A DNA stretch of 49,140 nucleotides from a virus. The position numbers were made by a program, and so were the translations under genes. The notes beneath the pieces are model-generated. The model worked only from the letters and a program-made list of their open reading frames with translations, was not told the DNA's origin and searched no databases. This document shows, in pieces, positions 1-49,140 of this stretch; positions within the stretch are counted from its first letter, which is position 1; each line of letters opens with the position of its first letter. Where the stretch lies: the IMG/VR virus record IMGVR_UViG_3300007542_000034, positions 1-49,140 of that record. The stretch is one strand, 5' to 3'.

Positions 1-13
1 ATATGTTCCGCAC
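1..13. other. Left genome end, 13-bp terminal repeat (candidate cos)
   Basis: The 13 bases ATATGTTCCGCAC here recur as the last 13 bases of the window (49128-49140). They lie just upstream of the terminase genes, where lambda-like phages keep cos. A short repeat of this kind is expected if 5' or 3' cohesive overhangs were filled in, or if a circular genome was cut with a small overlap. A chance match of 13 bases exactly at both ends is unlikely. Confidence 0.55.
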
Positions 14-73
14 CCCGATATTCAGACACTTAGACCGTTTTTGAGGTTTGTCCCTTATTATGTCCCGAAGTTG

Positions 74-81
74 TATATTTG
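74..81 (+). promoter_or_regulatory. Putative Bacteroidota promoter -7 box (TATATTTG)
   Basis: TATATTTG fits the Bacteroidota -7 consensus TAnnTTTG. It ends 22 bases before the preferred start of the small terminase gene. A TTTG at 47-50 is a possible -33 element, although its spacing of 23 is longer than usual. It would start the packaging transcript. Confidence 0.5.
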
Positions 82-103
82 TAGGGGACAAAAATTTAAA
101 ACT

Positions 104-733
104 ATGGGAATATTAAGCATGAAAGAGTTTGCGGACTCAATGAATATAAGTTATGACACGGTTAAGAAGAATGCACAACGTGGTAATATAATCAAGGGGA
201 CAAATGGAAAGATTGACACAGATAACCCTACTAATAAATTGTTTTTTGATAAACAAATGGTTCAAAATTCGGTTAATGTCCCTAAAGAGAAAAAATTACC
301 AACTAAAAAAGGGACTGTTAAGGCTGAAAAAGTAGTTGAAAAGCCAACTGGACTAACTAAAATTCAAAAAGAATATGCGGAAATTGAGTTAAGAAAGAAA
401 CTTGCCGACTTGGATTTAGTTGAAAGAAGTGCAGAACTTAAAAAAATACAACTAGAGAAATCAGCGGGAAACCTTTTACCAGTTGACTTAGTATCAACTA
501 TTTTCAGTATTAATATTCAAAGTATTTTCAAGACTTTAGATGCGGATATTGATAATATGGCTAGTCTTTATGTTAATAGGTTTAGTGGTACTAGTAGGGA
601 TTTAGCCGAAATATCAGAACAAATGAGGGTCGAATTGAGTAAATCTATTGAGAAGTGTAAAGAAAATGCAAGTGTTGAAATTGAAAACGCTGTTAATGAG
701 TTTCAGGATATAAAAGGTAGGGGCGAAAGGTAA
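104..733 (+). CDS. terS: Terminase small subunit, Nu1-like
   Basis: This 209-residue protein probably binds the cos region and recruits the large terminase. An N-terminal helix-turn-helix (MKEFADSMNISYDTVKK, about residues 6-22) is followed by a linker rich in Lys and a long charged helix (about 90-140), then a C-terminal helical part. This is the architecture of lambda Nu1, and the next large gene is a gpA-type terminase. An upstream in-frame TTG at 41 exists, but ATG at 104 follows the -7 box and starts directly with the DNA-binding domain. The stop codon sits inside the terminator hairpin. Confidence 0.75.
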   Translation: MGILSMKEFADSMNISYDTVKKNAQRGNIIKGTNGKIDTDNPTNKLFFDKQMVQNSVNVPKEKKLPTKKGTVKAEKVVEKPTGLTKIQKEYAEIELRKKLADLDLVERSAELKKIQLEKSAGNLLPVDLVSTIFSINIQSIFKTLDADIDNMASLYVNRFSGTSRDLAEISEQMRVELSKSIEKCKENASVEIENAVNEFQDIKGRGER

Positions 734-747
734 ATTTACCTTTTTTT
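726..747 (+). terminator. Intrinsic terminator overlapping the terS stop
   Basis: The arms AAAGGTA and TACCTTT enclose an AATT loop and are followed by seven T. The terS stop codon TAA (731-733) lies inside the left arm. Two more possible hairpins follow, at about 750-772 and at 774-799. Confidence 0.6.
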
Positions 748-773
748 AAAAACCTAGTGTTTATAGGGGTTTA

Positions 774-799
774 GTCTACATTGCTTCGACGGTGGAGAC
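774..799 (+). other. Hairpin between terS and the next gene
   Basis: GTCT-A-CATTG pairs with CGGTG-G-AGAC around the six-base loop CTTCGA: nine pairs, two of them G-U, with one internal mismatch. No T-run follows, so it is not a terminator. The 734-887 gap holds this hairpin, a weaker one before it and an A+T-rich leader. Its function is unknown. Confidence 0.35.
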
Positions 800-887
800 A
801 AAAATAAATTAATTAAAAAAATATAAAATTTTCGTGTGCAAATAAATTTTGCATTCGAGTAAACCTAATTAAAAAAAAAACAAAACA

Positions 888-1118
888 ATGAATATTACAG
901 AAGAACAAATTAGAAGAGTTATGAAAAATTATGAAGGAAAATTAAAAACAAAACCAATAGATACAGATTTTGGATGGCACGAACAACAAGGATTTGATGA
1001 CGAACCAAGCGGATGGATGTTGGAAGGTGGTGAAGAAGCTTATTATAAAGCATTTAAAGAATGGGAAGATAATAAGCATTTAATTTCCGACTTAAAAAAA
1101 GATGAAAATAACAACTAA
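888..1118 (+). CDS. Hypothetical small acidic protein
   Basis: This 76-residue protein is acidic and rich in Glu, Trp and Lys, with no signal peptide or membrane segment and no motif I recognise. It lies between the two terminase genes behind an A-rich leader (AAAAAAAAAACAAAACA) typical of Bacteroidota starts. A role in packaging is only suggested by position. Lambda has no gene here, so it may be an accessory insertion. Confidence 0.6.
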   Translation: MNITEEQIRRVMKNYEGKLKTKPIDTDFGWHEQQGFDDEPSGWMLEGGEEAYYKAFKEWEDNKHLISDLKKDENNN

Positions 1119-1129
1119 ATTTTAAAACT

Positions 1130-1237
1130 ATGATTGGAATAGTAACTTTCGGATTAGCTTATTTAATAGCTAAAAAACTAGACAAATTAGGTGACTATAA
1201 AAAGCCTAAAGGAAAATATAAGAATCGTTATAGATAA
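1130..1237 (+). CDS. Tiny single-pass membrane protein
   Basis: This 35-residue frame begins with one hydrophobic segment (IGIVTFGLAYLIA, residues 2-14) followed by a Lys-rich tail, so the N-terminus is probably outside and the tail in the cytoplasm. It sits snugly between its neighbours, 11 bases after one and 12 before the large terminase start, which supports it being a real gene. Function unknown. Confidence 0.45.
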   Translation: MIGIVTFGLAYLIAKKLDKLGDYKKPKGKYKNRYR

Positions 1238-1249
1238 AAAAAACAGCTT

Positions 1250-3319
1250 ATGAACCTAAAAGAAATATTCAAAAACTCATTTAAAAAAATACTTGAAAAG
1301 AGTTATTCTTATCGGGTAATAAAAAAGATACCTAGTGAATGGGTAGAAGAAAATGTTTATTTAACCAGTGCGGAAAGTGTCCGTACTGGTTATTTTAGTT
1401 ATAACTATTCTCCATATAGTAGAGAGGTTATAAATAGAATATCTACTAATGATCCAGCAGAAGTTATAGCGATTATGAAATGTTCGCAAAGTGGTTTTAC
1501 TTCAGGTGTGATAATTCCAGGAATGATTTACGCTATTGATGAAGCACCTGCAAATATTTTGTTTTTGTCGGGAAATGAAACGCTTTTAAAGGATACAATT
1601 AGAGATAGATTTGATACTGTAATTAACAACAATACAAGGTTAAAAGATTTAATAAGACCTAGTGTTGTAAAGAAAAAAAATCAAAAGTCAGGAGATACTG
1701 ATGCAAAAAAAGAATATGCTGGGGGGTCCTTGACTGCGATTACTTATAACCCATCAAAACTAAGATTTTATTCAGTTAAGTATATATTTGCTGATGAGTT
1801 TGACGATGCACCAAGAAATGATAAAAAAGAGGGTTCTATTCGTGCATTAGTTGAAGCACGTGCAAAATCTGTAGGATCAAGGCGTAAAATAGTTTACTGC
1901 AGTTCTCCAACTGTAAAGGGAAAAAGTAATATTGAGGAAGTATATGAAAAAGGAGATAAAAGGCATTGGAATTGGGAGTGTCCACATTGTAAAGAATATA
2001 TACCTATTCTTTGGAAAGTTGAAAAAGGAGATGGAAATTTTGCAGGCATTAAATGGCAGTTAGACGAAAACAAAGAACTAATAGAAGATTCAGTACATTA
2101 TGAATGTCAAAATTGCGAGGGTAAAATATTTTACAGACATAAATATGATTTAAATTTAACTGGAAAATGGATTCCAACTTGTAAACCAAAAGAGCCGAAC
2201 CACTATAGTTATAAATTTAATGCGCTTTGTAATCCTCCTGGCTTTAGTTCATGGAGTAAATTAGTTCGTCAATGGTTAGAAGCTAATCCACCAGGCGAAG
2301 TTGTGGACCAAGAGAAATTAAAAACATTTTTAAATACTGAACTTGGGGAGTTATGGGAAGAAAAAGGAACTGAAATCAAAATCCATGCTTTGATGGAAAA
2401 TACAAGGTCTTACAATATTGGTGTTATTCCGGATAAAACAATTGAAGCAGATGGACATGGTAAAATTGCCCTTATAACAATGGCTTGTGATTTAGGAGGT
2501 ATAATGAATGAAAACACAGAAGATGTACGCTTAGATTATGAGATAGTGGCTCACAGTACTAAAGGGCGTACTTATGCTGTTACCCATGGAAGTATTGGAA
2601 CTTTTAAGAGAAGTCGTGAAAAAAGTAAAAAAGACAAACTAGATGATGAAAATGGAGTTAGAACAATGTGGACCTATCGTCAAGGTGTTGAGAATTGTGT
2701 TTGGGATAAATTGAAAGAAATTATAGAGACTAATTTTCAATCTGAAAGTGGGAATGTTTACAATATAGATATTACTGTAATTGATACTGGTGGTGGTGGA
2801 GTTGGAGAAGAAAACCGATTCACAAAACTAGCCTACAATTTCATAGATTCATGCAATACTAGTTTAGTAATTGGTATTAAAGGAGAGGGAGAAGAGTTTA
2901 GGAAAACAAACAAGGATAGTCGTATTATAAGACCATCATCGGAGTTAAGAGGTAAGTTATACATACTTCAAGTAAATCAATTGAAAGATATTCTTTCACA
3001 AAACATACAACTCAAAAGAGGTATGGATGGTTTCCAACCTATGGGCTTTATGAACTTTCCAATGCCTGAAAATGGGAAATATACAATGTCATCTTATTTT
3101 AGTCATTTTGAGGGAGAGCATAGGGTACCTGAATACAAGAATGATGTCGAAGTTGGTTTTGCTTGGAAAAAGAAACACTCAGGAGTTAAAAACCACTTTT
3201 TTGACGTTGCTGTTTATAACATTGCAGCACGTGAGATATATCTTGATATTTTAAGGGGTTCAGATTCTAAACTTAGAAATATGACATTGGATGAGTTTTA
3301 TGATTTCATGGAAAATTAA
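1250..3319 (+). CDS. terL: Terminase large subunit, lambda gpA family
   Basis: This is the packaging motor and cos-cleaving nuclease (689 residues, close to lambda gpA). Visible parts in order are a Walker A-like loop KCSQSGFTSG (residues 77-86), a Walker B strand ending IFADEFDD (179-186), a zinc-ribbon pair CPHC (244-247) and CQNC (286-289), and a C-terminal nuclease with acidic residues at D414 (CDLGG) and D512 (VIDTGGGG). The gpA type generates cohesive ends, which agrees with the 13-bp terminal repeat. Its stop codon abuts the first copy of the repeated promoter element. Confidence 0.95.
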   Translation: MNLKEIFKNSFKKILEKSYSYRVIKKIPSEWVEENVYLTSAESVRTGYFSYNYSPYSREVINRISTNDPAEVIAIMKCSQSGFTSGVIIPGMIYAIDEAPANILFLSGNETLLKDTIRDRFDTVINNNTRLKDLIRPSVVKKKNQKSGDTDAKKEYAGGSLTAITYNPSKLRFYSVKYIFADEFDDAPRNDKKEGSIRALVEARAKSVGSRRKIVYCSSPTVKGKSNIEEVYEKGDKRHWNWECPHCKEYIPILWKVEKGDGNFAGIKWQLDENKELIEDSVHYECQNCEGKIFYRHKYDLNLTGKWIPTCKPKEPNHYSYKFNALCNPPGFSSWSKLVRQWLEANPPGEVVDQEKLKTFLNTELGELWEEKGTEIKIHALMENTRSYNIGVIPDKTIEADGHGKIALITMACDLGGIMNENTEDVRLDYEIVAHSTKGRTYAVTHGSIGTFKRSREKSKKDKLDDENGVRTMWTYRQGVENCVWDKLKEIIETNFQSESGNVYNIDITVIDTGGGGVGEENRFTKLAYNFIDSCNTSLVIGIKGEGEEFRKTNKDSRIIRPSSELRGKLYILQVNQLKDILSQNIQLKRGMDGFQPMGFMNFPMPENGKYTMSSYFSHFEGEHRVPEYKNDVEVGFAWKKKHSGVKNHFFDVAVYNIAAREIYLDILRGSDSKLRNMTLDEFYDFMEN
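3072..3079. other. No separate gene in the terL 3' end
   Basis: A 60-codon frame starts here, in another frame inside terL. It has no leader and the terL frame is fully conserved across it, so I do not call a gene. Confidence 0.2.
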
Positions 3320-3403
3320 AAATATTTTGTAATTTTTTTAAAATTTATTAGGTTATTTAAAAATATTTTGTAATTTAGCAGAGTCAAATAAGTATAACAA
3401 TTA
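3316..3403 (+). promoter_or_regulatory. Repeated promoter/operator element, copy 1
   Basis: The 18-bp motif AAAAATATTTTGTAATTT occurs at 3318-3335 and again at 3359-3376, exactly 41 bp apart. Each contains the perfect palindrome AAAATATTTT. The second is followed by TAATTTAG (3371-3378), one base from TAnnTTTG, and by the leader TAACAATTAA (3394-3403). The first motif overlaps the terL stop. Two more copies lie at 28662 and 44171. The layout suggests a promoter with paired operator sites driving the gene at 3417. Confidence 0.65.
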
Positions 3404-3416
3404 AAAAAATAATATT

Positions 3417-3734
3417 ATGAAAAATGTAATTAAATTTTTAGACTCATCAAATAATTTAACTTTAGTTCAAGCGACTACTCAAAGAACATCATTGATTTGC
3501 TTATATGATATTGTAAGTGGAGAAAAATTATACTATGAAGATTCTATAAATGCATCTGAAAAAAGAAATGAAATACTTGTAGCTCCAAATGGAAGAAACT
3601 ATAAAAGAATTGAGCAAATATCAACAGCATTAAAATCATCAAATAGAATCACAAGTGTAAAAACAGAAGAATTAAAAACCCAAACTCAAAAACACAAAAC
3701 TAACCCGCCATTTCTTATACACATTGTTATATGA
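3417..3734 (+). CDS. Hypothetical protein behind promoter element copy 1
   Basis: This 105-residue, Lys- and Thr-rich protein has no motif I recognise. The middle (LVQATTQRTSLICLYDIVSG) looks beta-rich. The last 20 or so residues (from KTQTQKHK) are of low complexity and read into the start of the neighbouring cassette-like segment, so the C-terminus may be a fusion created by that insertion. It is the first gene after a dedicated promoter element in the middle of the packaging genes, the usual position of a moron. Confidence 0.55.
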   Translation: MKNVIKFLDSSNNLTLVQATTQRTSLICLYDIVSGEKLYYEDSINASEKRNEILVAPNGRNYKRIEQISTALKSSNRITSVKTEELKTQTQKHKTNPPFLIHIVI

Positions 3735-3753
3735 TGGATTTATATTTAGAAAA

Positions 3754-4017
3754 ATGAAAACAAAAGAAGAATTTGAAGAAAAATTAATAGTTGGCGTAAA
3801 AATTAGATTCGGAAAAGAATACGCAAAAGAACATTATGCAACTGAAGGAGAAATTATAACTTTGGTTGAAGGCGATTTTGAAGATTATAACGGTCTTTAC
3901 ACCACCACAGAATACTCTCCAAGTGTATGGGATGAAGAAGTGGGTGAGTTCAATAGCATTTATCATTTATTTGGTAACGATTTTGAAAACTGGATGGATA
4001 ACACGATAGTTGAGTAA
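3754..4017 (+). CDS. Small acidic protein in cassette-like segment
   Basis: This 87-residue protein starts MKTKEEFEEKL and is rich in Glu, Asp and aromatic residues, with no signal peptide. A TTG at 3724 is in frame, but ATG at 3754 follows an A-rich leader and leaves the left inverted repeat outside the gene. It is the only gene between the flanking 11-bp inverted repeats, the one-gene arrangement of an integron cassette. Acidic proteins of this size in phage accessory loci are sometimes DNA mimics or anti-defence factors, but nothing here proves that. Confidence 0.55.
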   Translation: MKTKEEFEEKLIVGVKIRFGKEYAKEHYATEGEIITLVEGDFEDYNGLYTTTEYSPSVWDEEVGEFNSIYHLFGNDFENWMDNTIVE

Positions 4018-4025
4018 GCTATCAT

Positions 4026-4073
4026 ATAACAGCCTGATTTGCGATCGTTTTAATGTCGCCAATCATTTGTTAT
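4026..4073 (+). repeat. attC-like imperfect palindrome
   Basis: Outer arms ATAACA (4026-4031) and TGTTAT (4068-4073) pair, as do inner arms TGATTTGCGA (4035-4044) and TCGCCAATCA (4056-4065) apart from one mismatch. The spacers are unpaired and the loop is 11 bases. The motif TTGTTATGAT is then repeated in tandem up to 4085. There is no T-run, so this is not a normal terminator. Confidence 0.45.
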
Positions 4074-4110
4074 GATTTGTTATGATTAACGCTATAAACA
4101 ATAAATTGCT

Positions 4111-4118
4111 TACATTTG
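4111..4118 (+). promoter_or_regulatory. Putative -7 box (TACATTTG) before a short transcript
   Basis: This matches TAnnTTTG. The only thing between it and the terminator at 4164-4196 is about 45 bases of A+T-rich DNA without a reading frame, so it would make an RNA of roughly 70-75 nt. No good -33 box is visible. Confidence 0.35.
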
Positions 4119-4163
4119 TAGTATAAATTTATTTTTTAATAGAATTTAAAATTTTTGACACCT

Positions 4164-4196
4164 AAAAGCCTCTACTTAATTGTGGGGGCTTTTTTT
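4164..4196 (+). terminator. Intrinsic terminator before the portal operon
   Basis: AAAAGCCTCTAC pairs with GTGGGGGCTTTT over 12 base pairs (two G-U) around the loop TTAATT, followed by T. It isolates the accessory segment from the gpW-portal operon. Confidence 0.75.
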
Positions 4197-4197
4197 G

Positions 4198-4205
4198 TAC
4201 ATTTG
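4198..4205 (+). promoter_or_regulatory. Putative -7 box (TACATTTG) for gpW-portal operon
   Basis: TACATTTG lies two bases after the terminator T-run and 22 bases before the ATG at 4228. It would restart transcription for the joining protein, portal and fibre genes. Confidence 0.5.
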
Positions 4206-4227
4206 TATTAATAAAAAAATAAATTAT

Positions 4228-4524
4228 ATGATAGATGGCATTTACACAATTTCGCAATATGTAGAGTCTAAGACTGACTTACTAGCGAGGATTAAAGCGT
4301 ATGATAACTTGATTTCAGCAATGGAACTAAAGTTATTAGATTCAATTGGTAATTCTGACTTAGAGGAATATCAAATGGAAGATGGACAAATAAAAATCCG
4401 TACAAGATTTAGAACAGTTCAAAATGTTCAAGATGGTATTAAGGCATTAGAACAAGCTAAACAAAGGCTAGTTAATAGTTACAACGGAAGATCAACAGTA
4501 TTAAGAGGTGGTAAATTTTGTTAA
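4228..4524 (+). CDS. gpW-like head-tail joining protein
   Basis: This 98-residue protein has an N-terminal helical half (about 12-45), a beta turn DGQIKIRTRF (about 66-75) and a C-terminal helix (VQDGIKALEQAKQRLVN). Lambda gpW has the same helix-beta-helix order, and the gene has the same place between large terminase and portal. gpW stabilises filled heads and prepares the portal for tail attachment. ATG at 4228 is preferred over an upstream in-frame ATG at 4180 that lies inside the terminator. Confidence 0.55.
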   Translation: MIDGIYTISQYVESKTDLLARIKAYDNLISAMELKLLDSIGNSDLEEYQMEDGQIKIRTRFRTVQNVQDGIKALEQAKQRLVNSYNGRSTVLRGGKFC

Positions 4525-4526
4525 TT

Positions 4527-6143
4527 ATGGGGATATTTGATTTTTTTAAAAGTAAAAAAGTAGAGGTTCAAGAGATTGAAACTAGACAGCCTACAGTTAG
4601 TAATAGTAGTTATGATTATGATTCATTTACTTATGGTACTAACTGGCCCATAGTTTCAAAAACTTGGGATGGTGAAAAAACAGATGGAGAACTTGGAGTT
4701 GTGGTTAAAAATGTTCCTGACTATCTAAGGTTAAGATTAAGGGCCTACGATGCACAAATGAAAATTGATATTATAAATATCATTACAGGGCGTTATTTTA
4801 AGTGGGTAATTGGTTCCGGATTAAAACTACAGAGTGAACCAAACAAAACTATTTTAGAGATGGAGGGTGTAACTTTACCCGCTATGTTTTCTGAAAAAAC
4901 AGAGGCCCGTTTTAAGATTTGGGCCAACTCTAAATATGCATCATTTGATAGACAAGGTAACTTGCATTCAAAAGCATTAGAATGTTTTGGAACTTCATTT
5001 TTAGGTGGTGATTCTTTGGTAGTTTGTAGAATTGATAATTATGGTTTAAATGTTCAGGTTATAGATGGTCAACATATTAAAACACCAAATCAAGAACTTT
5101 TAGACGAAGTAATTGCAAGGGGCAACTATGAGGAATACGGTATTGAATTTAATAATAGAGGTGAGCATGTCGCATATTTTGTAGCGTCAAAAAGTAATAA
5201 AAAAGATTTCTTAGAAGCTGGAAAATTTGAAAGAATTGCAGTTTATGGAAAAGCAACAAATCGTAAGTTAGCTTGGATGGTTTACGGTTCAAAACATAGA
5301 ATCGACCATAAAAGAGGTATTTCAAGAATTTCCCATATACTTGAAAAAGTTAATAAGTTAGACCGTTATACAGAATCTACAGTTAGTAAAGCTGAACAAT
5401 CTGCAAATATTGTTAACTACATAGAGCACAATTCAGAAAGTACTGGTGAGAATCCACTTGCAGCAATTAAAAATAGAAAGCTTAATATCAATGGTGGTTC
5501 AGGTGATGAAAAAACAGCATACGAGCTTGCAGATGGTTTAGCGAATAGAATTCAACAAACAACATCAAATGTTACTTACAACATGCCTATAGGTAGTAAA
5601 ATGACACCTTATCAAAGTAATGCTGAGAATAATTACCAAGCTTTTCAAAGTGCTGTTTTTGATGGTATTTGTGCAAGTGTTGACATGCCACCTGAAGTTG
5701 CAAGCCAAAAGTATAACTCTAACTATTCGGCTTCAAGAGCTGCAATAAATGGATGGGGTTATATTATCGATATTGAAAGAATGAATTGTGCTAATGACTT
5801 TTATAAGCCTGTTTATGCTTTATTTTTAGAGTGGCAAGTTTTGAGTAACAAAATTCAAGCTCCTAAATACATTCAATCATTAAGAAGTGAAGATTACATG
5901 ATTAGTGAAGCGTATAACAACTGTAGATTTATTGGTAAGAATATGCCACATATCGACCCAGTTAAAGAAGTTAAAGCGGTTGTAGAAATGCTTTCAAATG
6001 ATTTAATTACTAGAGAACAAGCAACCGAATCTTTAAATATGGGAGATTGGTTTGAGAATTTCACTAAGAAGCAAGAAGAAGATAAACTAATACCTAAACC
6101 GATTATAGAAGATGGCAACACAAAGAACGCAAGCGGTCAGTAG
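4527..6143 (+). CDS. Portal protein, lambda gpB family
   Basis: This 538-residue protein forms the dodecameric ring through which DNA enters and leaves the head. Conserved-looking parts include YLRLRLRAYDAQMKIDIINI near residue 75, the ITGRYFKWVIGSGLKLQSEP region, RISHILEKVNKLDRYTES and the later YSASRAAINGWGYIIDIER segment, all typical of lambda-type portals. The start at 4527 follows the gpW-like stop by two bases; a TTG nine bases upstream is less likely. The 3' end overlaps the next gene by 32 bases. The S49 protease that follows the portal in lambda is displaced by 5.7 kb here. Confidence 0.9.
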   Translation: MGIFDFFKSKKVEVQEIETRQPTVSNSSYDYDSFTYGTNWPIVSKTWDGEKTDGELGVVVKNVPDYLRLRLRAYDAQMKIDIINIITGRYFKWVIGSGLKLQSEPNKTILEMEGVTLPAMFSEKTEARFKIWANSKYASFDRQGNLHSKALECFGTSFLGGDSLVVCRIDNYGLNVQVIDGQHIKTPNQELLDEVIARGNYEEYGIEFNNRGEHVAYFVASKSNKKDFLEAGKFERIAVYGKATNRKLAWMVYGSKHRIDHKRGISRISHILEKVNKLDRYTESTVSKAEQSANIVNYIEHNSESTGENPLAAIKNRKLNINGGSGDEKTAYELADGLANRIQQTTSNVTYNMPIGSKMTPYQSNAENNYQAFQSAVFDGICASVDMPPEVASQKYNSNYSASRAAINGWGYIIDIERMNCANDFYKPVYALFLEWQVLSNKIQAPKYIQSLRSEDYMISEAYNNCRFIGKNMPHIDPVKEVKAVVEMLSNDLITREQATESLNMGDWFENFTKKQEEDKLIPKPIIEDGNTKNASGQ

Positions 6144-6816
6144 GACTACAGAATGGAGCGAAAAGAAGCGATACAAGGTAAATGATTCAGAGAATTATAA
6201 CGGTAATGTTTATCAAAATGTAACTGGTTATAATAGTGAGCCTGGAGTTGGTAATGATTGGATTTTACTTTCTCAATTAGGGATTAAAGATGTTTTTGCT
6301 GGCACCAATGTAACCATAGATAAAACAGACCCTTTAAATCCTATTGTTAATGCAAGTGGTGGTGGTGGTTCTGGAACTAAAATTTTTAGTTTGTCGATTC
6401 CTAAAGTGACTATAACAAGAAGCGCAACTCCTTTATATTACGCGCAAGGATTAAGTGGCTCAGTACTGTTAAACAACTCCACAGGCTTAAGTGATGGTAG
6501 TGTGTTAAATAGTATAGGAGGTATTACAACTACGTTATTTTGCATACCATACGATTGTAAATTACAAATAGTTAGCGCACATTTAAATACTTTGGATTTT
6601 GATTTATCTATTTGGAAAAGTGACAATTTTATGAACCCTACAACAAATGCGGTTCGTATTTTTCAAGCGAATACAACAACTGGATTAATTCAAAATTTCG
6701 CAGTTGCTTCTATTGATTTACAGCAAGGAAATTTGATACAGCCATTTGTGAAAATAAATACAGGAAGTTCAGGAACTAATTTAGCAGAAATATTTTTAAC
6801 ATTTGAAACATTATAA
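6112..6816 (+). CDS. Fibre-like protein with CBM5/12-like N-terminal module
   Basis: This 234-residue protein has an N-terminal module (about residues 13-52: TEWSEKKRYKVND, NGNVYQNVTGYNSEP, DWILL) that resembles the W-x-Y-GD-x-V-x-YNG-x-Y pattern of carbohydrate-binding families 5/12. A Gly-rich linker (GGGGSG, near 83-88) and a beta-rich C-terminal domain follow. The protein at 8008 has the same first module, so the two probably attach to the same virion site or sugar and differ in their tips. It overlaps the portal gene by 32 bases. Host recognition or decoration is inferred. Confidence 0.6.
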   Translation: MATQRTQAVSRTTEWSEKKRYKVNDSENYNGNVYQNVTGYNSEPGVGNDWILLSQLGIKDVFAGTNVTIDKTDPLNPIVNASGGGGSGTKIFSLSIPKVTITRSATPLYYAQGLSGSVLLNNSTGLSDGSVLNSIGGITTTLFCIPYDCKLQIVSAHLNTLDFDLSIWKSDNFMNPTTNAVRIFQANTTTGLIQNFAVASIDLQQGNLIQPFVKINTGSSGTNLAEIFLTFETL

Positions 6817-6819
6817 AAC

Positions 6820-7506
6820 ATGAAAACATACAGAGTTTACCCAGGCACAGGATTTTTAATAGGAGAATATACAGTTGGTTCGTTATACATAGACCCATCT
6901 TGGACCATGGTAGATGTACAGTTACCACCTAATCACGGATTTATAAAGCCACAATTTAATTTTACATTACAGAAATGGCAAGAGGGGCTTAATCAGTCTG
7001 ATATTAATGAGTTAAATACGCCTATTTATGAAGAGAAAATAATATATTATTATCAATATTTAATGTTGCGTGCGTTAAGTAGTTCAATGGGTAAGAGTGG
7101 AAGTTATGAATATTTACAACTTCAGAAGCAAGAATATGAAATAAAATATTCAGTAGCAAAAGGATTGACAGAAAACACTTTGATTTCAGATGTAATTGAA
7201 AAGGAAATGTTGAGAGATTTTCCAGAAGAAAGTTTAAATTCAATATTAACAAGTTACGGAATTACACCAACAGGCACTCATTTAGAAAAAATGTTTCAAT
7301 TAATTGTGTTCAGATATGAGTATGCAGAATTAAGATATTCTCAATTCAAGGCTTTTATAATTGATTTCAGAGCTAAATGCAGGACATTTGTAGAGCAAAA
7401 TAACTGGATTAAATTAGATGAGTCTTTTTCTATTGTAGACGCTTTACCAACTGTATTAAATGATACAGAGATTGAGATATTTTATAACCAATTTGATATT
7501 TTATAA
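6820..7506 (+). CDS. Hypothetical protein between fibre genes
   Basis: This 228-residue protein has a beta-rich N-terminus (MKTYRVYPGTGFLIGEYTVG) with Pro and Trp spaced as in many fibre-associated proteins, then a mainly helical, aromatic-rich remainder. No signal peptide or membrane segment is visible. It starts four bases after the first fibre-like gene, so the two are probably co-translated. A role as fibre partner or chaperone is inferred from position only. Confidence 0.55.
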   Translation: MKTYRVYPGTGFLIGEYTVGSLYIDPSWTMVDVQLPPNHGFIKPQFNFTLQKWQEGLNQSDINELNTPIYEEKIIYYYQYLMLRALSSSMGKSGSYEYLQLQKQEYEIKYSVAKGLTENTLISDVIEKEMLRDFPEESLNSILTSYGITPTGTHLEKMFQLIVFRYEYAELRYSQFKAFIIDFRAKCRTFVEQNNWIKLDESFSIVDALPTVLNDTEIEIFYNQFDIL

Positions 7507-7508
7507 TT

Positions 7509-8006
7509 ATGGAAAAAAGAATCAGAAAGTTAGAAATAATACTATCGTTGTTATTGTTGTTTATTCCTTTAATATTGATTTTATTAGAGGGAAATATAAG
7601 GGATAGTATTTCAAATTATGCATATTCTAAATATAATTTTATTTTTACTTCATTACTCACAATTGCGGGTATGATGTTTGTTTTTAATGGCACAGTTCAC
7701 AATTTTAAATGGTATAATATTATTTTAGGTTGTTCGCTTATTGGAGTAGCAAATACACCTCATTTAGATATGCCTATTTTTCACTACTTATTTGCTGTTA
7801 TTTTCTTCTTAGGTAGTGTTTGTGTTATGATTATATTTTCAAGTGTTAAACAACGTATTTTTAAGATGTTTTTTGCGTTTATAATATTACTAGGTATGAT
7901 AGGTTATTTTGTATTTAATTATTATTCTTTATTATGGGCTGAGTGGATATCTATTTTGCCTATATGTATACACTACATAGGAGAATCAACAGGTAAATTA
8001 GATTAA
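7509..8006 (+). CDS. Multi-pass membrane protein
   Basis: This 165-residue protein has five or six hydrophobic segments (about residues 10-28, 42-62, 68-82, 88-108, 114-134 and a weaker one near 145). It is an inner-membrane protein of unknown function. It lies between the two fibre-like genes with gaps of one or two bases, so it belongs to the same operon. Possible roles are modification of surface sugars or superinfection exclusion; no catalytic motif is visible. Confidence 0.55.
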   Translation: MEKRIRKLEIILSLLLLFIPLILILLEGNIRDSISNYAYSKYNFIFTSLLTIAGMMFVFNGTVHNFKWYNIILGCSLIGVANTPHLDMPIFHYLFAVIFFLGSVCVMIIFSSVKQRIFKMFFAFIILLGMIGYFVFNYYSLLWAEWISILPICIHYIGESTGKLD

Positions 8007-8007
8007 A

Positions 8008-9324
8008 ATGGTAAAAAGAGATAAATTAATAAATGATGTTTCTCAATGGAATGAGAAGCACAGATATAAGGTTAATGATTCGGTTGTTTTAAATGGTGTT
8101 ATATATCAAAATGTAACTGGTTTCAATAGTGAGCCTACAACCTTAACAGATTGGAAAGTTATAGTTGAAGATTTTACAAGTAAACAGGATATATTTGATA
8201 GTTACGTGATTGTTGAAACATTAGAACAATTACCAAGTCCAACAGGAAATATAATTACATTAGCTGATAATACAGCTTATTTATTTGTTACAAATATAGA
8301 CTTAATAGGTAATCGTTTTGTTTGTGGAGAAAACACCGTTATAATGGGTACTAGTTCTGAAAACGTTAGGATTACTAGTACTGGATTACTTGATTATTTA
8401 ATTACTTCAGAATATTCAATTCCAATAAGAAATATAACTTTTGAGGCTGATAAAGTTTTCGATTTACAAGGTGATGGAGTGACAACTGCAATAGATTGGT
8501 TTGCAGTTAATGTGCAAAATTCAAACGAAATAGGTTATATTAAAGATTATTCAAATGTTATTATTAGTGATTCAGCTTTTATAAATTCAGGAAATCTAGT
8601 ATTTGATGGAACTATCGGAACTATTGGTATTAATGGGAGTATTTTAAGTGTAGCAAATAGTTTAGCAAGTGGTATTACCATTTCAAGTACTTGTACTTTA
8701 GCAAGACGATTTAGAGTTACTTATTCAGCTATAATAGTTGGTACTGGTGCAAATGGTTTAGTAGTTGATTTTTCTGCAACAATACCATCAGAGGGGTATA
8801 TTTTGGATACTGTTAATTTTTCAGGCGCTGGAACTTATTTAAATGGGTTTGATTATACGTTTAATGAGGCTTTATTTGTAAATAACAAAGGGATTCAAAA
8901 TACTAGAGTTCTTTCAAACATTACAATGAATGGTAACGCAACACCTACAGTTATAGGCGCAACGGACACACCAGTTAAAGTATTGGGAACAACCGTAAAT
9001 AATACAATTACTCAAAAATTCAACAACTCAGCATCTAATAAAATGGTTTATACTGGTGCATTTACTAGGTTGTTTAAAGTAACTTGCGTGTGTTCAATTG
9101 AGAGTACAAATAACAATGTAATAGGTATTTATATAGCTAAAAATGGTATTGTCATAGATTCTAGTGAGGTTTATGGAACTGCAAATGCTTCAAGTAGAGC
9201 TGAAAATATAACATGTCAAACGCTTGTAGAGTTAGATTTTGAGGATTTTATAGAAATATATGTTGAGAATTCTACTAACACAAATGATGTAACTGTAACG
9301 AGTTTAAATGTGATTATAGATTAA
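8008..9324 (+). CDS. Fibre/spike-like protein, paralogue of the 6112 product
   Basis: This 438-residue protein repeats the N-terminal module of the 6112 product (about residues 12-51: SQWNEKHRYKVND, NGVIYQNVTGFNSEP, DWKVI). The centre (about 60-300) is rich in short Ser/Asn/Gly/Ile strands consistent with a beta-helix, as in receptor-binding spikes. The last 130 residues look like a compact beta domain. The gene is placed in the structural operon but away from the tail-fibre genes at 22992 and 24047, so it might decorate the head or neck. Confidence 0.6.
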   Translation: MVKRDKLINDVSQWNEKHRYKVNDSVVLNGVIYQNVTGFNSEPTTLTDWKVIVEDFTSKQDIFDSYVIVETLEQLPSPTGNIITLADNTAYLFVTNIDLIGNRFVCGENTVIMGTSSENVRITSTGLLDYLITSEYSIPIRNITFEADKVFDLQGDGVTTAIDWFAVNVQNSNEIGYIKDYSNVIISDSAFINSGNLVFDGTIGTIGINGSILSVANSLASGITISSTCTLARRFRVTYSAIIVGTGANGLVVDFSATIPSEGYILDTVNFSGAGTYLNGFDYTFNEALFVNNKGIQNTRVLSNITMNGNATPTVIGATDTPVKVLGTTVNNTITQKFNNSASNKMVYTGAFTRLFKVTCVCSIESTNNNVIGIYIAKNGIVIDSSEVYGTANASSRAENITCQTLVELDFEDFIEIYVENSTNTNDVTVTSLNVIID

Positions 9325-9328
9325 TTAC

Positions 9329-9336
9329 TACCTTTG
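9329..9336 (+). promoter_or_regulatory. Putative -7 box (TACCTTTG) for the lysis block
   Basis: TACCTTTG fits TAnnTTTG and lies 28 bases before the ATG at 9365, in the short gap after the second fibre-like gene. The -33 region is weak. Confidence 0.4.
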
Positions 9337-9364
9337 AATATTATTAATTTTAAAAACAAGTATT

Positions 9365-9682
9365 ATGAAGAAAATGATTTTTAATTATTGGGCGTTTTTG
9401 ATTTGGTTAGTTTCCTTTATTTTGGATTCTAATTACCAAATTTTAGAGAAAATTTTTGTTGATCCGTTTTGGGTGAACATAATTAGAGGATTAGGAGGTG
9501 TGGCATTGGCTTATTTTACGGGTAGTAAGCTTAAGAATACATTTAACAAGTCAGTAGACAGAGGAAATGTTTTTGACAAAGTAAGAGCATCTAGTTACAG
9601 GGAACCTGAAACAGACGAATCTGATTCAGGAATTGGAGGTGGTGGAATTAAAAACCCAAAAGACCCTAAAAACGGAGGATAG
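9365..9682 (+). CDS. Small membrane protein, possible holin
   Basis: This 105-residue protein has two hydrophobic segments (about residues 5-25 and 36-52) and a polar tail ending in Gly- and Pro-rich low-complexity sequence. Size, topology and position before the endolysin suit a holin or holin partner, but there is no family signature. The stop overlaps a GGAGGA that precedes the next start, one of the few Shine-Dalgarno-like sequences in the window. Confidence 0.45.
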   Translation: MKKMIFNYWAFLIWLVSFILDSNYQILEKIFVDPFWVNIIRGLGGVALAYFTGSKLKNTFNKSVDRGNVFDKVRASSYREPETDESDSGIGGGGIKNPKDPKNGG

Positions 9683-9683
9683 T

Positions 9684-10040
9684 ATGAAAATTTGGCTAAT
9701 AAAACATTATGTTAAGAAATACATTCATTTAGCTCCAATTATACTTTTAATTATTACAGTACTTTCAAATTTTATAGAGTTTAATTATTTGGTTGTTGGT
9801 AATTTATTAGGTTATTCTGTTTTGACAAATTTATTTTTATATTTTCATTTTAATTTTTTTGGTGATTATTGTTGGTTTACCAAAAAAGCACCTTTAGGAT
9901 TATTAGGAATGAATTTAGTTAATATAATTGGTGGGTATTTGGATTATGGGAATTATGAATTTATATTCACGATTAGTGTTTTTTCAGTAATATTAATTTT
10001 ACTATTTATTTTTAACCTTAAAAAAGTAGAAAAAACATGA
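9684..10040 (+). CDS. Four-pass membrane protein in lysis block
   Basis: This 118-residue protein has about four hydrophobic segments. An in-frame ATG at 9633 lies inside the preceding gene; the ATG at 9684, one base after that gene ends and behind GGAGGA, is the better start. It overlaps the next gene by four bases (ATGA), so the two are translationally coupled. It may be a holin or antiholin; the sequence alone does not decide. Confidence 0.5.
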   Translation: MKIWLIKHYVKKYIHLAPIILLIITVLSNFIEFNYLVVGNLLGYSVLTNLFLYFHFNFFGDYCWFTKKAPLGLLGMNLVNIIGGYLDYGNYEFIFTISVFSVILILLFIFNLKKVEKT

Positions 10041-10321
10041 TAGCACTACAAACAGTAAGCGACTTGAGAGATGTAATAACTATTAATGACGCAACAGTAA
10101 CTGGCACTTTAATAGCTATAGTTGTTGCGTTTGCAGTAGCTATTGTATATCTATATAAAAATGTCCAAAATCTTAACAAAGATTATGTACGTAATTATAC
10201 GGAATTAAATGAAAAATACATTGATGAATTAAGAAAAAATAACGAGATATTACTAAAAGTAAATAATTCATATAATGAATTTGCAAATAGTATGTTGAAA
10301 ATTTTTAATCAAAATAAGTAA
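10037..10321 (+). CDS. Single-pass membrane protein with coiled coil (holin or spanin-like)
   Basis: This 94-residue protein has one transmembrane segment (about residues 22-41, TGTLIAIVVAFAVAIVYLYK) followed by a charged helix of about 50 residues. That topology is found in inner-membrane spanins and some pinholins. The gene lies directly before the endolysin, and two lipoprotein genes that could supply an outer-membrane partner follow the endolysin. The choice between spanin and holin is open. Confidence 0.5.
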   Translation: MIALQTVSDLRDVITINDATVTGTLIAIVVAFAVAIVYLYKNVQNLNKDYVRNYTELNEKYIDELRKNNEILLKVNNSYNEFANSMLKIFNQNK

Positions 10322-10324
10322 AAA

Positions 10325-10795
10325 ATGATAACAACAAAAGAAGCAATTAAGATATTCGGGAAACCAAATCAGCAAGGGAGTTATTTAACTACAATTCAAT
10401 TGCCTTTTCCTTTGGTTTTATCATGGGATAAAAAAGTAAAAGTAAATAAAATGCGATGCCATAAGTTAGTAGCTAAAGACTTTTTAAATGCTTTAACTGA
10501 AATATTAGAGTGTTATGGTTACGAAAAAATAAAGGAACTAGGAATTGATTTGTTTGGAGGTTGTTTTGCTTTTCGTTCTATGCGTGGTGGTTCAGATTAT
10601 AGCCGACATTCATGGGGTATTGCAATTGATTTAGACCCTGAAAGAAACCAACTAAGAGAAACAAGTAAAACAGCTAGATTTGCAAGACCAGAATATAAAG
10701 ACATGATAGATATATTTTACAAGCATGGTTTTGTTTCTTTAGGGCGTGAAAAAAATTATGATTGGATGCATTTTGAACATTCAGGAAAATTTTAA
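10325..10795 (+). CDS. Endolysin, M15-family D,L/D,D-peptidase
   Basis: This 156-residue enzyme cleaves peptidoglycan stem peptides. The zinc site is complete: SRHSWGIAID (residues 93-102, ligands H95 and D102) and DWMHFE (146-151, ligand H149). This is the SxHxxGxAxD...HxE pattern of the VanY/endolysin M15 group. No signal peptide is present, so release through a holin is expected, and small membrane proteins lie just upstream. The start at 10325 is three bases after the previous stop. Confidence 0.9.
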   Translation: MITTKEAIKIFGKPNQQGSYLTTIQLPFPLVLSWDKKVKVNKMRCHKLVAKDFLNALTEILECYGYEKIKELGIDLFGGCFAFRSMRGGSDYSRHSWGIAIDLDPERNQLRETSKTARFARPEYKDMIDIFYKHGFVSLGREKNYDWMHFEHSGKF

Positions 10796-10807
10796 AAATA
10801 AATTAAT

Positions 10808-10815
10808 TATATTTG
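10808..10815 (+). promoter_or_regulatory. Putative -7 box (TATATTTG) very close to a start codon
   Basis: TATATTTG lies four bases before the ATG at 10820. If transcription begins at the usual distance from the box, the message would be leaderless or nearly so. Confidence 0.4.
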
Positions 10816-10819
10816 AAGC

Positions 10820-11161
10820 ATGAAAAAAATAATTTTAATGTTAATTCTGATGCTAGGCATTGGGTTAATGAGTTGCTCAAACGAGCAAGAGGATATTAAG
10901 AATGATGCTAATTACGAAAATGTAGAATATAAAGGCGTTGTTTACAAGTCTTTGACTGGTTTAGAAGCTGAGAAAGTAATTTCAGTTATAAATGATAGTT
11001 GTGAAAGTTGCAAAACCGATTGTCACGCAACAAAAGACGGTTGTAGATGGTTAGTTAATTGTGACGACAATACAAGTTACTACGTTTATAATGTAGCTGG
11101 TGGAGGATATTTAATCAGGAAAATTTCTTGGGACCCAACAGAAATATATCCACCATGTTAA
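10820..11161 (+). CDS. Cysteine-rich lipoprotein
   Basis: This 113-residue precursor has a lysine start, a hydrophobic core and a lipobox ending LMSC (cleavage before C19). The mature part carries six or more Cys (CESCKTDC, DGCRW, NCDD, final PPC), suggesting disulphide bonds in the periplasm. It follows the endolysin, so an outer-membrane lysis role is possible, but it is not proline-rich like classical o-spanins. Superinfection-exclusion lipoproteins also look like this. The next gene starts in its stop codon. Confidence 0.6.
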   Translation: MKKIILMLILMLGIGLMSCSNEQEDIKNDANYENVEYKGVVYKSLTGLEAEKVISVINDSCESCKTDCHATKDGCRWLVNCDDNTSYYVYNVAGGGYLIRKISWDPTEIYPPC

Positions 11162-11790
11162 TGAATAACAAAATATTAAAACCCATTCTATATTTAGGAT
11201 GGGTTTTTGCGTTTTTATTACTTTGGCTAAATGGTTGCGAAAGTGAAAAACAAACGACTGTTATACCTGAAGTAAAGGGAAATTTTGAGCCTACAAAAGA
11301 AATAACACATACAATTATAGATGCTGTTTATTTAGATAAAATAATTAAAACTAAGGATGCTAAACTAATAAACGATATAAGCACATTGTATAACGAAAAC
11401 GAAGTATTAAAACAGGTATATAGCAACGAAACCGATTCATTGAAAAGAGAGTTAATGTACTTGAAGTCGATACAATTAAATGAATTTTACCATGAATTTA
11501 ACAACGACACAATTAATATTTTAGTAAAAGGAATTGTTCAAGGAGAAGTGAAAAGCTTACAGCCATTTTACACCATTAAAGAACGCAAGCAAAGTGTAAC
11601 TATTCCAGTTGTCAAGTTTCGTTTGTTAACTGGTTTTGGAGTAGGTAACTCAATAAATTTCGATAAGCCATTATTTAAAGCTAATCTAGGTTTTCAAAAT
11701 GCAAAAGGAAATATTTTAAGAGCTAGTTTTGATACTGAAAAAAGATTCATGTTAGAATATGATTTTTCTATTTTCTCAATTAAAAAATAA
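11161..11790 (+). CDS. Lipoprotein with coiled coil, possible spanin
   Basis: This 209-residue precursor has a signal segment (about 8-22) and lipobox LNGC (C23 or nearby). A helical, charged stretch (about 60-115) and a beta-rich C-terminal third follow; a unimolecular or outer-membrane spanin could look like this. ATG at 11161 overlaps the previous stop (TAATG). The signal-peptide codons double as a strong hairpin with a T-run (11178-11208), so translation may control whether transcription passes this point. Confidence 0.55.
   Translation: MNNKILKPILYLGWVFAFLLLWLNGCESEKQTTVIPEVKGNFEPTKEITHTIIDAVYLDKIIKTKDAKLINDISTLYNENEVLKQVYSNETDSLKRELMYLKSIQLNEFYHEFNNDTINILVKGIVQGEVKSLQPFYTIKERKQSVTIPVVKFRLLTGFGVGNSINFDKPLFKANLGFQNAKGNILRASFDTEKRFMLEYDFSIFSIKK
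11178..11208 (+). terminator. Terminator-like hairpin inside a signal-peptide coding region
   Basis: AAAACCCATTC (11178-11188) pairs with GGATGGGTTTT (11197-11207) over 11 base pairs, one G-U, around an eight-base loop, and a T-run follows. It lies just after the lipoprotein gene at 10820 but within the first codons of the next gene. It could end the lysis transcript or act as an attenuator. Confidence 0.5.
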
Positions 11791-11796
11791 ATTATA

Positions 11797-11804
11797 TATC
11801 TTTG
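11797..11804 (+). promoter_or_regulatory. Putative -7 box (TATCTTTG) for the head-tail operon
   Basis: TATCTTTG lies 24 bases before the protease start at 11829, in a 38-base gap, and would launch the head and tail genes. Confidence 0.5.
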
Positions 11805-11828
11805 TAATAGAAATCTAAAAAATAAATT

Positions 11829-13079
11829 ATGAATTATGGCTTAGCAAAAGAAATATACGGAGTTCCATGGTGTATAGATCAATTATCTTTTCAATCACTT
11901 AATGGAGTATTAAAGAACATTCAAAACGGTGTTAAACTTGAAATTCCAGAAATAAAGTATAATAGTATTTCGTTGATGGATTTAAAAGGAAATACAAGGA
12001 TTATTGAAAACTATTACGATCTTGGAAATAATAACGAGTTTGAAGCAATTGGATTAATTAATTTAAATGGTCCTATTATTAAGAATAGCGGAAGTTCAAC
12101 TACTGGAACTAAAGAACTATCTGAAAATATGCTTAGAATGTCTCAAGACGATAGAATTAAAGGTTTTATTATTAAAGTTGATTCTGGTGGAGGTTCGAGT
12201 AATGCAGTTGAGTTGATGTCTGATACAATTAACGAGGTAAAAAAAACAAAACCAGTTTATTCTTTAATTGAAAAAGGTGGATATGCAGCAAGTGCAGCTT
12301 ATGGAATTGCAAGCGCTTCAAATAAAATCTATTCAGAGGATGGAATGAGTACAGTAGGTTCTGTAGGTACAATGATTCAATTTAGTGGCAAACCACATGG
12401 GAATGTAGACCAAAATGGAGAAAAAGAAATTGTTTTGTATGCTTCAAAATCCACTATGAAAAATAAGGCTTTTAATGAAGCATTGGACAATGATAATTAC
12501 ACACCTTTAATTAATGAATTATTAGACCCAGTAAATGAAAACTTTATTAATTTAGTTCAAACAAATAGACCTTTATTAAAAAACACTAAATTCGACAATG
12601 GACATACTTTATTTTCAAAAGATGCAGTAGGCACATTTATAGATGGAATTGCAAGTTTTGATGAGGTGGTTCAAATGGTTTTAAATGATTCAAAAAAAAT
12701 AGGTTCAACAAATAAAAATAATAGTAATTCAAATTTAAATCAAATGACAAAAGAGGAATTAAGAAGTTCGCACCCAGCAATTTATAATGAAATTTTGCAA
12801 GATGGAGCAACAGCCGAAAGGGAACTAGTAGGCTCATGGATGGCATACTCAGCTGTAGACATGGAAACAGTTAAATCAGGTATTGCATCAGGAAAAGCAA
12901 TTACACCAGCTCAAAGAGAAGAGTTGTTAATCAAACAAGTTAGTTTGAATTCTTTAGAAGCTTTGAAAAATGATAGTGCTGGAAAATTCACTACAAATGC
13001 AAGTGGTGGACTTAACCCTAAAGAAACACCTGAGAGTAAAGAGTTAGAAGAAATAACAAAAGGAATTAAATTAGTTTAA
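11829..13079 (+). CDS. Head maturation protease with scaffold tail, S49 (lambda gpC-like)
   Basis: This 416-residue protein belongs to the SppA/S49 serine peptidases that process capsid parts in lambda-like phages. Visible motifs are KVDSGGG (about 116-122) and GGYAASAAYG (150-159) with nucleophile S155; K207 in ASKSTMKNK is the likely general base. Residues from about 290 on are polar and helical and probably act as the scaffold, as in the in-frame Nu3 part of lambda gpC. It lies directly before the decoration and capsid genes. Confidence 0.9.
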   Translation: MNYGLAKEIYGVPWCIDQLSFQSLNGVLKNIQNGVKLEIPEIKYNSISLMDLKGNTRIIENYYDLGNNNEFEAIGLINLNGPIIKNSGSSTTGTKELSENMLRMSQDDRIKGFIIKVDSGGGSSNAVELMSDTINEVKKTKPVYSLIEKGGYAASAAYGIASASNKIYSEDGMSTVGSVGTMIQFSGKPHGNVDQNGEKEIVLYASKSTMKNKAFNEALDNDNYTPLINELLDPVNENFINLVQTNRPLLKNTKFDNGHTLFSKDAVGTFIDGIASFDEVVQMVLNDSKKIGSTNKNNSNSNLNQMTKEELRSSHPAIYNEILQDGATAERELVGSWMAYSAVDMETVKSGIASGKAITPAQREELLIKQVSLNSLEALKNDSAGKFTTNASGGLNPKETPESKELEEITKGIKLV

Positions 13080-13080
13080 T

Positions 13081-13518
13081 ATGAGTACTACAGTAACACA
13101 AACAAATGTAACTAGAAATCAAAGTACAGCTACATACGAGTCAAATAGACTTATTTTATTTGCTCCAAAATATGGTCCAGAGGTTGTTTATAAAAACACA
13201 ACAGGTGCAGAGTTAGAAGCGACATCAGGCTTATTAGTTGTTAGAGATGTTTCTACAACAGGGCAATTAAAAAGCGCAACTGCTGCAAATTTAGCAGATG
13301 TAGTAGGTGTTTTATTAATAAATGATTCAACTACTTTGGCTATTGATGCAACTGTAAATGCTCAATACTTAATAGGTGGAGAGATAGATGGAAGTCAATT
13401 AGTATTACCAGCTACAGTAACACTTGATACAGTAGTAGGAACAACTAAATTTTTAAGAGATGTTCTTTCAGATTTAGGGTTTAAAATTCAAAACATTGTA
13501 GAACATTCAAATTTATAA
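13081..13518 (+). CDS. Head decoration protein, lambda gpD-like
   Basis: This 145-residue protein is rich in Thr, Val and Leu and starts one base after the protease stop. The central part (NTTGAELEATSGLLVVRD, then DVVGVLLIND) matches the HDPD decoration family that caps capsid three-fold axes after expansion. The order protease, decoration, capsid is that of lambda. Confidence 0.8.
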   Translation: MSTTVTQTNVTRNQSTATYESNRLILFAPKYGPEVVYKNTTGAELEATSGLLVVRDVSTTGQLKSATAANLADVVGVLLINDSTTLAIDATVNAQYLIGGEIDGSQLVLPATVTLDTVVGTTKFLRDVLSDLGFKIQNIVEHSNL

Positions 13519-13521
13519 AAT

Positions 13522-14616
13522 ATGGCAATAGATATTATTAATCATTCAGCAGTCATAAACCATCAGGTTGCTGTAATGTTAGAAAAAGAACAACCAAAAA
13601 GAGCTGGTTTATCTAGTTTTTTCACTAGACAAACAATAGGCACTAATATGGTTTCAACTTTAATTAAGAGAAATCAAAACCTTATATCTTTTGATGTTGT
13701 TAATTATGGTGAGGGTAAATTCAATAATGAGTCTAAGATTCAAGAGAATTTCTATAAACCTCCTGTATATGAAGAAAACTATTTTTTTGATGATGATTCT
13801 TTGTACATGACTACAGTAGCTAAAGGGTTAATGAATAATGCTCCTGTTAACACTCAAATTGCACAAAAGGCATTAAATCAAATGCGTTTAAATCGTGACA
13901 TGATCGAGAGATCTGTTAAAAAACAACAATGGGATTTTGCTTCAAGTGGTATTATTGAGCTTAAAAACAATGATAATATTGATTTCAAGAGAGATTCAGC
14001 ATCAATAGTTGATGTAACTGTAGCATCAGGATATGGGGGCGTTTACTGGAACAACGCATCAACTGCAAAGCCGTTAACGGACTATCAAAAAGTTGGTCAG
14101 TATTTAAGAAATCAAGCTTTTTCAACTTCAAAAACATTTTATTCAATAATGAGTAGTTCGACTTTCAATAAGTTAGCTCAAATTGATGAGATAAAAGAAA
14201 TTTTGAATTCAAGACGTGCAAATAGAGCGGAATTAAATATGCCTGAAATTGATTTAGTTGCTGGTATGGCTTATCAAGGTGTACTTAGTACTACTGATTT
14301 TGAGGTTATTTTAGTAACTTATGATGATACATATACTCATCCTGTTACTTTGGTAAGAACTAATTATTTAGATGATAATTTAGTAGTAAATATTCCTACT
14401 GATTTTAGTGGTAAAACTATTTTTGCAGCTTTAAAAACAAAAGGAAAAACAAATGTAGGTGTAGAGGCTAATATTCCAGCTTTAATTGAAGCAGAATATA
14501 ATATGCGCCCATTTTGGGATGACAGAACTTTAACTGGAGGTTTAATGTTGAACTCATCTCCTTTAGTTTTACCTGACGATGTAGACTTAATTCACACAAT
14601 GCAAGTTCTTACTTAA
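13522..14616 (+). CDS. Major capsid protein, lambda gpE-like
   Basis: This 364-residue protein has the size and position of gpE-family capsid proteins (HK97 fold). It follows the decoration protein by three bases. It contains the long helix-rich region after KGLMNNAPVN (about residues 104-145) and the C-terminal part with NMRPFWDDRTLTGG seen in this family. No maturation cleavage site is obvious. Confidence 0.88.
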   Translation: MAIDIINHSAVINHQVAVMLEKEQPKRAGLSSFFTRQTIGTNMVSTLIKRNQNLISFDVVNYGEGKFNNESKIQENFYKPPVYEENYFFDDDSLYMTTVAKGLMNNAPVNTQIAQKALNQMRLNRDMIERSVKKQQWDFASSGIIELKNNDNIDFKRDSASIVDVTVASGYGGVYWNNASTAKPLTDYQKVGQYLRNQAFSTSKTFYSIMSSSTFNKLAQIDEIKEILNSRRANRAELNMPEIDLVAGMAYQGVLSTTDFEVILVTYDDTYTHPVTLVRTNYLDDNLVVNIPTDFSGKTIFAALKTKGKTNVGVEANIPALIEAEYNMRPFWDDRTLTGGLMLNSSPLVLPDDVDLIHTMQVLT

Positions 14617-14628
14617 TACTGTTTAGAT

Positions 14629-14922
14629 ATGAAAAAATATAAAGTAATTGTAATTAAACATCAATTAAAAAATCAAGTTGTTGCTAAATTTGGAACTATT
14701 GTCGATGAAATTCAACTTAATAATAATGCTGATGAATTGGTAAAACAAGGTTTTATTGAGTTGGTTAAAGAGGATTCTGTTAAAGAGGATTCACAAGCTG
14801 AAAAAGACAGATTGGCTAAAGAAGCTGCTGCAAAAGCACAAGCTGAAAAAGAAGATTCTAAGCAATTAGAACTTGTAGAAGAAAAAGAAGTAAAAACAGA
14901 AACAAAAGTTTCAAAAAAATAA
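14629..14922 (+). CDS. Small protein after the capsid gene
   Basis: This 97-residue protein has a compact N-terminal half (KKYKVIVIKHQLKNQVV, about 2-18) and a C-terminal half that is a highly charged Lys/Glu/Ala helix. Its place fits lambda FI, which helps dock terminase to proheads and is also Ala/Glu-rich at one end, but similarity at sequence level is not clear. It may also be a connector accessory. Confidence 0.55.
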   Translation: MKKYKVIVIKHQLKNQVVAKFGTIVDEIQLNNNADELVKQGFIELVKEDSVKEDSQAEKDRLAKEAAAKAQAEKEDSKQLELVEEKEVKTETKVSKK

Positions 14923-14928
14923 ATGTAA

Positions 14929-15309
14929 ATGGGGCGAATACTAGATATAGCACGCAGAGATGCACAGAGATACGTTACAACAGGGGGTTTTGCAGACGAA
15001 ATAACGTTAACAACCCCAAGCAACGATAAAACTATCACTATATCAGGACTAGCCTCAAAGCATTTTATTAATTTTGATTCTGATGGAAATAGTATCAATT
15101 CTAAGAATGCACACATAACAATTTCTGAAACAGTTTTAAAAGATAATTCATATCCAGTTAGAAATGCAAGAGATGAGGTTACTTTAATAAAACATAAAGT
15201 AGCTGTAAAAGACTCAACTGGAGATGTAAAGAATTATGTTATTTTAGAGAATTTTCCCGATGAAACATTAGGCTTGATAGTATGCATTTTAGGCGATTAT
15301 ACAATTTAA
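14929..15309 (+). CDS. Head-tail connector protein
   Basis: This 126-residue protein has a short N-terminal helix (RILDIARRDAQRYV) followed by a beta-rich body. Size and place match head-closure or FII-type connectors, which bridge portal ring and tail. The assignment rests mainly on gene order between capsid and tail terminator. Confidence 0.55.
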   Translation: MGRILDIARRDAQRYVTTGGFADEITLTTPSNDKTITISGLASKHFINFDSDGNSINSKNAHITISETVLKDNSYPVRNARDEVTLIKHKVAVKDSTGDVKNYVILENFPDETLGLIVCILGDYTI

Positions 15310-15313
15310 ATTT

Positions 15314-15913
15314 ATGGCATTAATTAACGAAATAATACCTTTACAAGCATTTGAAGTTATCTTAAATAAGGTAGCTTCAATCTTGTTAATAGAAGTGAGT
15401 AACCAAATAGCTTTACAAGGTTTAACTGATGAAGTAGGTATTTATACCGAAAGAATGACGCCTTACGATAAATCAGAGGATATAATGATTAATGTAATGT
15501 GTTCAGCTTCTAACTTTCAAAACATCACTAAAAAGGATTCTACAGGCTTAACAGATTATTATGTAGATATTTATACTAGAGGTCACGAAACAAGTCTTAA
15601 AACAGGCGAAAAAGACACTAGAAATAAGCTTCATTTATACATGGGGCTTTGTCGTTACATATTATCTAGTTCAAAATACAAAACTTTAGATTTTGAACCT
15701 GGTTTAGTTGGTGGTGTTTATGTTAATGAAATCCAATTTGATTTAAATTTTGATAATCAAGATGCTTCTTATGTAAGAATGGGAAGATTGACTTTAAATG
15801 TTAAGCATATTGAAACTCAGGACATGGATGATGTTATGGAGTTCTTAGGAAATGATACAGTTACTAAATTGTCTAACACAGACAAAGGGCAAAAATTAAT
15901 TTTTAATACATAA
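15314..15913 (+). CDS. Tail terminator/completion protein
   Basis: This 199-residue protein has an N-terminal amphipathic helix (FEVILNKVASILLIEVSNQ) and mixed beta segments, a usual pattern for tail terminators that cap the tube next to the head. It directly precedes the sheath gene. The call is by position and general fold. Confidence 0.55.
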   Translation: MALINEIIPLQAFEVILNKVASILLIEVSNQIALQGLTDEVGIYTERMTPYDKSEDIMINVMCSASNFQNITKKDSTGLTDYYVDIYTRGHETSLKTGEKDTRNKLHLYMGLCRYILSSSKYKTLDFEPGLVGGVYVNEIQFDLNFDNQDASYVRMGRLTLNVKHIETQDMDDVMEFLGNDTVTKLSNTDKGQKLIFNT

Positions 15914-15920
15914 TATAATT

Positions 15921-17441
15921 ATGGCAACAATTTCAACAGCCGTTGGACTTGAAAGATTATCAAGGGTAAGCGGTTACAAAATTAAAAAAGGTTTTTTCAC
16001 AAATGAAACTCCAAATTTACCACAGGTAATAGCAGTGTTTGGTGAAGCTAATACAGCTAATCAAAGCGGCTTAACTACTGCTAAAGTTGAGGTTACAAGC
16101 GCACAGGAAGCAGCTGAGCTATTCGGTTATGGTTCTCCTATTCATGCGCAAATGAGAATTTTAAGACCTAAATCGGGAGATGGTGTCGGAGGTATTCCAA
16201 CTATCGTTTTCCCACAATTAACAGATGTAGCGGCAACTGCTACAGTTAGAGAGTGGACGGTTACAGGCACAGCAACTGCAAACGCAACTCATACAATAGT
16301 TGTAAATGGTCGTAGAAGTATCGATTTTCAATCTTATGATTATTCAGTAGTTATTGGAGATACACCTACAATTATAGCTGGTAAAATTAAAGATGCTGTA
16401 AATGGTGTTTTAGGTTCCCCAGTTATTGCTTCAAATGTAGCGGGTGTCTTAACCTTAACTACTAAGTGGAAAGGTGGTACAAGTGCTGAATTACATATTG
16501 CTATTGATTTTGGAAATAATGCAGCAGGTGTAAGTTATAGTGAAACAGATTCTACAGATGGAGCGGGTGCAGTTTCTTTAGCTGATAGTTTAAGCCAAAT
16601 TAGCGACGATTGGGATACTATTGTAACTAACCCTTATGGTGATGATAGATTTGCAGAATTAGAGGCTTTTAATGGCATTCCTGATAGCGACAATCCAACA
16701 GGAAGATATAACGGTTTAATATTTAAGCCTTTTGTATCCTTATTTGGAAGTACATTTAGCGACAAAGATGATTTAGCTTTGATTACTAATGATGCTGGTA
16801 GAATAGAACAAGTTACAAATGTGTTATGTCCAGCTCCAAATTCTAAAGGTTTTAGTTATGAGGCTGCTGCAAATGCTTGTTATTTATTTGCGTTAACAGC
16901 ACAAAACGAACCTCACAGAGATGTTAATAATAAATCATATCCTGATATGCCTATTCCAGTAGATGGAAATATAGGAGATATGGGAGATTATACTAATCGT
17001 GATTTCTTATTGAAAAAAGGGTGTTCAACTGTTTTATTAGAAAATGGAGCTTACAAAATTCAAGACTTTGTAACTACATATCATCCTGATGGAGAAACAC
17101 CATTACAGTATAATTACGCAAGGAATTTGAATTTAGATTGGAATGTTTCATACGGTTACAGACTTTTGGAAACAAGATTTTTAAAGGATAAAACTTTGAT
17201 TAATGATAATCAAGTAGTTGATGTAACTGGAACTATCAAACCTAAAGAATGGAAAGCTATTTGTTTTGAATATTTCGATGATTTAGCTAGAAGAGGTTTA
17301 ATTAATGATCCTGACTTTTCAAAAAACAGTTTAATTGTACAGATTTCAACTATCAATCCGAATAGATTTGAAACGTTCTTCAGATACAAAAGAACTGGTA
17401 TTGCAAGAATTGAGAGTACAGATGCAGAAGCGGGATTTTAA
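15921..17441 (+). CDS. Contractile tail sheath protein, Mu gpL-like
   Basis: This 506-residue protein forms the outer sheath. Typical sheath features are the N-terminal PQVIAVFGEA with the strand KVEVTSAQEAAELFGYGSPI, and the C-terminal domain with TLINDNQVVD, WKAICFEYFDDLARRGLI and the terminal KRTGIARIESTDAEAGF. The residue 110-220 insertion looks like a surface domain. Its presence makes the virion a myovirus. Confidence 0.92.
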   Translation: MATISTAVGLERLSRVSGYKIKKGFFTNETPNLPQVIAVFGEANTANQSGLTTAKVEVTSAQEAAELFGYGSPIHAQMRILRPKSGDGVGGIPTIVFPQLTDVAATATVREWTVTGTATANATHTIVVNGRRSIDFQSYDYSVVIGDTPTIIAGKIKDAVNGVLGSPVIASNVAGVLTLTTKWKGGTSAELHIAIDFGNNAAGVSYSETDSTDGAGAVSLADSLSQISDDWDTIVTNPYGDDRFAELEAFNGIPDSDNPTGRYNGLIFKPFVSLFGSTFSDKDDLALITNDAGRIEQVTNVLCPAPNSKGFSYEAAANACYLFALTAQNEPHRDVNNKSYPDMPIPVDGNIGDMGDYTNRDFLLKKGCSTVLLENGAYKIQDFVTTYHPDGETPLQYNYARNLNLDWNVSYGYRLLETRFLKDKTLINDNQVVDVTGTIKPKEWKAICFEYFDDLARRGLINDPDFSKNSLIVQISTINPNRFETFFRYKRTGIARIESTDAEAGF

Positions 17442-17461
17442 CAATTTAAAAATATAAAGAT

Positions 17462-17875
17462 ATGGCATCAAGATTTTTAGCGGGTGATGTTTTCGAGGTT
17501 GTATGTCAACACCCGACATTAGGAGAATTCAGATTTCAACCAAAAGCAAATGAAAGTTGTACTTATGACATTGGAGGTGTAAGAGCCAATGATGACGCTT
17601 CACAGATTACAGGAGGTGGACAAGCAATATATCAAATGAATAGGGTTAGACCTAGTTTTGAATTACCTATTGCAGTTGATACTTCAACAGGGCTTGAAAC
17701 TACTAACTTAGTTTCTTTGTCTGCTGATGTAGATGAGGGAACTTGGACAATTGGACTTAATTCAGGGGCAATTTACAAGATGAAAGGTCGACCAGTAGGA
17801 GATTTGCAAGTTGATACAAATGCAGCAACCATGACATTAAAGGTTTCTGGAAGTGGTAAAATGGAATTATTATAA
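17462..17875 (+). CDS. Tail tube protein, Mu gpM-like
   Basis: This 137-residue protein follows the sheath as in Mu and P2-type tails. The sequence is beta-rich with the pattern RFLAGDVFEVVCQHPTLGEF and RGV-like turn regions seen in tube proteins. A terminator hairpin follows after three bases, which would favour abundant expression of sheath and tube. Confidence 0.82.
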   Translation: MASRFLAGDVFEVVCQHPTLGEFRFQPKANESCTYDIGGVRANDDASQITGGGQAIYQMNRVRPSFELPIAVDTSTGLETTNLVSLSADVDEGTWTIGLNSGAIYKMKGRPVGDLQVDTNAATMTLKVSGSGKMELL

Positions 17876-17878
17876 AAC

Positions 17879-17906
17879 ATTCCCTCAATTAATTTTGGGG
17901 GAATTT
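17879..17906 (+). terminator. Partial terminator after the tube gene
   Basis: ATTCCCTCAA pairs with TTGGGGGAAT (10 pairs, one G-U) around the loop TTAATT. Only a few T follow, so it probably reduces rather than stops transcription into the chaperone and tape measure genes. Confidence 0.55.
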
Positions 17907-17932
17907 TAAAGTTTAAATTAAAAAAAGAAAAA

Positions 17933-18397
17933 ATGAAAAAAATAAGCACAGAATTAGCAATAAAAGAATTAGCTGAATATTTATCTAACTTTTCAGATGA
18001 ATTTGAAGAGTATAAAGTAAAGGATGAAAACGATATTGAAATTGATGAGGTTAAGCCTAATTTAGTTATTAAAATAAAAGATGAATACAAAAAAACATTA
18101 AGAGCTTTATCTGATGGTAGATTAACATTTGATAATGATTTAAAGCCTATTTATCAGTTAATTAGTCCTATTAATGTTGGTACTGAATTTGAATTAAACA
18201 CTATTACTTTTAAGACTAGAATATTACCAACAGTAGGCGCTAATTTAGCAAGGGGAGTTGATTTAAAAAACGATGCATCAACATATTCTTTAGTTGTTAT
18301 TTGTCATATTATTGGACTCGCTTCTAAAAATGAACTTGATAAATTAAATAAAAGAGATTATGAACTTGCTAGAGAATTAGCAATGGTTTTTATCTAA
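17933..18397 (+). CDS. Tail assembly chaperone (gpG-like)
   Basis: This 154-residue, Lys/Glu-rich protein lies between tube and tape measure, the fixed place of tail assembly chaperones. It ends RELAMVFI at 18397. A second reading frame continues from the run of five T at 18387-18391 to 18564, so a longer fused product is expected, as in lambda G/GT and Mu gp41. Confidence 0.7.
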   Translation: MKKISTELAIKELAEYLSNFSDEFEEYKVKDENDIEIDEVKPNLVIKIKDEYKKTLRALSDGRLTFDNDLKPIYQLISPINVGTEFELNTITFKTRILPTVGANLARGVDLKNDASTYSLVVICHIIGLASKNELDKLNKRDYELARELAMVFI

Positions 18398-18564
18398 GGT
18401 GGCATATTTTAGACATTGACAACATAATTAAGAGTGTTGTTAGACAATATAAATGGTCACCTGAAGTAATTAAGAAAATGTATTGTGATGATTTCGATTT
18501 TGAAGGTTTAGTTTATTGGTACAACGATGCTAAAGAAATATCGGATTCAATGACAAAAAAATAA
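18391..18564 (+). CDS. -1 frameshift extension of the tail chaperone (T part)
   Basis: If the Phe codon in GGTTTTTAT (18385-18393) slips back one base, reading continues YLRWHILDIDNIIKSVVRQY for 57 residues to the TAA at 18562-18564. The product has the W-x-P-E-x-I and DFDFEGLVYWYN features common in T domains that bind the tape measure. There is no good start codon of its own, which supports a programmed shift. The heptamer is not a perfect X-XXY-YYZ. Confidence 0.6.
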   Translation, partial: YLRWHILDIDNIIKSVVRQYKWSPEVIKKMYCDDFDFEGLVYWYNDAKEISDSMTKK

Positions 18565-18568
18565 CCTT

Positions 18569-18608
18569 AACCCCTTAACTTATAATCCTTATAATTAAGG
18601 GGTTTTTT
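18569..18608 (+). terminator. Strong terminator before the tape measure gene
   Basis: AACCCCTTAA pairs with TTAAGGGGTT, continued inside by TTATAA with TTATAA around TCC with a single bulged C, then six T. This is one of the strongest hairpins in the window. Confidence 0.85.
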
Positions 18609-18622
18609 AATAAAAAAAGTAT

Positions 18623-20536
18623 ATGGCAACAATGAGAATTCCAACGGAATTTACAGCAATTGATAAGTTTACATCGGTTATTAGTAAAATGACTGATTCA
18701 ACTAATAAGTTTAGCAATACTACTACTGCATCTATTGACAGATTCAATAAAAAAGCTAATAAAGTAGCTGGAAATATGGCAATTGCTGGTAGTGCTATTG
18801 TTGGAGGTTTTGGTTTAGCTGTTAATTCTGCTTCTGAATTTGAAACTAAGATGTCTAATGTTAGTACATTGATAGATACTAATGTTGAAGACATGGATAA
18901 GATGGGAAAAGATGTTTTAAAGCTTGCAAAAGTCCTGCCAGTACCAATAGATGAGCTTACAAGTTCGCTTTATGATATTCGTTCAGCGGGTATTCCAGCA
19001 AAGGATGCAATGGCAGCTTTAGAAACATCAGCAAGATTAGCTAAAGCGGGTTTGTCAACAACAAGTGAGGCTACTAATATCCAAACATCAGCAATGAATG
19101 CTTTTGCAAGTGAGGGATTAAGTGCTAATGAAATAGCTAATTTGCTTTTTAAAACTGTAAAAGCTGGAAAAACTAACATGGCCGAATTATCTCAAGCTTT
19201 TGGAGCAAATGCGGCTGTTATTCAGAGTTCAGGTGTAAAGTTAGCGGATTTTCAAGCGGCAACTGCTGCATTAACTGTAACAGGAGCACCAGCAAGTCAA
19301 GCGCAAAATCAATTAAAAGCTTCAATTGTAGCACTTCAAAAGCCTACAGCAGAAATGACAAAGATTTTTCAAAAGTTAGGTGTAACAAGTGAAAAAGAAT
19401 TGATTGCAAAAGAGGGTAGTTTAGTAGGTGCTTTTGATGCGGTTAATAAAGCAGGTAAAGGCATGGGGATTAACCTTGCTAAAGCATGGTCAAGTGTTGA
19501 GGCTAGTTCTGCTGTAACTGGATTGTTAGGCGCTAATAATGCTACTTATATATCCACATTAAAAGACATGCAAAGCGGTACAGATGAACTAACTACAGCA
19601 TTTGCAAAACAGCAAGAAACAACTGCATCAAAGGTTCAATTATCTAAAAACAACATGGAAGCTTTGAGTATCACTATAGGTACTCATGTAGCTCCTATTT
19701 TAAGTACTTTAATCGATGTTGTAACTCCATTAATTACAGCATTTACAGAATGGGCTAGTAATAACCAAGGAGTAATTAAAACAATTGCAAAAGTAGGTAT
19801 AGGATTACTTGCATTGAGTGGCATTATTAAAGGTGTTACAATTGCAACATCAATTTACAAAAATGGTTTAATTGCTTATAATTTTGTTCAAGGATTAGTT
19901 GCATTTAGTACTGGTGCTTCAAGTGTTAGTATTAATGCTCAAAAAGGTTATATGTTCGCTGCATCAGTTGCAACAAAAGCAATGACAGCATCACAATGGC
20001 TTTTAAATGCAGCAATGACAGCAAATCCAATAGGATTAATTATAGTAGGTGTAGTGGCTTTAATTGCGTTGGTAGCTGTTATAATTAATAAATGGAACGA
20101 ATGGGGCGCTGCTTTGAGTATATTTTTAGGTCCATTGGGTTTAATTATTTCAATTATACAATCATTCCGTACACATTGGGATAGTGTGGTGCAAGCTTTT
20201 CAAACTGATGGTATTTTAGGCGGGTTAAAAAGAATAGGTTTAGTTTTATTAGATGCTATTTTAATGCCAGTTCAACAGTTATTAGAGTTATTAGCTAAGA
20301 TTCCAGGTTTAGGAGATTTGGCAACTGCTGGGGCGGCTAAAATTGGAGAATTAAGACAAAGTTTAGAGTTAGTTCCCGCACCTGAAACTAAACAAGCTCA
20401 AAACATACAAAATTCAAGTATTAATGGAAATATTGGTATTAATGTAAGTGCTGATAAAGGATCAAGCGCAAGTGTAGATAGTAGTTTTTCTGGTGGAATT
20501 ATGCCAAATGTAACAAGCACGCAAGGTGCATTTTAA
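18623..20536 (+). CDS. Tail tape measure protein
   Basis: This 637-residue protein sets tail length. Residues 60-330 show the Ala/Ser/Gly/Thr-rich TP901 tape measure pattern (EFETKMSNVSTLIDT, DELTSSLYDIRSAGIPAKDA, SGVKLADFQAATAALTVTGA). Hydrophobic stretches at about 385-420, 470-490 and 500-515 may enter the membrane during DNA ejection. At roughly 0.15 nm per residue, a general rule for helical tape measures, the tail would be near 95 nm. Confidence 0.9.
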   Translation: MATMRIPTEFTAIDKFTSVISKMTDSTNKFSNTTTASIDRFNKKANKVAGNMAIAGSAIVGGFGLAVNSASEFETKMSNVSTLIDTNVEDMDKMGKDVLKLAKVLPVPIDELTSSLYDIRSAGIPAKDAMAALETSARLAKAGLSTTSEATNIQTSAMNAFASEGLSANEIANLLFKTVKAGKTNMAELSQAFGANAAVIQSSGVKLADFQAATAALTVTGAPASQAQNQLKASIVALQKPTAEMTKIFQKLGVTSEKELIAKEGSLVGAFDAVNKAGKGMGINLAKAWSSVEASSAVTGLLGANNATYISTLKDMQSGTDELTTAFAKQQETTASKVQLSKNNMEALSITIGTHVAPILSTLIDVVTPLITAFTEWASNNQGVIKTIAKVGIGLLALSGIIKGVTIATSIYKNGLIAYNFVQGLVAFSTGASSVSINAQKGYMFAASVATKAMTASQWLLNAAMTANPIGLIIVGVVALIALVAVIINKWNEWGAALSIFLGPLGLIISIIQSFRTHWDSVVQAFQTDGILGGLKRIGLVLLDAILMPVQQLLELLAKIPGLGDLATAGAAKIGELRQSLELVPAPETKQAQNIQNSSINGNIGINVSADKGSSASVDSSFSGGIMPNVTSTQGAF

Positions 20537-20547
20537 AATTAATAATT

Positions 20548-21027
20548 ATGTTAACAAAAGATTTATTATTATATGAGAGTGGTTCAGGTGGTCAAATAGC
20601 TATTTTAAACAACGATTTAGTATTGAATGAGGTATTATATAATCAATTCTATTTAGCGTTATTTGGTGGTAATTATGAAGCTTCTACAACTGGAAATGAA
20701 CAAAATGCAAATGGACGAAAAGACTATTGGGCAAATAGTTTAATTTTTGCAGACAATCCAGTTAAGCAGTTTAATAGTCAAACTGAAAGACTACTTGATT
20801 CTGTTGTTTTGAATAGTTCTGGTAGGTTAGAAATTGAAAGGGCAGTTAATGAAGATTTAGCCTACTTAAAAACTTTAATGAATTTCACAGTAAACGTGTC
20901 TTTTGATGGCTCAAAAAAAGTGGTTATTTTGGTTCAATTTTCAGAAAAAACACAACAAGAAGAAAAGTCATTGCAATTAGTATTTGACAATGCAAAAAAA
21001 GAATTAATAATTGAAAGAGTAATATAA
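20548..21027 (+). CDS. Baseplate protein, Mu gp46-like
   Basis: This 159-residue protein contains GRKDYWAN (about 54-61) and LLDSVVLNSSGRLEIERAVN followed by LAYLKTL, matching the GRRGWWGD / LW / tA...AL.WL layout of Mu gp46 baseplate wedge proteins. It ends at the first base of the next start (TAATG), so it is coupled to the gp47-like gene. Confidence 0.75.
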   Translation: MLTKDLLLYESGSGGQIAILNNDLVLNEVLYNQFYLALFGGNYEASTTGNEQNANGRKDYWANSLIFADNPVKQFNSQTERLLDSVVLNSSGRLEIERAVNEDLAYLKTLMNFTVNVSFDGSKKVVILVQFSEKTQQEEKSLQLVFDNAKKELIIERVI

Positions 21028-22199
21028 TGAGAAATATCCCAACTATACAGCAATTAAATGAAACAATTGCTAATGATTTAAAGAGTAAATTAAATCTAAA
21101 TGATACCGATTTAAAAACTGTTTTAAGTGCTTTTGATGTGGTTTTAAGCGCTCAATTTAAGCTTGTTTATTTGTATTTAGCAGATATTCAAAACAACATA
21201 TTCCCTGATACAGCAGATACAGAAGCTAATGGAGGTACTTTGGAGCGCTTAGGAAATATGTATATAGGTAGAAATCCAAACCCTGCTACAATTGGAGTTT
21301 TTGAAGCTAATGTAAATGGTGTAGGTGGTTCAGTTTTAAGAGCTGGTTTAACATTTAAATCAAACGAAACTGCAAAAAATGCGGGTCAGGTTTATGTTTT
21401 AGATGCTGAATATACATTAACTGGAACTTCAGATATAATTGAAATAAGGTCAATAAAAGGCGGTTTAGGTTATGATTTAGATATTGGTAATGAGCTTACA
21501 ATTACAGAGCCTGTTATAGGTGTTGAAAATACTATTTCAATTTCTAGTATTTTGGAAGAACCAAAAGCGCAAGAAGACACTGAGGATTACAGAAAAGAGG
21601 TCTTAGATAGCTTACAACTAGAGCCACAAGGCGGGAGTAAAACAGATTACAGACAATGGGCCAGCGATGCGCAAGGAGTTAGATCTGTTTATCCTTATGT
21701 TAGAAATGGTGATGCTGGTTTTGTTGATGTGTATGTAGAAGCTACTGAATTGGATAGTATTGACGGGAATGGAACACCAAGCGCTCAATTATTAATTGAT
21801 GTTTCTGAAGTTATAGAGTTTGATCCTGATGATACAAAACCATTAAATCAAAGAGGTAGGAGACCAATGCAAGCAGATGTAACTACGATAGCTATTAATT
21901 TAGTACCTGTAGATGTTCAAATAACTGGTTTAAATGATAATACTACAGCTATACAAAACGCTATAATTAACAACATGAAAACGTTTTTAAGAAGTGTAAG
22001 ACCTTATATTACTGGTGCTGATTTGGCTAGAAATAGAAATGATGTATTGTATAATCAAAGGCTTTCAAGTGTTGCAACTGATGTTTTAGATTCAGGTAAT
22101 TATTTTACTGATTTCGTTATGCAAGTTGATGGAGTAACCGAAAATAGTTACCAGTTTACTTTAGGAAATATACCATATTTAAGAAACGTAACATTTTAA
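21027..22199 (+). CDS. Baseplate J-like protein, Mu gp47-like
   Basis: This 390-residue wedge protein has the J pattern: an N-terminal helical region (IQQLNETIANDLKSKLN), TLERLGNMYIGRNPNPAT, the GFEANVNGVGGSVLRAGLTF strand region, EDTEDYRKEVLDSLQLEPQG (about 184-203, close to the conserved EsdeeyR pattern) and GSKTDYRQWASDAQGVRSVY. These parts link baseplate ring and fibres in contractile tails. Confidence 0.88.
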   Translation: MRNIPTIQQLNETIANDLKSKLNLNDTDLKTVLSAFDVVLSAQFKLVYLYLADIQNNIFPDTADTEANGGTLERLGNMYIGRNPNPATIGVFEANVNGVGGSVLRAGLTFKSNETAKNAGQVYVLDAEYTLTGTSDIIEIRSIKGGLGYDLDIGNELTITEPVIGVENTISISSILEEPKAQEDTEDYRKEVLDSLQLEPQGGSKTDYRQWASDAQGVRSVYPYVRNGDAGFVDVYVEATELDSIDGNGTPSAQLLIDVSEVIEFDPDDTKPLNQRGRRPMQADVTTIAINLVPVDVQITGLNDNTTAIQNAIINNMKTFLRSVRPYITGADLARNRNDVLYNQRLSSVATDVLDSGNYFTDFVMQVDGVTENSYQFTLGNIPYLRNVTF

Positions 22200-22208
22200 T
22201 TAAAGATT

Positions 22209-22979
22209 ATGTATCAAGTATTAGAAAACAGCACAATGCATGGAGAAAATACACCATTCGGTAATGGAACTCCTCACAGATACCCAACTAACGGAGAAAG
22301 TTTAACAGATTTATTTGCTAATTTAATAACTAAATTATATCCAACTGGAAGAGCTTTTTATATGGAGAAAAATAAGCCTTTTGATTTACTTCATCAGGCT
22401 ATAAATAGAAGCTTTATAAGAGTAATTGAAGATGCTAGATTAACAGTTGAGGGCGTTATTCCAACTAGTGACGATTTCGGATTAGATGATGCGTTGTTAT
22501 GGGAATATAGGCTTGGTTTACCAACTAATTTAAGTAATAGCTTAGAACAGCGAAAAGAGGCTATTTTGCGCAAAATGTCTTATCCAAATAACATAAAGGC
22601 AAGGCAACATCAATTATTTATTGAAAGTCAATTACAACTTGCTGGATTTGATCTCTATGTTTATGAAAATGTGGCCCCATATAAAACACCTGATGAAATA
22701 GCAACTTTAAATTTAGGCACAAGGCAGCATTCAAATGATTTACAACATGGTAACGGTATTAGTCATGGTTCTGCTAATTTTGATGTAATTGCAAATTATG
22801 CAGATGTTAATGAAGACTATTCCGTAGGCTCAAATTTATGGGCGACTTTTTTTATAGGTGGTCCAACTTTGGGAAGTATGGCCATCGTGCCACAAAATAG
22901 AAGAGTTGAATTCAAAGAGTTAGTTTTGAAATTAAAGCCAGCTCATTTAGTTGCTTTTACTTTTATTAACTTTGTTTAA
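22209..22979 (+). CDS. Baseplate protein, Mu gp48-like (DUF2313)
   Basis: This 256-residue protein has LITKLYPTGRAFYM (about 41-54), then DFGLDDALLWEYRLGLPTN and QRKEAILRKMSYPNN, the wording of the YmfQ/gp48 family that joins wedge to fibre. It lies between the gp47-like gene and the first fibre gene, as in Mu. Confidence 0.8.
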   Translation: MYQVLENSTMHGENTPFGNGTPHRYPTNGESLTDLFANLITKLYPTGRAFYMEKNKPFDLLHQAINRSFIRVIEDARLTVEGVIPTSDDFGLDDALLWEYRLGLPTNLSNSLEQRKEAILRKMSYPNNIKARQHQLFIESQLQLAGFDLYVYENVAPYKTPDEIATLNLGTRQHSNDLQHGNGISHGSANFDVIANYADVNEDYSVGSNLWATFFIGGPTLGSMAIVPQNRRVEFKELVLKLKPAHLVAFTFINFV

Positions 22980-22991
22980 AATAATTATAAT

Positions 22992-24044
22992 ATGAGAAAT
23001 AAAGGAATACAATCTAACATTGATAATTCTGATTTGGTAAATTTTCCAAATGGAAGAATTAAAAATGATGATGGGTCAGGAAATGGAACATCAGTAAACG
23101 AGCAAACTAAAGGAGATTTACATGAGTTCTTTGATAAGATGTTAAGGCTTTACGGAATTGAGCATAATAACTTACCTGAAAGTGAAGCAAATGGATATCA
23201 AACTATTGAAGCATTAAGAGCAATAGCGAGTAAGAATGATTTTATTTTAACTATTACAAGTACTACAGGTATTTTAAATGTGCCTGTTAAGCTTGGTAAA
23301 ATGCTAGATAATGAGCAAATAGTTTGTAAAGTTGCAATTGACAAAACAACTGAGACTGAAATTAAAGGAAGTGATAACAATCAATATGTAGTTACTTATG
23401 TGGGTGATTTCAAGGCTAATGAGTATGTAAGGTTAATTAAAACAGGTTCAGGAGTTATAGTTGTTCGTTTAGTTGATTTGGTTAATTTAGATACTGCAGT
23501 ATCTGAATATTTGTATTTGAAAAAAGCAAACCAAACGCAAGAAGATGCGGGAACAACTGATTTAGTAGCTACTACACCACTAACAAATAAAACTGTTTTT
23601 GGAAAACGTGTAAATGATGACACAGAAAGTGCACCTTATTTGGCTACTGCTGGACAAAATGGAATTTATCCAAAGGCTCATTTTAGTATTGTTGCTGGTT
23701 TGGGAGCTTCTCCGATTAGAAACGTAGGTTCGTTTAGTGGTTTTGATCCAGGAGTAGGAACGCCTGGAGCATTATATGCAGTAAGTGGAGATATTACAGA
23801 AGCTAAAGTATTAACGGTTGTTTCAGGTGTTACTACTGTTGAATGTACAATGTCTAATACAATGGATAGTTCTAGTTATGTAGTTGAAATACATATTGAA
23901 AGTCAAAGTACATTTACTCAGGATACAACCATTTATCCAGCATTATTTAAACCAGTTTCAACTACTAAATTTCAAGTAGCAGTTAGGGAGCCAGCGAGTT
24001 TTACTCAAAATTTAAAAATGCATTTAATCGTTAGACAATTATAA
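22992..24044 (+). CDS. Tail fibre protein A
   Basis: This 350-residue protein has an N-terminal adaptor (residues 1-75, with FPNGRIKNDDGSGNGT and the helix GDLHEFFDKMLRLYGIEHN) followed by beta-rich repeats. The adaptor is similar in layout to that of the next gene, so both fibres probably dock at the same baseplate position. The distal part is likely the receptor-binding tip. Confidence 0.65.
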   Translation: MRNKGIQSNIDNSDLVNFPNGRIKNDDGSGNGTSVNEQTKGDLHEFFDKMLRLYGIEHNNLPESEANGYQTIEALRAIASKNDFILTITSTTGILNVPVKLGKMLDNEQIVCKVAIDKTTETEIKGSDNNQYVVTYVGDFKANEYVRLIKTGSGVIVVRLVDLVNLDTAVSEYLYLKKANQTQEDAGTTDLVATTPLTNKTVFGKRVNDDTESAPYLATAGQNGIYPKAHFSIVAGLGASPIRNVGSFSGFDPGVGTPGALYAVSGDITEAKVLTVVSGVTTVECTMSNTMDSSSYVVEIHIESQSTFTQDTTIYPALFKPVSTTKFQVAVREPASFTQNLKMHLIVRQL

Positions 24045-24046
24045 TT

Positions 24047-25207
24047 ATGAAAGTATTAGGAAATTTACCAGTAGTTAAGGATTCAGATGTAAAATACCCT
24101 TTTGGTTCTGCAATTCAAAACGAAACAGATACACAAGATGGAACACCAGTCGTTCGTGAGATTTACAACGATGTTCTAATGAATATTTACAAGTTGTTAG
24201 AACTTACAGGAGCCACACCAACAGATACAGAAGATAATGATACAACGCAATATCAATTAGTAGAAGCACTAAAAAAATTGCCAAACTCTTTAAATGATAT
24301 TGAACAAACATTAACTTTAACTGGTGCTGTTTGGTCTATACCTTTTAATATTGATTTTTTGCCGAATAAATACGTATTATTTGCAAGACCTACAGATAAC
24401 TATGTGAGCGGTACTGTTTACACATTTAAGGGAAGTACAGGCACTATATATAGTTTAACTAGTCAAACTGGATTTAATGCTAGTGATGAGGTTTTAATAG
24501 TTATTGATAGTGGTACTGTTAGGGTTTATTCCTTGACATTACTAAATGACATGAATAAAACCTTTACTATTTTCGGTCAGGCTTTAGCTTTCAACGATAG
24601 CGCTACGATGCATTATCAAGAGGGCGGGAATATTTTAACTGACTATCCTAGTATTGGTAATTTAGAAAATGTTATTCGTGTTTTAGCGGGTGATGGTACA
24701 TTTACTGTAAACGACATATTTATTTTGAAAGGTAAGATTCTATGTGTTGTTTATGATCCTACAAACATCACTTATAAGTTTTATTCATTCCCAATAAATG
24801 ATTTTGCTACTGCTAGTTTGGTTACAGTTGTTAGTGGTTCTATTCCAGTTGGTACAGATAACAATCCTTATTTTTATTGTAATGGTGAAAATATTTACGT
24901 TACTAATAAAGGTGGTTCAACTGTTAATGCTTATGAATTTGAGGTATTTAGTTTTGATGAAATCGCTAATGAATTAAATTATTTTTCATTAGTTAATTTA
25001 GAAGCTACATTTTCAAGAACTACAAATGCGGTTATTAAAGGAGATAATCTTTATACCTTAATTGGGGGCGATTTTAGGCAGTTTTCTATTAGTGGTGGTA
25101 CTGTTACTAATTTAGCGACTTACAACGGTGTTATAGGTAATATTTTCAACTTCAACGGGAACGTTTATTTTAGTTCGGGTGAGGTTGCAACTAAATGGAC
25201 ATTATAA
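24047..25207 (+). CDS. Tail fibre protein B
   Basis: This 386-residue protein has an N-terminal adaptor like fibre A (YPFGSAIQNETDTQDGTPVV, then a helix ending LLELTGATPTDTEDN). The C-terminal 180 residues form a series of beta strands of the NTYNFYSFPINDF / NIYVTNKGGSTVNAYEFEVF type that look like a propeller or beta-sandwich tip. It ends in the start of the next gene (TAATG). Confidence 0.6.
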   Translation: MKVLGNLPVVKDSDVKYPFGSAIQNETDTQDGTPVVREIYNDVLMNIYKLLELTGATPTDTEDNDTTQYQLVEALKKLPNSLNDIEQTLTLTGAVWSIPFNIDFLPNKYVLFARPTDNYVSGTVYTFKGSTGTIYSLTSQTGFNASDEVLIVIDSGTVRVYSLTLLNDMNKTFTIFGQALAFNDSATMHYQEGGNILTDYPSIGNLENVIRVLAGDGTFTVNDIFILKGKILCVVYDPTNITYKFYSFPINDFATASLVTVVSGSIPVGTDNNPYFYCNGENIYVTNKGGSTVNAYEFEVFSFDEIANELNYFSLVNLEATFSRTTNAVIKGDNLYTLIGGDFRQFSISGGTVTNLATYNGVIGNIFNFNGNVYFSSGEVATKWTL

Positions 25208-25854
25208 TGCGTTTAGATGTCAATACAGATGCAACAATTCAATTAACTGCAAAACTGGAAAAGCTGCATAGGTCGGCTTTTCCTAGTGCGGTTAGAAATA
25301 CTTTAAATGAAACTGCTTTTAATGCTAAAAAAGAAGTGCCTAAACAAGCAAATAAAAACTTTACAGTTAGACAAAAGAACTTATTTACTCGTTTTGTTTT
25401 AGTTGATAGAGCTAAAGGATTTAATGTTAACAGTATGAAATCTACAATTGGAGTAGATGCCACTACAAAGAGTAAACTTGCTGATGGATTGGAAAAACAA
25501 GAAAAAGGCGGTGTTATTTCTGGAAGAAAACTAATTGCGCATGATAAAGCAAGAGTTTCAAATAGTTCAAAAAAGAAAGTAAGGCAATCTAACTACTTAA
25601 CCAAAGTAGGGCAAGTAAGCAAAAAGGGAAAAAGAATAAAAGGCAGTAAATACATAATGATTAAGAAGAATGGTAAAGGCACTATTTTTGAAACTAAAAA
25701 AGGCAAATTAACACCTATCTATAATGTTAGAAATACAGATAAATCGAAAGTTAAATCAAAACCTTTTATCGAACCTAGTGCGTTAATGGCTTCAAAACAA
25801 ATGCCCGCTATTTATAGAAAACAAGCAGAATATCAATTTAAAAAATATTTATAA
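25207..25854 (+). CDS. Minor tail protein, gpZ-like
   Basis: This 215-residue protein is very basic. It has AFPSAVRNTLNETAFNAKK (about 24-42) and FTVRQKNLFTRFV, resembling the A.P.A...alN..a......vR pattern of lambda gpZ. Two ATGs are possible (25195 and 25207); the latter overlaps the stop of the fibre gene in TAATG. In lambda Z lies at the head-tail joint, so its late position here is unusual. Confidence 0.55.
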   Translation: MRLDVNTDATIQLTAKLEKLHRSAFPSAVRNTLNETAFNAKKEVPKQANKNFTVRQKNLFTRFVLVDRAKGFNVNSMKSTIGVDATTKSKLADGLEKQEKGGVISGRKLIAHDKARVSNSSKKKVRQSNYLTKVGQVSKKGKRIKGSKYIMIKKNGKGTIFETKKGKLTPIYNVRNTDKSKVKSKPFIEPSALMASKQMPAIYRKQAEYQFKKYL

Positions 25855-27074
25855 TGAGTTGGTTAGAAAAATTAGAAAACAATGTATTTTCAATAAAAAC
25901 AGGAGATGGGAAAACCTACACTCCACTTTGGAAAGATTCAGAAAAAAGCAAAGAATATAATACAAGCACTTTTGATTTTATAGATGTTTCCGGTTCGTTT
26001 ATTGAGCGTAAAAAACCAAAGGCGACAAAATACCCGTTAATATTTTGGTTTCAAGGAGATGACAATATAGAACAAACAAGAGCGTTTGAAGTATCTGCTG
26101 ATGATTCAAGACCATGGGAAGTTAACCACCCTTTTTATGGGTTAATTAAAGGGCAACCTTTGAGCTTAAATATAAATGACAAAGCTTATAACGTGTCTGA
26201 AATTTCAGTTGATTTTTGGGAAAGTATAACAGAAGATTATCCACGTGACTTGGTTTCTGTAATTGATGAAACTGCTACTAAAAATAATGTAGTTTTAGAA
26301 AACTCAATTACAAGCTATTCAAGCAATAAAGCGGTTTTTAGTAGTGAAGATATAACCAAGAATAAAGAAGCTAATGCGCTTACAAATTCGGCTTTTACAA
26401 GTGAGTTACAAGGTGATGATTATGCAGATTATCAGGTAGTATATTCGACTGCACAGAAATCAAATGATAATTTGTTAAATGATCCAAGTCTAGCTATTAC
26501 AACGTGTCAACAATTGCTTAATTACCCAAGCTTATTGGCATTGCCAGTAGTTCAAAAAGTAAAGGCTTATATTGATGCTTTTAACAACTTAAAAATAGAG
26601 TTACAAAGTATTGCAGATAAGTTATTTTTTGAGAGTCAGGCGGGTAGTTGTATAAGTAATTACTGTAATGCATCAGTTAATTACTTGCCTACAGATTATG
26701 AAATAAGTATTGATGTTTTTCAAGTAGTTCAAGATTTGATTGATATTTATAACGATTATTTGCAGATATTAGATGATAATTCCGTGAGTATTTACGATGT
26801 TAATAATACTTGGCAACCTGATGCAGATTTACAAAACAGCCTTTATAATTTGGTTATGTTTACAATTGGAAATCTTTATAATTTGGCTTTTGATTCAAAG
26901 CAAGAAAGAAGTTTTTATACTGATAAAGACACTAATTTAATTCTATTAACTCATGAGTATTTATGTCTTGATGCTGACGATGAGAATATAGAGAAGTTCA
27001 GGCAAACAAATAATATAAAATTAGATGAGTTGTTTAACATAAAAAAAGAACGTTTAATAAAATACTATGTATAA
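25854..27074 (+). CDS. DNA circulation/tail protein, Mu gpN-like
   Basis: This 406-residue protein begins with the DNA_circ_N pattern: an N-terminal SWLEKLENNVFSIKTGDGKTYTPLW, then FERKK-like FIERKKPKATKYPLIFWFQG and DSRPWEVNHPFYG. These proteins form part of the baseplate hub. The remaining 250 residues are helical and acidic. ATG overlaps the previous stop by one base and the TAATG at the end couples it to the gp44-like gene. Confidence 0.75.
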   Translation: MSWLEKLENNVFSIKTGDGKTYTPLWKDSEKSKEYNTSTFDFIDVSGSFIERKKPKATKYPLIFWFQGDDNIEQTRAFEVSADDSRPWEVNHPFYGLIKGQPLSLNINDKAYNVSEISVDFWESITEDYPRDLVSVIDETATKNNVVLENSITSYSSNKAVFSSEDITKNKEANALTNSAFTSELQGDDYADYQVVYSTAQKSNDNLLNDPSLAITTCQQLLNYPSLLALPVVQKVKAYIDAFNNLKIELQSIADKLFFESQAGSCISNYCNASVNYLPTDYEISIDVFQVVQDLIDIYNDYLQILDDNSVSIYDVNNTWQPDADLQNSLYNLVMFTIGNLYNLAFDSKQERSFYTDKDTNLILLTHEYLCLDADDENIEKFRQTNNIKLDELFNIKKERLIKYYV

Positions 27075-28096
27075 TGAGAATTAAAATAAATGGAGATTAC
27101 TATATATTTTATAACGAATTAAGTCTTGATTTAAAACTTGATTCAATAGCGTCTACTTTCTCTTTAAATGCAAAATTTAATCCGGATAATGAAAAACATG
27201 TAAAACTATTTAAGCCACTAAATTATAGTAAAGTTGAAATATTTAACGATGCTGAAAATTTGATTTTTACAGGAGTAATAATAAATCATTCTTTTACTTC
27301 AGATAGCAAAACTAATTTAGTTGCTTTGTCTGGGTATTCGTTGCCAGGTGTTCTAGAAGACTGTACAACGCCTGTTAAAAATTACCCTTTAGAAAGTATT
27401 AATAGAAGCTTAAAGGATATTACAGAGCGTTTATGTGGACTATTTAATATAAAGGTTGTAATTGATGAAAGTGTAGGAAATGATGCAAATAGAGTGTATA
27501 AAAAATCAGTTGCTAGTCCAACTGATACAATTAAGAGTTATCTAAGTAAACTTACAAGCCAAAGAAATGTTATTTTAAGCCACGATAACAAAGGAAGAGT
27601 AGTCTTATTTAAACCAAATGGAGAAAGCAAACCTAAGTATTCATTTAATAAAGATAATACTTTAAACATGAGCTTAGGGGTTAATGGTCAGGGTTTGCAT
27701 TCTCTTATTTCAGTAGTTAGACAACCAAGTGCTGAAAATTCAGGCGTAAGTACTCAGGATAGTATTTCAAATCCTTTGGTTCCTATTTTCAGGCCCACAA
27801 CTAAAGTTCTTAATAGTGGAGAAGATACAGATACTAAGAATGCAGCGGACAACGAACTAGCTACAGAACTAAAGGCAATTACTATAAATGTTAGTTTGGT
27901 AGGCTTGTATGATGATATTAGTTCAGGGGATATTATAGAGATTTTGAATAAAGAAATTTTCATTTACAAGAAAACTAATTTCATGGTTTCAAGTGTGAAA
28001 TTTAATATAACACAATCGGCACAATTAACGAGTTTAAGTTTAGTATTACCCGAAACTTACACAAGTAAAGTGCCTAAAAAAATATTTGATATATGA
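27074..28096 (+). CDS. Baseplate hub protein, Mu gp44-like
   Basis: This 340-residue protein shows the hub pattern: two related beta domains at the N-terminus (NELSLDLKLDSIASTFSLNA, LIFTGVIINHSF), ALSGYSLPGVLEDCTTP and a LysM-like central segment ending TIKSYLSKLTSQRNV. In Mu, gp44 forms the trimeric hub that holds the spike. It overlaps its two neighbours by one and four bases. Confidence 0.82.
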   Translation: MRIKINGDYYIFYNELSLDLKLDSIASTFSLNAKFNPDNEKHVKLFKPLNYSKVEIFNDAENLIFTGVIINHSFTSDSKTNLVALSGYSLPGVLEDCTTPVKNYPLESINRSLKDITERLCGLFNIKVVIDESVGNDANRVYKKSVASPTDTIKSYLSKLTSQRNVILSHDNKGRVVLFKPNGESKPKYSFNKDNTLNMSLGVNGQGLHSLISVVRQPSAENSGVSTQDSISNPLVPIFRPTTKVLNSGEDTDTKNAADNELATELKAITINVSLVGLYDDISSGDIIEILNKEIFIYKKTNFMVSSVKFNITQSAQLTSLSLVLPETYTSKVPKKIFDI

Positions 28097-28581
28097 GTAC
28101 ATTCGCAAAAATAAAAGATACTGTTTTAAGCAGTTTTAAACGTACTTTAAAAGTTGAACAGTTTGGAGTAAAGACAGCTTTAGAAAGTAGCCCTTTTGGA
28201 ATTGATTCAAGTCCTATAAAAGATATGACTGCTATTTATAGTAATACTTCAAACGATGCAGAAAGTGTTATCTTAGGATACATTAATAACAACCAAATTG
28301 CAGAACAAGGAGAAACACGTTTATTCTCTTTAGATAGTTCAGGGGTTTTAAAAGCTTTTATTCATCTTAAAAAAGATGGTGTAATTGAGTTAAATGGAGA
28401 TTCTAATTTTATGGTTAAATATAATGAGTTAGAAAGCGCACTTAATACACTAGCAACAAATATAAATACAGAGAATACTAAAATATCAGTTGCAATTGGT
28501 GCTTTAGGTGGTTCTTATGTTCAAACTCCTATTAGCATAAATATTACACCTGCTAAAAATACAACTATCAAAACAAATTAA
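28093..28581 (+). CDS. Baseplate spike protein, Mu gp45-like
   Basis: This 162-residue protein contains ESVILGYINNNQIAEQGETR (about 56-75) and FIHLKKDGVIELNGDSNFMV, the hallmark of gp45-type membrane-piercing spikes with an OB domain and a beta-helix. The expected C-terminal metal-binding tip HxH is not visible, so the tip may differ. It is the last structural gene and is followed by a terminator. Confidence 0.8.
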   Translation: MSTFAKIKDTVLSSFKRTLKVEQFGVKTALESSPFGIDSSPIKDMTAIYSNTSNDAESVILGYINNNQIAEQGETRLFSLDSSGVLKAFIHLKKDGVIELNGDSNFMVKYNELESALNTLATNINTENTKISVAIGALGGSYVQTPISINITPAKNTTIKTN

Positions 28582-28627
28582 AGATGTAGTTTGATTTTGC
28601 TTATTTTCAAATTATTTTTCTTTTTTC

Positions 28628-28654
28628 AAACCTCCAGTAAAATGGGGGTTTTTT
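28628..28654 (+). terminator. Terminator at the end of the structural genes
   Basis: AAACCTCC (28628-28635) pairs with GGGGGTTT (28644-28651), one T-G pair, loop of eight, followed by T. It closes the tail operon just before promoter element copy 2. Confidence 0.8.
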
Positions 28655-28661
28655 GTTATAA

Positions 28662-28754
28662 TTAAAAATATTTTGTAATTTTTTTAAAAAAGATTAGGTT
28701 ATTTAAAAATATTTTGTAATTTAGCAGAGTCAAATAATTAGAAATAACAATTAA
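28662..28754 (+). promoter_or_regulatory. Repeated promoter/operator element, copy 2
   Basis: The 18-bp motif AAAAATATTTTGTAATTT occurs at 28664-28681 and 28705-28722, again exactly 41 bp apart. The sequence from about 28662 to 28726 is identical to that of copy 3. It is followed by TAACAATTAA at 28745-28754 and the start at 28766. The element opens the early/accessory block. Confidence 0.7.
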
Positions 28755-28765
28755 AACAAATCAAA

Positions 28766-28972
28766 ATGGGAACTTTTAAAGTATTAAACATAAAAAAAAC
28801 TTACACAAATCCAATAACAAATAAAAAAGCAATAGTTGTTAAAGTAATAAAAGAAGGAACTAAAAGAACTTTTTTTTCTGTTCAAAATGAAGAAAGTAAA
28901 TATATAACTAGAACAATGTTTGCGAGAGAATATGATGCAAATAGATTGGCAAAGCAATACTGTAATGCATAA
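28766..28972 (+). CDS. Hypothetical basic protein behind promoter element copy 2
   Basis: This 68-residue, Lys/Arg/Thr-rich protein has probable beta strands (TFKVLNIKKTYTN, KRTFFSVQNE) and no known motif. It is the first gene of the block controlled by the repeated promoter, where phages often place early host-takeover factors. It overlaps the next small frame by one base. Confidence 0.6.
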   Translation: MGTFKVLNIKKTYTNPITNKKAIVVKVIKEGTKRTFFSVQNEESKYITRTMFAREYDANRLAKQYCNA

Positions 28973-29061
28973 TGAAAATAAAACAAAAGCTAAACTACTT
29001 TGGAAGAGATTGCGAAGTAGTTGATTTAAACACAACTCACGTATTTAAAAGATTTTATTGA
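28972..29061 (+). CDS. Very small protein (29 residues)
   Basis: The frame starts in the previous stop (TAATG) and reads MKIKQKLNYFGRDCEVVDLN and nine more residues. It is basic, with no known motif. Translational coupling supports it, but its length makes it uncertain. Confidence 0.35.
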   Translation: MKIKQKLNYFGRDCEVVDLNTTHVFKRFY

Positions 29062-29116
29062 AAATAATTTATAACACTTAACACAAATATTTTAAACCAA
29101 TAAATAACAATTAAAA

Positions 29117-29404
29117 ATGAAAAAAATTTTAGAGTGGCTTTTTAAATTCATAGAGAGCCAAAGAATAGAAAGAAAAAAAATAGAAAACATTATTTCACTA
29201 AATAAAAAATATGGATATTTAGAAAAAATAGTCCTTTATACGAAAGAAAAAAGAGTTTTAAATATTCTACTAATTAAATTTGATGATATTATTAACGAGG
29301 TTAAAAATACAGATGTAAATGAGCATCACAGAGAAAGTTTAATTAAGCTTTGTGAAATTAACAAAGAGATTATAACAATAAAATTAAAATCAATTAATAA
29401 TTAA
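29117..29404 (+). CDS. Hypothetical helical protein
   Basis: This 95-residue protein is almost wholly helical and charged (Lys/Glu/Ile), starting MKKILEWLFKFIESQRIERK. The first amphipathic helix may touch the membrane. The leader TAACAATTAA lies two bases before the ATG (29105-29114). Function unknown. Confidence 0.55.
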   Translation: MKKILEWLFKFIESQRIERKKIENIISLNKKYGYLEKIVLYTKEKRVLNILLIKFDDIINEVKNTDVNEHHRESLIKLCEINKEIITIKLKSINN

Positions 29405-29421
29405 CTTTAAATAAATAAATT

Positions 29422-29610
29422 ATGAACACAGAAGAAACAACAACGATTAACGGATTAACTTTTTTACAATTTTGCAATGGTCTTTTTGGATTTTTTGTAA
29501 TCAACAAAAAAACAAGAGAAGAAGTATTTAGATTTGAATTATATCATGCTGGTTTTAGTTTAGCGTATATAAAAGATAATTTTAACTTAGAGCCAAGACC
29601 AAAAAAATAA
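29422..29610 (+). CDS. Hypothetical small protein
   Basis: This 62-residue protein contains a mixed pattern (FLQFCNGLFGFFVINKKTREEVFRF) suggesting a small alpha/beta fold. It lies in the accessory block just before the outer-membrane gene. No motif recognised. Confidence 0.5.
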   Translation: MNTEETTTINGLTFLQFCNGLFGFFVINKKTREEVFRFELYHAGFSLAYIKDNFNLEPRPKK

Positions 29611-29626
29611 CAATTAAAAAACAATT

Positions 29627-30118
29627 ATGAAAACAATTAAATTAATTTTAGTATTACTTGTATCTACTGTATCAGTAGGTCAAGGATTGTATGGAAACGA
29701 TGATAAACGTTTTACAATTTCAATTAACACAGAGCCAAACGCAATAATCAAGGATGGTTTTAATTTTGGAGCAAACATTGATTATCAGATGGACAACACC
29801 TATTTTAAATTAGGTATTTATTCTTTTCCTGATCTTAACAATGTGGGTTACTTCCAGTATCATGGAGCAGTTGGATTTAATAAACACTTAGGAATGTTTG
29901 AAGATTCACGTGTTTATGTAGGCGGATTAGTAGGCGTGAATTTCAGAGAGGGTAACAGAAACCCGATTGCTGGAATTGAGGGAGGTTATCAGTACTATTT
30001 AACCGAAAGCATCGGTTTAGGATTAATGGCTTCTTATATTTATCGTTCTGATTCGGAGTTTTACGAGGGCGATATGTGGATTTTTAACGGAGGTATTGAA
30101 ATAATCTTTGTACTTTAA
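29627..30118 (+). CDS. Small outer-membrane beta-barrel protein
   Basis: This 163-residue precursor has a signal peptide (residues 1-19, MKTIKLILVLLVSTVSVGQ). The rest is alternating aromatic and Gly-rich strands (KRFTISINTEP, GFNFGANIDYQMDN, TYFKLGIYSF, GGYQYYLTE, IGLGLMASYIYRSD) ending WIFNGGIEIIFVL, a typical terminal barrel strand. That predicts an eight-strand outer-membrane barrel. Phage-coded barrels can block receptors or change the envelope. It has the TAACAATTAA leader (29608-29617) and precedes a second exported protein. Confidence 0.7.
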   Translation: MKTIKLILVLLVSTVSVGQGLYGNDDKRFTISINTEPNAIIKDGFNFGANIDYQMDNTYFKLGIYSFPDLNNVGYFQYHGAVGFNKHLGMFEDSRVYVGGLVGVNFREGNRNPIAGIEGGYQYYLTESIGLGLMASYIYRSDSEFYEGDMWIFNGGIEIIFVL

Positions 30119-30145
30119 ACTAATTAACAATTAAATATTTTACCA

Positions 30146-30664
30146 ATGAAAACAATTTTTACAACAATTTTTTTAGCTATTACAGTAATAGCAGGAGCGC
30201 AAAACCTTAATTTATCAGGAAATCATGTGATAGAAAACAGCACGGGTAATTGCTATCCTAAGGAAACTGTAACGATTCACAACCTAAACATGAACGGTGA
30301 TGCTGTTCTAAACATTTCGGGTGTAGATTTAGTGATTACTGGTAATATGAATGTAAACGGGCACTCGTTAACTATCATTTCATATTGTCCTAATGTGCCT
30401 AGTAAAGTTTGCGTTCAAGGTAACTTAAATATACAAAATGGTAACACTGTCAACTATGTAAATTCTCAACTTGATTGCAATAGTTTAGCTATGCCAGTTT
30501 TCGACATAAACACAGATTTAAACGAGCCTTTTGTGATTTATAATCTATTAGGGCAAGAAATTAAAAGAGGTGTTACAGACTTGTATATGTATTCTGATTT
30601 GCCTAAAAATACGGTTTACATTGTGAGAGTTGAGAGTTACGAACAATTTAAAATAATTATATAA
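30146..30664 (+). CDS. Exported protein with type IX secretion C-terminal domain
   Basis: This 172-residue precursor has a signal peptide (1-18, ending AGA before QN), a repetitive beta-strand middle (about 22-105, LNMNGDAVLNISGVDLVITG) and a C-terminal segment (about 118-172) with YNLLGQEIKRG and LPKNTVYIVRVE...FKIII. That is the layout of type A sorting domains (vyNllGq...G-Y-v-v...KiI) recognised by the Bacteroidota type IX secretion system. The phage protein is therefore predicted to reach the cell surface. Leader TAACAATTAA at 30125-30134. Confidence 0.75.
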   Translation: MKTIFTTIFLAITVIAGAQNLNLSGNHVIENSTGNCYPKETVTIHNLNMNGDAVLNISGVDLVITGNMNVNGHSLTIISYCPNVPSKVCVQGNLNIQNGNTVNYVNSQLDCNSLAMPVFDINTDLNEPFVIYNLLGQEIKRGVTDLYMYSDLPKNTVYIVRVESYEQFKIII

Positions 30665-30804
30665 TGCAAGAAATCCAAACAATTAGATTAGATGGTTATC
30701 CAAAAATCAAAGATTTTTCAAGAATGAAAAAGCCAAGTTTTAAAGTGGATATTAACGATCCAAATTTTGATAAACCAATTATTAACCTTTATAAAAATTA
30801 TTAA
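30664..30804 (+). CDS. Small hypothetical protein (46 residues)
   Basis: It starts in the stop of the type IX cargo gene (TAATG), is polar with several Pro and Lys, and has no known motif. The position between two coupled genes supports it. Confidence 0.45.
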   Translation: MQEIQTIRLDGYPKIKDFSRMKKPSFKVDINDPNFDKPIINLYKNY

Positions 30805-30806
30805 TT

Positions 30807-31049
30807 ATGAGTGAAAAACGAAAAAAAGTAAAACTTGATGTAGATCAGTTTATTTTAGATTATTCAAGGCATTCTGGAATAGTAGGCAAAATGAAAGCAT
30901 ACGAAGAGATGAATATAAGCTTTCAAGTTTTTGCTGGTTACGCAAAACAGATGCCGAAAGTGTTTTCTGAAATACATTTAATATGTTTAGAAATGGGAAA
31001 AAGTGTAGATAATTATTTACTAATTGAAGAAATTGAAGAAAATGGATAA
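30807..31049 (+). CDS. Hypothetical protein
   Basis: This 80-residue protein is helical and basic at the N-terminus (SEKRKKVKLDVDQFILDY), and the middle (MKAYEEMNISFQVFAGYAKQMPKV) could be a helix-turn-helix of the kind that treats short phage regulators, although this is weak. It overlaps the next gene by eight bases. Confidence 0.5.
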   Translation: MSEKRKKVKLDVDQFILDYSRHSGIVGKMKAYEEMNISFQVFAGYAKQMPKVFSEIHLICLEMGKSVDNYLLIEEIEENG

Positions 31050-31221
31050 AGAAATTAGAATCACAAAAACAAGAGGGGTTTGGACTGCTGAATTATGGTC
31101 AGAACATGAAGAGCCTTTTATTCCAGGTATGTATTTTGAAGATAATGTAAGTGCTAATGATTATCTGCAATTACAAGTAGAAATAGGAAATAAGAATTGG
31201 GTAGACATTTTAAATAAATAA
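31042..31221 (+). CDS. Hypothetical small protein
   Basis: This 59-residue acidic protein has a beta-rich first half (IRITKTRGVWTAELWSEHEE). A TTG start further upstream (31024) exists, but ATG at 31042, overlapping the previous stop, is more natural. Function unknown. Confidence 0.5.
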   Translation: MDKEIRITKTRGVWTAELWSEHEEPFIPGMYFEDNVSANDYLQLQVEIGNKNWVDILNK

Positions 31222-31232
31222 TTAAACAAACT

Positions 31233-32519
31233 ATGAGTACTGAATTAAAAAAAATAGACATTTCAAGTATTGACATTTCAAATATTGAATTTACAGGATT
31301 TGAAGATTTAAGAAAAGAAATTGTTCAAGTTGTAGCAGATAATCCATTTATTGAGATAATCGATAATGAGAGCTACAATGATGCTAAAAAAAGGCGTACA
31401 GCTTTAAGAAGCGCTAGAGTTAAGCCTCAAAACGATGATAAGTTAATTGCTAGTAAGGTTCAAGTAATTAGAAAAACTATCAAGGGCAAAAATGATGAGT
31501 TAGTAGAATTAGTTTTACCTCATGAAGAAAAGCAACAAGAAGAGGTTACAAGGTGGGAAAATATCAAAGAAAAAGAGCGTGAAGAAAAAGAGCGCTTAGA
31601 ACAAGTTAGAGTTGATACAATTAAGGCAAAAATTGAAGAAATTGAAACTCTATGTTACGCAACTATTCAAGCTATCGCGTTTGATAAAATAGAAAACGAT
31701 AAAAAGTTAATTGAAGCTAAACTAAATACTGATTATGATTTTGAAGAATTCGATTATAGTTTCACATTAGCTAAAACAAGAGTTGAAACTGCTTTAACTG
31801 AAAAGATTACTTCTTTACAAAATGCAGAAAATGAGCGTTTAGAAAAGATTAAATTGCAAGCTGAAAAAGATGCAGCCGAAAAAAAGGCAAAGGAATTGCA
31901 AGCTCAAATTGATGCTCAAAACGCACAGATTGAAAAGGATAAAAAAGAGCGTGAAGAAGCAGAAAGAAAGTCTAAAGAAGAAGCTGAAAAGAAAGCACGT
32001 GAAGAAAAAGAACTAGCTGAAAAAAAGGCAAAGAAAGAAAAGGACAAAGTTTTTGAAATTCGTAAAAATAGGCTTGCTGAAATTGGATTTTTAGATAGAG
32101 AGTTAATTTTTGAAAATAAAGAACTTAATATTGAACTTCATCATAGAGCTATTTACAACGCTGATGTTATCGACTTTGAAAATATTTTAACTGATGCTAA
32201 AAAGTCTATTCAAGAAGCTAAAGAAAAACTAGAAAAAGAAAAAGAAGAAGCTAGACTAAAAGCTGAACAAGAAGAAAAAGAACGTTTAGAAGCTGAAAGA
32301 TTAGAAAAAGAAGCAAACGAAAGTTTACAAAAAGATATTGCAGAAAGAAAAGCAAGACTTTCAAATGACAAAGAAATCATTAAGTCTAGTTTAGAAACTT
32401 ATTTCGCTGATTTGCATTTAGAAACTGAAAATGAAGAAACAAAACAGTTTATTGAAGATGCTAATACTAGTATTCAGGATTTGAAAACAGAATTATTAAA
32501 TCAATTAGAAAATATTTAA
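31233..32519 (+). CDS. Coiled-coil protein, DUF1351-like recombination partner
   Basis: This 428-residue protein has a compact N-terminal domain (ISNIEFTGFEDLRKEIVQVV, DAKKRRTALRSARVKPQ) and a long Lys/Glu/Ala coiled coil (about residues 95-150 and 205-375). The N-terminal pattern resembles DUF1351 proteins encoded next to RecT in Firmicutes and Bacteroidota phages. It ends one base before the RecT-like gene, which supports a joint role in strand annealing. Confidence 0.65.
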   Translation: MSTELKKIDISSIDISNIEFTGFEDLRKEIVQVVADNPFIEIIDNESYNDAKKRRTALRSARVKPQNDDKLIASKVQVIRKTIKGKNDELVELVLPHEEKQQEEVTRWENIKEKEREEKERLEQVRVDTIKAKIEEIETLCYATIQAIAFDKIENDKKLIEAKLNTDYDFEEFDYSFTLAKTRVETALTEKITSLQNAENERLEKIKLQAEKDAAEKKAKELQAQIDAQNAQIEKDKKEREEAERKSKEEAEKKAREEKELAEKKAKKEKDKVFEIRKNRLAEIGFLDRELIFENKELNIELHHRAIYNADVIDFENILTDAKKSIQEAKEKLEKEKEEARLKAEQEEKERLEAERLEKEANESLQKDIAERKARLSNDKEIIKSSLETYFADLHLETENEETKQFIEDANTSIQDLKTELLNQLENI

Positions 32520-32520
32520 C

Positions 32521-33393
32521 ATGTCGAAAGAATTAACAGAAACTCAAAATAAATTTTTATCAATTTCTAAAGTTATTGATAGTGAAATTTCAACAGTTTT
32601 AGCATCAAATGCAAACGGATTTCAAAAAGCATTTGTAGTAAGTTCAGCAATTGGAATTATAAAAGAACAACTTACATATGATTATATGCTTCCTATTATG
32701 TCGCTTCAAGGTTCTAGTTTAGGATTTAAAACGGACCAAGACACAATTAAAGTAAAAGAGGGTAATAATTGGGTAACAAAAAAAGGTCCAGGTTATCCAG
32801 TTGAAATAGTCAAAGAATGTTTAATGGAAGCTACTTTTTTGGGCTTAGAAGTTACAGGAAATCAATTTAATATTATTGGTGGAAATATGTATCCAACACG
32901 TGAGGGATTTGGAGCTTTATTAGATAAAATTAAAGGTCTTAAAAAGAATTTTACCTATACTAATATTTCACAGCCAGCGGGTCAAAAAGTAGCAAATGTT
33001 AAAGTTCGAATTGATTGGCAATTTGATGGAGAAACACCAAAAAAAGAAACACCAAAAAAGCAAGAGATTGATTTTCCAATTAAATCAAACGATTATACTT
33101 CTTATGATGCTTTGATAGGTAAAGCAGAAAGAAAAGCTAAAAGATGGCTTTATAATACAATTAAAGGTACTGATATTATCGATGGAGATGTAAATGAATT
33201 GCCAATTATTGAAGCTGAAACAATAATTGATGAGAGATTAAACGAGCTTAAGCGATTATTTAAAGAAACCGAAAGTGTTTTAAGTGATAAAGAAGTAGAA
33301 AGATGCAAGGAAGTTATTAATACTGAAGAAATCAACTCATACGACAAAACAATTAAGTTTTTAAAATCAAAATTACCAAAAGATGGAAATTAA
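32521..33393 (+). CDS. recT: RecT-like single-strand annealing protein
   Basis: This 290-residue protein has a helical N-terminus, LMEATFLGLEVTGNQFNIIGGNMYPTREGFGALL (in parts, about residues 103-137) and SYDALIGKAERKAKRWL, the usual RecT/ERF-type layout (conserved GL.....n......Y....G....) with a phage-style helical C-terminus. It works with the YqaJ exonuclease two genes downstream. The gene overlaps dut by 11 bases. Confidence 0.75.
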   Translation: MSKELTETQNKFLSISKVIDSEISTVLASNANGFQKAFVVSSAIGIIKEQLTYDYMLPIMSLQGSSLGFKTDQDTIKVKEGNNWVTKKGPGYPVEIVKECLMEATFLGLEVTGNQFNIIGGNMYPTREGFGALLDKIKGLKKNFTYTNISQPAGQKVANVKVRIDWQFDGETPKKETPKKQEIDFPIKSNDYTSYDALIGKAERKAKRWLYNTIKGTDIIDGDVNELPIIEAETIIDERLNELKRLFKETESVLSDKEVERCKEVINTEEINSYDKTIKFLKSKLPKDGN

Positions 33394-33856
33394 AATCAAA
33401 AAATTACACAAAGACGCTGTTATACCTACATACGCTAAAGAGGGGGATGCGGGAATGGATTTAACTGCTGTTTCAGAACATAATGACAAAGATGGAAATA
33501 CAGTATATGGAACTGGTTTGTCTTTTGAAATTCCTAAAGGATATGTTGGATTATTGTTTCCAAGATCAAGTAATTCAAAAACAGATTTAAGACTTACTAA
33601 TTCAGTTGGTGTTTTAGATAGTGGTTATCGTGGTGAGGTAATGTTTAAGTTTAGAAACGATAATTTTTCTAATATTGATTATGGTCTTAAAAAAGCTTTT
33701 ATAAACGAAAATGTAAGTTTTGATAATCAATATAACGTAGGAGATAGAATAGGACAATTAATAATAATGCCTTACCCAGAAGTATCATTTATTGAAGTTG
33801 AAGAGCTTGAAAGTTCTGAACGTGGTACTGGTGGTTATGGTTCGACGGGAATTTAA
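33383..33856 (+). CDS. dut: dUTP pyrophosphatase
   Basis: This 157-residue trimeric enzyme hydrolyses dUTP to dUMP and keeps uracil out of phage DNA. All five motifs are visible: DAGMDL (22-27), PRSSNS, GVLDSGYRGEV, GDRIGQLII and the C-terminal RGTGGYGSTG. The start lies inside the end of the RecT-like gene. Confidence 0.95.
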   Translation: MEIKIKKLHKDAVIPTYAKEGDAGMDLTAVSEHNDKDGNTVYGTGLSFEIPKGYVGLLFPRSSNSKTDLRLTNSVGVLDSGYRGEVMFKFRNDNFSNIDYGLKKAFINENVSFDNQYNVGDRIGQLIIMPYPEVSFIEVEELESSERGTGGYGSTGI

Positions 33857-33879
33857 TTATTATCCAGTAAATAATAACT

Positions 33880-34683
33880 ATGATAGAAAACAAAAAAAGA
33901 ATTTCAAATTTCACTAGTAGTCAAATGTATAGACTGGTTGGATTAGGAACCAGAAATGCTACTAAAGAAGAAATAGCAGAATTTAAAAAAGAAAATCCTA
34001 AATCACAAAAAAAAACTATTAAATGTGAAAATACATTTGATGAAAAAGCATACACTTATATCGAAGAGAAAATATATGAAAAAGCTTTAAAACGTTCAAT
34101 TGATACTGGTGCCTATTCTCAATCTATGGCATGGGGTAAGTTCCTTGAAAAAAGGGTAAATGATAATTTAGGTATGGAATATTCGTTAATTTCAAAAACT
34201 ACATTTTCACACCCAAAATATGATTTTTGGACTGGTTCTCCTGATTTTGTAGTGCAAAATATTAAAGATGCTGAACTAAAATGTTATGAACCTAAAAACT
34301 TTGCTAGCTATGCAACTGCTTTATTAACTGAAAATACTGAAATAATAAAAGAAAAGCACCCTAAAGAATACTGGCAAATAATTAGTAATTCTATTATTTT
34401 AGGAGTTCCAAAAGGCGAAGCAATTTTATATATGCCTTATGAAAGCGAAATGGACGAAGTTAGAGAGCTTGCAGAAAATCCAGAATATTTACAACAAATT
34501 GGAATGATGCCTTGGGAAGTTCGATTTATAGTAGAGAAAAGCAACTCACAATTAGCCGTACTTCCAGATGATAGTAGTTTTCCTAACTTAATTAAATTTG
34601 AGTTTGATATTCCTGTAAAGGATGCAGAATTTTTAACTAAACGGGTCTTAATGGCTAGTAAAATTTTGAATAATGGAGTATAA
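33880..34683 (+). CDS. YqaJ-family 5'-3' exonuclease (lambda Exo-like)
   Basis: This 267-residue nuclease has TSSQMYRLVG at the N-terminus, E90 in AWGKFLEKRVND, GSPDFV (119-124, D122), AELKCYEPKN (131-140, E132 and K134) and YWQIISNS (164-171), which is the YqaJ pattern G-x-x-x-E ... D ... E-x-K ... Q. It makes 3' tails for the RecT-like annealase. It overlaps the next gene by 11 bases. Confidence 0.87.
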   Translation: MIENKKRISNFTSSQMYRLVGLGTRNATKEEIAEFKKENPKSQKKTIKCENTFDEKAYTYIEEKIYEKALKRSIDTGAYSQSMAWGKFLEKRVNDNLGMEYSLISKTTFSHPKYDFWTGSPDFVVQNIKDAELKCYEPKNFASYATALLTENTEIIKEKHPKEYWQIISNSIILGVPKGEAILYMPYESEMDEVRELAENPEYLQQIGMMPWEVRFIVEKSNSQLAVLPDDSSFPNLIKFEFDIPVKDAEFLTKRVLMASKILNNGV

Positions 34684-37171
34684 AGAATTTTTAGAAAACA
34701 AGATAGTAATTGCAGATTCTTTTGGCTATGAAATAGATCAATCAGAAATAAATCCAATTGCTTTACCTCATCAAAAAGATATTATTCAATGGAGTATTTC
34801 AGGAGGTAGAAGAGCTATTTTTGCATCATTTGGACTTGGAAAAACTTTAATGCAATTAGAGATAGCTAGGCTTATAATTAAAATAACTGGAAAACCTTTT
34901 CTTATTTGTATGCCTTTGGGAGTTATTGGTGAGTTTAAAGATGATAATGAGCTGCTAAATACTGGTTTTGAAGTTAAGTATATAAAAGATAGCGATAGCG
35001 TAGAGACTTCTGAATTGGCAATTTATGTTACTAACTATGAAAGAATAAGAAAAGGAGATGTAAAAGCTGAATTTTTTGGAGGTGTTAGTTTTGATGAAGC
35101 TAGTATTTTAAGAAATTTAAAAACAGAAACTACTAATTATGTTTTAAAGCATTTTAAAGACGTTAATTATCGCTTTGTAGCTACAGCTACACCAACACCA
35201 AATGACTTCATAGAGATACTTAATTATGCAGATTATTTAGGTGTTATTGATAGAGGTCATGCGCTTACAAGGTTCTTTCAAAGAGATTCTACTAAAGCTG
35301 GTCATTTAACTTTATATGAAAACAAAAAAGAGGAGTTTTGGAAATGGGTTTCAACTTGGGCGGTTTTTATCAATAAACCATCTGATTTAGGTTATGATGA
35401 TACTGGTTATAATTTACCAAAATTGAACCTTATTGAAATTGAAATTGATAATACTTCAGATGGAGTTATTACAAATAGAAATGGTGATATTGTCTTAGTC
35501 CCAGATTTAACAAAATCTTTAATTGACACCTCAAGGGAAAAATCAAGTTCAATTGACATAAGAGTAAACAAAGCCTTTGAAATTGTAAACGAAAATGAAA
35601 ATGAAAATTGGATTTTATGGCATCATTTAGAATCTGAAAGAACTGCAATTGAAAAGAAATTTAAAACTAAATTTGATGTAAAATCTGTTTATGGAAGTCA
35701 AAAAAACAGTGAAAAAGAAAATTTGTTAATTGATTTTAAACATTCAAAATATCAAATATTAAGTACTAAACCTAAAATAGCTGGTTCAGGTTGTAATTTT
35801 CAACATGCTTGCAATAATATGATATTTGTAGGTATTGATTATAAATTTAATGATTTCATTCAGGCTGTACATAGGCTTTACAGATTCAAACAAGATAAAG
35901 AGGTAAATGTTTATGTTATATTCACTAATAATGAAAGAGAAGTTTTAAAAACATTAAAAGAAAAGTGGAAAAAACACATTGAACTTCAAACAGAAATGAT
36001 TAATCTAGTTCGAGAATATGGTTTGAATACCAATAAAATAAAAGCAGACATGAAAAGACAAATTTTTGACAATAGAAGAAGTGCTACAATAGGAGGTGCG
36101 ACTGTTTTTAATGAAGATACAGTTGCTATTCATAATGAAATGGAAAGTAATTCTACAGATATGATTTTAACCTCTATTCCATTTGGAGATCACTATGAGT
36201 ATAGCGATAATTATAATGACATGGGTCATAATCATGGAAATGATGAATTTTTTAAACAAATGGATTTTTTAACACCAAATCTTTTAAGAACTTTAAAACC
36301 TGGTAAGATTGCAGCAATACACGTTAAAGACCGTATTAGATATAGTTATCAAAACGGAACTTCATTTACTACTATTGACGATTTTAGCGGAAAAACAGTA
36401 GCTCATTTTGTTAAGCATGGTTTTTATTTATGTGGTAAAATAACAGTAACTACAGATGTGGTTAGGGAAAATAATCAAACATATAGACTTGGTTGGTCTG
36501 AACAATGTAAAGATGCTACTAAAATGGGGGTTGGACTTCCTGAATATATTTTATTGTTCAGAAAAAGACCAAGTGAAATGAATAATGCTTACGCAGATGA
36601 ACCTTGCGAAAAAACTAAAGAAGAATATACAATTGATAGATGGCAATTAGATGCTCATGCTTACTGGAAAAGTTCAGGCGATAGATTTATGAGTAGTGAA
36701 GAGCTTTCAACTGCTGACATGAAAGCAGTATTTAATCGTTGGAGAGAATTTGATAAAAAAAACATTTATAATTTTCAAGAACATTTAAAAGTTTGTAAAG
36801 ATTTAGAAAATTCAGGTAAATTAAGTCGTTTATTTATGACTATTCCACCTACTTCAAATACAGATATGGTTTGGACAGATGTTAATAGAATGAACACTTT
36901 AAATGCAAATCAAGCGAATAGAAAAAAGGAAAAACACATTTGTCCTTTGCAGTTAGATATAATTTCAAGGTTAATTGAACGATTTACAATGAAAGGTGAT
37001 GTAGTAGATGATCCTTTTGGTGGTTTGTTCTCAACAGCTTATAAAGCTTTAGAGATGGAAAGAAAAGCAATAAGCACAGAATTAAATCCTAATTATTATG
37101 ACGATGGTTTATTTTATTTAAAATCAATTGAATATAAAATTAATGTACCAACTTTATTTGATATTTTATGA
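34673..37171 (+). CDS. Helicase-DNA methyltransferase fusion protein
   Basis: This 832-residue protein joins two enzymes. The N-terminal SF2 helicase has Walker A ASFGLGKT (51-58), Walker B DEAS (141-144), motif III ATATP (170-174) and motif VI QAVHRLYRF (397-405). From about 470 a beta-class amino methyltransferase follows, with the catalytic loop SIPFG (501-505) and the AdoMet loop DPFGGLFST (780-788). Canonical versions are SPPY/F and DPFxGSGT, so both sites are altered. It may modify phage DNA or be an evolved remnant. The start overlaps the exonuclease gene and the end overlaps the next gene (ATGA). Confidence 0.85.
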   Translation: MEYKEFLENKIVIADSFGYEIDQSEINPIALPHQKDIIQWSISGGRRAIFASFGLGKTLMQLEIARLIIKITGKPFLICMPLGVIGEFKDDNELLNTGFEVKYIKDSDSVETSELAIYVTNYERIRKGDVKAEFFGGVSFDEASILRNLKTETTNYVLKHFKDVNYRFVATATPTPNDFIEILNYADYLGVIDRGHALTRFFQRDSTKAGHLTLYENKKEEFWKWVSTWAVFINKPSDLGYDDTGYNLPKLNLIEIEIDNTSDGVITNRNGDIVLVPDLTKSLIDTSREKSSSIDIRVNKAFEIVNENENENWILWHHLESERTAIEKKFKTKFDVKSVYGSQKNSEKENLLIDFKHSKYQILSTKPKIAGSGCNFQHACNNMIFVGIDYKFNDFIQAVHRLYRFKQDKEVNVYVIFTNNEREVLKTLKEKWKKHIELQTEMINLVREYGLNTNKIKADMKRQIFDNRRSATIGGATVFNEDTVAIHNEMESNSTDMILTSIPFGDHYEYSDNYNDMGHNHGNDEFFKQMDFLTPNLLRTLKPGKIAAIHVKDRIRYSYQNGTSFTTIDDFSGKTVAHFVKHGFYLCGKITVTTDVVRENNQTYRLGWSEQCKDATKMGVGLPEYILLFRKRPSEMNNAYADEPCEKTKEEYTIDRWQLDAHAYWKSSGDRFMSSEELSTADMKAVFNRWREFDKKNIYNFQEHLKVCKDLENSGKLSRLFMTIPPTSNTDMVWTDVNRMNTLNANQANRKKEKHICPLQLDIISRLIERFTMKGDVVDDPFGGLFSTAYKALEMERKAISTELNPNYYDDGLFYLKSIEYKINVPTLFDIL

Positions 37172-37413
37172 AATTTTTCAAGAAAAAAACTAGAGCTGAA
37201 AAAGTTCAAAAAAGAGCTGAGAATGTTTACGCAGAATTAACCTCAACTATAGAATGTGAGTTTACAGAACTTGAAACAGTTCAAATACTTAACGATGTTA
37301 GGCGAATGTTAGATAATGGCTTAAATCAAAGAAAAAGTGATTGTATGAGCATTATAACTACTAACAATCAGAAAATAACCGAAATAGAAAAGGCTATAAG
37401 TTATTTAGAGTAA
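37168..37413 (+). CDS. Hypothetical small helical protein
   Basis: This 81-residue protein is helical and begins very basic (KFFKKKTRAEKVQKRAENVY), consistent with nucleic-acid binding. It is coupled to the helicase-methyltransferase gene by a four-base overlap. No family recognised. Confidence 0.55.
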   Translation: MKFFKKKTRAEKVQKRAENVYAELTSTIECEFTELETVQILNDVRRMLDNGLNQRKSDCMSIITTNNQKITEIEKAISYLE

Positions 37414-37419
37414 ATTTTG

Positions 37420-37427
37420 TATATTTG
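37420..37427 (+). promoter_or_regulatory. Putative -7 box (TATATTTG) for the replication region
   Basis: TATATTTG fits TAnnTTTG and follows the previous stop by seven bases. Transcription would begin near 37433, at the first hairpin of the structured RNA. Confidence 0.5.
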
Positions 37428-37432
37428 TATCA

Positions 37433-37528
37433 GAGTTATCTATGGTGGATTTAACTCAAAGAAAGATATTTATTACCTAAAAGCCTAAGGGAGTAGTTGC
37501 CACCATCGACGAAACCTAGGCTTTTTTT
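37433..37528 (+). ncRNA. Structured RNA with possible kissing loop, ending in a terminator
   Basis: Hairpin 1 is GAGTTA (37433-37438) with TAACTC (37452-37457). Its 13-base loop contains ATGGTGG (37442-37448). Hairpin 2 is AAAAGCCTA (37479-37487) with TAGGCTTTT (37517-37525) and T. Its large loop contains CCACCAT (37500-37506), the exact complement of the first loop. A seven-pair loop-loop contact could form. It lies between a -7 box and the replication initiator gene, so it may be a small RNA or a leader that attenuates the replication operon. Confidence 0.5.
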
Positions 37529-37534
37529 ATTAAT

Positions 37535-38335
37535 ATGAAAAATAATTTTAAAGACACGAATACTATTTTAGTCCAAGGATGGATGATAAATAGTTATAAT
37601 TTAAGTGGAAATAATTTATTGATTTATGCTTTAATTTATGGATTTTCGCAAGATGGTGAAAGTGAGTTTTTCGGTTCATTAAATTATATTTGTACTGCTG
37701 TTAATTGTTCAAAACCTACAGTTATAAAATCACTAAATTTTTTAATTGAAAAAGGTTTAATATTAAAAACTCAAAATTCAATTAATGGAAATACTTTTAG
37801 TAAATACAAAACAATTATTAAAAACTTTACACCCTGTAAAGAATCTTTACCAGTAAACAATCTTAATTCTAGTGGTAAAGAATCTTTATCTACTGGTAAA
37901 GAATCTTTACATAATAATAATATATATAATAATACTAATAGTAATAAAGAAGAAAAAACTTTTTTTTCAGATTTAAATACATTAGATACTGAAACTAATA
38001 AACAACTAAAAAAAGAAAAAAAAGAAAGCGCGCGCGAAAATGAAATTGATTTTACTAAATTATTATCATACTACAATTCTGTATTAAATAAATCATGTAG
38101 AGTGTTTCCTGAAAATGTAAAAAAAGCATTTAATCTAAGGGTGAAAGAGGGATATTTAAAAGAAGATATTAAAAAAGTAATTGATAACTCTTTTAATGAT
38201 GAATTACACAAAGAAAATAATTACAAATATGTTACTTTGGAATTTTTATCACGTCCTAAAATATTTGAAAGATATGCATCAATGGAACACCAAAAACCAA
38301 TTAAAAAAGAAAAAGGCGGTTTTACTAATTACTAA
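37535..38335 (+). CDS. Replication initiator with winged-helix N-terminus
   Basis: This 266-residue protein has an N-terminal winged helix (about 10-75, LNYICTAVNCSKPTVIKSLN) as in phage replication organisers and a C-terminal domain (about 172-250, YNSVLNKSCRVFPENVKKAF to TLEFLSRPKIFERYA) of the kind found in DnaD/Phg_2220 proteins. The linker (about 97-150) contains three KESL repeats that are coded by the iterons of the probable origin. It likely binds the origin and loads the ATPase of the next gene. Confidence 0.72.
   Translation: MKNNFKDTNTILVQGWMINSYNLSGNNLLIYALIYGFSQDGESEFFGSLNYICTAVNCSKPTVIKSLNFLIEKGLILKTQNSINGNTFSKYKTIIKNFTPCKESLPVNNLNSSGKESLSTGKESLHNNNIYNNTNSNKEEKTFFSDLNTLDTETNKQLKKEKKESARENEIDFTKLLSYYNSVLNKSCRVFPENVKKAFNLRVKEGYLKEDIKKVIDNSFNDELHKENNYKYVTLEFLSRPKIFERYASMEHQKPIKKEKGGFTNY
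37825..37962. other. Probable replication origin: iterons plus A+T-rich tract inside the initiator gene
   Basis: The near-palindromic 15-mer GTAAAGAATCTTTAC occurs at 37836-37850 and 37896-37910, with one change at 37875-37889, plus a half-site CTTTAC at 37825-37830. An almost pure A+T tract (37911-37962) follows. Iterons in the initiator gene next to a low-melting tract are the lambda O-type origin design. Confidence 0.6.
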
Positions 38336-38349
38336 AAAACTTTGATATT

Positions 38350-39315
38350 ATGATAGATGGATTTGAGATATTAGAACAAAGTAGTTTATCTAATGATATG
38401 ATTCAGTATTTAAAAAAAGGATCATTGAGAGGTGAGTATTTAGGTTTTCCATCTTTTAATGAAAAATACACAATGGCTTTGCCTGGTTGTACAGATTGGA
38501 CTGGTTCAGGTGGTTCTGGTAAAAGTGAGTTTTTACTAGAAAACTTAATAAACACTACTTTATTTTACGGATGGAAACACCTACTTTATGTGCCTGATGT
38601 TGGAACTAGACAAGAGATAGTGTCGATTTTAATACATAAATTATCAGGCAAAACTTTTGATAAAAGATATAAAAATTTAATTACTGAAGAAGAAGTTTAT
38701 AAGCATTTACCATGGGTAACTGAGCATTTTAAAATACTTTACAAAAAGGATAAAAAAAAGAAGCTTACACCGTATCAGTTTTGGGATTTATTCATACAAA
38801 TGCATATTAAAGACCCGATGATTAAAACCTCAACTATTGACAGTTGGAAAGATATGAAAAGGTATGTAGGCAGGGATAATGAGACAATAGGTAGGGATGA
38901 TTTGTATCTTGAAGATGTTTTAGGTTATAGAAATGATTTGTGTGATTTGTTTGATGTTCATTTTCATATAATTATACACCCATTAAAAACAGAAAAGGAC
39001 AAAAACGGAAATAGATTACCCGCAAGTCCTTATGATTTAAAAGGAGGTACAACATGGTTTGATGCTGGTAAATGTATGATTACAGTACATAGAGTTGATG
39101 GTACAGCAAATGAAGTTCAGGTAATAGTCACAAAGGCTAAACCTGGAACAGTTGCAAGTTTAGGACCTACTACATTTTATTTTGACAGCACATTAAGAAA
39201 ATACTATTGGGAAGATACTCAAGGCAAACACTACGCTAAAAAGGAAAGGGTAAGTTTAATTGATCGAGTATTTGAGAAAACAAACGATGAATACGAAGAT
39301 GATTTACCATTTTAA
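38350..39315 (+). CDS. Replicative helicase/RecA-like ATPase with SSB-like tail
   Basis: This 321-residue protein is a RecA-fold NTPase: Walker A GSGGSGKS (52-59), a following LLYVPDVGTRQEI region, and FHIIIHPLKTEKDKNG (about 204-219), which resembles the DnaB core helicase part near its Walker B/H3 region. It follows the initiator gene, so it probably acts as the replicative helicase or its loader. The last residues EDDLPF copy the SSB C-terminal tip, which binds replication proteins. Confidence 0.72.
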   Translation: MIDGFEILEQSSLSNDMIQYLKKGSLRGEYLGFPSFNEKYTMALPGCTDWTGSGGSGKSEFLLENLINTTLFYGWKHLLYVPDVGTRQEIVSILIHKLSGKTFDKRYKNLITEEEVYKHLPWVTEHFKILYKKDKKKKLTPYQFWDLFIQMHIKDPMIKTSTIDSWKDMKRYVGRDNETIGRDDLYLEDVLGYRNDLCDLFDVHFHIIIHPLKTEKDKNGNRLPASPYDLKGGTTWFDAGKCMITVHRVDGTANEVQVIVTKAKPGTVASLGPTTFYFDSTLRKYYWEDTQGKHYAKKERVSLIDRVFEKTNDEYEDDLPF

Positions 39316-39325
39316 AAAATAGATT

Positions 39326-39841
39326 ATGAAAAAAATAAAAATAGGTTCAGATTTTAGTGGAGTAGAGAAAGTTAAAGTAAAATATTTTGATAAATATTAT
39401 ATTGATAAATTAGGAAATGTTTACAATAAAACAAAAAAATTAAAACCACAACCACGATCTGGTTATTTAAAAGTTTCACTATGTAATAAAGGGATAATTA
39501 GCCAAATGTATATACATAGGTTAATTGCTATTACACTTATTCCTAATCCTAATAATTTACCAGAAGTAAATCATATTAACGGCATTAAAACAGACAATAG
39601 GTTTGAGAATTTAGAATGGTGTAGCAGGAAAGAAAACGCTAAACATTCTTACGATAATAAACTACAAAAACCACAAAAAGGATCTTCTCATGGTAATTCA
39701 AAATTAACAGAGAAAGATGTATTAGAGATTAGGTATAAAAAATCAACAGGGCATTCATTATCGGAATTAAGTAAAGAATATTCACTAGCAATATCAACCA
39801 CATCACAAATAATAAACAAAAAAAGATGGAAACATATTTAA
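39326..39841 (+). CDS. HNH homing endonuclease (NUMOD4/HNH type)
   Basis: This 171-residue protein has an HNH core (IHRL near 63-66, VNHINGIKTDN 81-91, FENLEW) and a C-terminal helix-turn-helix for DNA binding (about 144-168). Its first residues KIGSDFSGV match KIGSDCSGV at the N-terminus of the next protein, so the gene seems to have inserted into the methyltransferase 5' end and taken over or copied its first codons. It overlaps the methyltransferase start by 16 bases. Confidence 0.85.
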   Translation: MKKIKIGSDFSGVEKVKVKYFDKYYIDKLGNVYNKTKKLKPQPRSGYLKVSLCNKGIISQMYIHRLIAITLIPNPNNLPEVNHINGIKTDNRFENLEWCSRKENAKHSYDNKLQKPQKGSSHGNSKLTEKDVLEIRYKKSTGHSLSELSKEYSLAISTTSQIINKKRWKHI

Positions 39842-41478
39842 AAATAGGAAGCGATTGTTCTGGAGTTGGCTCATTTCCACAGGCCATAAGAAGATTAGGA
39901 TTAAAATATGAAGAAACTTTTTCATGTGATTTTGATTTCTATGCAAGACAAACTTATCTTTTAAACTTCGGAACTGAAGAAGATATTATTTTGTCAAAAT
40001 CAAAAGAGCATAAGTATTATTGTGATAAAGTAAAAAACATAGCGTTAAAAACAAAATCAGAACCAACAGAGGAAGAAGAAAATATTTTGCTTGAAGCTAA
40101 CGAATTTGCGAAAAAGTTTTCTTTCTACTATCCATTTAATATGTACCAAAGAGAAATTCCTAATGAACCAAACGATATATATGTTGGGTCTTTTCCTTGT
40201 CAATCATTCAGTTTAGCTGGTAAAAGAAAAGGTCAAGAAGATAAACGTGGAATACTTTTTTATAATGGTCACGAATTTATCCAAAAAAACAAACCTCGTT
40301 TTTTTATTATAGAAAATGTAAAAGGTCTATTGAGTGATGATTCTGGAAAAACTTTTCAAAGATGGATTGATTTTTTAGGAGGAAAATCGGTTAATGGAAA
40401 TCCTGTTATTTTCCCACATGAAGAAGCTGCACCTTACCACGTTTATCACCAGGTTCTAAATGCTAAAAACTACGGTATTCCACAAAATAGAGAGCGTATT
40501 TTTATAATTGGCATTCGTGATGATGCGGATAATACCTTTAGTTTTCCAAAACCTTTTCCATTAGAAAAAAGATTGAAAGATGTTTTAGAAAGTGAAGTTG
40601 ATGAAAAGTATTTTTTGAGTGATAAGATGGTTAAAGGATTAATTAATACAGAACATTTAAACTCTAATAGAATAAATAATACTTTAAGAGTTGGCGGTCA
40701 AGGTAGTTTAACTAAAAAACATTCGTTTGATATTGTAAAAGTTGGACATATTAATCAAGACACACAAGCATCACAAGTTTATTCAGAATATGGCATTACT
40801 CCAAATATATGTGCAGGAACACACGGTTATGCAAATGGATATGTAGAAACTAAAATCGGTACTTGTATAACTCATGAAGATGGTAGAGGATTTCGAGCTA
40901 CTGAAGATAATAACTGCCCTACTATTCCAGCAAGAGCTAGAGAAGATGGAAGCGGACAGCCTGTTATTAAAGTAGTTGCTTTTGGTAGGTCGGAAGAAGA
41001 AAAATTAAGAAGAAAAAAAGTGTTTCAAGAAACTGGAAAGGATTCAGGTAGTTTTAAAGATAAAAATTTAATACTTAAAGATCAAGAATATTATGATACA
41101 CTTTTAGCTTCTCCAAATCCACAAAAAGAAGGATTAATAATGGTCCCAACCAATAACTCAAAAGGTTATGACATAGCAGAAGAAGAAGAAGAAGATTCTA
41201 TAAATTTTAGTAATCCAAATTCAGAAACTCGCAGAGGTCGTGTCGGTCACAAAGTAAGTAAAACTTTAGATACTACTTGTAATCAAGGAGTTTATACCCA
41301 ACAAAAAATAAGAAGATTAACTCCATTGGAAGCTTTTCGTTTGATGGACTTCAATTTTGGAATACTGGGAGTAAAAGACTTTGTTTGGAAAGTTTCAGAT
41401 TCTCAGGCCTACAAACAAGCAGGAAATAGCATTTGTGTAGGTGTTTTAGTTGAAATAATAAAAAGGCTTAAACTATGA
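39826..41478 (+). CDS. DNA cytosine-5 methyltransferase
   Basis: This 550-residue enzyme has motif I IGSDCSGVGSF (7-17), motif IV GSFPCQSFSLAG (121-132, nucleophile C125), ENV (163-165), QNRER (220-224) and the C-terminal QAGNSICVGV motif. The long stretch between about 245 and 500 contains the target-recognition domain and is larger than in small bacterial enzymes. It probably protects phage DNA from host restriction. No partner endonuclease is seen. The end overlaps the next gene (ATGA). Confidence 0.93.
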   Translation: METYLKIGSDCSGVGSFPQAIRRLGLKYEETFSCDFDFYARQTYLLNFGTEEDIILSKSKEHKYYCDKVKNIALKTKSEPTEEEENILLEANEFAKKFSFYYPFNMYQREIPNEPNDIYVGSFPCQSFSLAGKRKGQEDKRGILFYNGHEFIQKNKPRFFIIENVKGLLSDDSGKTFQRWIDFLGGKSVNGNPVIFPHEEAAPYHVYHQVLNAKNYGIPQNRERIFIIGIRDDADNTFSFPKPFPLEKRLKDVLESEVDEKYFLSDKMVKGLINTEHLNSNRINNTLRVGGQGSLTKKHSFDIVKVGHINQDTQASQVYSEYGITPNICAGTHGYANGYVETKIGTCITHEDGRGFRATEDNNCPTIPARAREDGSGQPVIKVVAFGRSEEEKLRRKKVFQETGKDSGSFKDKNLILKDQEYYDTLLASPNPQKEGLIMVPTNNSKGYDIAEEEEEDSINFSNPNSETRRGRVGHKVSKTLDTTCNQGVYTQQKIRRLTPLEAFRLMDFNFGILGVKDFVWKVSDSQAYKQAGNSICVGVLVEIIKRLKL

Positions 41479-41957
41479 ACCTAGAAGAAAACAAATTTAA
41501 AATAGAACAAGATTATTTTGAGGCTTTGATAAAATATAAAAATTTAAATTCTAAATCAAACCCTAAATTTGAAGATTCAAGAATTTATTATAATTACATA
41601 GTTTCTAAGAGAAATAATTTTACATTTATTGATTTAGCACATGAACTGGCTTACGAGAAAAACCAAGAAGATTTATTAATATTAAACAACACTTTATCAG
41701 AATGGATAATTAAATCAGATAAACAAAGCAGTAAAGATAAAATACAAGATTTATTATTTGGTGTTTGGAGGATTTCTAGTTTTGTTACATTTTTCGAAAC
41801 GGTTGTAAAGCAATCGGTAACTAAATTACATAGTCTTAGGAATGAAAATAATAAAATGGAAAATGAAATTAAACTGTTAGGCTATAAAATTAATCAAAAG
41901 GATAATGAAATCAACAGTCTTAAGCAAGAAATCGAATTTATCAAAAGTTCAAAATGA
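41475..41957 (+). CDS. Hypothetical helical/coiled-coil protein
   Basis: This 160-residue protein has a helical body and a C-terminal coiled coil (about 112-157, KLHSLRNENNKMENEIKLLG and following). It is coupled to the methyltransferase by a four-base overlap. Function unknown. Confidence 0.55.
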   Translation: MNLEENKFKIEQDYFEALIKYKNLNSKSNPKFEDSRIYYNYIVSKRNNFTFIDLAHELAYEKNQEDLLILNNTLSEWIIKSDKQSSKDKIQDLLFGVWRISSFVTFFETVVKQSVTKLHSLRNENNKMENEIKLLGYKINQKDNEINSLKQEIEFIKSSK

Positions 41958-42171
41958 TGGAGATAAGAGTTATTATTTATATAAAAATAACATTACTGTT
42001 TATCCGATTTACAAGAATGGTAAATTTCAAATTCAAGTTAATAATAATAATCGTTTAAAGACATTTGAAAAGCAGATAAGCCAAAAAGAAATAAATGAAT
42101 CAATTGCAAAAACAATAAATTATTATTATGAATTATTACAAAATGAAGAACTTAAATTAAAACAAAAATAG
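41905..42171 (+). CDS. Hypothetical small protein, overlapping the previous gene
   Basis: This 88-residue frame contains a plausible domain (YYLYKNNITVYPIYKNGKFQ, then an Ile/Lys-rich helix). The only ATG overlaps the coiled coil of the previous gene by 53 bases in another frame. Its first 15 residues look unlike the rest, so translation may instead begin later at a non-ATG codon or by a frameshift from the upstream gene. Confidence 0.45.
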   Translation: MKSTVLSKKSNLSKVQNDGDKSYYLYKNNITVYPIYKNGKFQIQVNNNNRLKTFEKQISQKEINESIAKTINYYYELLQNEELKLKQK

Positions 42172-42175
42172 AATT

Positions 42176-42697
42176 ATGGACTTAATCAAAGAAATTACAA
42201 TAAACGATCCACCATCAAAATGGGTTTTGAAGTACAAAAAGCCAAAATTTGATAAACATGGAAAGAAGATTGAAAAGCAGGATTATTATTTAACTGGAAA
42301 TCTTTTTTATAGTGATAGGACCAGTTTTCATTTAACCAGTAAAATAATTTATGAAACAAAAGAATTTCTTTATTCGCATTTGAAAGGATTGCCAGAATTA
42401 GAAAAAATGCGCTTAGATTTTGAATATCACAAACCAACGCATATTGATTTAGATAATAAGGCTAGTTTCTGGGTTAAGATTATGCTAGATATTTTGAAAA
42501 CACCAAGTCAAAAACAAATTGAAAACGGTATAAAATTCAAGAAGCCAATTATAACTACAAACACCATTCAAGATGACAACACAAAATGCATTACAGAAAT
42601 TAATCTTAAATTTGTAAAAGCTGAGCATAAGATGATTTTTAGGATTTATGGCAGACCGAAAGTCGAACAAAAGAAAATGGATTTATTTTTTATATAA
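42176..42697 (+). CDS. RusA-like Holliday junction resolvase
   Basis: This 173-residue protein carries THIDLDNKASFWVKIMLDIL (about 88-107) and IQDDNTKCITEI (131-142). The acidic set D91, D93, N94, D105, D133 and D134 fits the RusA pattern D-x-DN...K...D ... DD. RusA-type enzymes resolve branched DNA before packaging. It fits the neighbouring recombination genes. Confidence 0.68.
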   Translation: MDLIKEITINDPPSKWVLKYKKPKFDKHGKKIEKQDYYLTGNLFYSDRTSFHLTSKIIYETKEFLYSHLKGLPELEKMRLDFEYHKPTHIDLDNKASFWVKIMLDILKTPSQKQIENGIKFKKPIITTNTIQDDNTKCITEINLKFVKAEHKMIFRIYGRPKVEQKKMDLFFI

Positions 42698-42712
42698 TTA
42701 AACATAAATATT

Positions 42713-43234
42713 ATGAATTTCACAAAAGAGAATTTTGAATTAATTGCAATGACAATTAAGAACGGTAAATGTTTACCAAAGTATAACTATAAGCATAGTG
42801 ATACTGCAGAAAAAGAAACAAGGGAATATATCGTAAAAGTTCCAGTTGCACCTCATCCAGACTTACAAGGTTTATTTTTACAATTACGTGAATATGTAGC
42901 TAAAGACCACTACATGGAAACTGACATTGATACTTTGGAGAGAATAGAAATAACTCAGGTTTTAACTGCTGGAAAAGATGAAAACAAAGGAATTAAGATT
43001 TTAGGAACTTTAACCACATTGCACGATACTAATGTACCAATTCAAACTGGGTTAATTAGATTTGAGGAAGATATATCAGGTTTTGAGGGGGATTTAGAGA
43101 CTATTTTCGAAGCAATAGAAAATGAAGCTTTTCTTTACATTTTCAAAAATAAAAGCGCACAGCCTAATTTATTTGAAGTTCAAGATGTGGAGGTGATTGG
43201 TTCGGGTTTCCCGCAGATGAGTAAAGTTGTTTAA
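42713..43234 (+). CDS. Hypothetical protein of the DNA metabolism block
   Basis: This 173-residue protein has a helical N-terminus and a beta-rich centre (IEITQVLTAGKDENKGIKIL and nearby). No motif I can name. It starts 15 bases after the resolvase gene and shares its last base with the start of the next gene, so it is co-expressed with DNA-processing genes. Confidence 0.5.
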   Translation: MNFTKENFELIAMTIKNGKCLPKYNYKHSDTAEKETREYIVKVPVAPHPDLQGLFLQLREYVAKDHYMETDIDTLERIEITQVLTAGKDENKGIKILGTLTTLHDTNVPIQTGLIRFEEDISGFEGDLETIFEAIENEAFLYIFKNKSAQPNLFEVQDVEVIGSGFPQMSKVV

Positions 43235-43686
43235 TGTTTAAGATTAAACAATGCTCAAATAAGGACTGCAATAACGATTTTAAGCAATATAATAGCTTAG
43301 TTAAATATTGTGGTCCTGAATGTAAAAAAGCTTGCTTAAAACCTAATTTAAAGCTTAAAACTTTTACACCTATTAAAAAGGTTAGTGATAATAGAAAGGT
43401 TTTAAATACGATTTACGAAAAAGTAAGGATTGAGGTATTATCTGAGGCTAAGTTTAAATGCTTTATAGATGGCTGCACAAATGTTGCAAATACAGTTGAG
43501 CATTTAATGAAGAGAAAAGGTTATGCAGATCAATGGGCGATTGATAACGAAATACCTTTATTAATTGATAAGAGATATTTAAGAGCTTGCTGTTTAGTCC
43601 ATAATGGAGAGTTAGAAACTAATCCAGAATTATCAAAGAAATATCAATATTCAAATATATCAGGAAAAAAGAAAAGTGAACTTTAA
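43234..43686 (+). CDS. NinG/HNH-like zinc-binding nuclease
   Basis: This 150-residue protein begins with a zinc finger (C7, C12, C26, C30) of the kind found in NinG/Rap proteins, then KFKCFIDGCTNVANTVEHLMKR with a His in the place of the HNH core and ACCLVHNGELETNPE. It is probably a recombination endonuclease acting on branched DNA, alongside the RusA-like protein. Confidence 0.6.
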   Translation: MFKIKQCSNKDCNNDFKQYNSLVKYCGPECKKACLKPNLKLKTFTPIKKVSDNRKVLNTIYEKVRIEVLSEAKFKCFIDGCTNVANTVEHLMKRKGYADQWAIDNEIPLLIDKRYLRACCLVHNGELETNPELSKKYQYSNISGKKKSEL

Positions 43687-43698
43687 AAAATAATAATA

Positions 43699-44064
43699 AT
43701 GGAAGTATCAGGAAAAATAAAGTTTTTAAATATAGACCAAAAAATAACAGAAACTTATACTAAAAGTGATGTCGTAATAACTACAGATGAGCAATACCCG
43801 CAACATATTTTCATAGAGTTTGGGGGCCAGAAAAGCGACTTACTCGACCAATGTAAAATTGGAGATAATGTTAATATAAGTATTAACATAAGAGGTCGTG
43901 AGTGGACTAACCCACAAGGAGATGTTAAGTATTTTAATTCTATTCAAGGTTGGAGGGTTGAAAAATTAGATGTTCAGAATCCACCATCTCAAGTTAAAAG
44001 TGAAGAATTTAAACCGCATAAAACTAATGTTAATGATGATGTTAATGATGATTTACCGTTTTAA
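43699..44064 (+). CDS. SSB-like DUF3127 protein
   Basis: This 121-residue protein has an OB-fold pattern (GKIKFLN, EQYPQHIFIEFGGQKSDLLD, GDNVNISINIRGREW) characteristic of DUF3127 of Bacteroidota phages. It ends NDDLPF, the acidic-Pro-Phe tip by which SSB recruits partners. It is expected to coat phage single-stranded DNA. Confidence 0.8.
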   Translation: MEVSGKIKFLNIDQKITETYTKSDVVITTDEQYPQHIFIEFGGQKSDLLDQCKIGDNVNISINIRGREWTNPQGDVKYFNSIQGWRVEKLDVQNPPSQVKSEEFKPHKTNVNDDVNDDLPF

Positions 44065-44076
44065 TATTTTTTTTAT

Positions 44077-44084
44077 TATCTTTG
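44077..44084 (+). promoter_or_regulatory. Putative -7 box (TATCTTTG) before a short transcript
   Basis: TATCTTTG follows the SSB-like gene by 12 bases. A terminator lies 40 bases downstream with no gene between, so any RNA would be about 60 nt. No clear -33 box is visible. Confidence 0.4.
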
Positions 44085-44123
44085 AGTATTAGTATTTCAT
44101 AGTTTGGTTGGTTATAATGATGG

Positions 44124-44152
44124 AAACCCGTTCTTTTAGAGCGGGTTTTTTT
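44124..44152 (+). terminator. Strong terminator after the SSB-like gene
   Basis: AAACCCGTTCT pairs with AGAGCGGGTTT (11 pairs, one T-G) around TTT, followed by T. It separates the DNA metabolism block from promoter element copy 3. Confidence 0.85.
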
Positions 44153-44170
44153 ATGCTTAAAAGTTAATAT

Positions 44171-44259
44171 TTAAAAATATTTTGTAATTTTTTTAAAAAA
44201 GATTAGGTTATTTAAAAATATTTTGTAATTTAGCAAAGTCAAAAAGTAATAACAATTAA
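44171..44259 (+). promoter_or_regulatory. Repeated promoter/operator element, copy 3
   Basis: The 18-bp motif AAAAATATTTTGTAATTT occurs at 44173-44190 and 44214-44231 (41 bp apart), followed by TAGCAAAGTC and TAACAATTAA (44250-44259), with the start at 44272. About 65 bp are identical to copy 2. It opens the distal block of small genes. Confidence 0.7.
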
Positions 44260-44271
44260 AAAATTTAAATT

Positions 44272-44520
44272 ATGCAAACAATTGAAGTAAAAGTAAAAAT
44301 CGGAAAATCAAACACAATCACAAGAATTGTATTTTTACTGAAAGATTTTAAAATGATAGAGGGTAATTTATTACATCTTCATAATGACGAAAGAAGATTT
44401 AAAATATCTGACGAACAAGTAAAGCAATTAGTTTTACAGTCTGAAATGGAAATCAAACCAAATCCAAAGCCTTTATTAAATATCACAGAAAAAGTTGAAG
44501 AATTAAAGAGAGAGTATTAA
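44272..44520 (+). CDS. Hypothetical protein behind promoter element copy 3
   Basis: This 82-residue protein looks beta-rich at the N-terminus (QTIEVKVKIGKSNTITRIVF) with a charged C-terminal helix. It shares no clear similarity with the genes behind element copies 1 and 2. First gene of the distal small-gene block. Confidence 0.55.
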   Translation: MQTIEVKVKIGKSNTITRIVFLLKDFKMIEGNLLHLHNDERRFKISDEQVKQLVLQSEMEIKPNPKPLLNITEKVEELKREY

Positions 44521-44587
44521 ATTACTTATTAACCGCACCTAAGCATGTGTTTAAACTGCTTATTTTAACCTAAAAAAATAAATAATT

Positions 44588-45019
44588 ATGGAAAATAAAA
44601 TTGAAAAAATATTTGATGAAGTATTAAAAGAAAAAAAGTTAAAACAAATAACAAATAGAAAGTTTTTATTTGATGTTTTAAATTTCGGTAAAATAAAATA
44701 TAAAGATATAGAAATTGATTATTCAAGAAGTAAATCATCTTTTATTGATGTTGAGCCAGACAAATTATTTGAATTTTTGATTGAATTAAGAAGAGTATTA
44801 AGAGGCCAGTACCTTTACAAAAACAAATACATAAGAATTATAACATCATCAAAAGTAATTCATAGGTTTATAGCAAATTCTAATATTTTTAAACAAGAAT
44901 CTGAGTATTTCGACATGTTTCCTAAAGATTATGGTTTTGCTCAAAATTTTATTTTTGAGGATATATGTATAACTATTTTTGATGTGACATATACTAATCC
45001 TGAAACAGAAATAACATAA
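44588..45019 (+). CDS. Hypothetical protein
   Basis: This 143-residue protein has a helical N-terminus and central strands (KYKDIEIDYSRSK, NKYIRIITSSKVIHRFI). No motif recognised. In the same frame an open stretch of 41 codons continues after its stop TAA to 45145, without an ATG near its beginning; see the findings. Confidence 0.5.
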   Translation: MENKIEKIFDEVLKEKKLKQITNRKFLFDVLNFGKIKYKDIEIDYSRSKSSFIDVEPDKLFEFLIELRRVLRGQYLYKNKYIRIITSSKVIHRFIANSNIFKQESEYFDMFPKDYGFAQNFIFEDICITIFDVTYTNPETEIT

Positions 45020-45144
45020 TTTTTAATAAATGATAACTCTTTGATTGTGGTTCCAGAATGTTTAGAATCTATTATGGAGTTTGATTGTTTAAAACCAAAT
45101 TTTGACACTAATAAAATAATAACTATTAACCTAAAAAAAAGCCT

Positions 45145-45300
45145 ATGAGAAAATACGAAGTAGAGTATTATGCTGAGGTTAACGACCAATGCGATGAGTG
45201 TTTGACAATTGTAGAATATGAAAACATTATACAGGCAGTAAATGATTTTAAATCTCATTTTAAGAACTGCAAAAGAATAATTAAAATAACTGAAGTTTAA
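45145..45300 (+). CDS. Small hypothetical protein (51 residues)
   Basis: It begins MRKYEVEYYAEVNDQCDECL and contains a C-x-x-C pair and a further Cys. It has an A-rich leader and normal spacing to its neighbours, supporting expression. Function unknown. Confidence 0.5.
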   Translation: MRKYEVEYYAEVNDQCDECLTIVEYENIIQAVNDFKSHFKNCKRIIKITEV

Positions 45301-45311
45301 AAACTAAAAAT

Positions 45312-45497
45312 ATGTACAGAATTAGCAAAGTAGGTAAGACCTACATAGTAGAAAGTAAAGTAACAAAATGGACTTTATTTGGTTTGAAAACAAAATGGGT
45401 AAGAAATTACGATATTGAAGAAACTAGAACGTTTGGAGCGTGTTTACATAATGCTCAAATAGAATTACGAAACGAAATAATTAAAAATTCAAGATAA
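45312..45497 (+). CDS. Small basic hypothetical protein
   Basis: This 61-residue protein is rich in Lys, Trp and Tyr (KVTKWTLFGLKTKWVRNYD) and looks like a small beta-sheet followed by a helix. It ends immediately before the next ATG. Function unknown. Confidence 0.5.
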   Translation: MYRISKVGKTYIVESKVTKWTLFGLKTKWVRNYDIEETRTFGACLHNAQIELRNEIIKNSR

Positions 45498-45746
45498 ATG
45501 GAAGTAGCAGTAGTAACAGTAGTAGCAATCTTATTTATTGTTTTGTATGACAATTTCAAGATTAGAATTTCGGAACAAAAAAAAGAAGTTCCAAAAGATG
45601 TTTTTCTGGACCTGATGGATAATAAATGTAATAATGATTGTGAGAATTGCACATGTAAAAAAACGTATTGCAATTATTGTTTAGAACTAAAGGAGATATC
45701 AGGAGACCTTTTTGGATGCAAAAAATGTTTAGAAAAATATAGTTAA
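45498..45746 (+). CDS. Membrane-anchored zinc-ribbon protein
   Basis: This 82-residue protein has an N-terminal transmembrane segment (about residues 2-17) and a cysteine cluster (CNNDCENCTCKKTYCNYC, then FGCKKC) suited to binding one or two zinc ions. The Cys-rich part would probably lie in the cytoplasm. Function unknown. Confidence 0.5.
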   Translation: MEVAVVTVVAILFIVLYDNFKIRISEQKKEVPKDVFLDLMDNKCNNDCENCTCKKTYCNYCLELKEISGDLFGCKKCLEKYS

Positions 45747-45747
45747 C

Positions 45748-46095
45748 ATGAATACATCTCATTTAAAAAAAATTAAAAGAACAATTTATTTTTTGCTTAA
45801 AAAAGTTGAAATGTTGGAAATTGTATATAAAGAGCATCCGACAAATGAGAACTTAGATAAGTTAAGCCATTTTAATGATAAATTAGATGTTAGAATGGAT
45901 ACATTTTACTCTAGTGTTATAATGTATCTTAAGGAAGAAGATAACGCTTTATTTGAGGTTTATTTAAGCTTCAAAAAAGAACAAGTAAAAAAGGTATTAT
46001 TGATTAACCTTAAAAAAGAAATCAAAAGAAAAAAAAGTAACGAACCAAGTATTGATTATTATCGTTTTAATATTCATACTGAATTAAAAAAATAG
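45748..46095 (+). CDS. Hypothetical helical protein
   Basis: This 115-residue protein is all-helical and Lys-rich, starting MNTSHLKKIKRTIYFLLKKV. It begins one base after the previous stop. No family recognised. Confidence 0.5.
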   Translation: MNTSHLKKIKRTIYFLLKKVEMLEIVYKEHPTNENLDKLSHFNDKLDVRMDTFYSSVIMYLKEEDNALFEVYLSFKKEQVKKVLLINLKKEIKRKKSNEPSIDYYRFNIHTELKK

Positions 46096-46097
46096 AA

Positions 46098-46169
46098 ATG
46101 AAAACAAATTTAAAAAACTTTATAATAATATTTTTAGGATTACAAATAATGATTTATATGTGTTTATAG
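46098..46169 (+). CDS. Tiny hydrophobic peptide (23 residues)
   Basis: The frame encodes one hydrophobic helix (NFIIIFLGLQIMIYMCL) after three basic or polar residues. It starts two bases after the previous stop. Such short membrane peptides are often real in phages, but the evidence is thin. Confidence 0.3.
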   Translation: MKTNLKNFIIIFLGLQIMIYMCL

Positions 46170-46237
46170 CAGAAAAAGCCTTAGAGGCAGTATTTGGAGA
46201 TAATGTTTATGATTTTATTAACAGTAAATTAAAATAA
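46160..46237 (+). CDS. Tiny hypothetical peptide (25 residues, GTG start)
   Basis: It starts with GTG inside the previous frame and reads MFIAEKALEAVFGDNVYDFI and five more residues, an amphipathic helical sequence. The next gene begins two bases after its stop. Start and reality are uncertain. Confidence 0.25.
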   Translation: MFIAEKALEAVFGDNVYDFINSKLK

Positions 46238-46239
46238 CC

Positions 46240-46485
46240 ATGAGTACACCAACACCACCAACAGAAAAGATAAAAAATAACGTTCCAATTGGAAATGATG
46301 GACAAGTAAAGGCTTGCGTTATTCAAGCATTAAAAGTTTTGCCTACAGCAAAGGAAGTAGAGCAACTAAAAATAGAACAAGGTTATAAATGGATTACAAG
46401 TAACAAGACATCAAAGCTAGTCCACCCAAATAAGGTAAGGAGCTATTTAAAGGATGGATGGCATTTATCGAAGTCTAAAAATTAA
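46240..46485 (+). CDS. Small hypothetical protein
   Basis: This 81-residue protein begins with Pro/Thr-rich MSTPTPPTEKIKNNVPIGND and continues with a basic helical part. No motif recognised. It is the last gene before a non-coding structured stretch. Confidence 0.5.
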   Translation: MSTPTPPTEKIKNNVPIGNDGQVKACVIQALKVLPTAKEVEQLKIEQGYKWITSNKTSKLVHPNKVRSYLKDGWHLSKSKN

Positions 46486-46519
46486 ATCAATATGAAATAG
46501 TTTTAAAACAACATCGAAA

Positions 46520-46582
46520 AAACAAAACAGTTAAATAAAACTAACTGATCTCTTATGACTTTAGAGTAAAAAGGTTTTGTTT
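46520..46582 (+). ncRNA. Predicted three-way-junction RNA
   Basis: An outer stem AAACAAAA with TTTTGTTT (46520-46527 and 46575-46582) encloses two hairpins: CAGTT with AACTG (46528-46532 and 46543-46547) and CTCT with AGAG (46550-46553 and 46563-46566). A strong terminator follows at 46595. The stretch 46486-46648 has no reading frame of note, so it may encode a small RNA. No TAnnTTTG box is obvious upstream. Confidence 0.4.
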
Positions 46583-46594
46583 GTTTCCTTTTTT

Positions 46595-46627
46595 AAGCCT
46601 ATGCGCTAGGCGTGTAGGCTTTTTTTT
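46595..46627 (+). terminator. Strong terminator
   Basis: AAGCCTATGCGC pairs with GCGTGTAGGCTT (12 pairs including wobble pairs) around TAG, then a run of T. It follows the predicted structured RNA. Confidence 0.85.
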
Positions 46628-46648
46628 AACTTAAAAATAAACAACAAA

Positions 46649-47029
46649 ATGAATAAAACAGTATCAATAAACGGAAGAAAAGCGAAAATTAACTTAGAAG
46701 ATGGCTTTTTGAGTATTAATTACAGAGGGCATGAGATGAACTTAGAATTAAATGAGTTTAGTGACATATCAGATATAGTTAGTTTGATGTCTGGAAGAAC
46801 TGAATCAATAAAAGAAAGGGAAGTTGAGAAAAGAAACACTTTAGATAAGTATTTTGATAAAATAAAACAAAACAATTTAAACGATTTAAGAGATGAATTT
46901 GCAAAGGCAGCTTTAGGTGGTATAATAGTGAAAGCAGTTAATAACAAAATTATAATTATTGTTAAAGATGCTTATGATATAGCCAACGCAATGCTAGAAG
47001 AGAGAAAGAAACACATTAAAAAAGGGTAA
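46649..47029 (+). CDS. Hypothetical protein
   Basis: This 126-residue protein starts with a small beta domain (MNKTVSINGRKAKINLEDGF) and ends with a helical, Lys-rich part (DAYDIANAMLEERKKHIKKG). No motif recognised. It follows the strong terminator, so it needs its own promoter or comes from another strand of regulation not visible to me. Confidence 0.5.
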   Translation: MNKTVSINGRKAKINLEDGFLSINYRGHEMNLELNEFSDISDIVSLMSGRTESIKEREVEKRNTLDKYFDKIKQNNLNDLRDEFAKAALGGIIVKAVNNKIIIIVKDAYDIANAMLEERKKHIKKG

Positions 47030-47031
47030 AA

Positions 47032-47223
47032 ATGATAGGTTTTAAAAAATTAAAAGGACAAGAATTAGAAGCTTTAAAAGCTGACCATGAGAATCAAGTA
47101 GTTTTAGGTTTAAAAATGACATTTGATGAGTATTTTGTTGCAGAATCAACAAAGGAAAGAAGAATGAAAATAGTAAATGACTTAATATTAGAATCTTATA
47201 AAGAATTAGATAAAAAAGGGTAA
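47032..47223 (+). CDS. Small hypothetical protein
   Basis: This 63-residue protein is helical and charged (LKADHENQVVLGLKMTFDEY). It begins two bases after the previous stop and is followed by a terminator. Function unknown. Confidence 0.5.
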   Translation: MIGFKKLKGQELEALKADHENQVVLGLKMTFDEYFVAESTKERRMKIVNDLILESYKELDKKG

Positions 47224-47238
47224 TTACCCACAATAATC

Positions 47239-47275
47239 AAAACCTCAATTAAAAAACTTAAAAGTTGAGGTTTTT
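47239..47275 (+). terminator. Intrinsic terminator
   Basis: AAAACCTCAA pairs with TTGAGGTTTT (10 pairs) around a 16-base loop, followed by T. Confidence 0.7.
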
Positions 47276-47292
47276 AACTAAAAATCAAAATT

Positions 47293-47511
47293 ATGGAAAC
47301 AACTAAAAGAATAAAATTTTTAAAGAATAAATACAAAGATGCTGATATAGTAGTAAGTGTTCAGGGGGCAATATTTAATATGAAAGATTATGATTTAGAT
47401 AGTATATTCTATGTGCCTGGACATAATAGTTTTTACATAAAAGATAATGAAGGAACAGCAGATAAAGAGCTATTTAATTGTATATCTGAATACGCAAAAA
47501 TAATATCATAA
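47293..47511 (+). CDS. Small hypothetical protein
   Basis: This 72-residue protein has a mixed strand-helix pattern (DADIVVSVQGAIFNMKDYDL, FYVPGHNSFYIKD). It ends directly before the next ATG. Function unknown. Confidence 0.5.
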   Translation: METTKRIKFLKNKYKDADIVVSVQGAIFNMKDYDLDSIFYVPGHNSFYIKDNEGTADKELFNCISEYAKIIS

Positions 47512-47724
47512 ATGGCAAATTTTGAAAACGTAGAAGTAGGCACAATAGCTTTAATAAAGCAATTAGAGTGCGGGCGAATAGTTCAGATAGCATTAACAAC
47601 TCAACAAAGCAGTATGTTGCAGTTCTTTCTTGCTAAATTATCAGAAGAAAATAAATTGATCCAAATGCCTGAACAATACGACCTAGTTTTAAAAAGCAGT
47701 TTAAAAAATCAAAAAGTTGTATAA
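47512..47724 (+). CDS. Small hypothetical protein
   Basis: This 70-residue protein has an N-terminal strand (VEVGTIALIKQLECGRIVQI) and a hydrophobic helix (SSMLQFFLAKLSEENKL). It starts at the base after the previous stop. Function unknown. Confidence 0.5.
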   Translation: MANFENVEVGTIALIKQLECGRIVQIALTTQQSSMLQFFLAKLSEENKLIQMPEQYDLVLKSSLKNQKVV

Positions 47725-47744
47725 AACCTTAAATAATCAATTAA

Positions 47745-47987
47745 ATGAGTAAAACAGTAGAAACTTTTAAAATGCCATTTAAAACAAAGTTTTTTAATAA
47801 AGGACAAAAGGTATTCGTTCTAATTAAAACGGGAAATTTAGCTATAAAAGTAAGAGGTCGATTCAGAGGAAAATATAAACGAATAAACGCATGGTTTAAA
47901 TATCGTGAAAATGATGCGTGTTTGTTTGATGTAAAAGAAATTGAAATTTCTGAAAAAGATTATAAATCTATTTTTAATATAAATTAA
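47745..47987 (+). CDS. Small basic hypothetical protein
   Basis: This 80-residue, Lys/Arg/Phe-rich protein (RGRFRGKYKRINAWFKYREN) probably forms a beta sheet with nucleic-acid-binding charge. No family recognised. Confidence 0.5.
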   Translation: MSKTVETFKMPFKTKFFNKGQKVFVLIKTGNLAIKVRGRFRGKYKRINAWFKYRENDACLFDVKEIEISEKDYKSIFNIN

Positions 47988-47996
47988 TTAAATGAT

Positions 47997-48239
47997 ATGA
48001 AACAAGAATGTAAAGAGTGTGACTACATGCTTAATTTTGAAAACGTAAATAAGTGGGGATGTATAGAAAAATGCCCTACATGCGGAAAAGATACACAGAT
48101 ATTGAAAGATAATTTAAAAAATAGTAAAGCCTATAATGATGAGGTTAAGAGAATAAAAGGCATAGCAGACAACACATACAAACAGATAAGTGATTTAGTA
48201 ATGGGATTAGAAAACACTAACGAAAATTTGAAAAGTTGA
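47997..48239 (+). CDS. Zinc-ribbon protein
   Basis: This 80-residue protein has a two-pair zinc ribbon (C5, C8 and C26, C29: CKEC ... CPTC) and a helical C-terminus ending LENTNENLKS. The last 34 bases of the gene belong to a direct repeat; the second copy lies after the next gene, suggesting that the neighbour was inserted here. Confidence 0.55.
   Translation: MKQECKECDYMLNFENVNKWGCIEKCPTCGKDTQILKDNLKNSKAYNDEVKRIKGIADNTYKQISDLVMGLENTNENLKS
48206..48239 (+). repeat. 34-bp direct repeat, left copy
   Basis: It begins ATTAGAAAA and ends CTAACGAAAATTTGAAAAGT-TGA. It matches 48744-48777 in 32 of 34 positions. In this copy it encodes the end of the zinc-ribbon protein (LENTNENLKS and stop). Confidence 0.75.
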
Positions 48240-48262
48240 CAAATAATGTAAATAATCAAAAT

Positions 48263-48748
48263 ATGGGCTATATAAAACGAAATTGTAATAATTGCGATAA
48301 AGAATATCAAGCAGATACAAGAAACACCAAAAGAGGATGGGGTTTGTGTTGTAGTAAGTCATGTGCAGCTAAACTAAGAGAAAAAAGCAAACCTACATAC
48401 GACAAGGAAACAGTAGAAAGAAATAATAGAATAAGAGCTGGAAAAATGACATCAAAGGATTTCTTAAGCCTACCATCTCATAGACAGTCTTACTTACTAG
48501 AGGTAAAAGGTATTTCAATATCTAAAGAAACATTTAAAAATCTTAGCCAATCTGAACAAATCAAATATAATTATAATAAATGGGGTGTTGATGCGCCTAA
48601 TATAGTAAATGGCTCAGGTTATATAAGTTGCATTACAAGTGAGGGATATAGGGTAATGGATGGGGTAGCTTATGATGAGTGGGATGACGCAGTATATAAT
48701 ACAGATAGAATAGATTTAAGCGCACACCCTCATGATTTAGATTATTAG
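48263..48748 (+). CDS. Zinc-finger protein flanked by direct repeats
   Basis: This 161-residue protein has CNNC and CCSKSC pairs (about residues 8-35), the zinc finger seen in phage HNH/NinG-like proteins. A helical middle and an acidic end (DEWDDAVYNTDRIDLSAHPH) follow. The ATG at 48263 fits better than an upstream TTG that overlaps the previous stop. 34-bp direct repeats on both sides suggest a mobile or duplicated gene; a homing endonuclease is possible but no HNH motif is clear. Confidence 0.5.
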   Translation: MGYIKRNCNNCDKEYQADTRNTKRGWGLCCSKSCAAKLREKSKPTYDKETVERNNRIRAGKMTSKDFLSLPSHRQSYLLEVKGISISKETFKNLSQSEQIKYNYNKWGVDAPNIVNGSGYISCITSEGYRVMDGVAYDEWDDAVYNTDRIDLSAHPHDLDY

Positions 48749-48777
48749 AAAATCCTAACGAAAATTTGAAAAGTTGA
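48744..48777 (+). repeat. 34-bp direct repeat, right copy
   Basis: This is the second copy of the repeat at 48206-48239 (two changes). It still encodes LENPNENLKS and a stop in one frame, but the coding sequence in front is a different gene, so it looks like a left-behind gene end. Confidence 0.75.
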
Positions 48778-48787
48778 GTAATTGCAC

Positions 48788-48898
48788 ACATAATCAAATA
48801 TATCAGCAGTACATAACCACACTACATATGATAGTATAGCTTCCTACATGGAGCGCATAAGGACTACATAAGACATAATAAAGCTACTTACTACATAA
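48788..48898. repeat. Cluster of ACATAA motifs near the genome end
   Basis: ACATAA occurs at 48788, 48811, 48866, 48873 and 48893, with related ACATAT and GCATAA between them. They could be binding sites for the small terminase, like the R sites of lambda cosB. No gene lies here. Confidence 0.35.
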
Positions 48899-49016
48899 CA
48901 CACCACACGTAATACAATAGAACGATAGAGTAAGGGATAGAGGACAGAGAGACAACGAGATGAAGAAAGAAAAAAAAGTTTTGTTTGTGTTGTTGGTGTG
49001 ATGAATACGAATAGAG

Positions 49017-49036
49017 CGTTTATATTAAACGTTTTT
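49017..49036 (+). terminator. Weak hairpin with T-run
   Basis: CGTTTA pairs with TAAACG around TAT, then five T. It may end transcripts from the small-gene block before the genome end. Confidence 0.4.
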
Positions 49037-49127
49037 GTCATGAGCAGTGTGTATGTATGTCGTAGTGTAGTTCGTGGCTTAAATGGATTAAAAAAGGTAC
49101 TGTGACGCCTTTTCCTGCTGTACTGCA

Positions 49128-49140
49128 ATATGTTCCGCAC
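49128..49140. other. Right genome end, 13-bp terminal repeat (candidate cos)
   Basis: The last 13 bases equal the first 13. Joined as a circle, this sequence would lie between the ACATAA region and the terminase genes, the expected place for cos. Confidence 0.55.

Follow-up and report, generated by a model that had tools for sequence, protein, structure and literature searches.

Phage proteins of the outer membrane or envelope that exclude other phages, such as Lom-like proteins and T5 Llp, are known, and none of them, to our knowledge, uses the type IX secretion system (T9SS). The proteins predicted here would also be small secreted phage proteins at the outer membrane. Phage-encoded T9SS cargo was reported for Cryophage (2020, Nat Commun), where superinfection exclusion was already proposed (PMC7468147). 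The initial annotation of the locus studied here had suggested that its phage cargo could be a new superinfection-exclusion route; judging by the Cryophage passages on this point, that idea was in print in 2020. In both cases phage genes that vary from phage to phage end in T9SS type A sorting domains. The Cryophage cargos are an endoglucanase, a GH39 protein and a PA14 protein, and the passages describing them mention no barrel partner (PMC7468147), whereas the cargo described here consists of a small beta domain with four Cys and a shortened C-terminal domain (CTD), carried in a mobile two-gene module. Measured against those passages, the concept of a phage T9SS cargo had a precedent; novelty lies in how minimal this cargo is and in its association with a mobile barrel. 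Phage proteins with Q-rule signal peptides were also described in P. gingivalis and suggested to alter the host outer membrane; they share this type of signal peptide with the proteins studied here, and the term "T9SS" is absent from the main text of that report (PMC10367356).

The window, which is the whole stretch of DNA analysed (49,140 nt), is a 49-kb virus record carrying genes for terminase, portal, head protease, major head protein, tail sheath, tape measure and baseplate. It belongs to a contractile-tailed virus of Flavobacterium that is distant kin of the Ficleduovirus phages of Flavobacterium columnare, with 74.6% DNA identity across 10% of the first 25 kb and 53% identity for the portal. 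The phage origin assumed in the initial annotation was borne out by these structural genes and this kinship. A run of small membrane or lipoprotein-like ORFs, possibly lysis genes, was observed inside the structural module at 9365-11790.

The cargo gene and its exported domain

The ORF at 30146-30664 starts with ATG and was confirmed as a real gene with the boundaries first assigned to it; stop codons are abundant on the reverse strand of the same interval. That it is a phage gene is practically beyond doubt. Its parts are as follows.

30146..30664, + strand: predicted T9SS cargo of 172 aa, with a signal peptide, a beta-rich four-Cys domain and a C-terminal type A-like sorting domain
30146..30199, + strand: signal peptide, residues 1-18, Sec/SPI, predicted mature N-terminus Gln19, from sequence inspection
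30200..30481, + strand: mature N-terminal domain, residues 19-112, beta-rich, with Cys36/81/89/111, from the three-copy alignment
30482..30661, + strand: type A-like T9SS C-terminal domain, residues 113-172, from a sub-threshold TIGR04183 match, AF2 strands and RgpB CTD as top structural match
30536..30562, + strand: equivalent of motif Lb3b4, I131-Y-N-L-L-G136-Q-E-I139, with G136 invariant in three copies
30647..30661, + strand: equivalent of motif C-t., F168-K169-I-I-I172, with K169 invariant in three copies

The signal peptide, MKTIFTTIFLAITVIAGA followed by Gln19, is clear by inspection and was also seen in a hydropathy scan, confirming what had been claimed for this protein. It agrees with the Bacteroidetes Q-rule, by which signal peptides end before Gln (PMC5837995). 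A Gln follows the predicted cleavage site in all signal peptides aligned, those of the cargo copies and of the barrel family alike. Export of the cargo through Sec is near certain. The four Cys are confined to the front domain, where three occupy invariant columns of the three-copy alignment, as expected for a protein acting outside the cytoplasm. The "repetitive beta middle" of the initial annotation stood in part: the region is beta-rich, but no repeat could be counted, and the strands of the AF2 model there have pLDDT <50 and are not interpretable. Matches of the front domain to DUF7584 and DUF7305 were far under cut-off and were not used.

The window copy was compared with its relative on contig L001. 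For residues 20-112 the dN/dS was 0.025/0.82, or about 0.03, and for CTD residues 113-172 it was 0.21, with a dN of 0.154 in the CTD against 0.025 in the front domain, so that the CTD changes about six times faster at the amino-acid level. Purifying selection on the front domain of the cargo is extreme: this exported part is strongly conserved, and the tail, though still constrained, varies more freely.

The C-terminal sorting domain

The C-terminal motifs first pointed out in this protein (YNLLGQEI, LPKNTVYIVRV, KIII) are present, and their assignment to type A sorting domains holds at the level of the family, by profile, fold and motif, but not for the window copy by the curated threshold. 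In a search with 18,950 models, TIGR04183 matched cargo residues 121-172 over profile positions 15-71 of 72 with 13.6 bits (E 0.051), under its curated cut-off of 23 bits; the PF18962 search (cut-off 27 bits) did not report the window cargo. Chance was estimated by HMMER E-values, and TIGR04183 alone against the six-frame translation of the whole genome gave the cargo E 5.1e-4. The homologue at L005:6835-7323 clears the TIGR04183 cut-off (26.5 bits, E 4.5e-6) and scores 23.7 bits with PF18962, under the cut-off of that profile. It aligns with the window cargo from end to end in BLASTP (E 9e-28, 37% identity), indicating a recognisable sorting domain as the ancestor of the window C-terminus. 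The L001 copy gave no TIGR04183 match at all.

Compared with the type A domains of TIGR04183 and PF18962, the cargo is alike in the C-terminal position, the predicted Ig-like strands, the IYNLLGQE segment of Lb3b4, the beta-7 lysine and the signal peptide. It differs in that profile positions 1-14, with the PNP strand, are lacking: the window domain starts at profile position 14-15 without a clear first strand bearing the PNP motif, of which the L005 copy keeps a remnant, FNP. The usual LxxGxY turn is also altered, to LPKNTVY, and the L001 copy has lost its Tyr as well. Mutagenesis of P. gingivalis CTDs showed that the Lβ3β4 glycine and the C-terminal strand (β7) with its lysine matter for secretion, and mutual identity among T9SS sorting domains is very low (PMC11285876). 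The cargo has both the glycine (IYNLLGQEI) and the last-strand lysine (FKIII).

The AF2 model of the cargo, built from only three sequences, has an overall pLDDT of 45 and is confident at the C-terminus only, with means of 68-82 per ten-residue block across residues 121-160 and strands at 128-132, 138-143, 157-162 and 168-171. In a Foldseek search of 350,542 PDB chains, the first match of this model was the RgpB CTD, with a weak E of 0.4 and a probability of 0.90. In VIA-align the two best-ranked entries were both RgpB CTDs (Z 5.1); the mirolase CTD was also listed, as were T9SS substrates of F. johnsoniae, namely NucA (27% identity over 56 residues), RemZ and RemA, whose CTDs are bound in the translocon of that species. 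A PDB sequence search with the cargo returned only a weak match to a collagen-adhesin Ig domain. The fold match is taken as supporting evidence only, because unrelated Ig-like domains (Cel9A, SpyCatcher, transthyretin; Z 4.0-5.1) score alike in VIA-align.

On these scores the C-terminal resemblance might be that of the common Ig-like beta-sandwich, unrelated to the T9SS. This is improbable, given that the L005 homologue clears a curated cut-off that is based on sequence and not on structure, that T9SS substrates recur among the matches though they are rare in the PDB, and that the domain forms the very C-terminal end of a protein with a Bacteroidota signal peptide. It is also conceivable that the ancestor was a T9SS cargo and that the sorting domain is decaying in the window copy, leaving a periplasmic or barrel-associated protein. 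The sub-threshold score of the window copy, the unmatched L001 copy and the faster amino-acid change of the CTD all fit such decay. However, the dN/dS of the CTD is still 0.21, the Lb3b4 glycine and the beta-7 lysine are kept, and very low mutual identity is normal for sorting domains (PMC11285876), so that we consider decay unlikely. Judged by its sequence, the likeness of the window C-terminus to sorting domains is more than chance, though this copy is divergent, and a sorting domain is very likely present by descent. That the cargo is actually exported by the T9SS is probable, though the window tail is divergent.

Sorting-domain matches were also obtained in other phage records. The contig IMGVR_UViG_3300022918_000015 (G005/L015/L019), a fragment that is kin of a 462-kb uncultured phage, has a terminal ORF with a T9SS type A sorting domain of 33.4 bits, and it also carries a secreted 165-aa ORF whose end resembles a barrel strand. 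Positions 3271-3465 of MT836839.1, an 8.5-kb human faecal "Bacteriophage sp." record, match the sorting-domain consensus with E 1e-4, which could reflect a phage cargo or host contamination.

The barrel partner and the two-gene module

A barrel gene that the initial annotation had passed over lies directly before the cargo gene, and the surrounding region has the following features.

28628..28651, + strand: candidate intrinsic terminator at the end of the structural module, upstream of the slot below
28766..30664, + strand: variable accessory slot, bounded by the last structural gene and the first genes of the replication side
29605..30659, + strand: shared module of barrel and cargo gene, about 1.05 kb, with 83% DNA identity to the unrelated phage contig L001 by blastn
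29627..30118, + strand: partner gene of 163 aa, with a signal peptide and an eight-stranded OmpA-like outer-membrane beta-barrel, from AF2, Foldseek and the family alignment

The signal peptide and the eight strands of the partner are predictions. Its AF2 model has a pLDDT of 76.6, and Foldseek found OmpA (E 5.7e-5), NspA and OprF as the closest structures. The phage barrel resembles these proteins in its predicted eight strands, with OmpA as best fold match; it differs in its low identity to them (11-15%), in being phage-encoded and in lacking the periplasmic domain of OmpA. The barrel family has no significant PHROG or Pfam match, a sign that accessory genes for T9SS-tagged and outer-membrane proteins may be under-annotated as a class in Bacteroidota phages. 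Relatives of the barrel were not found in the plasmids searched. At the loci read, four barrel relatives have no cargo gene next to them, those of Winogradskyella phage Peternella_1, Flavobacterium phage MaF61, L025 and L026, two of these cargo-less relatives lying on a 368-kb and a 30-kb contig; the genomes of all four gave no match over the TIGR04183 cut-off. Secreted barrels at L012:5914-6429, L013:5914-6417, L025:3995-4519 and L026:4001-4486 form one family in very different Bacteroidota phages, with records of 30 to 368 kb and no PHROG assignment for L012 and L013, the two tested. The 5′ leader and signal-peptide codons of the window barrel (29605-29683) are nearly identical at L001:6733-6811 and 7428-7506, where two paralogous barrel genes share a near-identical leader and differ in their mature parts, as if new barrels were swapped in behind a fixed export leader.

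Two relatives of the cargo were found in IMG/VR, on L001 (88%) and on L005 (37%). None was found in the annotated phages or plasmids searched, nor in GTDB genome contigs by two scans seeded with exact patterns, so that hosts may still hold relatives of this domain at the front of the cargo. In all three phages the order is barrel gene, then cargo gene; L001 has two barrel genes, and in L005 one short ORF lies between barrel and cargo. Outside 29605-30659, blastn matched the window and L001 only over short stretches of 40-79 bp. L005 is a siphovirus near the Baltic Flavobacterium phages, with a primase 68% identical to those of sniff9-2 and hattifnatt9-1, and therefore the pair has moved between phage types. 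The corresponding slot of FCV-1, FCOV-F2, L006 and L007 holds other short ORFs and lacks the barrel-cargo pair, indicating that the pair is accessory. Sequence comparison thus presents barrel and cargo as an evidently discrete, horizontally shared two-gene module. A small dedicated cargo travelling with an OmpA-like barrel between a myovirus and siphoviruses appears to be new.

The terminator scan of the region found two such sites, against a shuffle average of 1.2. The Bacteroidota promoter pattern was no commoner than in shuffles (3 vs 4.3), so expression timing cannot be inferred from promoters. The Rfam search found nothing.

Proposed role of the pair

We consider the pair a surface-remodelling two-gene accessory module whose soluble half is a T9SS cargo, a reading to which we give a probability of about 0.5. 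A role at the cell surface is proposed because both partners point there. Computation shows the setting in a phage genome, the predicted barrel fold, homology with conserved motifs, the mobility of the module and purifying selection; export, pairing and function are inferred, as follows. Sec and signal peptidase I would take barrel and cargo across the inner membrane, and the barrel would fold in the outer membrane as an OmpA-like barrel. The host T9SS translocon would recognise the minimal type A sorting domain of the cargo and thereby expose its cysteine-rich front domain at the cell surface. At that site, the pair would most likely mask or compete with adsorption features, for example barrels of the OmpA type and adhesins delivered by the T9SS, and so keep the infected cell from being re-infected. 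The pair is mobile and, for the phage, would be non-essential. We lean towards the cargo acting together with the barrel.

Accessory genes of this kind are often exclusion genes. Flavobacterium hosts mutate T9SS and gliding genes to resist phages: F. columnare resistant to phage V156, a relative of the window phage, has mutations in sprA, gldK/M/N, sprE and ompA (PMC9233685). Gliding proteins are also discussed as adsorption factors in Cellulophaga (PMC13288928). This habit of accessory genes, the V156-resistance mutations and the Cellulophaga gliding proteins together make superinfection exclusion the best guess for the purpose of the pair. The OmpA-like barrel partner and the T9SS/gliding and ompA mutations of V156-resistant hosts lend plausibility to exclusion, receptor block or capping of the motility machinery, the roles first suggested for the cargo, and these are put forward tentatively. 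The more specific proposal that the pair is a mobile two-part exclusion module, in which the barrel and a T9SS-delivered protein jointly hide or occupy Flavobacterium phage receptors, is speculative. If true, the phage would make the secretion system needed by its relatives into its own shield. A phage gene pair that exports its own protein through the T9SS would be a direct, testable link between phage, secretion machine and surface receptors, and its cargo would be a small model for sorting-domain work.

The cargo might be rightly assigned and yet serve another advantage in the lytic cycle, such as a decoy or shield against binding to debris, adhesion or spreading by infected cells, or an action against competitors. 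A location at the surface does not by itself fix a function, the T9SS cargos in the Cryophage passages are enzymes and a PA14 protein (PMC7468147), and PADLOC matched the pair to no known exclusion or defence family. On the other hand, the OmpA-like partner and the OmpA and T9SS mutations of V156-resistant hosts favour a link to adsorption, and another advantage of this kind is possible. A module for lysis or outer-membrane disruption might be suspected from small secreted and outer-membrane proteins placed right behind structural genes. However, the lipoprotein-like and membrane ORFs at 9365-11790 fit that role better, the candidate terminator lies between the pair and the late genes, and absence of the pair from FCV-1 and its relatives indicates that lysis does not need it, which together make a lytic function highly improbable.

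Further observations were made in the phage genome. A 56-bp hairpin at window 4017-4072 recurs at L001:5746-5801 with 87.5% identity, in phages otherwise unrelated. In each phage it immediately follows an ORF or sits at its end. It folds better than shuffles (z -3.3 and -4.1) and had no match in the phage collection searched; a terminator and a site resembling integron attC are both possible. At window 34673-37171, an 832-aa protein fuses a SNF2/Helicase_C-type helicase to an N6/N4 DNA methyltransferase domain.
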